This document shows, piece by piece, positions 1 through 34,435 of a stretch of DNA of 34,435 bases; position 1 is the stretch's first letter, and each line of letters starts with the position of its first letter. Origin of the DNA: a virus. The notes beneath the pieces were generated by a model, which did not search any database, had not been told where the DNA came from, and worked only from the letters and a program-made list of their open reading frames with translations. The translations under genes were made by a program, and so were the position numbers. Location of the stretch: the IMG/VR virus record IMGVR_UViG_3300021339_000009, positions 1-34,435 of that record, one strand, 5' to 3'.

Positions 1-75
1 GCCCTAGTGTCGACCAGGCTGGAGGAGGCCATGTTCTGGGCGCTCGCCGGGGTCGACCGTCAGGCGGCAGCGTGA
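1..75 (+). CDS. C-terminal end of a probable Acb2/Tad1 hook-domain (anti-CBASS) protein, partial
   Basis: The first 24 codons of the window are open in frame 1 and end at TGA 73-75, so this is the tail of a gene beginning outside. The residues include a run reading TRLEEAMFWALAGVDRQ. From memory, a short C-terminal helix of the form (T)xLEEAxMWAxxxIAR is typical of the Acb2/Tad1 family, which sequesters the cyclic-nucleotide messengers of CBASS or Thoeris immunity. Only this helix can be seen; the N-terminal part needed to prove the family is missing. The stop overlaps the GTG of the MazG-like gene (GTGA), implying translational coupling. It could instead be an unrelated helical protein. Confidence 0.5.
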   Translation, partial: ALVSTRLEEAMFWALAGVDRQAAA

Positions 76-548
76 GCACCCCGGGCGGGGGCCAGCACCT
101 CCACCTGCACGGCAGCACCGAGCCCAGCGCCCCGCCGATCCGGCGGCCGTGGCCGGCGCCCGTCGAATGGCAGGCCGACTACTGGCGGGGACGCCAGGAC
201 CAGGCGGCCGGGCGGGACCCGCACGCGGTGTTCACCGGCGGCCCCGAGTGGGCGAAGTCGATCGTGTCCAGCCTCACGGCGAACGGCTTCGACCCGGCGG
301 TCGAGGACACCCGGCAGGTGCTGTGCGTGGCGGAGGAGGCGGGCGAGTTCGTCGGCGCCTACCGGCGCTGGAAGGGCATGGCCCGTCGGTCCGGCTCGTT
401 CGACGACGTGCGGCTGGAGCTGGCCGACGTCGTGATCACGGCCTACGTGGCCGCCGACGTCATCGGCTTCGAGCTGGACCGGGCGATCGAGGACAAGCTG
501 ACGATCGTGTTCAACCGGGGCTGGCGGGAAGGGCAGGTCGCGGCGTGA
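72..548 (+). CDS. MazG-like nucleotide pyrophosphohydrolase
   Basis: A 158-residue cytoplasmic protein with the all-alpha NTP-pyrophosphatase signature ExxE-x23-ExxD: E89-A-G-E92 and E116-L-A-D119, which bind the Mg ions that cleave an NTP to NMP and pyrophosphate. The C-terminal helices (residues 120-150, ending in a VFNRGW-like segment) fit the single-domain phage MazG-like family. The first 45 residues are proline-rich and look disordered. In phages such enzymes are thought to adjust nucleotide or alarmone pools; the exact substrate cannot be read here. The GTG start overlaps the preceding stop, and the next gene starts at GTG 545 across this stop. Family assignment is fairly secure. Confidence 0.8.
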   Translation: MSTPGGGQHLHLHGSTEPSAPPIRRPWPAPVEWQADYWRGRQDQAAGRDPHAVFTGGPEWAKSIVSSLTANGFDPAVEDTRQVLCVAEEAGEFVGAYRRWKGMARRSGSFDDVRLELADVVITAYVAADVIGFELDRAIEDKLTIVFNRGWREGQVAA

Positions 549-742
549 CGCGCGAGCAGGCGCTGGCCTACCTGCACCGGGCCGGCGAGAACAGCGCCTC
601 GGACTACGACGATGGCGCGGACGGCTACGTCGGCTGGCGGGTGGCCGACGGGGTGCTCACGTTCTCGGCCGAGCTGTACGACCCAGGGGCGGACGAGATG
701 AAGCCCCCGGTCACGTTCAGCTGGGCCCTGGCCCCGGCCTAG
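545..742 (+). CDS. Hypothetical protein, 65 aa, coupled to MazG-like gene
   Basis: A small acidic protein starting at GTG 545, which overlaps the TGA of the MazG-like gene by the GTGA arrangement; this coupling decides the start over longer upstream readings in the same frame. It contains an N-terminal helix (TREQALAYLHRA) and then alternating hydrophobic residues with tryptophans (YVGWRV, FSWALAPA) suggesting a small beta-sheet. No Cys, no membrane segment, no recognised family. It is the last gene of the rightward left-end group and its 3' end overlaps the convergent gene at 717-875 by 26 bp. Confidence 0.7.
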   Translation: MTREQALAYLHRAGENSASDYDDGADGYVGWRVADGVLTFSAELYDPGADEMKPPVTFSWALAPA

Positions 743-875
743 GCCTCTGGGTGAAGGACACACAGTCCCGGCACCGGTCGGCGGTGACCGGTGCCGGGTA
801 CGCCATGGCCACGCAGCTGCACACCACCCGTGTATACGACCCGCGCGGCGTGTCCAGCAGGGTGTAGTGCGCCAT
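717..875 (-). CDS. Small Cys-containing hypothetical protein, 52 aa
   Basis: The ATG at 875 is preferred because a GAGG Shine-Dalgarno lies 5 bases upstream; a longer reading to 959 lacks such support. The protein starts MAHYTLLDTPRGSYTRVVC and has cysteines in C-x-C ... C-x2-C arrangement (VCSCVAM, DRCRDCV), compatible with a small metal-binding knuckle. The proline-rich tail (RPRPGPGPS) is encoded in the part that overlaps the convergent gene 545-742. It is separated from the rest of the leftward block by about 110 bp, so it may have its own promoter or be the read-through end of the operon. Function unknown. Confidence 0.6.
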   Translation of the reverse strand: MAHYTLLDTPRGSYTRVVCSCVAMAYPAPVTADRCRDCVSFTQRPRPGPGPS

Positions 876-915
876 CCCGACCTCATTGCCGTCGCCCCGG
901 AGGGTAGCTATCCAG

Positions 916-930
916 CGCCCCGCCGGGGCG
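916..930. terminator. Short GC hairpin between leftward genes
   Basis: CGCCCC (916-921) pairs with GGGGCG (925-930) around a 3-base loop. It lies downstream of the leftward gene ending at 986. No U-run follows in the leftward direction, so it could be a weak terminator, a pausing or processing site, or incidental in GC-rich DNA. Confidence 0.3.
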
Positions 931-985
931 TTCGTACGTGCGGGGGGTAGGCGGCCCATTTACTCAGGGTACCGAGGGTGACCGG

Positions 986-1177
986 TCATGTCGAGGACCC
1001 CAGTTCACCCAGTCGGGTGCGGGTCGAGTCGATGCCGACCCGGATCGCGTGCGCCACGTCCCGCTGGGCGGCGATCGCATCATGCAGGATGCGGCGGAGC
1101 TGCACGTTCTCGTGCTCGGCCAGCGCCAGTGCCCGGGTCAGCCGTTCCACTTCCAGCGCCAGCTCGTCCGGGCTCAC
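986..1177 (-). CDS. Hypothetical coiled-coil protein, 63 aa
   Basis: Starts at GTG 1177, overlapping the TGA of the WhiB-fusion gene (GTGA), which fixes the start. Residues 5-30 (ELALEVERLTRALALAEHEN) have heptad-spaced Leu/Val and look like a parallel coiled coil; the remainder is helical and mildly basic. Such a coiled coil directly downstream of a regulator could be a dimeric accessory partner, but nothing in the sequence proves contact. Last member of the tightly coupled leftward run. No family recognised. Confidence 0.7.
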   Translation of the reverse strand: MSPDELALEVERLTRALALAEHENVQLRRILHDAIAAQRDVAHAIRVGIDSTRTRLGELGSST

Positions 1178-1872
1178 GCCGCAAGTTTGCCACGTGCCGC
1201 CGGTGTCGACTCGGCACGACGGCGCTGCACCCAGCCGTCCCAGTACCGCAGCTGGGCGTACGTCCAGAGTGGCCGGTCCGAGGACCAGGCGACAGGCCTG
1301 GGCACCCGGTTGGTGGTGCGCTCGCTGAACCGCCGCACCCAGCCCGCCACGGTGGCGTGGTCCCGGTCGTAGCGCCGGCCCAGTCCGGTGATGCCGTACA
1401 CGGCCACGGGTGTGCGCCCGGCCGGTACCGGGCCGGGCGCCCAGCCCCGAGGGTTGGCCCCGGCGGGGCGCCGGGCCTGCACCCATGCTTCCCATTCGGG
1501 CAGCGCGTCGGCGTGCCACAACGGGATGCGCCGCCCGCGGTCGGCCAGCTCCACGGCGTACGGCACGGGCACCCCGCCGGGCCGGGTCCACGGCCACACC
1601 TTGACCCACGAGCCGACGGTCTTGTCCGGCTGGCCGAGGCACCGGGCCAGCTCGTTCTGCCCGATGAGCACCAGCCTCCCCTTCCCGGCCCGGGTGTCTT
1701 CGTCGACCCCGGCCCACACGCCGTGCCCGTCGGCTGCGCCGGCGCATTCCCGCTGGACGGGGCACCCGGCACACACGGCCTGGGCCTGACGCAAGCGGTG
1801 CAGTTGCACGCGCGTCGGGTACCACAGCTCGGGGTCCATGCCCCGGCACGCTGCCTCCTGTCGCCAGTCCAT
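1174..1872 (-). CDS. WhiB-family Fe-S domain fused to two tandem helix-turn-helix modules
   Basis: A 232-residue predicted regulator. Residues 1-60 are a WhiB domain: C9, C34, C37 and C43 (C-x24-C-x2-C-x5-C) for a [4Fe-4S] cluster, the WRQEAAC opening and the G51-V-W-A-G turn. Known WhiB proteins usually stop near 80-120 residues and act by binding the primary sigma factor. Here about 170 residues follow, built from two similar units (about 67-135 and 155-225). Each has an ELA/LGR-type helix, a TV..WV recognition-like helix, a VPxP segment and an R-x-LW...W..WVQ-RR end, like AlpA/MerR-type winged HTH modules. The ATG at 1872 is chosen because it opens directly into the WhiB domain, 2 bp after the previous stop, with a G-rich stretch upstream. 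Likely a DNA-binding, redox- or NO-responsive transcription factor. Confidence 0.85.
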   Translation of the reverse strand: MDWRQEAACRGMDPELWYPTRVQLHRLRQAQAVCAGCPVQRECAGAADGHGVWAGVDEDTRAGKGRLVLIGQNELARCLGQPDKTVGSWVKVWPWTRPGGVPVPYAVELADRGRRIPLWHADALPEWEAWVQARRPAGANPRGWAPGPVPAGRTPVAVYGITGLGRRYDRDHATVAGWVRRFSERTTNRVPRPVAWSSDRPLWTYAQLRYWDGWVQRRRAESTPAARGKLAA

Positions 1873-1874
1873 CG

Positions 1875-2021
1875 CTAGTCCGCCCCCGCCCAACAGGCGG
1901 GGCACCGACCGTCTCGTTCCGAGTGGCCGGCACCGGCCAGGTTGAGGCAGCCGTCGCAGTGCTCGTCGTCGAGCAGCGGCGCCCCGCAGTCCGAGCAGTC
2001 CCCGTCGTCGTAGCCGCTCAT
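1875..2021 (-). CDS. Zinc-ribbon-like small protein, 48 aa
   Basis: Begins at ATG 2021 inside an ATGA overlap with the preceding gene; a GGAGAGGA-type ribosome site lies upstream. Three C-x2-C pairs are visible (CSDC, CDGC, CPAC) in an otherwise acidic chain, which would bind one zinc as a ribbon with a spare pair or two metals. No basic surface for DNA binding is obvious. It sits immediately upstream of the WhiB-fusion gene (2-bp gap). Function unknown; protein-protein adaptor or host-factor decoy are possibilities. Confidence 0.7.
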   Translation of the reverse strand: MSGYDDGDCSDCGAPLLDDEHCDGCLNLAGAGHSERDGRCPACWAGAD

Positions 2022-2179
2022 GCCGCCACGTCCTCTCCGGCTAGGGTCTCCAGCAGCACCACGGCCAGGTGGCCGAGGTGCGCCCGCTCCAGGCGCTGCG
2101 CGTCCGGGTCGGACCAGCGTTGCACGTCGTCCCACTCGGCAGCGAGGCGCCGAGCCTGCTCCCGCTGGGCCGTGGTCAC
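2018..2179 (-). CDS. Hypothetical helical protein, 53 aa
   Basis: Start taken as GTG 2179, four bases after the preceding stop (2184-2186), giving a 53-residue, mostly helical acidic/basic protein (EQARRLAAEWDDVQRW ... HLGHLAVVLLETLAG). Its TGA overlaps the next ATG (ATGA). Longer in-frame readings run across the upstream gene and are arginine/proline/threonine-rich in the way of shadow frames, so they were discarded. No family recognised. Confidence 0.6.
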   Translation of the reverse strand: MTTAQREQARRLAAEWDDVQRWSDPDAQRLERAHLGHLAVVLLETLAGEDVAA

Positions 2180-2183
2180 GACG

Positions 2184-2447
2184 TCACCGGGCCCGGTGAT
2201 TGCTCGGCCCAGCCCAGCAGGCGACTGAGCCGTCGTTGTCCGACACCCGCTCGAAGAACGAAGCCCTGCCCGTGCCGGCCAGGTCGGCGGCGCTGTGCGC
2301 GCTCGGGTACCGCTCGTCGCCCGGCCCGTGCGGGGCGTACGACACCTGCCCGTCGGCGTACACGTACCAGCGCGCCCCGGCGGGGTACTGGGTGGCGGGG
2401 TCACCCCGGTACCGGTACACGGTCGGTCGGCTGTGCTCGTACATCAC
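2184..2447 (-). CDS. Hypothetical protein, 87 aa
   Basis: Starts at GTG 2447 (GTGA overlap with the sliding-clamp stop) or at the adjacent ATG 2444. The sequence is rich in Tyr, Arg and Gly, with a central ARWYVYADGQVSYAP beta-hairpin-like segment and a Ser/Ala/Asp-rich C-terminus. No Cys cluster or membrane segment. Its placement directly after the clamp gene suggests co-translation with it, but no role can be read from the sequence. Confidence 0.65.
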   Translation of the reverse strand: MMYEHSRPTVYRYRGDPATQYPAGARWYVYADGQVSYAPHGPGDERYPSAHSAADLAGTGRASFFERVSDNDGSVACWAGPSNHRAR

Positions 2448-3073
2448 GCCACCGCCCGGTCATCCCGGCGGGTCATGATCAGCCCGCGGAACCGGTCCCC
2501 GACCTCGACCAGCACCGCCCGGTTGGGGCGGGAGTCGAACGACATGCGCACGTACTCACCCTTCGCCACGCCCTTGCTGAACCGGCCCAACAGCTTGGGG
2601 TCGAACAGCACCGACGGGACGCCGTTGTCCCCGCTGGCGGGAATGAGCTGTGCCCAGCGCGGGAACGAGCAGGTGACGCCGTCGAGGTTCAGGCCGTACG
2701 GCCCGGCGTCGACGGCGAGCCTGGCCGGGCCGAAGGTGAGCTCGACGGGCCAGTTCCCGGCCTGCTTGGCGGTGGCGAGCACGGCCTTGGCTCCCGCCAG
2801 GGTGAGCGTCACGTCCACCGGCCCGCCCGGGGTGACACCCGGCAGCACCGGGTGGACGCCGGTCTCGCCCGTCCAGTCCAGCCGGTACGAGCCGACCGTG
2901 TACCGGTCGGTGGCGCTGAGGGTCAGCGAGCCCGGCTCGTCGTCGGGCCCACCGGCGGAGAAGTGCACGGCGTTGATGGCCGGCAACGTGCTGTCGGTGC
3001 TGGCGTGCTGGATCACGGCGTTGAGCGCGACCACGAGCGCGGGGCCCGGCACTCGTCCGATCGATGCGCTCAT
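2444..3073 (-). CDS. DnaN-like sliding clamp, two-domain size
   Basis: A 209-residue protein with beta-clamp hallmarks. The N-terminal helix ALNAVIQHASTDSTLPAIN is followed by a strand leading into L-x-L-x-ATDRYTVGSY (residues about 50-62), matching the ATDxxRxA signature. The C-terminal strand pair ends VLVEVGDRFRGLIMTRR, where clamps usually read yLLMPvR. The bacterial beta clamp has about 370 residues in three domains; this fits only two, the size of T4 gp45 or PCNA, which form trimers. It would tether a replicative polymerase (none is in this window). ATG 3073 is in an ATGA overlap with the upstream gene. Clamp family likely; oligomeric state is inference. Confidence 0.72.
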   Translation of the reverse strand: MSASIGRVPGPALVVALNAVIQHASTDSTLPAINAVHFSAGGPDDEPGSLTLSATDRYTVGSYRLDWTGETGVHPVLPGVTPGGPVDVTLTLAGAKAVLATAKQAGNWPVELTFGPARLAVDAGPYGLNLDGVTCSFPRWAQLIPASGDNGVPSVLFDPKLLGRFSKGVAKGEYVRMSFDSRPNRAVLVEVGDRFRGLIMTRRDDRAVA

Positions 3074-3270
3074 GCCGCCACCGCCAGCACCACGTCGCGC
3101 GCCCAGAAGATCATGTCGGCGTAGTCGGGACCGACCGGGGTCCCGCACAGCGAGCGGGGCGAGCCGTGCCCGTGCCCGTCGGCGAACGTGCACACCCCCG
3201 TCAGCCCACCGCCCGGCTGCACGGACCCACACGTACCCACCAGCACGACCGTTGCGTCGCTCAGAATCAT
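3070..3270 (-). CDS. Hypothetical protein, 66 aa
   Basis: ATG 3270 is preceded by a GAGAGAGG-type ribosome site. The protein begins with a hydrophobic strand (ILSDATVVLVGTC), then a Gly/His-rich middle with three cysteines (TCGS, VCTF, LCGT) and ends in a helix ADMIFWARDVVLAVAA. The His/Cys content could bind metal, but spacing matches no family I know. Translationally coupled to the clamp gene (ATGA). The 76 bp upstream are non-coding. Confidence 0.65.
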   Translation of the reverse strand: MILSDATVVLVGTCGSVQPGGGLTGVCTFADGHGHGSPRSLCGTPVGPDYADMIFWARDVVLAVAA

Positions 3271-3346
3271 GGCCTTGACCTCTCTCGGGGTGTTCCTGGA
3301 CTGACCGTCCACCGCACGTCCCCCGAAGGGGGCGCACAGAAGCAGG

Positions 3347-3592
3347 TCAGGACTCGTCGACGGCCAGGCGCTTGACGTGGTGGCCCAGCTCGACCACCGA
3401 GACTGCGTCCTCGGCGTTGACGCCCAGGTCCGCGATCCGCTCGAACTCGGCGCGGTCACGCTGCCGGTCGTGGTGCGCGTCCGACCGGGCCTGCTCGATC
3501 CGGGCCTGTTCGGACGGGTCGTCGGTCCCGTACGGGTCGGGCTGGGGCCACGGCCCCTGCTGGTAGTCGGGCGGGCGGTTGCGTGCGTCCAT
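3347..3592 (-). CDS. Hypothetical charged protein, 81 aa
   Basis: The N-terminal third is rich in Pro, Gln and Asp and probably disordered; residues 25-55 form a very charged helix (ARIEQARSDAHHDRQRDRAE); the C-terminus has ELGHHVKRLAVDES. No Cys. The start ATG 3592 lies 4 bp after the stop of 3597-4106. Pattern suggests a small soluble binding protein; no function assigned. Confidence 0.6.
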   Translation of the reverse strand: MDARNRPPDYQQGPWPQPDPYGTDDPSEQARIEQARSDAHHDRQRDRAEFERIADLGVNAEDAVSVVELGHHVKRLAVDES

Positions 3593-3596
3593 CGGG

Positions 3597-4106
3597 TCAG
3601 CCCCCTTCGGTGTCGTCGTCGGTCTCGGTCAGCTCGTCCAGTAGCCCGACCACCTCGTCGTACAGCGCCGCCACCAGCGCCCTACCGAGCTCCCCGAGGA
3701 TCGTCGCCGCGTTGTCGCTCATGTCGCCCGACAGCAGGCCCGGGTCGACGTCCACCCGCCAGGCGGTCAGGTCGACGAAGATCCGCCACGTCCCGAGCGT
3801 GTCGACCGGCACCATCGAGGCCGCTGCCCCGTCCGGCCCGTCGCCATCCCGCCACGCCCCCAGGGCGTGGCGCACCTCGTCGACGTCCCACGACACCGCC
3901 AGGTCGTCGGGGACCTGCAACCCCTCGACGTGCAGCTCCCGCAGCGCGAACAGCGCCGACTCGACGAAGCTCGCCCGCACCGTGTCCAGGGCGTCCGCCC
4001 CGGGGCTGTCGGGCGAGTCCGGCAAGCCGCACCCCTCGACGAGGCCGGACAGGAAGTAGGCGTTGTGCTCACGGGCGGAGGCCAGCAGGTAGTTGGACAG
4101 ATTCAT
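3597..4106 (-). CDS. Hypothetical protein, 169 aa
   Basis: A strong Shine-Dalgarno (GGAAGGAAC) precedes ATG 4106. The acidic protein has an N-terminal helix (NLSNYLLASAREHNAYFLSG), a central tryptophan-containing mixed region (VSWDVDEVRHALGAWRDG, TWRIFVDLTAWRVDVDP) and a helical C-terminus (LGRALVAALYDEVVGLLDEL). No family recognised. With the amphipathic helices and acidity it could be a nucleic-acid mimic or host-protein binder, but that is speculation. Confidence 0.65.
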   Translation of the reverse strand: MNLSNYLLASAREHNAYFLSGLVEGCGLPDSPDSPGADALDTVRASFVESALFALRELHVEGLQVPDDLAVSWDVDEVRHALGAWRDGDGPDGAAASMVPVDTLGTWRIFVDLTAWRVDVDPGLLSGDMSDNAATILGELGRALVAALYDEVVGLLDELTETDDDTEGG

Positions 4107-4108
4107 GA

Positions 4109-4267
4109 TCAGTTCCTTCCGGTGATGGTGTCGATGTGCGCGCACTGCCCGGTGATGCTGACGTATTCGTCCTCGGTGCACGGGTGCGAGTACGGGATGG
4201 CCTGCCCCAAGGCCAGGCCGAGCGTGATCAGCAGGGAGGCGACGACGGAGCCGATGAACTCGCGCAT
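4109..4267 (-). CDS. Small exported or membrane-anchored protein, 52 aa
   Basis: ATG 4267 shares one base with the preceding stop (TGATG). Residues 2-21 are a hydrophobic stretch (FIGSVVASLLITLGLALGQA) ending at an AxA-like GQA, so it is either a signal peptide or a single transmembrane anchor. The remaining 30 residues have two cysteines (HPCTEDEY, GQCAH) that could form one disulfide outside the membrane. Position in the early leftward block, far from lysis genes, would fit a superinfection-exclusion or envelope-acting role; that is inference. Confidence 0.65.
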   Translation of the reverse strand: MREFIGSVVASLLITLGLALGQAIPYSHPCTEDEYVSITGQCAHIDTITGRN

Positions 4268-4458
4268 CACGCCCGCCCGTCGATCGCCGGGGCGCAGGGC
4301 TGGCACGTGCGGTACAGCGACACGTTGTGCTCGCACTGAAGGGCCGGGTCGTACTCGGCCCGCGCCCGGTCCTCCCTCGCGCGGCGCTCCCTCGCGTTCT
4401 CGTCCGCCACGTAGGCGAAGTACTGCTCACCCGTCCCGCTGAACACGACGCTGCTCAT
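4267..4458 (-). CDS. Small CxH-CxxC protein, 63 aa
   Basis: Start ATG 4458 sits in an ATGA overlap. The N-terminus (SSVVFSGTGEQYFAYVADEN) is followed by a highly charged helix (ARERRAREDRARAEYDP) and a C-terminal C-x-H-x7-C-x2-C motif (CEHN...CQPC) that could hold one zinc. A related C-x-H-x5-C-x2-C motif is found at the N-terminus of the WhiB gene at 32437-32784. Function unknown. Confidence 0.65.
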   Translation of the reverse strand: MSSVVFSGTGEQYFAYVADENARERRAREDRARAEYDPALQCEHNVSLYRTCQPCAPAIDGRA

Positions 4459-4721
4459 GACTGCGCCTGCGCCCAGTCGATGAGCGCCACCAGGACGTCG
4501 CGGTCGTCCGAGCACTGGACCGCGGCCTCACGGGCCATGCGCTCGGCCACCCGGACCAGCTCGTCCCGGTCGAACGCTTCGCCCGACGCGACGGCGCGGA
4601 ACACGTCGCCGCTGAACCACGACGCGATCGTGCGGGCCACCGCGTCGTCGATCGGCTGGCCCTCGTCGCGGGCTACGTTCACTTCCCACTCGACTGCACT
4701 GACGGACATGTGCTCGGGCAT
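4455..4721 (-). CDS. Hypothetical helical protein, 88 aa
   Basis: ATG 4721 follows a GAGAGGA ribosome site. The protein is almost entirely predicted helical, acidic, with one cysteine (AVQCSDDRD) and a C-terminal VALIDWAQAQS. An internal ATG at 4709 is an alternative start but has no ribosome site. First gene of a tight run after a 72-bp gap. No family recognised. Confidence 0.65.
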   Translation of the reverse strand: MPEHMSVSAVEWEVNVARDEGQPIDDAVARTIASWFSGDVFRAVASGEAFDRDELVRVAERMAREAAVQCSDDRDVLVALIDWAQAQS

Positions 4722-4793
4722 TGTCTCGGTCCTCTCGGTCTCTTGCTGACCTGTCACCGCGTCGGCACCCAGCGGGTGCCGCACGGAAGCAGT

Positions 4794-4997
4794 TCAGGCG
4801 GGCCAGATGTCGAGCGTCACTGGACCGATGCCATCCTTGGCGAACTCGGCGAGGATGCGGGAACGGATGTCGGCCAGTTCGGGCGGACAGAACGTGCCCG
4901 TCGTGTCGGCTACGACCATGCCGGTGGCTGTCGACGTAGCCCGGATGCGGTAGACGCGTGGCACCAGGTCACCGTCGAGCGCGAGGAACCCGGCCAT
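4794..4997 (-). CDS. Hypothetical protein, 67 aa
   Basis: ATG 4997 lies one base beyond the stop of the preceding gene. The first half alternates hydrophobic residues (FLALDGDLVPRVYRIRATST, then GMVVADTTGTF) like a small beta-sheet; the second half is a helix (ELADIRSRILAEFAK) and a terminal strand. A compact alpha/beta fold is likely; no known family. Confidence 0.65.
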   Translation of the reverse strand: MAGFLALDGDLVPRVYRIRATSTATGMVVADTTGTFCPPELADIRSRILAEFAKDGIGPVTLDIWPA

Positions 4998-4998
4998 G

Positions 4999-5346
4999 TC
5001 AGTAGTCCCGTCCGGCAGGCACCACGACAGCGGACTGGTAGCGGACCAGCACCCGCGCCCAGTACTGCAAGTCGCCCGGCTCGCAGTCGCCGTCGGCCAG
5101 CAGCGCGGCCAGCTCGGCGCGGCCGAACTCCTCGTCCAGGTCGTCGCGAGACTTCCCCGCCAGCATCGGGCCCGGGGTGTACCCGCACTCGGCCGGCACG
5201 TCCACGCCCAGCCAGGCGAGCGTGTCGCAGATGTCGAACGCCGTGCCGAGCGTGCTGCCCTGCAGGTCCCCGCCGTCCCACATCATGGCGACGTGGTCGC
5301 GGATGGCCTGGCGTCCCTCTTGGGTCGTCGCGTAGGTGGTGCCCAT
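4999..5346 (-). CDS. Hypothetical protein, 115 aa
   Basis: ATG 5346 has an AGGGAGCAGG ribosome site upstream. The protein opens with a helix (EGRQAIRDHVAMMWDGGD) and carries three cysteines (DICDT, AECGY, DCEPGD) too far apart for an obvious zinc knuckle, then a C-terminal helix and strand (YWARVLVRYQSAVVV). No family recognised. Its 5' leader contains the tRNA-like element at 5378-5420, so its translation may depend on how that RNA is folded or cleaved. Confidence 0.65.
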   Translation of the reverse strand: MGTTYATTQEGRQAIRDHVAMMWDGGDLQGSTLGTAFDICDTLAWLGVDVPAECGYTPGPMLAGKSRDDLDEEFGRAELAALLADGDCEPGDLQYWARVLVRYQSAVVVPAGRDY

Positions 5347-5377
5347 GTCCTGCTCCCTGAGTTCGGGGTGATCGAGT

Positions 5378-5420
5378 GCCCGTGGCCGGAGTCGAACCGG
5401 ACCTGAAGACCGTCACGGGC
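5378..5420 (-). ncRNA. 43-nt tRNA-like element: acceptor stem and T-arm only
   Basis: On the minus strand GCCCGTG (5420-5414) pairs perfectly with CACGGGC (5384-5378). Immediately inside the 3' strand is a T-arm with the exact consensus GGTTCGACTCC (loop TTCGACT, four G-C pairs plus one T/C mismatch). Only about 12 bases join the 5' acceptor strand to the T-arm, so D-arm and anticodon arm are absent. CCA is not encoded; an A follows where the discriminator base would be. It lies 8 bp after the stop of the gene at 5429-5650 and 31 bp before the start at 5346. It may be a tRNA remnant, an RNase P processing signal in the mRNA, or an attachment-site relic. Confidence 0.55.
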
Positions 5421-5428
5421 GGTCGTAG

Positions 5429-5650
5429 TCAGCGCGACCAGACATCCGGCAGGGCGCCGCCCCGCGTCAACCAGGCGTCAAGCGCCTCGGCGTACTCGAT
5501 CGCTTCGACGGCGTAGCCGTCGGCGGAAGCGAGGCACTCGGTCGCTCGGTCACGGTCCCCGCTGTCTTCCCACCGCGCGGCGTCCCGCCCGTACTCGCGC
5601 CCCTGGGCGATGGCGGACCGCATGAGGGCCAGGGCGGTGTTCGGGTCCAT
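5429..5650 (-). CDS. Hypothetical helical protein, 73 aa
   Basis: ATG 5650 follows a GAGGGGA ribosome site and lies 2 bp after the preceding stop. The sequence is helical and acidic (NTALALMRSAIAQGREYG, then DRATECLASADGYAVEAIEY) with TPR-like helix pairs, ending in a short Gly/Pro tail. No Cys cluster. Second gene of the leftward block. Function unknown. Confidence 0.65.
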   Translation of the reverse strand: MDPNTALALMRSAIAQGREYGRDAARWEDSGDRDRATECLASADGYAVEAIEYAEALDAWLTRGGALPDVWSR

Positions 5651-5652
5651 GG

Positions 5653-5859
5653 TCAGTTCCCCTCGTTGTGCAGGTCGCGGCGCGTGCACACGTCATTCAT
5701 GCAGTCGTCCGCGTGGGCCGCGCGGGTCCAGCGGTCGCCGTGCCAGTCGGCGCGGTGGATCACGTAGCCGTGACCGTCGGCGGCCGTGTACCTGATCAGG
5801 TCTGCCGACGTGGGGATGGCGCGCCCCGGCTCGGCCCTGTCGATCTCGGTTGCGTTCAT
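5653..5859 (-). CDS. Hypothetical protein, 68 aa, first gene of leftward block
   Basis: Begins at ATG 5859 directly next to the non-coding region. There is no purine-rich ribosome site, so it may be translated from a very short leader or leaderless mRNA. The protein contains a strand-rich middle (GHGYVIHRADWHGDRW) and a His/Cys-containing end (HADDCMNDVCTRRDLH). The start codon lies inside a GTTGC dyad (5847-5869), so binding of a protein there would block the gene. Family unknown. Confidence 0.65.
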   Translation of the reverse strand: MNATEIDRAEPGRAIPTSADLIRYTAADGHGYVIHRADWHGDRWTRAAHADDCMNDVCTRRDLHNEGN

Positions 5860-5882
5860 AGGGCAACCGTAGCCCGAGCAAC
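5847..5882. promoter_or_regulatory. GTTGC dyad operator candidate over the early start codon
   Basis: CGGTTGC (5847-5853) and GCAACCG (5863-5869) form a perfect 7-bp inverted repeat with a 9-bp spacer that contains the start codon of the 5653-5859 gene. A third GCAAC sits at 5878-5882. The same pentamer occurs eight times in the integrase control region (31842-31994), and GTTGCGTT is shared as an 8-mer between 5850-5857 and 31965-31972 within one base of register. Candidate repressor operator. Confidence 0.5.
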
Positions 5883-6124
5883 ATTCCGGCGGAAGACCTC
5901 GGCTGTAGTCCGATCAGGTGAACCAGCCGAGCCGTACCAGCCAGCGGCTCTCGCCGCTGGACACGGCCAGCACAGCACCAGCACGAGGAGAGGGGGCAGA
6001 GCTCGCAGCCCCAGCGGAGAGCTCGCGGAGGACGGTGCTCCTAACCGTACGCGCGTACTGGTTGGGGTAACCCAGCGTCACCAGCCCAGCCTGCTCTACC
6101 TACTACATGAGTATGCCGAGACCA

Positions 6125-6156
6125 GGGGTGAGGGGGGGGGGAGGGGGGGAGGGGGG
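6125..6156 (+). repeat. G-quadruplex-forming G tract
   Basis: Four G-runs of 4, 10, 7 and 6 bases are separated by 1-3 bases on the plus strand. This satisfies the G4 pattern several times over. Flanking DNA (TGGTAAATGATCTATAAAC, 6158-6176) is unusually AT-rich for this genome. Very long G homopolymers are also prone to sequencing error, so exact length is uncertain. Confidence 0.7.
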
Positions 6157-6250
6157 CTGGTAAATGATCTATAAACACCTGAAAAGTGCTGGTCAGCGAC
6201 CTGTCGAGCCCGGCCCGGCGGCCGGGGCTGGACCAGGGAGGTGACCCGGG

Positions 6251-6280
6251 TGTTTGTATGTATGTGTGTGTATATATGTA
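6251..6280 (+). repeat. Alternating TG/TA tract
   Basis: A 30-bp stretch of almost pure alternating T-purine steps (TGTATGTATGTGTGTGTATA core). It is low in G+C compared with the surrounding DNA, and such tracts melt or adopt Z-form easily. It lies in the non-coding region beside the G tract and G-rich repeats, consistent with a DNA-unwinding element. Confidence 0.65.
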
Positions 6281-6322
6281 ACTGCCTGTCCCGGTTTGTG
6301 GGGCGATGGGGGGCCTGCTGGT

Positions 6323-6390
6323 CGGGGTGCCGGACGGGGTGCCGCCCTTGGGCGGCTGCGGGGGTGCTGGACGGGTGCTGAGGGGGTGTG
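6323..6390 (+). repeat. Iteron-like GGGGTGC direct repeats
   Basis: CGGGGTGC occurs at 6323 and 6335, GGGGGTGC at about 6360, CGGGTGC at 6372 and GGGGGTGTG at 6382, giving five related units. Two are extended by a CGGA/TGGA tail. The spacing is 12 bp within each of two pairs. Origin iterons or binding sites for a phage protein are possible. Confidence 0.45.
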
Positions 6391-6605
6391 CCACCCCCTG
6401 GCGCTGGACTAGCCCGACGCCAGGCGTCGGGACTGGTGGGGCGGCCTTGGCGCCGCCCGTCGTCCGGGGTACGCCAGAACCCCGGGATTACACTTCCCGT
6501 GTATGGCACGGGCCAGTAAGAGCTAGCTGCTCGGCCCTTGGGGGCCGAGCTCAGCAGCCAGTTCGCGCCCAGGGCGCGACTAGTACTGGTACGCGCGCCG
6601 CGCGT
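6381..6605. repeat. Chain of GC-rich hairpins upstream of tRNA/terminase
   Basis: Perfect inverted repeats follow one another: AGGGGGTG/CACCCCCT (6381-6399), CCCGACGC/GCGTCGGG (6413-6431), GGGCGGC/GCCGCCC (6439-6458), the promoter dyad (6464-6485), GCTCGGCCC/GGGCCGAGC (6529-6550), TCGCGCC/GGCGCGA (6563-6579) and ACGCGCG/CGCGCGT (6591-6605). The last three would lie in the leader RNA of the late operon. Such density directly before terminase suits a packaging (pac/cos) or RNA-processing role. Confidence 0.55.
6462..6494 (+). promoter_or_regulatory. Late promoter-like element, copy 1
   Basis: GTCCGGGGTACGCC (6462-6475) is followed by TACACT at 6489-6494, exactly 27 bp after its first base. An identical 14-mer with TACACT at the same 27-bp offset occurs at 20835-20867. 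In this copy CCGGGG and CCCCGG (6464-6485) form a perfect 6-bp dyad over the -35 region. TACACT fits an actinobacterial -10 (TAnnnT). It would drive tRNA-Trp, terminase and downstream genes. Confidence 0.6.
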
Positions 6606-6620
6606 TCGTAGCCTTGGCCC

Positions 6621-6696
6621 GGGGACGTAGCTCAGCGGCCAGAGCGGTGGCCTCCAAACCCACTCGTCGCAGGTTCGAGTCCTGCCGTCTCTGCCA
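6621..6696 (+). tRNA. tRNA-Trp (anticodon CCA)
   Basis: A full 76-nt cloverleaf: acceptor GGGGACG/CGTCTCT with two G-U pairs, D-stem GCTC/GAGC, anticodon loop CTCCAAA with CCA at positions 34-36, a GTGG/CCAC anticodon stem plus one C-C mismatch at 31-39, T-arm GCAGG-TTCGAGT-CCTGC, discriminator G and encoded CCA at 6694-6696. It would read UGG codons. Its 3' end is 17 bp before the terminase start codon, so the tRNA must be cut out of the late transcript. Confidence 0.9.
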
Positions 6697-6713
6697 ACCC
6701 TGAAGGAGCCTTC

Positions 6714-8564
6714 GTGGCGCTGCGCGTCGACACGGCCGCTGCCAAGGCGATCGTCCTGGACAAGATCGCAGCCGGCTCGAAGGTCCGCGAGGCCATGGCC
6801 TCGGTGGGCCGCTCCGAGGAGACGTACCGCGACTGGAAGAAGTCCGACCCGGACTTCAAGGCCCAGCTGGCCCGTCGCCGGGACGCGGTCCGCGACGGCT
6901 CGAAGGCCGGCGCCGATGTCGGCGACTTCCCGGACTTCTGCGCCACGTACCTGCACAAGCCCCTGCCGCTCCATCACCTGCGGGCCTGGGACGTCCTGTG
7001 CGGGCGCGAGCCGCGCGAGCTGCACGACGCGATGCAGTTCATCCGTGGCTCCGGCGAGAACACCATGATCCTGAACTTCCCGCCGGACCACGCGAAGTCG
7101 ACGGTCTGGAACGTCGAGTACGTGGTGTACCGGATCTGCCAGGACCCGAACATCCGGATCATCACGATCTCGAAGAACGAGGGCATGGCCCGCAAGTTCC
7201 TGGGCCAGGTGAAGTTCTACCTCCAGAACGCCAACCTGTTCCCAGAGCTGCACGCCGCGTTCGCCCCGGAGGGCGGCTGGCGCTCGGACGACAAGGGCGA
7301 CGGCCTGCTGTGGCGCGAGAACATGATCTACGTCCGGGGCCGCACCGAGTCGGAGAAGGACCCGACCCTGGAGGCCCGCGGGCTGAACGGCCAGATCTAC
7401 GGGGCCAGGGCCGACCTGATCATCCTGGACGACATCGAGGACAAGGCGTCGGCGAGCGCCTACGAGGCGCACGCCGCGTGGATCGGCCAGGACGTCTACT
7501 CCCGGCTGGACAAGCAGCACGGGATGCTGCTGATCCTCGGTACCCGCGTCGGCGTCGTCGACATCTACCGCTGGCTGCGCGACGAGGCCAAGGACGAGTT
7601 CGACGAGCCGTTCTACACGTACTTCGCCCAGCCGGCGATCCTCGACGGCGAGACCGGCCCTTCGGCCGACTGGGTGGTGCTGTGGCCGGAGCGGATGCCC
7701 CCGCGGGCCATCGCCAAGGCCAAGGCCGCCATGACCGACAAGCGGCGGTTCACGTTCGTCTACCAGCAGCGCGATGTGGCCTTCGACCAGACGTTCCCGG
7801 ACGCCGCGGTGGACGCGTCCGTGAACCAGCGCCGGTTCAACGGCCCGCTGACCGCCGGGGCCCCGGGCCACACCCCGCGGGGCATGGAGGGCATGTACGT
7901 CATCGCCGGGCTGGACCCGGCGACGGCCGGGCACACGGCCGCGGTGGTCATCGCCATCGACCGGCTGACGAAGCGCCGGATCGTCCTGGACTGCTACGAC
8001 CGCGCAGGCACCAACTCGGAGCGCCTGATCAACCTGATCAAGGACTGGACGGTGAAGTTCGGCATCCAGGAGTGGCGCATCGAGCGGAACGCCTTCCAGC
8101 GGTTCCTGACCCAGCTCCCGGAGCTGAAGCTGTTCCTCACCGGGCGCGGCGTGCAGCTGCGCGAGCACTACACCTCGGGCAAGAACAAGTTCGACGCCGA
8201 CTTCGGGGTCGACACCCTGGCGCCGCTGTTCCTGACGTGCGTCGAGCCCAACGCCGACGGCCGGCTCATCCCCCGGCCCGACGGGGCCGGCCTGATCGAG
8301 CTGCCGTCGACCCGGCAGTCGCCGGCCACCCGCGAGCTGGTCAACCAGCTGAAGGCCTGGGAGCCGGAGCTGCCCAAGTCGGCCAAGACCGACCTCGTGA
8401 TGGCGCTCTGGTTCGCGGAGCTGGGCATCCGACAATACCTACAGGGCGCGAGCGGCGGCCGGACCCACCAGGGCGGCAAGTTCACCAGCCGGCGCGACGT
8501 GAAGCGGCGCGGCTCCTTCACCTTCGATCAGCTACTCCAGCAGGGGCAGGTCCATGCAGCTTGA
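6714..8564 (+). CDS. Terminase large subunit with N-terminal HTH domain
   Basis: A 616-residue DNA-packaging motor. GTG 6714 follows an AAGGAG site. Residues 12-48 form a helix-turn-helix (KVREAMASVGRSEETYRDWK), resembling the DNA-recognition domain usually found in a separate small terminase. The ATPase has a divergent Walker A (F122-P-P-D-H-A-K128-S-T) and Walker B LIILDD (235-240). The RNase H-like nuclease has candidate metal ligands D401 (AGLDPATAG), E457 (RIERNAF) and D560 (KTDLVMALW). No separate small-terminase gene is adjacent. It docks on the portal encoded next (11-bp overlap) and cuts and translocates DNA into proheads. Confidence 0.92.
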   Translation: MALRVDTAAAKAIVLDKIAAGSKVREAMASVGRSEETYRDWKKSDPDFKAQLARRRDAVRDGSKAGADVGDFPDFCATYLHKPLPLHHLRAWDVLCGREPRELHDAMQFIRGSGENTMILNFPPDHAKSTVWNVEYVVYRICQDPNIRIITISKNEGMARKFLGQVKFYLQNANLFPELHAAFAPEGGWRSDDKGDGLLWRENMIYVRGRTESEKDPTLEARGLNGQIYGARADLIILDDIEDKASASAYEAHAAWIGQDVYSRLDKQHGMLLILGTRVGVVDIYRWLRDEAKDEFDEPFYTYFAQPAILDGETGPSADWVVLWPERMPPRAIAKAKAAMTDKRRFTFVYQQRDVAFDQTFPDAAVDASVNQRRFNGPLTAGAPGHTPRGMEGMYVIAGLDPATAGHTAAVVIAIDRLTKRRIVLDCYDRAGTNSERLINLIKDWTVKFGIQEWRIERNAFQRFLTQLPELKLFLTGRGVQLREHYTSGKNKFDADFGVDTLAPLFLTCVEPNADGRLIPRPDGAGLIELPSTRQSPATRELVNQLKAWEPELPKSAKTDLVMALWFAELGIRQYLQGASGGRTHQGGKFTSRRDVKRRGSFTFDQLLQQGQVHAA

Positions 8565-10407
8565 CATCGCCACCATCGACGGCCACGTCCGTGACCTGGA
8601 GTACAGGTTCGCGGACCGCGACCGGGCGATGGCCCGGGTCGATCTGGTGCGCGGCGGCAAGATCGCCGAGCTGTACCCGGACTACTTCAGCGACGACCTG
8701 CCCGAGTCGATCGTGGCCAACCTGATTGACGTGGCCGCGGCCGACCTGGCGTCCGTCCAGGCCCCGCTGCCCTCGCTGGCCTGCGCGTCCGGGAACATGC
8801 GGACCGCGTCCGACGAGCGTCGGTCCGGGGTGAAGAACCGGATCGGCGCCTCGTACTGGGAGGCGTCCCGCCTGTCCACGAACATGGTCACGTTTGCGGA
8901 CGGCTACAACACGTACGGCTTCGGCGTACTGCTGGCCGAGGCCGACTTCGAGCTGGGCTGCCCGGTGATCCGGGTCGAGGACCCGCACGGCGTCTACTAC
9001 GCCCTGGACGCCCACGGCCGGGTCCGTCGACTCGCCAAGGTCCGCCTCCGCAAGGCCCGCGAGCTCGCCGACGAGTTCCCTCACCTGGCCGGCGCGCTGC
9101 TCACCGACCACCGCGGCCGGGCCCGCGGTGAGTCGATGCTGCGGATGGTCCACTACGTGGACCTGTACTGCCAGTACGTGTACCTGCCGGAGTGCGGCAA
9201 CCTCGTCCTGGCCCACACCCGCAACGTGCTGTCGCGCCTCCCGGCGGCGATCGTCGAGCGACCCAAGCTGACCGTCATCCCGCGCGGGCAGTTCGACGAC
9301 GTGGTGCCTATCCAGCTGGCCAGGGCGATCATGGCCACATACCAGCTGGCCGCCACGGACAAGAGCGTCAACGCTCCCCTGATCTTGCCCAACGACGTCA
9401 CCGAGGTGAACACCGGCCCAGACGCCGTGCTCCGCACCGACAACCCCGGCGCCGCCGGCCGGCTGAAGCTGGACCTGCCGCCGGCCGTTTTCGGGCTCAT
9501 CGACCAGCTGGACCGGGAGTCGAAGGTCGGCTCCCGGTACCCGGATGCCCGGGTCAACGGCGTGCAGGGCTCGATCGTCACGGGCCGTGGCGTCGAGGCG
9601 ATGCTGGGCGGCTTCGACACCCAGATCAAGCAGGCCCAGCAGCTGTTCGCGGTGGCCCTGGAGCGGGTCACCTCGCTGTGCTTCGAGCTCGACGTGAAGA
9701 TCTTCGGTGACACGCCCCGCAAGATCGAGGGGACGGCCTCCGGCCGGTCGTTCTCGCTGACCTACGTCCCGTCGAAGGACATCGGCGACTCGTGGACGTG
9801 CCGGACCACGTACGGCTTTGCCGCGGGCATGACCCCGGCCCAGGCGATCGTGATGCTGCTCCAGCTGCGCGGCGACAAGTGGATCGGGCGGGACACCGCC
9901 AGGTCCCACATGCCGTTCGACATCAACGCCGAGGAGGAGCAACGCTCCCTCGACGTTGAGGAGATGGAGGACGCGCTGAAGCAGGGCATGGGCGCGGCGC
10001 TCCAGGCGATCGGCCCCATGGTCCTGCAGGGCCAGGACCCGATGCCGCTGCTGCTGGCCGCAGCCTCGGCGATCAAGGACCGCCAGTCCGGCACGTCGCT
10101 GTACGAGTCGATCCTGGCGGCGTTCACCCCGCCGGAGCCCCCGCCCGCGCCTCCAGGCGCCGAGCTGGGCGCGGAGGGCCTGCCGGCCGCGGTGCAGGCG
10201 GGTCTGCCGGGCGGTGCGCCCCCGGAGGGCGAGCTGCCGAACGGGATCAGGGACAACGGGCTGACCCAGGGCGTGGCCTACGGCCAGGCCGGCATGGCAC
10301 CGGGCGGGATGCCGAGCATCCAGAGCCTGATCGCCGGGATCAAGGGCAACGGGTCGGCGCAGATGGAAGCGGCGACCCTCCGCAAGCGACCGATTGGGGA
10401 TGGCTGA
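8554..10407 (+). CDS. Portal protein
   Basis: A 617-residue protein directly after terminase, starting at ATG 8554 within the terminase gene. The sequence shows the usual portal plan: helical N-terminus (RDLEYRFADRDRAMARV), alpha/beta wing with GFGVLLAEADFELGCPVIRV, a long central helix/clip region and a Gly/Pro-rich disordered tail (about residues 515-600). It would form the dodecameric ring at the capsid vertex through which DNA enters and leaves and to which terminase and connector bind. Assignment rests on position, size and these features. The stop TGA shares a base with the next ATG. Confidence 0.85.
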   Translation: MQLDIATIDGHVRDLEYRFADRDRAMARVDLVRGGKIAELYPDYFSDDLPESIVANLIDVAAADLASVQAPLPSLACASGNMRTASDERRSGVKNRIGASYWEASRLSTNMVTFADGYNTYGFGVLLAEADFELGCPVIRVEDPHGVYYALDAHGRVRRLAKVRLRKARELADEFPHLAGALLTDHRGRARGESMLRMVHYVDLYCQYVYLPECGNLVLAHTRNVLSRLPAAIVERPKLTVIPRGQFDDVVPIQLARAIMATYQLAATDKSVNAPLILPNDVTEVNTGPDAVLRTDNPGAAGRLKLDLPPAVFGLIDQLDRESKVGSRYPDARVNGVQGSIVTGRGVEAMLGGFDTQIKQAQQLFAVALERVTSLCFELDVKIFGDTPRKIEGTASGRSFSLTYVPSKDIGDSWTCRTTYGFAAGMTPAQAIVMLLQLRGDKWIGRDTARSHMPFDINAEEEQRSLDVEEMEDALKQGMGAALQAIGPMVLQGQDPMPLLLAAASAIKDRQSGTSLYESILAAFTPPEPPPAPPGAELGAEGLPAAVQAGLPGGAPPEGELPNGIRDNGLTQGVAYGQAGMAPGGMPSIQSLIAGIKGNGSAQMEAATLRKRPIGDG

Positions 10408-10646
10408 TGGAGCTGACCGTCGCGGCCGAGGGCCGAGGACGCATCAAGATCACCACCGAGTACGACCTGACGCCCCGCCAGCTGGACCGGCTGTGCGACC
10501 GCACCGTGAAGCTGTTCGAGCAGCTGGCCCCGAAGGCCGCCGAGAAGCCCAAGTTCGGGCTCCAGCACCAGGGCACGCCGGACACCGAGCGCCGGGGCAC
10601 CCACGACGACGCCGGTGAGCTCAACGCCGGGAAGGACTGGCGCTGA
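10407..10646 (+). CDS. Hypothetical protein, 79 aa
   Basis: Coupled to both neighbours by TGATG junctions. The N-terminus has a strand pair (ELTVAAEGRGRIKITTEY), then a helix (TPRQLDRLCDRTVKLFEQL) and a charged, disordered C-terminus. The position between portal and amidase suggests a small virion or assembly factor. No family recognised. Confidence 0.7.
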   Translation: MELTVAAEGRGRIKITTEYDLTPRQLDRLCDRTVKLFEQLAPKAAEKPKFGLQHQGTPDTERRGTHDDAGELNAGKDWR

Positions 10647-11512
10647 TGGCGCTCCCAGGGCACTGGATGGCGGCCGTTCTGCGGTCCGCCGGGTGCAACG
10701 TGGTCGAGCTGGCGGGCAGCCAGACCCGCGGCCAGCCGGGCGTCTTCGCGCCGGTGGCCGTGATGTGGCACCACGACGGCTCGGCGCCGGGCGACAGCCC
10801 GTCCCTGCCGGCCAGCATGGCCAACCTGAACAACAACGGCTCCCAGCTGTGGGTCGACCGGTACGGCACCTGGTACGTCATCGCCTGCGGCCTCATGTAC
10901 CACGCCGGGGCGGGTGCCGGGTTCGGCAACGTCCGGGCCAACCAGGGCAACAGGGACTCGATCGGGGTCGAAACCGACCACACGATCGGCGAGGCGTGGC
11001 CCGTGGCGCAGCTGCGGTCGCTCCGCGCCGGCACCCAGGCCCTGCTGGCCCGTCTCGGCCAGTCGGCCGACCGCGCGCTGTGCGCGCACAAGGAATACGC
11101 GGCCGGGCGGAAGCCCGACCCGGACGGCCTGTACATGCCCCACGAGCGAGTCATCGTCGGCGGGGACCGCATCATCATCAAGGAGAACGAAGTGGGCTTT
11201 GAGCAGCTGATCCCCGTCGCAGCCGGCGTCCCCGGCTACGCCCCCGGCGCCGAGCTGCGCGCCGACACGATGCTGTCGGAGGCGCACGCCTTCACGAAGT
11301 GGACCTTCGACAGGGTCGACACCGTGGAGATCACCCAGGCCGACCTGGTGGCGCGCATCACGCGCCTGGAGGCCCGCCCCGCCGTCCCCGCGGTGGACAT
11401 CCCGGCCCTGGTCGCCGGGCTGGCGCCCCACCTGGTCGCCCTCGGCCTCGTCGACACCGACGAGCTGGCCGAGGAACTGGCCACGGACCTCGCTGCCCGG
11501 CTGGCGGCGTAG
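10646..11512 (+). CDS. N-acetylmuramoyl-L-alanine amidase (Amidase_2)
   Basis: A 288-residue cell-wall hydrolase cutting the amide between muramic acid and L-alanine. Residues 35-165 match the Zn amidase_2/PGRP fold: H42-H43 (MWHHDGS), H86 (MYHAG), E109 (GVETDH), then H148 and K156-P-D158 (AHKEYAAGRKPDPDG). H42/H43, H148 and D158 are the probable zinc ligands; K156 sits where T7 lysozyme has its catalytic Lys. Residues 165-288 have no LysM or SH3-like repeat; they are helical with coiled-coil character and Ala/Leu-rich, more like an oligomerisation tail. It is encoded between portal and ejection-protein genes, not beside the holin, so it may be the endolysin or a virion-associated lysin. Confidence 0.87.
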   Translation: MALPGHWMAAVLRSAGCNVVELAGSQTRGQPGVFAPVAVMWHHDGSAPGDSPSLPASMANLNNNGSQLWVDRYGTWYVIACGLMYHAGAGAGFGNVRANQGNRDSIGVETDHTIGEAWPVAQLRSLRAGTQALLARLGQSADRALCAHKEYAAGRKPDPDGLYMPHERVIVGGDRIIIKENEVGFEQLIPVAAGVPGYAPGAELRADTMLSEAHAFTKWTFDRVDTVEITQADLVARITRLEARPAVPAVDIPALVAGLAPHLVALGLVDTDELAEELATDLAARLAA

Positions 11513-11515
11513 GCC

Positions 11516-11971
11516 ATGCCGGCTGGCGGCTACCGCGCGCCCAGCAACCCGGCCGCGGTAGTGGCCGGGCCGGGCGCCCTGTCCCAGCGCACCGACGCCG
11601 GGCAGCCCAAGCGCGACCTCCCCGACGCCAGGTACGGGGAGAACGCCGAGTACCAGGCACAGCAGGCCGGCGCACCGCTCGCGGTAGCCGCTGGACCTGC
11701 CACGCTCGACGTGCCCAGCGGGCCCGGCCCGGGACAGCAGGCCGCGCCGCGGCCGGCCCCGGCCGAGATCACCCCGATGTTCGCCCCGTCTGCACGCCCC
11801 GGGGAGCCGGTCACCGCCGGCTCCCCGCTCGGGGCCGGCCCCGGCCCGCAGCTCGGGGCCTACGCAGCCGAGCCGGGCTCCCTGTCCGAGGCCATGGCCC
11901 CCTGGGTGGCCAGCGATCCCTCGGGCGTGCTGTCCAACCTCACCGCCTACCTGATGGAACGAGGTCTGTAG
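11516..11971 (+). CDS. Proline/alanine/glycine-rich hypothetical protein, 151 aa
   Basis: Starts at ATG 11516, 3 bp after the amidase stop. Low-complexity Ala/Pro/Gly composition dominates, with stretches such as GPGPGQQAAPRPAPAEITPM, and only the last 30 residues (EAMAPWVASDPSGVLSNLTA) look foldable. Probably an intrinsically disordered virion component co-packaged with the following giant protein, by position. No homology recognised. Confidence 0.65.
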   Translation: MPAGGYRAPSNPAAVVAGPGALSQRTDAGQPKRDLPDARYGENAEYQAQQAGAPLAVAAGPATLDVPSGPGPGQQAAPRPAPAEITPMFAPSARPGEPVTAGSPLGAGPGPQLGAYAAEPGSLSEAMAPWVASDPSGVLSNLTAYLMERGL

Positions 11972-11975
11972 CCAG

Positions 11976-14900
11976 ATGGTCAAGAAGCCGTGGTGGGCGA
12001 CGATCCAGGGCGCCCCGGACGCGGCGAAGGCCGTGGCGCAGTACAACTCGACGCCGGATCTCCAGCGCGCCTGGAGGATCGCCAACAACACCCGCCTGAT
12101 GGAGGACCCGGAGCTCGGCGCCGCCGTGCTCCGGTCCGGCATGGACTACTCGACGGCCCGCCGGGTGGCGGGCGCGTACGGCGCGGCGAAGGCGTCGAAG
12201 CTTCGCAACCTGGTCGGCGACGCCGGCCTGCCGGCGTCGTACGTCGACCCGTACACGAAGCAGGCCGCCGAGGCGGCCGACAGCGCCCGCAAGCAGAAGG
12301 AGGACCGGGGCTTCTGGGGCTCGGTCGGTGGCGCGGTGAGCACCGTCGCCGGTGGCGCCGCGGGCGGCATCTGGGACGCCGGCAAGGCCGCGTTCCAGGG
12401 CACGATGAAGGGCCTGACGTTCGCGTCCGGCCCGCTGACCGCGCCCATCGCGGCTGGCCGCGCGGACGAGGAGTCCGGCTGGAAGCTGCCCGGCCCGCTG
12501 GCCGGCACCAACCTGAACGCCATCGCCACCCTCGCCCAGGGCGTGGTCGACTTCGCCCAGGGCGTGCCTCGCATCGTGGCCCCGCGCACCGCGGCGCAGC
12601 CGATGTCGGACCCGCAGAAGGCGGACATGCGCCGGGCCGGCTACGACCCGGACTCGTGGACGTCCAGGTACGCCTGGTATCTGGACCAGGAGGACGCACC
12701 CGGACGGGCCGTGTCCGACCAGGCGATCAAGGTGCTGAAGCAGGAGTTCAACACCCACAAGGTTGACCTCGCCCGGGAGGTCGTCACCTCCGGCGTGCTC
12801 GACGACCTGGGCCGCCGCGAGGGCCTGTCGCCGGACGCCCAGAAGTTCATGGCCACCGTCGAGGCCCGGGGCGACGACGAGGGCGAGGCCCTGCTGAAGA
12901 AGCTGCACGACCACAGCCAGCTGTCCTTCGGTGGTCGGTACGCCGAGCACCTGGGCCTGGAGCTGGGCACGGGCGGCCGGGCGGCGTACGCCGCTGGCGC
13001 CGACCTGGCCGCGTTCTGGTACCTGGACCCGCTGGTGGTGGCCGGCTCCGGCGCGAAGGCCCTCCGCTACGCCCGCGGCGCGATCATCGCCGACCCCGAG
13101 GTGGCCAAGGCGGCCATCGCCGGGTCGGACGACGCCGGCAACGCGCTGACCGTCATCGGCAAGCGCTGGGACGACGTCATCGACCGCGTGGACCGCATTG
13201 CCGTGTCCCGCGAGGTGGGCGACGCGGACCGCTACGCGAAGGAGTTCGGCGAGTTCCGCCGGCTGCACCCCGACCTGATCCCGATGTACGACACCCTGAT
13301 CGGCCTGCGCGAGGGCACGATCTCCGCGGCGGCGTTCGACGTGTCCCGGGCCGTGCGCACCCGCAAGGTGCAGAGCCTGACCGACATGACGCCAATCCGA
13401 CAGGTCGGTGTCACCGAGCCGGCGCGGAGCGCCACGTCGATCTACGACAACGCCGTGGACGCGGTGCCCGTGGAGGCGTCGACCGACGTCGCGCTGCGGG
13501 GCGTCCAGGCCACCGAGCGGGACGGCCTGGTCCGAGCCACGGCCGAACGCCTGGACCGGGTGCCCGCACTGGAGGGCGCCTCGGCGCCCGGCACGCCGGT
13601 CGCACCGGGCGTGGTCAAGCCGCTGTTCAAGCTGCGCACCACGGGTGCCGACGAGGCCGTCGACCAGGCGTCCCGCGCGGACGCTCGCGCCGCGGTGGCT
13701 GACGCCGTTGCCGACCAGCTGCTGGCGCTGGCCATCGCCTCCGGCTCGCCCATGGTCCGCAACCAGGTGCTGCTGCCGGGCGCCATCCGCGTCTCCTCGC
13801 GGGTGCGCAACGCCCTGAGTCCGATGACGGGCGCCCTGGCCGACACGAAGCTGTCGATCGCCAGCCAGCTGGCCCAGGCCCGCGGCAAGGGCGTGGTGTC
13901 CTTCTCCGACGACGTGTCCATGTCGCCGGACTCGGTCACCGAGGTGCTGACCTCGGCTGCCGGTGGCAAGTGGGTGCGCGAGCACTACACGAAGGGCGGC
14001 CTGCGGGCGCGCTTCGCCCGGTCCATGTCCCGCGCTGGGACGTTCACCGACGGCGCTGTACTGACGTTCGACGACTCGACGGGAACGAAGTCGTACGGCG
14101 ACTTCGTTCGGTTCTTCATGCCCCGGGCCCAGGGCGACTACCTGGCGGCCGAGTGGGCGCGACGGGACGTCGGCGGCCGGAAGGCCCTGTGGGAGAACAC
14201 GGTCGAGTCGATCGCCAACGCCCGCATGATCAAGGACAACCCGGCGGGCCGCGACTTCTGGTCGCAGATGCTGAAGGGCCACGAGTCGATCGTGCGCCCA
14301 GGCCAGGTGCCGCTGGAGGCGTACTCGTCGCCCGCGGTGGACCTGATCCAGGCCGGGCCGAACCGCATCGCGGCGGCCATGTACGGCACCCAGATGTCCG
14401 ACGGCGTGCGGCTGCCCCTGCTGCGCGACGTCATCCGGCACACCGAGCGGGTGGGCCTGTTCGGCTTCGTCACCAAGTCGATCAACGGCAACTTCGTCGA
14501 CAAGGCGTCGCGGGTGCTGAAGGTCGGCCAGGTGGCGACCACCTCGAACATGATGCGCCAGGCCCTGGAGGGCCGGGCGTGGCAGTGGTTCGCCGACCCG
14601 GCGCAGGCCGTGGCCACCACCAAGGCGCGTCTCGGCGTGGCCGGCGCCACGGCGAAGGCCCGAGTCGACGTGAACGACGCCACTCGCGCCGCGAAGCGCC
14701 TCGTTGCCGGCGACCACGTCGACGAGCTCGCCGTGCTGGCGGCCGGCGACGACGCCACCGCCTACCTGGATCGCGTGGCCGAACTCGTGCTCCAGCACGG
14801 CGGCAACCGCCGGCTGGCCGCGATCAACCGGATGATGGAGTCGGGGGTCGACCTGCGTCAGCTGGCCTCGGCCCGCTCCAGCGCGCGGCTGGCCCTGTCC

Positions 14901-17579
14901 TGGACGGCGGACGTCGCGCGCCGGCTGCGCGCTGCGGCGTACAGCAAGTACCGCAAGGAGTACATCGACGCCGACGGCACCGACCCGTGGGGCGACCTGA
15001 TCGACGGCCGCGCCGCGGCCATGTTCCACGACGGGACGGTCCGCGAGCTCGGCGGGCTGACCGACGACTACGCGCACGGCTCCGGCATGGTCGACGACCT
15101 GTCGTACCTGAACGACGGCCTGGGCAAGGGCTTCCGGGTGAGCCAGGTCAAGCTGAAGAACACGTTCGGCTACCTGGGCACGGCCGGCGACCGCGGCGCG
15201 CAGCGCTGGGCGGACGCCCTGAACACCCGCCTCGTCGACCCGGTGGGCCGGGAGGTTGCCCGCGCGCTGGCCCACGCCGCGCGGGGCCAGGACTTCCGCA
15301 GCCTGGACCCGCTGTTCGGCGACGCCGGGCGCATCCAGGACGTGGCGTACAAGCTGATGCGCGACTCGCCGCTGGGCGAGAAGTACCGCACCGCGGGTGC
15401 CCGCGCGAAGTACGTCAACGGCAAGGCGGTGTCCAACCCGACGGAGACCGACGAAGCGCTTCGCGTCTGGGCCGACGACCTGACTGCGGACATGGTCCGC
15501 TACCTGGGCGGCAAGATGGACGACACCGGCGTGGTGTCGTTCGAGGACGCCTCCGGCCCGCTGCTGAAGAAGCTGGCCGGCAAGGGGGAGGGCGTCACCC
15601 TGCGGGACCTGGCCGCCATCCCGGCGGACGCCCGGCCGGCCGAGGTGGCCTCGCGGATCTTCGTCCCGCGGAAGCTGATCGACGCCGACAACGCCGTCGA
15701 CGCCATCGGCGACGTCGCCAGCAAGGCGTACCGGTTCGTCGTGTCGGGCCCGCTCCAGCGGCTGGTCCACGACCCGCAGATGATCGCCGCGCACCACCAG
15801 GCACTGGACGCCATGCGCCCGCTGCGCGCCGCGCTGAAGGAGCGCGGCATGTCCGACGAGACGGCGTACAACGCGCTCCAGGGGCTGGCCTACCAGCGCG
15901 CCGCCAACACGGTGCTGGGCTTCAACGACAACCCCCGGGTCCAGTCGTACTTCTCCAGCCTGGTGAACAACTTCTTCTTCTACGAGCGGGCGACCGAGGA
16001 CTTCGTGCGCCGGTTCATGCGGATCAACATGGCCGACCCGGCCGTGCTGGCCCGCGCTCACCTGACGCTGGAGGCGGCCGAGCACTCGGGCGTCGTGTAC
16101 CGCCAGAAGACGACGGACGACGAGGGCAACTCGCGCGACGAGCTGATGTTCACCTGGCCGGCCTCGGGCCTGATGACCCGGACCGTCAACGGCGCGGCCA
16201 TCCGGCTGGGCCTGGCCGACGACGACGTGATCAAGCACCCGGTCTGGACGGACTTCAGCTCGCCGGTGCGGTACCTGAACGCGTCGCTGTCCAACCCGGT
16301 GGGCTTCACGACTTCCCCGCTGGTCGGGCTGCCGTTCCGCATCGCGCGGGACCGGTACGAGCCGGCCACCCCGCTGATCGACTCGATGCTGGCCACCATG
16401 GAGGGCGGCGAGCGCAGCTTCGCCACCCAGTCGCTGGCGGTGTCGTTCATGCCCAGCACGCTGAAGCGGATCGTCAACGCCGCCAACCGCGACGACCAGG
16501 ACTCGCAGTACGCCTCGGCCATGCGCAACGCCATGGCGTACCTGGACGCGGCCGGCAAGATGCCGGGCGCGGACTCGTCGCCTGCGGAGCGCCAGCTGGC
16601 GCTCGACGAGCTGGACACGACGATCGGCAACATCCTGTGGATGCGGGCGATCTTCGGGGCGTTCGCCCCGGCGACGCCGGGCACGTTCGGCAACGACCTG
16701 TCGGACATCGGCGAGCAGAACGCCGTGGACCAGCTGCGCGGCGTGCGTTCGGTGCGGGGTGAGTTCTTCTCCCTCGTGGAGGAGATGACCAAGAAGCACG
16801 GCCCGGACGTGGCGTTCGCCGAGGCGAACATCGAGTGGCTTCGCCGCGGGCACGGCTCGGTCGTGCACCCGGCGGCCTTCGAGGCCGGCTCGACGAAGGC
16901 GCCCGGCGCGGAGAACGACGCCGGGGCGCAGCCGTCCAACCTGCGCCTGACGCAGTGGATGCTCGACAACAAGGAGTTCCTGAAGACCTACGGAGAGTCG
17001 GCGTACCGGCTGCTGCCGACGATCGAGGGCGAGGCGTACTACTCGTCGATCGGCTACCGGGTCCAGCTGCGCACGCAGCTGCGCGAGCACAAGGACTTGA
17101 ACGAGTTCTACGACGGGCTCTTGTACGCGGACGTCAACGCCCAGTTCTACGCCATGTCGGACCGCAAGGACGCGGCGATGGAGCTGGCGTCGACGCCCCA
17201 GGAGACCAACGCCATCTGGCGGGAGTGGAACGCGTTCGAGTCCGCCCTGGTCCGCAACAACCCCGCGTGGGACAAGCTGCGGATGGAGAAGAACAGCCCG
17301 GAGCGGGCGCACGCCGACATCGCCCCCGCGGTCCAGAAGCTGGCCGCGGCGACCGACCTGCCGGCCGAGGTGGCCGAGCTCCAGCCGGACCTTCGCGTGA
17401 TGGCCCAGCTGTACGCTGACTACCGAGCCGACTTCCTGGCCATCGGTGGCCGGACCGGGGACGCGTTCAGCGCCCGGAAGACGCTCAACACCAACTACCG
17501 CACGGCCGGGAACGAGCTGTTCGACGGCACCCCGCTCCAGCGCCTCTGGCGCGAGCTCCGCGTCTACGAGGACGAGTGA
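11976..17579 (+). CDS. Giant internal virion/DNA-ejection protein candidate, 1867 aa
   Basis: By far the largest gene in the window (5.6 kb), starting at ATG 11976 with a weak GAGG upstream. Residues 100-180 contain Gly/Ala-rich hydrophobic stretches (VGGAVSTVAGGAAGGIW) and another at about 325-365 (AAYAAGADLAAFWYLDP), both possibly membrane-active. The rest is mostly long amphipathic helices. Around residues 1325-1365 an aromatic-rich segment (SLVNNFFFYERATEDFVRRF) stands out. No transglycosylase or peptidase motif is evident. Size, Ala-rich helices and lack of any tape-measure gene suggest the role of T7 gp15/gp16-type ejection proteins, which exit the head and form a channel for DNA entry. 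A tape-measure role is the alternative. Confidence 0.7.
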   Translation: MVKKPWWATIQGAPDAAKAVAQYNSTPDLQRAWRIANNTRLMEDPELGAAVLRSGMDYSTARRVAGAYGAAKASKLRNLVGDAGLPASYVDPYTKQAAEAADSARKQKEDRGFWGSVGGAVSTVAGGAAGGIWDAGKAAFQGTMKGLTFASGPLTAPIAAGRADEESGWKLPGPLAGTNLNAIATLAQGVVDFAQGVPRIVAPRTAAQPMSDPQKADMRRAGYDPDSWTSRYAWYLDQEDAPGRAVSDQAIKVLKQEFNTHKVDLAREVVTSGVLDDLGRREGLSPDAQKFMATVEARGDDEGEALLKKLHDHSQLSFGGRYAEHLGLELGTGGRAAYAAGADLAAFWYLDPLVVAGSGAKALRYARGAIIADPEVAKAAIAGSDDAGNALTVIGKRWDDVIDRVDRIAVSREVGDADRYAKEFGEFRRLHPDLIPMYDTLIGLREGTISAAAFDVSRAVRTRKVQSLTDMTPIRQVGVTEPARSATSIYDNAVDAVPVEASTDVALRGVQATERDGLVRATAERLDRVPALEGASAPGTPVAPGVVKPLFKLRTTGADEAVDQASRADARAAVADAVADQLLALAIASGSPMVRNQVLLPGAIRVSSRVRNALSPMTGALADTKLSIASQLAQARGKGVVSFSDDVSMSPDSVTEVLTSAAGGKWVREHYTKGGLRARFARSMSRAGTFTDGAVLTFDDSTGTKSYGDFVRFFMPRAQGDYLAAEWARRDVGGRKALWENTVESIANARMIKDNPAGRDFWSQMLKGHESIVRPGQVPLEAYSSPAVDLIQAGPNRIAAAMYGTQMSDGVRLPLLRDVIRHTERVGLFGFVTKSINGNFVDKASRVLKVGQVATTSNMMRQALEGRAWQWFADPAQAVATTKARLGVAGATAKARVDVNDATRAAKRLVAGDHVDELAVLAAGDDATAYLDRVAELVLQHGGNRRLAAINRMMESGVDLRQLASARSSARLALSWTADVARRLRAAAYSKYRKEYIDADGTDPWGDLIDGRAAAMFHDGTVRELGGLTDDYAHGSGMVDDLSYLNDGLGKGFRVSQVKLKNTFGYLGTAGDRGAQRWADALNTRLVDPVGREVARALAHAARGQDFRSLDPLFGDAGRIQDVAYKLMRDSPLGEKYRTAGARAKYVNGKAVSNPTETDEALRVWADDLTADMVRYLGGKMDDTGVVSFEDASGPLLKKLAGKGEGVTLRDLAAIPADARPAEVASRIFVPRKLIDADNAVDAIGDVASKAYRFVVSGPLQRLVHDPQMIAAHHQALDAMRPLRAALKERGMSDETAYNALQGLAYQRAANTVLGFNDNPRVQSYFSSLVNNFFFYERATEDFVRRFMRINMADPAVLARAHLTLEAAEHSGVVYRQKTTDDEGNSRDELMFTWPASGLMTRTVNGAAIRLGLADDDVIKHPVWTDFSSPVRYLNASLSNPVGFTTSPLVGLPFRIARDRYEPATPLIDSMLATMEGGERSFATQSLAVSFMPSTLKRIVNAANRDDQDSQYASAMRNAMAYLDAAGKMPGADSSPAERQLALDELDTTIGNILWMRAIFGAFAPATPGTFGNDLSDIGEQNAVDQLRGVRSVRGEFFSLVEEMTKKHGPDVAFAEANIEWLRRGHGSVVHPAAFEAGSTKAPGAENDAGAQPSNLRLTQWMLDNKEFLKTYGESAYRLLPTIEGEAYYSSIGYRVQLRTQLREHKDLNEFYDGLLYADVNAQFYAMSDRKDAAMELASTPQETNAIWREWNAFESALVRNNPAWDKLRMEKNSPERAHADIAPAVQKLAAATDLPAEVAELQPDLRVMAQLYADYRADFLAIGGRTGDAFSARKTLNTNYRTAGNELFDGTPLQRLWRELRVYEDE

Positions 17580-17582
17580 TCC

Positions 17583-19076
17583 ATGCCCTTTGTCTACGGT
17601 CCCGATGGGGTCCTGAAGAAGTCCGACGGCACCTACACGTCGGACGTGCGGACCGGCAACGCGATCTACTTCAGCCCGTCGGTGGCGGGCGTGCAGGAGC
17701 GCGCCGCGTCGGAGAAGGCGCGGCAGGGCCGGGTGGCCGTGGCTCGCGCCATCCCGTACCAGCAGTCGTCCAACGACGCCTGGGTGGCCGCCCGCCAGGA
17801 GGCGGAGCGGCTGGTCCGTGAGCAGCTGGACCGGGACCTGGCGCAGGCCCGCACCAACGCCCGGCTGGCCGCGGCGCAGGGCTCCCGCGTCCTGGACCCG
17901 TGGACCAACCCGGGCTTCGACTGGCAGCCGGGGGCGAACACGGCGGAGCTGAACACGACCGGGGTCAACCTGTTCGACCGGCCGGAGTTCGACGCCGGGC
18001 CTGGTCGCGTGCCGGACCTGCCGGGGATGCCCACGGCTACCCGCCTGTCCGCGCAGGGCGCGGACAGCGACCCGGCGGTCGCGCCGGCCAGGAAGGCCGG
18101 TTCCGGGGTCAAGGCCGGTGCGCAGGGCGTCGCAGACCAGATGGCGGCTGCTCGGGTGCGGGACGAGGACCACGGCGGCCTGGGTGCCGATGCGCAGGTG
18201 ATCCGCGACTACAACGACCGGCTGGAGCGCTGGCTCCAGGTCGAGAACCAGCACGCCTACGACGGTATCGACGACGACTCGGCCGGGTTCGGCACCGGCG
18301 ACCAGCCAGCGAGCCAGCTCAACTTCCCCAACCTGTCGGGCCGCGCGCCCGATTTTATCCTGAACATGGACCAGAACACGGGCCGGCTGACCATCGAAGG
18401 TCCCGGCACGGTGTTCCGGTCGGTGGTCAGCACGCTGATGTCCAGCCCGGCGGAGGCCGCGAAGTGGCAGACGCTGCTGGCCCAGACCGGCGCGTACGTC
18501 CGGGGCTCCGAGCAGTACGTCCCGAAGGCCGGCCGGTTCGGCAACTGGACCGACGAGGACAACGAGGCGCTGGAGCTGGCGCTGAAGCAGGTGGCCATCC
18601 GGCAGGCCAACGGCGACACCCGGTCGTGGCAGGAGATCATCGCGAGCAAGGCCGCGGTCGGCCTGGACGCCGGCACCAGCCCACCCGCGGGCGCGCAGGG
18701 CGCGAGCGGTGGCGGGTACGGAGGCGGGGGGTACGGCGGGGGTGGCGGGGGCTACGGGGGCGGTGGTGGCCAGTCGAAGGGCGTGACCCTGACCGACTCG
18801 GCCGAGCTGAAGCAGCTGGCCAACGGCGTGGCCCGCGCCCGGATGGGGCGCGTCCTGTCGGAGGACGAGACGGCCCAGTTCGTCGCGTACTACCACGCGG
18901 CGGAGACGGCGTTCATCAACGCCCGCATCGCCGGCCAGACGGCCGAGCAGAAGGACCCGGAGTCGCAGGCAGCTGACTGGCTGGAGTCGCACTTCAAGAT
19001 CCAGTCGCAGAACAAGCAGGAAGGCTCACTGACGGTGGAGCTCGTCAAGTTCCTCATGGGCGGGGGGCTCAACTGA
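17583..19076 (+). CDS. Virion protein with Gly-Tyr-rich linker, 497 aa
   Basis: Starts at ATG 17583, 3 bp after the giant gene. The N-terminus is charged and helical (residues 45-95). At about residues 370-400 there is a low-complexity linker made of GGGY and GGGGG units, then a helical C-terminal domain (TLTDSAELKQLANGVARARM and DETAQFVAYYHAAETAF). The C-terminal pattern resembles modules I remember from internal proteins of other actinophages. Likely an internal virion or ejection component acting with its neighbours. The coding DNA of the linker is extremely G-rich. Confidence 0.6.
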   Translation: MPFVYGPDGVLKKSDGTYTSDVRTGNAIYFSPSVAGVQERAASEKARQGRVAVARAIPYQQSSNDAWVAARQEAERLVREQLDRDLAQARTNARLAAAQGSRVLDPWTNPGFDWQPGANTAELNTTGVNLFDRPEFDAGPGRVPDLPGMPTATRLSAQGADSDPAVAPARKAGSGVKAGAQGVADQMAAARVRDEDHGGLGADAQVIRDYNDRLERWLQVENQHAYDGIDDDSAGFGTGDQPASQLNFPNLSGRAPDFILNMDQNTGRLTIEGPGTVFRSVVSTLMSSPAEAAKWQTLLAQTGAYVRGSEQYVPKAGRFGNWTDEDNEALELALKQVAIRQANGDTRSWQEIIASKAAVGLDAGTSPPAGAQGASGGGYGGGGYGGGGGGYGGGGGQSKGVTLTDSAELKQLANGVARARMGRVLSEDETAQFVAYYHAAETAFINARIAGQTAEQKDPESQAADWLESHFKIQSQNKQEGSLTVELVKFLMGGGLN

Positions 19077-19921
19077 TGACGTCCTTCACCCCGGACGACG
19101 TCCGGGCCTCGTACGGCTTCGTCGGCGCGCTCGCGGCCAGCGTGCCGGAGATGGCCGGCATCCTGAACACCGCCGTGGCGCAGCAGTGGACCGCCGACCG
19201 GTTCCTCATGGCCATCACGTCGACCCACTGGTACCGCACCAACTCCAGCGCGATGCGCGAGTGGGTCACCCAGCAGGCGGTCGACCCGGCGGAGGCCGCT
19301 GCCCAGCTGGGCAAGCGGCGCGTGCAGGCCGCCGAGAAGGCGGCAGCGCTGGGCCTACCGATCCAGTCCCAGCTGCTCGACCAGGTGGCCCTGGCCTCCC
19401 TGCTCGGCGGGTTCGACGACGCCCGGCTGGGCCAGCACCTGGCCCGCAACTACTTCGACCCGAACACCGTCGACCTGACTCGGACCACCGGCCAGGTGGC
19501 CGAGACCCAGATGCAGCTGAAGCAGCTGGCCGGGGCGTACGGGATGCCCAACGACGAGGTCTGGCTGCGCGGCCGGCTGGGTGAGGTGATCCGCGGCGAC
19601 AACACCGTGGAGGGCGCCAAGCTCGTGGCCGTCAACTACGCCAAGGCGAAGTACGCCGCGTACGCGGACCAGTTCGACGCCGGGGCGACCGTCGTCGACA
19701 TCGCCGCCCCGCACCGTGAGGCGATCCAGCGCACCCTGGAGCTGGGCGAAGTATCCCTTCAGGACGCCGCCGTGCAGCGCGCCCTCCAGCGCGGCCAGGC
19801 CGTGTACGAGACGGAGAAGGCCGCCCGGCAGGACGCCCGGTGGCAGTACACGACCAACGCCAAGGCCGCGGTGGGCGAGCTGGCCACACGCATCGGGAAG
19901 GACTTCGGGTACCTCGCATGA
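19076..19921 (+). CDS. Virion-associated hypothetical protein, 281 aa
   Basis: ATG 19076 shares a base with the previous stop. Residues 20-65 contain FLMAITSTHWYRTNSSAMREW, a tryptophan-bearing helix pattern seen (from memory) in internal or tail-associated proteins of actinophages. The remainder is helical with many Ala/Gln. It lies between the 497-aa and 277-aa proteins and is coupled to both, so the three probably assemble together. No enzymatic motif is visible. Confidence 0.6.
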   Translation: MTSFTPDDVRASYGFVGALAASVPEMAGILNTAVAQQWTADRFLMAITSTHWYRTNSSAMREWVTQQAVDPAEAAAQLGKRRVQAAEKAAALGLPIQSQLLDQVALASLLGGFDDARLGQHLARNYFDPNTVDLTRTTGQVAETQMQLKQLAGAYGMPNDEVWLRGRLGEVIRGDNTVEGAKLVAVNYAKAKYAAYADQFDAGATVVDIAAPHREAIQRTLELGEVSLQDAAVQRALQRGQAVYETEKAARQDARWQYTTNAKAAVGELATRIGKDFGYLA

Positions 19922-20751
19922 CCGCACCCGCGAACCAGAGCGCCCTGGCGCTGCTCAACGACATGCTCCGCCAGTGGGGCCTGGAGTCCCTGTCCGGCTC
20001 CGTGCTCCAGATGCTCACCGACGGCGACCCGCCGGAGCTGGTGCCGCTGAAGCTCCAGGAAACGGCCGAGTACAAGCAGCGGTTCAAGGCCAACGACGCC
20101 CGGCGCCGCGCGGGGATGGCGGTGCTGTCGCCCGCCGAGTACGTCGCCAACGAGGGCCAGTACCGGGACCGGCTGCGCCAGGCCGGGATGCCGGCCGGGT
20201 TCTACGACAGCCGGGACGACTTCCACCAGTGGCTGGAGAAGGACGTCAGCCCGACCGAGCTCGGCGACCGGATCTCGGTCGCCGCCTCGACGTTCGTCAA
20301 CGCCCCGGTCGAGTACCGGGACCAGTGGTACAACCTGTATGGCCTGGGCGCCGGCCATGCGATCGCGGCCATCCTGGACCCGGACCGGGCGATGCCGCTG
20401 CTGGAGCGCCAGGCGCGGTCCGTGTCCATCGCGGGCGAGTCGACGCGGGCGTTCCGCGACGGGTCGCAGATGGGTGTCGAGCGGGCCGAGCAGCTGGCCG
20501 CGGCCGGGGTGGACGCCCAGGACGCGCGCAAGGGCTTCACCGAGGTGGCCTCGCGGGCCACGAACGACCAGTTCCTGGGCCGGCTCGCCGGGACGGACCT
20601 GTCCCGGGAGAACCTGGAGGACGAGGTCCTGCTGGACGACGAGCTGGTCAAGGCGCAGCGCCGGAAGGTGCTGGACGCCGAGGACGCCCGGTTCCGGCAG
20701 AACTACCTGGGCACCCAGGCGGGTGGACTTGGGAACGACCGCACCTACTAG
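19918..20751 (+). CDS. Virion-associated hypothetical protein, 277 aa
   Basis: ATG 19918 is in an ATGA overlap; the longer upstream reading is rejected. The segment at about residues 68-120 (LSPAEYVANEGQYRDRLRQ, then GMPAGFYDSRDDFHQWLEKD and VSPTELGDRI) is a motif I recognise as recurrent in actinophage virion proteins. The C-terminal half is helical and ends GNDRTY. It closes the first late block: its stop is 38 bp before a strong terminator. Probably part of the same internal/ejection complex as the two preceding products. Confidence 0.6.
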   Translation: MTAPANQSALALLNDMLRQWGLESLSGSVLQMLTDGDPPELVPLKLQETAEYKQRFKANDARRRAGMAVLSPAEYVANEGQYRDRLRQAGMPAGFYDSRDDFHQWLEKDVSPTELGDRISVAASTFVNAPVEYRDQWYNLYGLGAGHAIAAILDPDRAMPLLERQARSVSIAGESTRAFRDGSQMGVERAEQLAAAGVDAQDARKGFTEVASRATNDQFLGRLAGTDLSRENLEDEVLLDDELVKAQRRKVLDAEDARFRQNYLGTQAGGLGNDRTY

Positions 20752-20788
20752 CGCGTAGGATCAGCCCTGCCGGTTCCGCGTTACCGGC

Positions 20789-20833
20789 CGCAGAGGCCCC
20801 GCCCAGCTCCCCCGTTTGGGCGGGGCCTCTGCG
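20789..20833 (+). terminator. Strong 17-bp hairpin terminator
   Basis: CGCAGAGGCCCCGCCCA (20789-20805) pairs perfectly with TGGGCGGGGCCTCTGCG (20817-20833) around an 11-base loop. It follows the ejection-protein genes and immediately precedes promoter copy 2, insulating the capsid genes from upstream transcription. No U-tract follows, as is common in actinobacteria. Confidence 0.85.
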
Positions 20834-20834
20834 T

Positions 20835-20867
20835 GTCCGGGGTACGCCGAACCCGGCTTTTTACACT
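20835..20867 (+). promoter_or_regulatory. Late promoter-like element, copy 2
   Basis: Second copy of GTCCGGGGTACGCC (20835-20848) with TACACT at 20862-20867, again 27 bp from the first base. The dyad is one base shorter here (CCGGG/CCCGG) yet the distance to TACACT is kept. It starts 1 bp after the terminator stem and leaves a 140-base leader before the scaffold gene. It would provide separate, high-level transcription of scaffold and capsid. Confidence 0.6.
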
Positions 20868-21007
20868 GAACCTCACATCCCGACCCGCTCCTCCCGAGGC
20901 GTCGTCGGCGTAACGAATCGGGCTCTTGAACCCCCGGCAGCACCGTCCTCCCGCCCCTCGGGATGTCGGTCGGGCCACCGCACGGAACGAGGGAGACACA
21001 ACTCCAG

Positions 21008-21517
21008 ATGTCTGACGCCAACGAGTTCGTGGACGTTGCTGAGCCGGGCGCCGATGCAGAGCCCAGTGCCCTGCGCGCCTACGTCAAGACCGTCGCCGCC
21101 AACATGGCGGCGCTCCGCAAGGAGTACGACAAGGTCAAGACGAAGCTGGACGGTCGCACCGCGACCGACCTGTTCACCGACCTGAAGCTCTCCCCCAAGC
21201 TGGCCGGCCTGTACAAGGGCGAGGTCACCAAGGAGGCGATCACGGCGTGGGCCGCCGAGTATGCCGACGTGTTCGGCACCCCCTCGGTTGAGACCCCCGT
21301 CGACGGCGAAGAGACCCCCGTGACCCCCCCGGCGCTGTCGCCCGACGCGGCAGCCCTCGCGGCCGTGCAGCACGCATCGCACGTCGCTTCGGGCGGTGGC
21401 CAGGCCACCGGCACGGGCGCGTCCTTCAAGGCCGCGGCTCAGGCACTTCTGGATTCGGACAAGCCCCCGACCCCACAGGCGTACGCGGCGCTCATGGCGC
21501 AGCACGGCTTCAAGTAA
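21008..21517 (+). CDS. Capsid scaffolding protein candidate, 169 aa
   Basis: ATG 21008 follows a GAGGGAGA ribosome site. The chain is acidic at the N-terminus, helical in the middle (ALRAYVKTVAANMAALRKEY) and Ala/Pro/Gly-rich towards the end, finishing QAYAALMAQHGFK with a basic C-terminus. Size, low complexity, and position immediately before the major capsid gene are the usual marks of a scaffolding protein that guides prohead assembly and leaves before DNA packaging. No protease motif is visible. Assigned by context. Confidence 0.68.
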   Translation: MSDANEFVDVAEPGADAEPSALRAYVKTVAANMAALRKEYDKVKTKLDGRTATDLFTDLKLSPKLAGLYKGEVTKEAITAWAAEYADVFGTPSVETPVDGEETPVTPPALSPDAAALAAVQHASHVASGGGQATGTGASFKAAAQALLDSDKPPTPQAYAALMAQHGFK

Positions 21518-21529
21518 GCCGGCCGGCCC

Positions 21530-21560
21530 GGGGTCTCCCCTCGAACCAGAGAGTGACCCC
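21530..21560 (+). promoter_or_regulatory. Hairpin around the capsid ribosome-binding site
   Basis: GGGGTCTC (21530-21537) can pair with GACCCC (21555-21560) and with GAGA (21549-21552), placing the AGAGAG ribosome site of the capsid gene (ATG 21563) partly inside a stem. Possible translational control or mRNA stabilisation. Confidence 0.35.
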
Positions 21561-21562
21561 CA

Positions 21563-22525
21563 ATGGTCAACGTTCACAACACGACCACGTCGTGGTCGGA
21601 GTACATCGACACCGCGATCGACCTGCGGACCCGAATGGGTCTGCGGGACCGCGCGCTGTTCCACAGCATCGTGGACTCGTACCCGCTGTCCCCCGACCAC
21701 GAGGGCAACGTGGTCCAGGTCACCGTCGACGGTGAGGCCCCGACCTTCACCACGCCGATCTCCGAGACGGTGGACGTCGACGCGGTCGTCTCCGGCGACC
21801 CGCGCCAGTTCAACGTGACGATGGCCGAGTACGGCGGCGTGCTCGGCTCCACGTACAAGCTGCGCGCCAACGACTGGTCGCAGAAGACCGTGGAGCGGCT
21901 GGGCAACCAGCTGGCCTACTCCATGACCCAGTCCCTGGACATCCTCGTCCAGGCCGTGCTGGACGCCGCGACCAACGTGCTGTTCGGCACCGCGGCCGGC
22001 ACCATCGGTGACCTGACCGGCCCGGTGGTGGCCGCGGGTATCACCAACGCCAAGCACGTGCTGGGCGCCTCGGCGCTGCTGCACGGCCGCCGGGCGGAGC
22101 ACCGCAACGGCGAGCTGTGGGCGGGTCTCATCCACCCGCACGCCTCGTTCGACCTGCGGGCCGAGACCGGTGACCACGGCTGGCTCCAGCCGCACATCCG
22201 CGTCGACACCGCGAACGTGTACAGCACCAAGCTGGGCGTGTTCGCGTCGACCGACTGGGTGGAGTCCCCGCGCTGCACCGCAGTGGCCGGCACGCCGGAC
22301 GTGTACACCACGTACGTCTACGGCCGCGAGGCGCTGATGGAAGCGGCGAAGACCCCGTTCCACACGCTGGTCTCGCCGATGACCGACAACCTCAACCGCT
22401 TCCAGCGGGTCGGTTGGCACGGTCACGCCGGCTGGTCGGTGTTCCGCCAGAACGCCATCCAGCTGATCAAGACGGCCAGCTCGATGGAGGCACTGGCGAT
22501 CCCCGCCTGGGACCCGAAGGCGTAG
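21563..22525 (+). CDS. Major capsid protein (N4 gp56-like)
   Basis: A 320-residue protein matching the general plan of N4-gp56-type HK97-fold capsid proteins: an N-terminal arm, an E-loop-like segment (VVQVTVDGEAPTFTTPISET), a long spine helix region (YSMTQSLDILVQAVLDAATN), and the characteristic LIHPHASFDLRAETGDHGW followed by VFASTDWVESP and TYVYGREALMEA. It forms the icosahedral shell together with the scaffold product encoded upstream. It is followed by a strong terminator, and with its own promoter upstream it is arranged for high expression. Family call is from remembered motifs. Confidence 0.85.
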   Translation: MVNVHNTTTSWSEYIDTAIDLRTRMGLRDRALFHSIVDSYPLSPDHEGNVVQVTVDGEAPTFTTPISETVDVDAVVSGDPRQFNVTMAEYGGVLGSTYKLRANDWSQKTVERLGNQLAYSMTQSLDILVQAVLDAATNVLFGTAAGTIGDLTGPVVAAGITNAKHVLGASALLHGRRAEHRNGELWAGLIHPHASFDLRAETGDHGWLQPHIRVDTANVYSTKLGVFASTDWVESPRCTAVAGTPDVYTTYVYGREALMEAAKTPFHTLVSPMTDNLNRFQRVGWHGHAGWSVFRQNAIQLIKTASSMEALAIPAWDPKA

Positions 22526-22532
22526 TCCCGAC

Positions 22533-22567
22533 CCGAAGGCCCCGCCTCACAAGGGCGGGGCCTTCGG
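22533..22567 (+). terminator. 14-bp hairpin terminator after capsid gene
   Basis: CCGAAGGCCCCGCC (22533-22546) pairs perfectly with GGCGGGGCCTTCGG (22554-22567) around a 7-base loop, 8 bp after the capsid stop and 15 bp before the next start codon. It would attenuate transcription so that capsid is made in excess over tail proteins. Confidence 0.85.
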
Positions 22568-22581
22568 CCTGGGCGGCCCCG

Positions 22582-22902
22582 ATGATCTGGCTGCTGATCA
22601 ACCCGACGCGCGTGGACACGTACCGCGCGGACGGCTCCCTGACCTACACGCAGGCGACCGGCCTGGCCGTCATGGGCGACGCCGACGAACTGGAAACGGT
22701 GCCCAACCCGACGGCCGACGAGATCGCCGAGGCCAGCCCGTACGTCTGGCTCGGCGGCTACCTCAACACCACCACGGACCCCGCGATCAAGGACCTGTGG
22801 CTGCGCGAGGGCTACGCCGTCGCCGGCCCCGAAACCCTCTACCCGTCGCCGGACCTGTACCCGGGCCCGGACGTGTACCCCAGCTACGCCCTGGAGTTCT
22901 GA
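22582..22902 (+). CDS. Hypothetical protein after capsid, 106 aa
   Basis: ATG 22582 lies just past the terminator, with only a weak G-rich ribosome site. The N-terminus is a strand (MIWLLINPTRVDTYRADGS), the middle is acidic, and the C-terminus has proline/tyrosine repeats (LYPSPDLYPGPDVYPSYALE) likely disordered or interacting. Position between capsid and connector suggests a head decoration or adaptor protein; sequence does not prove it. Confidence 0.6.
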   Translation: MIWLLINPTRVDTYRADGSLTYTQATGLAVMGDADELETVPNPTADEIAEASPYVWLGGYLNTTTDPAIKDLWLREGYAVAGPETLYPSPDLYPGPDVYPSYALEF

Positions 22903-23138
22903 TGTGCCGTACCGGCTGCCCCACCCCTGGCGCCCACGACTCGTGGGGCGCCTGCCTGCGCTCGGCCAAGCTCCAGGTCGGCGTCGACCTCCTGGGCGTG
23001 CCCAGGCGTCAGGCATGGGACCGTGAGCTGACTTCGTACGCGTCCGCGGTGGCGCAGGGCATCCAGCCCGAAGGCACCCGCCAGCACCAGATCGACTTCG
23101 CCGTGGCCGCGGCGAACGAGCTCGGCACGGCGGCCTGA
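22902..23138 (+). CDS. Small Cys-containing conserved-type phage protein, 78 aa
   Basis: ATG 22902 shares a base with the previous stop. The N-terminal CRTGCPTPGAHDSWGACLRS has a C-x3-C ... H-x-S-x3-C pattern that I recall as recurrent in small actinophage proteins near capsid genes; the rest is one helix pair (WDRELTSYASAVAQGIQPEG) and an Ala-rich tail. Metal binding by the three Cys and the His is possible. Function unknown, probably virion-related by location. Confidence 0.68.
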   Translation: MCRTGCPTPGAHDSWGACLRSAKLQVGVDLLGVPRRQAWDRELTSYASAVAQGIQPEGTRQHQIDFAVAAANELGTAA

Positions 23139-24040
23139 TGGCCGCCACCCTGGCACAGCTGGTGGGCCGGGTCCGGGGCAACCTGGACCAGTTCACCACC
23201 AATCGCCCGACGCTGTGCACGTTCGAGGGCTTCACCGGCTCGCCGGTGACGGGCATCGCGCTGAGCGACATGCCCCCCGGGCAGCAGATCACCTCGGCCC
23301 TGGTCGAGCTCGGCCACGAGCTGGTGTTCGTCCGCTCGGCCGACCCGACCACCTCGTCGGTGGTCTGCCCGCCGTGGTTCCGCCAGCAGCAGGGCACCCC
23401 AGCCAACGACGACTATCCGGTGAACTCGGTCGCGGTCATCAACCCGACGTGGCCGTACTGGCATGTGGCGCAGGCCGTCATCGACGGCATCAGCCGCCTG
23501 TACCCGGCGCTGTTCGCGGTGAACCAGCACACGTTCACCGCGACCGCCCTGACCGAGCGCTACGCCCTGCCGCTGGACGTGCAGGGCGTGCTGGGCGTGC
23601 ACCTGCGCAACATCGGCTCGCCCGCGGTGCGCAAGCCGATCTCCCGCTGGACGTTCCAGCGCACCGGCCCGGACGGCCTGCCGTACCTGCACGTCCCGTC
23701 GGGCTGGGTGTCCCACGACATCGAGGTCACGTACCGCGCGCAGCCGGTGGCACCGGCGGTGCCAGGCCCGGCCTGGACGTGGGCCGACTCGGGCCTGCCG
23801 GACACGGCATCGGACCTGCCGGTGCTGTACGCCACGTCGGTGCTGCTGCCCTCGGCCGAGGCGGCGAAGACGCAGACGAAGTCGATCGAGCAGTCGGACC
23901 GGAACCGGTTCGTCGGCATCGGCTCGGCGAACGCCGCCTCCCGGCGGTTCGAGGAACTGTTCGACCACCGCCTGGTCACCGAGCGTCGCGCCCAGCAGGC
24001 GCAGTACCCGCCCAAGCTGCACCGAGCACTGAACGGATAA
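23138..24040 (+). CDS. Head-tail connector/adaptor-like protein, 300 aa
   Basis: ATG 23138 is coupled to the preceding stop. The N-terminal half reads like actinophage head-tail connector proteins: helix AQLVGRVRGNLDQF, then GQQITSALVELGHELVFVRS, a GTPANDDYPVNSVAVINPTWP turn region, and VIDGISRLYPALFAV. The second half is beta-rich. By position (after the capsid, before the fibre and hub) it probably forms the adaptor ring under the portal. Family remembered, not searched. Confidence 0.62.
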   Translation: MAATLAQLVGRVRGNLDQFTTNRPTLCTFEGFTGSPVTGIALSDMPPGQQITSALVELGHELVFVRSADPTTSSVVCPPWFRQQQGTPANDDYPVNSVAVINPTWPYWHVAQAVIDGISRLYPALFAVNQHTFTATALTERYALPLDVQGVLGVHLRNIGSPAVRKPISRWTFQRTGPDGLPYLHVPSGWVSHDIEVTYRAQPVAPAVPGPAWTWADSGLPDTASDLPVLYATSVLLPSAEAAKTQTKSIEQSDRNRFVGIGSANAASRRFEELFDHRLVTERRAQQAQYPPKLHRALNG

Positions 24041-24043
24041 CCG

Positions 24044-25672
24044 ATGGTCCAGCACTACTACACCGACACGGCCTCGGTGGCCACGCTGGCCGCCGGCATC
24101 TCGTCCGGGGCGCTGACCTGCACCTTGGACACGTTCACCGGCTGGCCCACCTCGTTCCCACAGGACGCGATCATCGCCCGGGACACCCCGTCGATGGAGC
24201 GGGTCGAGATCACCGGCGTGGCTGGCAGCGTGGCGACCATCGTCCGCGGCCAGTCCAGCACGCTGGCCACGTCGCACAGCCTGGGCGACACGTTCGAGCT
24301 GGTCGCCAGCGAGCGGCACTTCAACGCCGCCGAGCAGCACGTCAACGCCACCACGGGCGCGCACGGCGTCACCGGCTCCCCGGTGGGTACCGAGGGCGAG
24401 CAGCTGGTCCGGGACAAGACCTTCCAGGGCGCGTTCGTGCACCGGTTCTCGGACGCGCTGCCCGCGTCCCGCCCGGCCGGCCTGACCATCGACGCCGACA
24501 CGATCACGGCCGACGACGGCGTCTGGTACAACTCGACGGCCGCCCCGACGGGCAAGGCCCTGCGGGTCTCGCAGTCCGGCGTGGACCGGTTCACGGTCGC
24601 CATCAACGGCGACACCCAGGCCCGCGCCCTGGCGGTGTCTTCGGGTGCTGCGGTGACCGGGGCCCTCGCCGTGTCCGGCACCACCAACCTGGCGGGCGCC
24701 CTGACGGTCGCCGCGGGCGGCGCTGCCGTCACCGGCAACTCGACGGTCACCGGCACGCTGGGCGTGACGGGCGCCGCGACCCTGGCGTCGGCCGCACTGG
24801 CCGGCGCCCTGTCGGTGGGCGGCGCGTCCACCCTGGCGGGTGTGACCGCGTCCGGCGCGGTGGTGGCGGGCTCCCTCACCACGGCGGGTGCCCTGTCGGT
24901 GGACGGGGCCGCGACCTTGACCTTGCCGGCCGCGTCGACGGTGACGCGCCTGACGGTGCGGACCCGCAACGCCGGCAAGGCGTTCGAGGTCTTCAACGAG
25001 GCGGGCGTGCAGATCGGCTACCTCGACGGCACCGGCAAGTTCCACGCCGATGGCGTGATCGAGTCGGACGTGGGCCTGCTGGCCTACGGCGGCACGGTCC
25101 CGACGGTGGCGAGCGTCCCGACGCTGGCGACGATCACCGCGCCCGTCAACGGCCAGCTGGCGTTCGACCTGTCGACCCGCTCCCTGTGGGAGCGGTCGGC
25201 GGGCGCCTGGGTGGGCTACCCGGCGTCGCCGCACGCCCGCTACGAGCGGTCCCGCGGCACCGTGCAGACGATCTCCAACATCTCGATCACCAAGGTGCAG
25301 TTCCCGACAGCGCTGGACGCGCACGCCGACGTGGTCGCCACCGGGGCGAGCAACATCGACTGGACGCTCCAGCGCACCGGGCGCTGGGCGATCACCTGCC
25401 AGGTCCCGTGGGTGGCGAGCGCCGTGGGCGCGCGCCTGGTCTGGATCGGCGCGTCGCCGGACACGGGCGCCAACCGCTACGCCTCCGACCACAAGATGTC
25501 GTTCTCGGACAACAGCTTCGGGGTGGTGCAGAACTTCACCCTGCGGCGCCGGTTCACCGCGGGTGACGTGGTGTGCGTGTTCGCGTACCAGACCTCGGGC
25601 GGTGGCACCGATATCGCCCCGTCGAACGACGCGGCCGGGTCCACCCTGACCTTCGACTACCTGGGGCTCTGA
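24044..25672 (+). CDS. Tail fibre/appendage protein with beta repeats, 542 aa
   Basis: Starts at ATG 24044. Residues 1-90 form a Thr/Ser-rich beta domain for attachment to the tail. Residues about 200-310 are a run of short hydrophobic repeats of the form GAL-x-VSG-x-x-TLAG, typical of trimeric beta-structured fibre shafts. The C-terminal 130 residues (IDWTLQRTGRWAITCQVPW ... LTFDYLGL) look like a C1q/TNF-type jelly-roll tip of the kind that binds host surface carbohydrate. Likely a receptor-binding or stalk fibre acting with the tailspike encoded downstream. Confidence 0.72.
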   Translation: MVQHYYTDTASVATLAAGISSGALTCTLDTFTGWPTSFPQDAIIARDTPSMERVEITGVAGSVATIVRGQSSTLATSHSLGDTFELVASERHFNAAEQHVNATTGAHGVTGSPVGTEGEQLVRDKTFQGAFVHRFSDALPASRPAGLTIDADTITADDGVWYNSTAAPTGKALRVSQSGVDRFTVAINGDTQARALAVSSGAAVTGALAVSGTTNLAGALTVAAGGAAVTGNSTVTGTLGVTGAATLASAALAGALSVGGASTLAGVTASGAVVAGSLTTAGALSVDGAATLTLPAASTVTRLTVRTRNAGKAFEVFNEAGVQIGYLDGTGKFHADGVIESDVGLLAYGGTVPTVASVPTLATITAPVNGQLAFDLSTRSLWERSAGAWVGYPASPHARYERSRGTVQTISNISITKVQFPTALDAHADVVATGASNIDWTLQRTGRWAITCQVPWVASAVGARLVWIGASPDTGANRYASDHKMSFSDNSFGVVQNFTLRRRFTAGDVVCVFAYQTSGGGTDIAPSNDAAGSTLTFDYLGL

Positions 25673-27573
25673 TGGTCACGTCCCCCATCCTGCCGGCGAC
25701 GACGGTCCCGTTCAGCCTGTCCTCGTCTGTGCAGGCCATGGTCGACTCGGGGGTCTGGCACGACTTCCTGATCGACGGCGTGCCGTTCCTGCTGATGCCC
25801 TCCGGCGATGACCCGTACGTGCGCGACGTCCCGGAGGGCCGGCGCGACCAGTTCGATAACAGCCAGGAGGCGGGCGAGCAGTCGTTCGCCCAGTGGTGGT
25901 TGCGCTCCCAGGGGTCTTTCCACGGGGGCGCAGGGCAGCGCGTCCTGGACGCCGACCCCCGGTCGGCGGAGGTGACCCGAACGCGCTTCGACGAGTCGGT
26001 GTACGCCGACGTCTGGACCCCGGGCGAGGTGTCGGTGGCGTCCTCGTTCTCGTCGACGGCCACCGACACTTCGGCGCTGGAGCTGGTGGTCTGGTCCGGC
26101 CAGCGCCGGCTGGCCAAGATGTCCGGCGCCTCGAACGAGGTGGTGTTCACCAACCTGCCGACGCCGGGTGCCCCGACGGTGGTGACACTGGGCGCGGCGG
26201 GCATCCCGCAGTCCATGTGCACCGACGGCGAGAACGTGTTCGTCGCCTGCGACGACTCGATCTGGCGCGTTGATTCAGCCGGTACGGCCCTAAAGATCGC
26301 CACAGTGGCATTCAGCGGTCCGGTGGTGCTGGACTTCGCCAAGCAGCGCCTGGTCCTGGCCGTCGGCCCGGACCTGCACATCGTCGACCCGGACCCGCCC
26401 GTCCCGCCGGTGGCGCTGGGCGTGGCGTTCCACACGAACCCCATCCCGGCCTGGCGCTACACGTCGGCCGCCGACGGCCCGAACGGGATCTACCTGTCCG
26501 GGTACTCGGGCTCGCTCTCCCAGGTGGAGAGCATCGGCGTGTCCGAGTCGGGCGGCACCCTGGTGCTGGGCGTGCCGACGGTCCAGATGAAGCTCCCGCC
26601 TGACGAGCTCGTCAACGAGCTCCTGTTCTATGTCAACTCCTTCTTCGTGCTGGCCACGTCCAACGGCGTCCGGGTCGGGACGTTCACGCCGTACGGCCAG
26701 CCCCAGTTCGGGGGTTTGTCCCTGGAGGGCCTGGCCTGCCACTCGCTGGCCGCCGGGTCGAACCGGGTGGTGGTGGGCGCTGATGACTCGATCTGGTGGA
26801 TCGACCTCGCCACCCAGATCGACGCGTCGCCCCGCTGGGCGACGGCGAAGTGGGCGCACGCCCTTGCCACGAGCCCCGGTGATCACGTCGCCGACGTGGT
26901 CGCGTTCCGCTCCGGCGGTGAGGATCTGGTCTGTGCCGTCACGTCCGGCACCGCGCCGATCCTGCTGGAGCAGGCCGAGTACGCCCCGTTCTTCCCGGCG
27001 TTCGTGTCGACGTCGTGGGTGCGGTTCGGCACGGTCGAGCTGAAGCAGCTGCACTACCTGGCGGTCGAGGGCCGGTTCCCGCTGCTGGGCGGTGGCGAGA
27101 ACCCACTGGAGATCACCGTCGAGGCGTCGACGGGCGAGTCGCAGACGGTGATCGTGCCGGGCGGGCGGGACTCGTACGAGCTGACTATCACCGCCCCACC
27201 GGCCGAGGCGTTCCGGCTGATCTTCCGTCTGCGCAACGGCGGCCTGGGCGTGGAGCGCACCAGGCTGACCGGGTTCCAGATGAAGGCGCTGCCCCGGCCG
27301 CGCCGGTTCCTGACGCTGATGCTGCCGCTGTCGTGCGCGGACAGCGAGCAGGACGCGCACGGCCAGACCGTCGGTTACGACGGGTACGCCCGCGATCGGC
27401 TCCTAGCCTTGGAGGACGCGGCGGCGAACAGCCGCACGGTGACGGTCGTCGACCGACTCACCGGCACGTCGTACTCGGCGGTCGTCGAACGGCTCCAGTT
27501 CCGGCAGGCGATCCAGCCCACCGTCACCAACCGCATGTCCGGCACCTTGTCGCTCGTGCTGCGCCGGGTCTGA
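25672..27573 (+). CDS. Tail tube/nozzle-like beta-propeller protein, 633 aa
   Basis: ATG 25672 overlaps the preceding stop by one base. The protein is beta-rich with repeated blade-like units in residues 100-430: LELVVWSGQRRLAKM, NVFVACDDSIWRVDS, RLVLAVGPDLHIVDP, RVVVGADDSIWWIDL, and LVCAVTSGTAPILLE. T7 gp12, the tail nozzle, is also propeller-based, so a podoviral tail hub/nozzle is a reasonable reading. The C-terminal domain (RRFLTLMLPLSCADSEQDAH ... RMSGTLSLVLRRV) resembles a distal-tail-type strand bundle. Structural role likely; exact identity is inference. Confidence 0.58.
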   Translation: MVTSPILPATTVPFSLSSSVQAMVDSGVWHDFLIDGVPFLLMPSGDDPYVRDVPEGRRDQFDNSQEAGEQSFAQWWLRSQGSFHGGAGQRVLDADPRSAEVTRTRFDESVYADVWTPGEVSVASSFSSTATDTSALELVVWSGQRRLAKMSGASNEVVFTNLPTPGAPTVVTLGAAGIPQSMCTDGENVFVACDDSIWRVDSAGTALKIATVAFSGPVVLDFAKQRLVLAVGPDLHIVDPDPPVPPVALGVAFHTNPIPAWRYTSAADGPNGIYLSGYSGSLSQVESIGVSESGGTLVLGVPTVQMKLPPDELVNELLFYVNSFFVLATSNGVRVGTFTPYGQPQFGGLSLEGLACHSLAAGSNRVVVGADDSIWWIDLATQIDASPRWATAKWAHALATSPGDHVADVVAFRSGGEDLVCAVTSGTAPILLEQAEYAPFFPAFVSTSWVRFGTVELKQLHYLAVEGRFPLLGGGENPLEITVEASTGESQTVIVPGGRDSYELTITAPPAEAFRLIFRLRNGGLGVERTRLTGFQMKALPRPRRFLTLMLPLSCADSEQDAHGQTVGYDGYARDRLLALEDAAANSRTVTVVDRLTGTSYSAVVERLQFRQAIQPTVTNRMSGTLSLVLRRV

Positions 27574-27584
27574 GGGGAAATGCA

Positions 27585-27827
27585 GTGACTGTTGCGGAGC
27601 TCGTCACGATCGCGGGGGGCGGTGGCTTCCTGGCCATCGTCGGCCTCACCTGCCGACTGCTGCTGAACCTGGCGAACACCGCCATGCACGACCGCACGAA
27701 GCTGCTCGGCGAGGTGCGCGAGCTGCGTACCGAGGTGAGCACGCTCCAGGATCGGGTGGGTGTCCTGATCGGCCACCTGGCCTTCCACGGCATCTCGGCC
27801 ATCACCGGCCGCAAGATCGGAGAGTAG
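27585..27827 (+). CDS. Small membrane protein with coiled coil, 80 aa (lysis-associated candidate)
   Basis: Starts at GTG 27585 with a GAGGGGA ribosome site 6 bases upstream; a much longer upstream reading is a shadow of the preceding gene. One N-terminal transmembrane segment (IAGGGGFLAIVGLTCRLLL) is followed by a heptad coiled coil (KLLGEVRELRTEVSTLQDRV) and a C-terminal helix. This topology fits a pinholin partner, antiholin or spanin-like protein. It sits 3 bp before the holin gene, so a lysis role is the best guess. Confidence 0.65.
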   Translation: MTVAELVTIAGGGGFLAIVGLTCRLLLNLANTAMHDRTKLLGEVRELRTEVSTLQDRVGVLIGHLAFHGISAITGRKIGE

Positions 27828-27830
27828 TGG

Positions 27831-28055
27831 ATGTTCAGCACCAAGTTCTGGCGTGACGCCGCGGAGCGCGTGGTCGAGTCGACCACCGCTGCCGCACTGG
27901 GCGTGGTCATCGTCGCCGGTGGCGACCTGTTCACCCTGGACCCCCGCGCGGTCCTGGCCGTCGTGGTCGCAGCGGCTGCGGCTGCCGTGAAGGCCGCGCT
28001 CGCATCCCGGGTCGGCTCGGCGGACTCGGCGGCCCTGCTGCCCGAGAGGCACTGA
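27831..28055 (+). CDS. Holin, r1t-like
   Basis: A 74-residue protein with an amphipathic start FSTKFWRDAAERVVESTTAA and two hydrophobic segments (ALGVVIVAGGDLF and AVLAVVVAAAAAAVKAALA), as in r1t-type holins of actinophages, which often begin with FWxDxxERxxxTxxQ. It would form membrane lesions at the end of infection and let the amidase reach the wall. It lies between the small coiled-coil membrane protein and the tailspike, while the amidase is 16 kb upstream. Confidence 0.72.
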   Translation: MFSTKFWRDAAERVVESTTAAALGVVIVAGGDLFTLDPRAVLAVVVAAAAAAVKAALASRVGSADSAALLPERH

Positions 28056-28057
28056 CT

Positions 28058-29782
28058 GTGACGTACGTCCCGCAGGTCTGGGCCGACGGCGCCATCGGCG
28101 CCACGCCCATCACGGCAGCACGCCTGGCTCACATCGAGTCGGGCGTGCTGGCCGCGCACGCCGGCTACGCGGCTGCCGTCCCGCGCGGCGGGCAGGTGGT
28201 GGACGTCCTGGACCACGGAGCTGTCGGCGACGGCCTGGTCGATGACACGGCCGCCATCCAGGCGGCGCTGGCCGCGGCTGTGGCCACGGGCGTCCGGGTC
28301 GTGCTGCTGCCCCGCGGGACGTACAAGGTCACCCCGGTCGTCCAGTCCCGGGCCATCACTGCCCCGTCGAACGTGACCCTGCGGGGCCAGCACGCCACGA
28401 TCAAGGTGGCGTCCGGTTCACCGGCGTACGAGGCGGTGATCTCGCACGTGCCGGCCGAGGCCCTGGACAACTTCCAGGTCGAGGGCGTGATCTTCGACCT
28501 GAACAAGGCGGGCAACCCGCAGACGGCGGTGGTCGCCAACGAGTCCCGCTGCGCGGTGAAGCAGTACCGCGGCACGGGCCTGCGGTTCCGCGGCAACCGG
28601 GTCGTGAACGTCGACGGCACCAACACCGTCGTCGCCAACGGCGGGGGCGCGACCGGCGTGCCGGTCGTCACCGATGTCGAGATCACCAACAACGTGTTCG
28701 TCGACGTGGGCGGCGTGGCAGCGCACGACCACTCCACGATCTACACCCACGGCGAGGGCGTGGTCATCACCGGCAACCGGTTCTACGGCACGGCCGGGCC
28801 GAGCCCGTCGGCGGTGTGCGCCATCGAGGCGCACGGCAACGGGCACGTCGTGTCCGGCAACCACATCAACGGCTACCGCGAGGCGATCAACGTGACCGGC
28901 GCGGCCAACCGCACCGACTCGTTCACGTGCACGGGCAACACGATCGTGCGCTGCCTGCGCGGTATCCGGGTGTTCGCCCTGGCCCTGTACGGCGGCGTGC
29001 AGCCGGCCCTGCGCGGGGTGGCCGTCACCGGCAACACCGCGGTGCTGGACCCGGACTACTGGACCCCGGTGTACGACCTGGAGCCGTACGGCATCGCGCA
29101 CCTGGCGTTCGATTCGAGCCAGCAGGTGCACGGCCTGTCGATCACCGGCAACACCCTGATCTGCAAGCCGTACACGGGCGTGTCGACGAACGTCGTGAAG
29201 CTCTCCGCGTCGGGCGTGTACTACTCACCCGCGGGCGGGACGCTGGCGGGTGGCGCGGACGTCGGTGTCACGATCACCGGCAACACGATCCACGGGTTCC
29301 CGGGCAGTGGGGTGCGGGCCACGACGTGTCGGACCCGTGGCCTACTGGTCTCGGGCAACAACATCTCCGACTGCGGCCACGCGTCGCTCGTGACCGGCGA
29401 CTACAAGGCCGGGGTCGGGGTGGACGGCGAGCTGGCGTCGTGCCTGATCGCCGGCAACAACATCTACGACACCCGTGCGGCGGCTGCCGGGTTGATGCTG
29501 CGGGGCGTGACCTGGCTGGCGTCGACGGCCAGCGTCGACAACGTCATCCGGGACAACTCGGTCCGCCTGGCGGGCGGTTCCGGTGGCCGGAACCTGTTCG
29601 TCGGGTCCAACTCGGGCAGCCCGCTGGTGATCGCCCGCTTCGCCAACGACGGGTCGAACGTGACCTTGCCGGCGAACTCGGTGGCTGCGGGCTCGCGGGT
29701 CCTGGTGGCGCTGACCGGGGTCGAGTCGTACCAGACGGCCGCACCGGCCGGCACGACGTGGGTGACGGTGGCGTACCCGTAA
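28058..29782 (+). CDS. Tailspike with pectate-lyase-like beta-helix, 574 aa
   Basis: GTG 28058 follows a GAGAGG site. The N-terminal 30 residues (YVPQVWADGAIGATPITAAR, then LAHIESGV) match a tail-attachment peptide common in actinophage fibres. Residues 48-75 carry the Pectate_lyase_3 entry motif (DHGAVGDGLVDDTAAIQAAL, then a VVLLPRGTYKV strand). From there to about residue 500 come repeated beta-helix rungs with VTGNT / ITGN / VSGN Asn ladders. Trimeric right-handed beta-helix spikes bind and often cleave surface polysaccharide; catalytic residues cannot be named from sequence. Last gene of the late operon, followed by two terminators. Confidence 0.82.
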   Translation: MTYVPQVWADGAIGATPITAARLAHIESGVLAAHAGYAAAVPRGGQVVDVLDHGAVGDGLVDDTAAIQAALAAAVATGVRVVLLPRGTYKVTPVVQSRAITAPSNVTLRGQHATIKVASGSPAYEAVISHVPAEALDNFQVEGVIFDLNKAGNPQTAVVANESRCAVKQYRGTGLRFRGNRVVNVDGTNTVVANGGGATGVPVVTDVEITNNVFVDVGGVAAHDHSTIYTHGEGVVITGNRFYGTAGPSPSAVCAIEAHGNGHVVSGNHINGYREAINVTGAANRTDSFTCTGNTIVRCLRGIRVFALALYGGVQPALRGVAVTGNTAVLDPDYWTPVYDLEPYGIAHLAFDSSQQVHGLSITGNTLICKPYTGVSTNVVKLSASGVYYSPAGGTLAGGADVGVTITGNTIHGFPGSGVRATTCRTRGLLVSGNNISDCGHASLVTGDYKAGVGVDGELASCLIAGNNIYDTRAAAAGLMLRGVTWLASTASVDNVIRDNSVRLAGGSGGRNLFVGSNSGSPLVIARFANDGSNVTLPANSVAAGSRVLVALTGVESYQTAAPAGTTWVTVAYP

Positions 29783-29787
29783 CAGAC

Positions 29788-29827
29788 GGAAGCCCCTGGG
29801 ATCTGCGAAGGTCCCCCAGGGGCTTCC
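29788..29827 (+). terminator. 13-bp hairpin terminator after tailspike
   Basis: GGAAGCCCCTGGG (29788-29800) pairs perfectly with CCCAGGGGCTTCC (29815-29827) around a 14-base loop, 5 bp after the tailspike stop. End of the rightward late transcript. Confidence 0.85.
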
Positions 29828-29895
29828 GGGCCCTCCGGGTCTTGGGTGGGAACCCTCCGGGGCGAGCTCAGGTTACCAAGCGCCCCACGACAGAC

Positions 29896-29934
29896 CGAAG
29901 CCCCTCCCGGCATGTTCACCCGGAAGGGGCTTCG
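29896..29934. terminator. Second hairpin, likely bidirectional terminator
   Basis: CGAAGCCCCTCCCGG (29896-29910) pairs with CCGGAAGGGGCTTCG (29920-29934), 15 bp with one mismatch and a 9-base loop. The stem core GAAGCCCCT is shared with the preceding terminator, suggesting duplication. It stands between convergent transcripts (tailspike from the left, integrase operon from the right). Confidence 0.7.
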
Positions 29935-30108
29935 ACCGTCCCGCGGAGCGCTGGCCCGTGTGATCGAGGGGCGCCCGCGGGTTGTTCCCCGCTGGCCGGT
30001 GAGTCGAGGGTGCTGCAATGGAGGGCCGGCGGGTCCCCCGCGCTGGCGGGGACAGGGACCCACCCTACCACCCCGGCCGGGCGTTTGCGCCAGCCCTGGA
30101 CAAGACCC

Positions 30109-30318
30109 TTAACCCCGCACGGCGTACTGGATGCGGTCGACGCCGACGGCGACGCCACCCGCGGTGACCCGGCCCTTGGTGGCCAGCCTCTCGATCGGCT
30201 TGCGGCACTTCGCGCACAGGTCGATGTCGACCTCGGTGATGTCCAGGACGAGCCGGCGGTGCCGCACGTCGTCGGCGCTGCCGCACCCGTCACAGACGAG
30301 CACGCTCTGACTGGCCAC
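30109..30318 (-). CDS. Zinc-ribbon protein, 69 aa
   Basis: Starts at GTG 30318, directly abutting the preceding stop. Two C-x2-C pairs 24 residues apart (VCDGCGSADD and LCAKCRKPIERL) flank a beta strand segment, as in a classical zinc ribbon; a basic stretch follows and the end is strand-like (VAVGVDRIQYAVRG). It may bind nucleic acid or a polymerase subunit. Last gene of the integrase operon. No specific family recognised. Confidence 0.7.
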   Translation of the reverse strand: MASQSVLVCDGCGSADDVRHRRLVLDITEVDIDLCAKCRKPIERLATKGRVTAGGVAVGVDRIQYAVRG

Positions 30319-30546
30319 CTACAGCACCTCCAGTTCGGAGATGCTGACCGCGTATTCGGCCTCGCCCGCCAGGTCGACCGGCCAGGTGACGCCGCCGTGG
30401 CGCAGCTTGCTGTCCGGCTCGGCGAGGTCGCACACCCGCACCCAGGCGTCCAGCTCGGTGTCGGCTCGGACGACGATCGTCTCCGACGGCGTTGCGTCGG
30501 CACCGTCGAGAGTGCTGGTGAAGTCCACTCGGAATAGGGCGCACAT
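30319..30546 (-). CDS. Hypothetical protein, 75 aa, paralogue of upstream neighbour
   Basis: ATG 30546 shares a base with the previous stop (TGATG). It alternates strands and one helix: ALFRVDFTSTL, ETIVVRADTELDAWVRVCDL, then a C-terminal YAVSISELEVL. The same layout, with a matching C-terminus (WNATITRLEVL), is seen in the gene just upstream (30546-30794), so the two look like an old tandem duplication. Function unknown. Confidence 0.65.
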   Translation of the reverse strand: MCALFRVDFTSTLDGADATPSETIVVRADTELDAWVRVCDLAEPDSKLRHGGVTWPVDLAGEAEYAVSISELEVL

Positions 30547-30794
30547 CACAGCACCTCCAGTCGGGTGATCGTGGCGTTCCAGGTGTCCAGCGGGGCGTGC
30601 TCCGGCGGGTCCAGGCGGGGCGGCCACGACCCGACGGGGGCCGAGAAGCGCTCGACGTCAGCCGGCAGCCGGCCGGCGGAGGCCGCCGCGCACAGCCGGC
30701 GCCAGGCGTGGTTGCGGGTGACGGCCCAGACGCACACGACGACCTCGTGGTCGTACAGCCTCAGCCGCACCCGCCAGGTGAGCAGGGCTTTCAC
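30546..30794 (-). CDS. Hypothetical protein, 82 aa, paralogue of downstream neighbour
   Basis: Starts at GTG 30794 in a GTGA overlap with the integrase stop. Its pattern WRVRLRLYDHEVVVCVWAVT-helix-...-TITRLEVL parallels the next gene: strand, strand, Trp-containing helix, terminal strand LEVL. Tightly coupled to the integrase, so it may be a recombination-directionality or accessory factor, but it lacks an obvious HTH. No family recognised. Confidence 0.62.
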   Translation of the reverse strand: MKALLTWRVRLRLYDHEVVVCVWAVTRNHAWRRLCAAASAGRLPADVERFSAPVGSWPPRLDPPEHAPLDTWNATITRLEVL

Positions 30795-31822
30795 GACACG
30801 ACCTCCAGCTTGTGGATCTTCTCCGGCTGGGCGGGCTGGAACATCTCCGCACCCGCAAGCAGCCTATCCCGGCGGGTGCGGAACCACTCGACCCCGATGT
30901 ACGCCGCGGTCTGCTTCACGTCCGAGTGGTGCAGCCAGGAGGCTACGACCTCCATGGCGCTGTGCCAGTCCAGCCCGGCGCCCTCGGCGTGCAGCTCCTC
31001 GAACAGGTTCCGCGCGGCCGAGCGCCGCAGCGCGTGCGTCCCCTCATAGCGCAGTGCACCCGCCTCCAGCTGGTCCTCGGTCAGGCCGAGCACCTGCGTC
31101 AGGCGCCGCTGGGTCAGGTCGGTCAGCTTGTACCGCTGCTCGGTGGGGTGGTACACCCACTCGCGCCCGACGCGCTGGCGCTGCGGGATCAGGTACCAGT
31201 CCGGGTCCAGCGGGCCGGCCAGCTCCTGGTAGGCAACCAGCCAGCGGCGCAGCTCCCGGTCCAGTGGGGCCACGATCGGCAGGCGGTCCTGCTTCTTCGA
31301 CTTCCACACGTCCCAGAAGATCCGGCTGCTCGCCAGGTCGACGTGCCCGACCCGGCGGGTGCACAGCTCCTGATCCCGCCCGGCGGTGTACACGCCCAGC
31401 GCCATGGCGAAACGCTCCCACGGGTCGGCGATGTCGTCGTACATGGCCCGCACCTGATCGGTGCGCAGCCAGATGCGCTGCCGCTGCTCGCCGGGCGCCA
31501 CCCGGCGGATCACGTCCCGCACCTCGTGCTGCATCATCCCGCGCCCGGCCGCCCAGCGGACGAACGCGGCCAGGCTCTGCGCGTGCTTGTTGAACGTCGT
31601 GGCGGCGACCCGTTCGCGGAGTCCGCCCGGCCCGTACAGGTAGTCCTCCATGTCCCCGGGGCCGAGGTGCTTGGGGGACCGCCGGGTGGGCGTCCACCAG
31701 TCGACCAGCTGGCCGACGACGGAGGTCTCCCCCGCAACCGTCGCGGGCTGAACCTGGTTGCGCCGGATGCCGATGTACTGGTCGGCCACGGCTCGCATTG
31801 TGAGTCTAACCGCAGGTCGCAT
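30791..31822 (-). CDS. Tyrosine site-specific recombinase (phage integrase)
   Basis: A 343-residue integrase that would recombine phage attP with a host attB. Residues 10-95 form the SAM-like core-binding domain (VVGQLVDWW ... FNKHAQSLAAFVRWAAGRG). The catalytic domain shows R149 (YTAGRDQEL), K177 in the beta-hairpin (SKKQDRLPIV), H263-x-x-R266 (GTHALRRS), H299 (WLHHSD) and the nucleophile Y308 (AAYIGVEW), nine residues after H299 as usual. ATG 31822 has an AAAGGTGAGG ribosome site. A dedicated arm-binding domain is not evident in the short N-terminus. The array of GTTGC sites begins 20 bp upstream. Implies a temperate life style. Confidence 0.9.
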   Translation of the reverse strand: MRPAVRLTMRAVADQYIGIRRNQVQPATVAGETSVVGQLVDWWTPTRRSPKHLGPGDMEDYLYGPGGLRERVAATTFNKHAQSLAAFVRWAAGRGMMQHEVRDVIRRVAPGEQRQRIWLRTDQVRAMYDDIADPWERFAMALGVYTAGRDQELCTRRVGHVDLASSRIFWDVWKSKKQDRLPIVAPLDRELRRWLVAYQELAGPLDPDWYLIPQRQRVGREWVYHPTEQRYKLTDLTQRRLTQVLGLTEDQLEAGALRYEGTHALRRSAARNLFEELHAEGAGLDWHSAMEVVASWLHHSDVKQTAAYIGVEWFRTRRDRLLAGAEMFQPAQPEKIHKLEVVS

Positions 31823-31841
31823 GGCCTCACCTTTCCGTTAA

Positions 31842-31994
31842 GTTGCTACAGCACGCAACGTACCATAGTTGCGTCCGGAGTCCGCTTCTACTGAGTCCCC
31901 TATCCTGACCTGCACTGATCATACCCGCAACTTTGACGAGTGTGCACCACCCCCACCAGGCAACGTTGCGTTTCCAGTTGCGTGCCGGAGCAAC
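31842..31994. repeat. Array of eight GTTGC motifs in integrase/HTH control region
   Basis: GTTGC or its complement GCAAC occurs at 31842, 31855, 31868, 31927, 31960, 31965, 31977 and 31990. The best copies extend to AGTTGCGT (31867, 31976), and 31961-31968 is the palindrome CAACGTTG. The region separates the leftward integrase from the rightward HTH gene. These could be operators for the HTH product, or arm-type sites of the integrase. TATGGT (minus strand, 31862-31867) is a possible leftward -10 that would be covered by sites. Confidence 0.62.
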
Positions 31995-32046
31995 CCTATG
32001 CCACCATTCGGCGGACACGGGCGGGGCCCCCGAAGGAGTGCGCACG

Positions 32047-32481
32047 ATGACTAGGCTGCGGCAGCTGCCGCCGGACGACGAGCTGATGAAGATGAAAGCC
32101 GAGGGGATGAGCCACGCGGCCATCGCCCGGAGGTACGACACCAGTCGGCAGGCTGTCGACAAAGCGGTCAAGGCGATCTACGCCCGGCTCGGGCGCGAGA
32201 CGGTGACCAACGACAAGTTCAAGCGCTACTGGCCCTGGGCGCAGCAGCTCCACACCGAGCACTGCCGGGGCTACTTCTACGACTGCCTGCGGTTGTACAC
32301 GCGCGACAAGTACAACCTGCCCCCGGCGCTCGACGCAGATGAAAGCAGCCGGCTGGCCCGCTTCGTGAGCGAGGCCAACCGGCTGCGGCTGGTGGTGTAC
32401 TACGACGGCGACGAGCCTACCGGGTTCGTGTTCAGGTCACGCCGCGAGGGGGACGGGGACGCGTTCCTGGTTGAACGCTGA
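32047..32481 (+). CDS. Helix-turn-helix DNA-binding protein, 144 aa (regulator candidate)
   Basis: ATG 32047 follows a GAAGGAG site at 9 bases. Residues 8-42 hold an HTH (DDELMKMKAEGMSHAAIARR, recognition helix TSRQAVDKAVKAIYARLG). The C-terminal 90 residues contain a tryptophan/tyrosine-rich helix (FKRYWPWAQQLHTEHCRGYF) and a terminal beta-hairpin (RLRLVVYYDGDEPTGFVFRS), possibly for dimerisation or ligand binding. Divergent from the integrase, next to the GTTGC array, it is the best candidate in the window for an immunity or recombination regulator. Its last 45 bp overlap the convergent WhiB gene. Confidence 0.75.
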   Translation: MTRLRQLPPDDELMKMKAEGMSHAAIARRYDTSRQAVDKAVKAIYARLGRETVTNDKFKRYWPWAQQLHTEHCRGYFYDCLRLYTRDKYNLPPALDADESSRLARFVSEANRLRLVVYYDGDEPTGFVFRSRREGDGDAFLVER

Positions 32482-32784
32482 GTCGGCGCGCTGGGCGGGG
32501 GAGGCCCCGCCCCAGACGCCGTGCCTCTCGTCCCGGAGCAACGCCGCGGACAGGCAGTCGAGCCGGACGGGACAGGTCCAGCAGATGCGCCGGGCCTGGG
32601 TGTAGCCCTCGGCGTGCCAGATCTCGGGATCGACCTCGGAGCACCGGGCCCGGTCGATCCAGCCCGGGTCGGGCTCGACCGGCTCGAAGGTCCGTAGCTG
32701 CTCGGTGACCTTGCGGTTGATGTGCGCCGGCCAGCACTCCGGGCACACGCGGTGGGCGTTGTGCTTGCAGTGCTCGACGGTCAC
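32437..32784 (-). CDS. WhiB-family protein with extra N-terminal metal-binding motif
   Basis: A 115-residue WhiB: C48, C68, C71 and C77 form the [4Fe-4S] ligands (RARCSEVDPEIW and ICWTCPVRLDC) and H88-G-V-W-G-G supplies the sigma-contacting turn. Before this domain, residues 6-17 read C-x-H-x5-C-x2-C (CKHNAHRVCPEC), a second possible metal site not present in standard WhiB proteins. Phage WhiB proteins can repress host whiB genes and modulate sigma-factor function (known for mycobacteriophage TM4 WhiB). GTG 32784 is in a GTGA overlap with the upstream gene. Its end overlaps the convergent HTH gene. Confidence 0.87.
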   Translation of the reverse strand: MTVEHCKHNAHRVCPECWPAHINRKVTEQLRTFEPVEPDPGWIDRARCSEVDPEIWHAEGYTQARRICWTCPVRLDCLSAALLRDERHGVWGGASPAQRADSAFNQERVPVPLAA

Positions 32785-33197
32785 CAGCCGGGCCCGTCTT
32801 CGCGTTCCCCGTTCGGGTCGCCCACGCTGAGCACGACCGGGCGATCGAGGAGGTACGCGCGGCTCGCCCCGCGCCGGTGGGACCGCAGGTCCGCTTCCAG
32901 CGCGGCGCGGTGCGTGGCCAGCTCGGCGTAGGCGACGCGGGTCGCCGCGAGCTCGGCGACCAGGCTGTCGCGCTCGGCGAGCTCGGCGAAGAAGTGGTCG
33001 GTCAGCTCCGGCCCCATGCGCGCCACCAGGGCGCTGTTCGCTGCGGTCAGGTGGACGGCCGCCTCGTCCAGCTGCTCGGCGGCGTGGTCCTGCTCGTCGG
33101 CCTTGTGCGCGTGCTCGCTCGCACGCTCGGCGGACAGGACCCGCAGCACGGCTGTGATCACCCGCTCACGCGCCGTGATGCGGCCGGCGCTGCTCAC
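32781..33197 (-). CDS. Hypothetical coiled-coil protein, 138 aa
   Basis: GTG 33197 overlaps the preceding stop. Residues 10-110 are one long, Ala/Glu/Leu-rich helical region (ERVITAVLRVLSAERASEHA, AAEQLDEAAVHLTAANSALV, ERDSLVAELAATRVAYAELA) likely to form a coiled coil; the last 25 residues are basic then Gly/Pro/Glu-rich. It is coupled to the WhiB gene. Structural or adaptor role possible; no family recognised. Confidence 0.68.
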   Translation of the reverse strand: MSSAGRITARERVITAVLRVLSAERASEHAHKADEQDHAAEQLDEAAVHLTAANSALVARMGPELTDHFFAELAERDSLVAELAATRVAYAELATHRAALEADLRSHRRGASRAYLLDRPVVLSVGDPNGEREDGPGW

Positions 33198-33400
33198 GCG
33201 CGCACGTCTTCGTCGGTGAACCGGCCGTACGCCCGGCCGCCAGCGCCGGCCGCCAGCGTGGCCTGCACCTGCGCCAGCTGGGCGTGCACGGCCGCGGTGC
33301 GCTCGACGCGCGCCGCCTCGGCGAAGTTGCCGCAGACGAGGTCGCGGTCCGCCTCGGCCAGCAGCTGTTCGGCCTTCTCGTAGTGCTCCGCACCGGTCAT
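33194..33400 (-). CDS. Hypothetical helical protein, 68 aa
   Basis: ATG 33400 is in an ATGA overlap. Two antiparallel-looking helices (GAEHYEKAEQLLAEADRDLV and RVERTAAVHAQLAQVQATLA) form a likely helical hairpin, a pattern I recall as frequent in small actinophage proteins of unknown function. The C-terminus (YGRFTDEDVRA) is polar. Cytoplasmic. Confidence 0.68.
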   Translation of the reverse strand: MTGAEHYEKAEQLLAEADRDLVCGNFAEAARVERTAAVHAQLAQVQATLAAGAGGRAYGRFTDEDVRA

Positions 33401-33780
33401 GCCGCTGCCTCCAGTTCCAGGTTCTCGGCGGCCTGCCGCAGCGCGGCCTCCACCTCGACGGCCGTCCGGCCGTGCTTGTCCGACCAGTCCGCGACGTACG
33501 ACACGTGCTTCGCCCCGACGACGTCGGCCAGCGCCTGGACCGCCAGGTCGACCACGTTGTTGCCGCCGGGCGTGGTCATGCCGGCGCCGACGTACACGTG
33601 CCCGACGGCGCAGCACGGCTCGCCGTCGACGTACGGGTGGGTGACCACGGCGCAGTCGTTGCTGGCCCCCGGCCAGTACGCCCCGACGTGCAGCCCCGTC
33701 TCCCGGCAGTGGTCGGCCCCGTCCTTCAGGAACCCGGCTGCCTGCCGGCGGTTCCACCTCTCCAACTCGGTGAGGATCAT
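33397..33780 (-). CDS. Hypothetical protein, 127 aa
   Basis: ATG 33780 is in an ATGA overlap with the gene upstream. After an N-terminal helix (LTELERWNRRQAAGFLKDGA) comes a His/Cys-bearing alpha/beta region (DHCRETGLHVGAYWPG, SNDCAVVTHPYVDGEPCCAV) and a long C-terminal helix (TAVEVEAALRQAAENLELEA). The arrangement of D/H/C residues could form a hydrolase-like or metal site but matches no family I can name. Confidence 0.65.
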   Translation of the reverse strand: MILTELERWNRRQAAGFLKDGADHCRETGLHVGAYWPGASNDCAVVTHPYVDGEPCCAVGHVYVGAGMTTPGGNNVVDLAVQALADVVGAKHVSYVADWSDKHGRTAVEVEAALRQAAENLELEAAA

Positions 33781-34283
33781 GGCGCGCACCCTTCCTCTTC
33801 CGTCCACGCCCCGGCGTGCTCGATCTCTTCGATCAGGTCGGCGATGCGCTCGAACGGCCAGCACAGGGTGTCGTTGACGCCAGCGAGGGTGGTGATCCTG
33901 ACGCTGGCGTCAAACGCGCTGTCGCTGATCTCGTCGCGGGTGCTGTCGGACAGCAGCGCCGGGTTGAACCCGCCGTCGATGGTGATGCCCAGCAGTTGGG
34001 CCACCTCCAGCGGCAGGGCACCCTCGGCCCCTTCCTCGCCGTACTGCACGTCGAAGTCCAAGTCGCTGGTGGGTTCGTCCAGGTCGAGGTCGGGCGTGTA
34101 GGCAGCCAGGGCACCCCGCAGCGCCAGCCGGTGGCACGCCACGCCGAGGCAGCAGTGCTCGGGGGCCCCCGCGGGGGCCCAGGTCAGCACCCCGCGGTCG
34201 GTCTGCTTGTGCTCGCCGGACCGAAGGCCCGCCAGCCAGTCGGCCATGACCTCGTCGCGGGTGAGCTCGTCGAGGCCGCTCAC
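33777..34283 (-). CDS. Conserved-type hypothetical phage protein, 168 aa
   Basis: GTG 34283 sits in a GTGA overlap. The pattern MADWLAGLRSGEHKQTDRGV followed by HCCLGVACHRLAL (residues about 13-50) is one I recognise from many phage and prophage proteins of unknown function (W-x-x-x-LRSG-x-x-x-Q ... CCLGV). The middle is very acidic (LDLDEPTSDLDFDVQYGEEG), and the C-terminal half has NDTLCWPFERIADLIEE, a region commonly present in the same family. No activity is known to me. Confidence 0.7.
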   Translation of the reverse strand: MSGLDELTRDEVMADWLAGLRSGEHKQTDRGVLTWAPAGAPEHCCLGVACHRLALRGALAAYTPDLDLDEPTSDLDFDVQYGEEGAEGALPLEVAQLLGITIDGGFNPALLSDSTRDEISDSAFDASVRITTLAGVNDTLCWPFERIADLIEEIEHAGAWTEEEGCAP

Positions 34284-34435
34284 GCGTGCACCTGCACCCA
34301 GGCCACGATCGCGTCGCCGTGCGCCCGGAACTCGGCCCACTGCCCGGCGGTGAGGAATGTCCCGCATGTCTTGTCGGTCCGCACGAGCAGCGACGCGCCA
34401 GGCTCGCTGCCCGGCGCGTCCAGCTCCACCTGGTC
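34280..34435 (-). CDS. Hypothetical protein, C-terminal 51 residues, cut by window end
   Basis: Open from the window edge to the TGA at 34280-34282. The visible part reads as a strand/helix mix (GASLLVRTDKTCGTFLTAGQ, WAEFRAHGDAIVAWVQVH) with a GTGA overlap onto the next gene. The beginning is outside the window; function not identifiable. Confidence 0.55.
   Translation of the reverse strand, partial: DQVELDAPGSEPGASLLVRTDKTCGTFLTAGQWAEFRAHGDAIVAWVQVHA

Follow-up and report, generated by a model that had tools for sequence, protein, structure and literature searches.

A virus-encoded WhiB protein extended by two tandem, likely MerR/AlpA-like winged helices

The short basic tail of WhiB proteins normally contacts DNA. 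In one uncultured actinobacterial virus, a WhiB domain is followed instead by two similar C-terminal units, which raises the question of what these units are and what they might contribute to such a protein. Host WhiB proteins dock on region 4 of sigma factors through a near-identical core and differ in how, or whether, they touch DNA, leaving promoter choice open (PMC10245118). A natural WhiB protein with two sequence-reading modules of its own would suit the study and swapping of that choice. The window analysed here is the whole linear virus record of 34,435 bases; its terminase shares about 40% identity with relatives from Streptomyces phages, Manuel among them.

The fusion gene runs on the minus strand from an ATG at 1872 to a stop codon at 1174-1176 (Table 1). 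The gene ahead of it stops 2 nt before this ATG, and the gene behind it, for which a family match was sought and none found, has a start codon that overlaps the fusion gene's stop, a spacing that is typical of translational coupling. Third-position G+C stays high along the frame, at 0.88, 0.96 and 0.86 in its three segments. Two separate genes, or a frameshift join, are rejected on the basis of the single frame, the third-position G+C and the GTGA overlap; together with the 2-nt gap upstream, these features argue for one continuous gene in which a frameshift artefact is unlikely.

Table 1. Coordinates of the fusion gene, its parts and its immediate neighbours in the window.
Feature	Coordinates	Strand	Basis or remark
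Whole fusion gene, WhiB and two winged-helix units (predicted)	1174..1872	-	232 aa
WhiB domain, residues 1-62	1687..1872	-	Pfam, PDB WhiB1 match, alignment
Unit 1, residues 66-137, likely MerR/AlpA-like winged helix	1462..1677	-	homology to unit 2 and profile
Pro/Gly-rich linker, residues 138-152	1417..1461	-	sequence
Unit 2, residues 153-222, likely winged HTH	1207..1416	-	repeat, profile comparison, structure model
Next gene, 63 aa	986..1177	-	GTG start overlaps fusion-gene stop (GTGA)
Preceding gene, 48 aa, three CxxC pairs, zinc-ribbon-like	1875..2021	-	family match sub-threshold

Several other features of the window were recorded. The frame at 2444-3073 (-) has a RusA-like resolvase family as its best PHROG match (phrog_12598) and a DNA polymerase processivity factor as its second (phrog_947); the resolvase label of phrog_12598 may be wrong. 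A tRNA-Trp gene (anticodon CCA) lies at 6621-6696 (+), immediately upstream of the terminase gene, and a G-rich tract at 6125-6156, with three near-copies of GGGGGGAGGGGGG, lies in the gap ahead of that gene. Between an integrase gene (-) and an HTH gene (+), eight GTTGC/GCAAC motifs crowd into about 150 bp (31842-31994), against at most four per 200-bp stretch elsewhere in the window, and an 18-nt inverted pair (31842-31859 and 31977-31994, 89%) lies among them. These motifs are possible candidates for operators or integrase arm sites.

The N-terminal part of the fusion protein is a WhiB domain, matched by Pfam PF02467 over residues 3-62 (E 1.2e-13; bit score 51.9, cut-off 23.6). Its cysteines, C9, C34, C37 and C43, follow the spacing C-x24-C-x2-C-x5-C, and GVWAG at residues 51-55 matches the motif G[IV]W[GA]G given for Wbl proteins (PMC10245118). 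The closest PDB match is WhiB1 (6ono, E 2.2e-10), and in the alignment W3, F17, F18 and W60 of WhiB1 correspond to W3, W17, Y18 and W53, so that all four sigma-anchor or cluster positions are aromatic in the fusion protein. In WhiB3, changes of F31, F32 or W76, the equivalents of WhiB1 F17, F18 and W60, abolish sigma binding, and W3 of WhiB1 contributes to the stability of the cluster and to formation of the complex (PMC10245118). A [4Fe-4S] cluster and sigma docking are accordingly predicted for this domain from its sequence. The basic tail is nearly absent, with residues 59-65 running directly into unit 1, and the net charge rises from -2 in the WhiB part to +3 in unit 1 and +8 in unit 2.

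The two units behind the WhiB domain are a diverged repeat. Their BLOSUM62 local alignment (residues 66-137 against 153-222) scores 78, compared with 29.0 +/- 5.7 and a maximum of 60 in 2,000 shuffles; because the score exceeds every shuffle, neither chance nor composition explains the repeat. The motifs TV..WV, VPxP, PLW and L..W..WVQ.RR stand in register along both units, as TVGSWV, VPVP, PLW and L..WEAWVQARR in unit 1 and as TVAGWV, VPRP, PLW and L..WDGWVQRRR in unit 2. The units share 34% identity, a divergence that implies that they were duplicated long ago or recruited as a pair.

The fold of the units is less immediate. Curated family models, HTH_17, MerR and AlpA among them, give no match over cut-off for either unit, and the HTH matches of unit 1 are all sub-threshold; the units are therefore assigned to MerR and AlpA by fold-level kinship rather than family membership. 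Their motif looks like that of actinobacterial AlpA-type regulators, and a probe of this type retrieved genuine family members (L150-L162). In a profile-profile comparison, the unit pair matched AlpA/MerR-like winged helices of this kind at 94% (score 39.7), compared with at most 6.7% and 17.8 in 300 column shuffles and 10.5 for the reversed control, and the match keeps one register from the HTH through the wing to the last helix. These AlpA-like relatives match the HTH_17 profile at 96%; the units themselves match it directly at just 8%, across the HTH helices. A profile of the units and their relatives, in which the relatives dominate, matched, in the PDB, the MerR domain of CarA (E 9e-6), that of CarH (2.5e-4) and an AlpA protein (8c3t, 0.002). 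A plain sequence HMM built from the relatives scores the units at shuffle level, and the kinship must consequently be remote.

Structure prediction points the same way for unit 2. AlphaFold without an alignment modelled the whole protein poorly (pLDDT 34). With six rows as input, namely the two units themselves and four viral-contig relatives, unit 2 reached a pLDDT of 78.9, a result that is not independent of the profile evidence because presumed relatives entered the alignment. Helices at positions 9-16 and 20-32, strands at 43-45 and 48-52 and a helix at 56-69 in this model form a winged helix-turn-helix, its wing made of two strands and its last helix C-terminal. Foldseek returned nothing at E <= 0.001 for the model. 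The best matches from a second structural aligner are of MerR type (BrlR, Z 7.8; 3gpv, 7.5; RacA, 7.2), followed by NmlR (7.0), BmrR (6.9) and MtaN (6.8), although values below 8 may by themselves mean no more than a common arrangement. Combined with the profile evidence, these matches make a MerR-type winged-helix assignment likely, and repeat kinship with unit 2 extends it to unit 1; both units are thus likely to be diverged MerR/AlpA-like winged helices. An earlier note on this DNA had proposed a complete four-cysteine WhiB domain joined in one polypeptide to two similar winged-HTH modules with shared motifs, which, if real, would couple a redox- or NO-sensitive cluster, and possibly sigma-factor contact, to two sequence-specific DNA contacts. 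The domain and its fusion to the C-terminal units stand on the Pfam match, the cysteines, GVWAG, the neighbour overlaps and codon-position G+C, the similarity of the units is borne out by their self-alignment, and the winged-HTH proposal agrees with the profile comparison and the unit 2 model. The fusion gene, its WhiB domain and the internal repeat are the best-supported claims, followed by the winged-helix fold and then by mechanism.

The same note had taken WhiB proteins of phages and hosts to be single-domain as a rule, ending in no more than a short basic tail, and for phages this does not survive comparison. Long C-terminal extensions are common among 85 WhiB ORFs of viral contigs (median 45 aa; at least 60 aa in 30 and at least 100 aa in nine), a biased sample taken from the 80 loci most similar to the WhiB domain of the fusion. 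HTH-containing C-termini over the Pfam cut-off occur in at least two other WhiB proteins, one on a viral contig (L047) and one on a plasmid (L020), and a weaker HTH match lies behind a third WhiB domain (L029). The fusion is a real and uncommon variation on WhiB with a DNA-binding tail, a theme that recurs in phages and plasmids, and shows phages repeatedly attaching varied DNA-binding modules to WhiB.

Relatives of the C-terminal half itself were sought widely. None was found in phages or viral contigs; matches in genome contigs cover the WhiB part alone, and plasmids searched with the whole protein matched that part and at most about 40 residues past it. Searches of 297, 395 and 396 genomes (about 1,080) for the C-terminal half yielded none, with weak scattered matches among the 297; they included no positive control, and their emptiness does not prove absence. 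A profile of the two units drew chance matches only, DNA-level patterns built on PxP..W turned up nothing of use, synteny by the clamp gene led to no relatives, and synteny by the terminase led to four short contigs, none of which carries a relative of the C-terminal units. A MerR/AlpA-like tandem behind WhiB was found in none of these phage, plasmid, viral-contig and genome searches. Literature searches likewise gave no WhiB-HTH fusions, and the available text of a survey that covers WhiB and MerR proteins of actinophages (PMC8612146) is silent on them.

Other WhiB arrangements came to light in the course of this comparison. The window holds a second, ordinary WhiB gene at 32437-32784 (-), encoding 115 aa without a C-terminal domain (Pfam E 2.1e-16). 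Long matches in L040, L046 and L080 were rejected as full-length relatives, as each spans two neighbouring WhiB genes, and the extensions of L055 and L082, two HTHs by eye, have neither an internal repeat nor a family over cut-off. Five viral contigs (L036, L040, L041, L043 and L046) carry two adjoining WhiB genes, the second with a C-terminus that is winged-helix-like by eye and has only sub-threshold Pfam matches. Extensions of 100-170 aa in further phage WhiB proteins (L045, L053, L098, also L084 and L097) appear HNH-nuclease-like by eye; those of L097 and L098 were scanned and match no Pfam family. Fruitloop gp55 is annotated as WhiB/HNH.

The reading that best accommodates these features, to which we give a probability of roughly 0.55, is a transcription factor of the phage whose WhiB domain sits on sigma region 4 while the winged helices, in place of the basic tail, select the promoter. 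The WhiB domain would hold a [4Fe-4S] cluster and, like host WhiB1, WhiB3 and WhiB7, bind the host's principal sigma factor at region 4. Two covalently linked MerR/AlpA-type winged helices would take over the place of the basic tail, and they probably supply the DNA contact, because that tail is nearly absent. Their target might be a bipartite site or a direct repeat close to the -35 region, so that WhiB-bound RNA polymerase would be brought to, or held off, chosen phage or host promoters; DNA binding, operator shape and targets are what we infer here. This transcription-factor reading is favoured by the WhiB match over cut-off, the aromatic anchors, the repeat, the profile, the model, the basic units and the recurring WhiB-HTH fusions. 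It is weakened by the lack of a homologue conserving the architecture, the failure to find an operator, the null result of the plain HMM, the dependence of the model on the profile, the empty Foldseek search and Z-scores below 8. The available text on BldC (PMC5859096) describes lone MerR-like domains binding direct repeats as cooperative multimers, and a covalent tandem could bind such repeats similarly within one chain. A more specific version, in which the Fe-S, sigma-docking WhiB domain and the tandem form a redox-responsive, dimer-independent promoter selector that reads direct-repeat or two-part operators in the style of BldC, is offered tentatively and is rather doubtful.

Alternatively, the tandem could be an Xis/AlpA-like recombination directionality factor or architectural protein for the tyrosine integrase encoded in the window at 30791-31822, with WhiB tying excision to the state of the host. 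Winged helices of the AlpA/Xis type are typical excisionases, and no other AlpA/HTH_17-like frame in the window scores significantly, one weak HTH match aside. However, the fusion gene lies far from the integrase gene in the record, in an operon-like run that includes the zinc-ribbon-like gene and follows a same-strand gene for a sliding clamp. Excisionases are small and consist of a single domain, and lambda Xis matches only weakly (Z 3.8). An excision role is unlikely. Structural matches to CbpM in complex with the J-domain of CbpA (Z 6.4), RppC (5.7) and gpNu1 (4.2) would fit adaptors for protein binding or packaging sites in place of promoter readers, with WhiB serving solely as a sigma or redox anchor, but MerR proteins that bind promoters make up most of the matches, unit 2 has a strong positive charge and WhiB partners are transcriptional, making such adaptors slightly less probable still. 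That the units are not winged helices at all, their likeness being a product of a composition rich in W, P and R and of bias in the alignment, would fit the failure of curated families, the poor single-sequence model and the shuffle-level HMM scores, but is very improbable given a profile-profile score well beyond the shuffled and reversed controls in one register and a coherent unit 2 model with MerR matches.

The proposed transcription factor combines traits of several known systems. With WhiB1/WblE (6ono, 5oay) and the Wbl family it shares the four cysteines, G[IV]W[GA]G, the aromatic sigma-anchor positions and an MDWR start, whereas those proteins have a basic C-terminal tail where the fusion has two predicted winged-helix units. 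The units resemble MerR, AlpA and HTH_17 proteins in their HTH, two-strand wing, C-terminal helix, PxP behind the HTH and conserved W in the last helix; they differ in a longer loop between HTH and wing, in their two copies per chain, in falling below every Pfam cut-off and in lacking a coiled coil and an effector domain. BldC of Streptomyces, as the available text of PMC5859096 presents it, is likewise a small MerR-like winged helix with no dimerisation coil, but it has one domain per chain, whereas the fusion joins two covalently and adds WhiB. The mycobacteriophage immunity repressor (PMC9283540), with two DNA-binding domains per monomer and an asymmetric site, is comparable solely in how it works and, unlike the fusion, has no WhiB domain. 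Closest in layout are L047, L020 and perhaps L029, in which WhiB precedes an HTH in one chain, as in the fusion; their HTHs are single, homeodomain-like or sigma-region-4-like, and unrelated in sequence to the fusion units.
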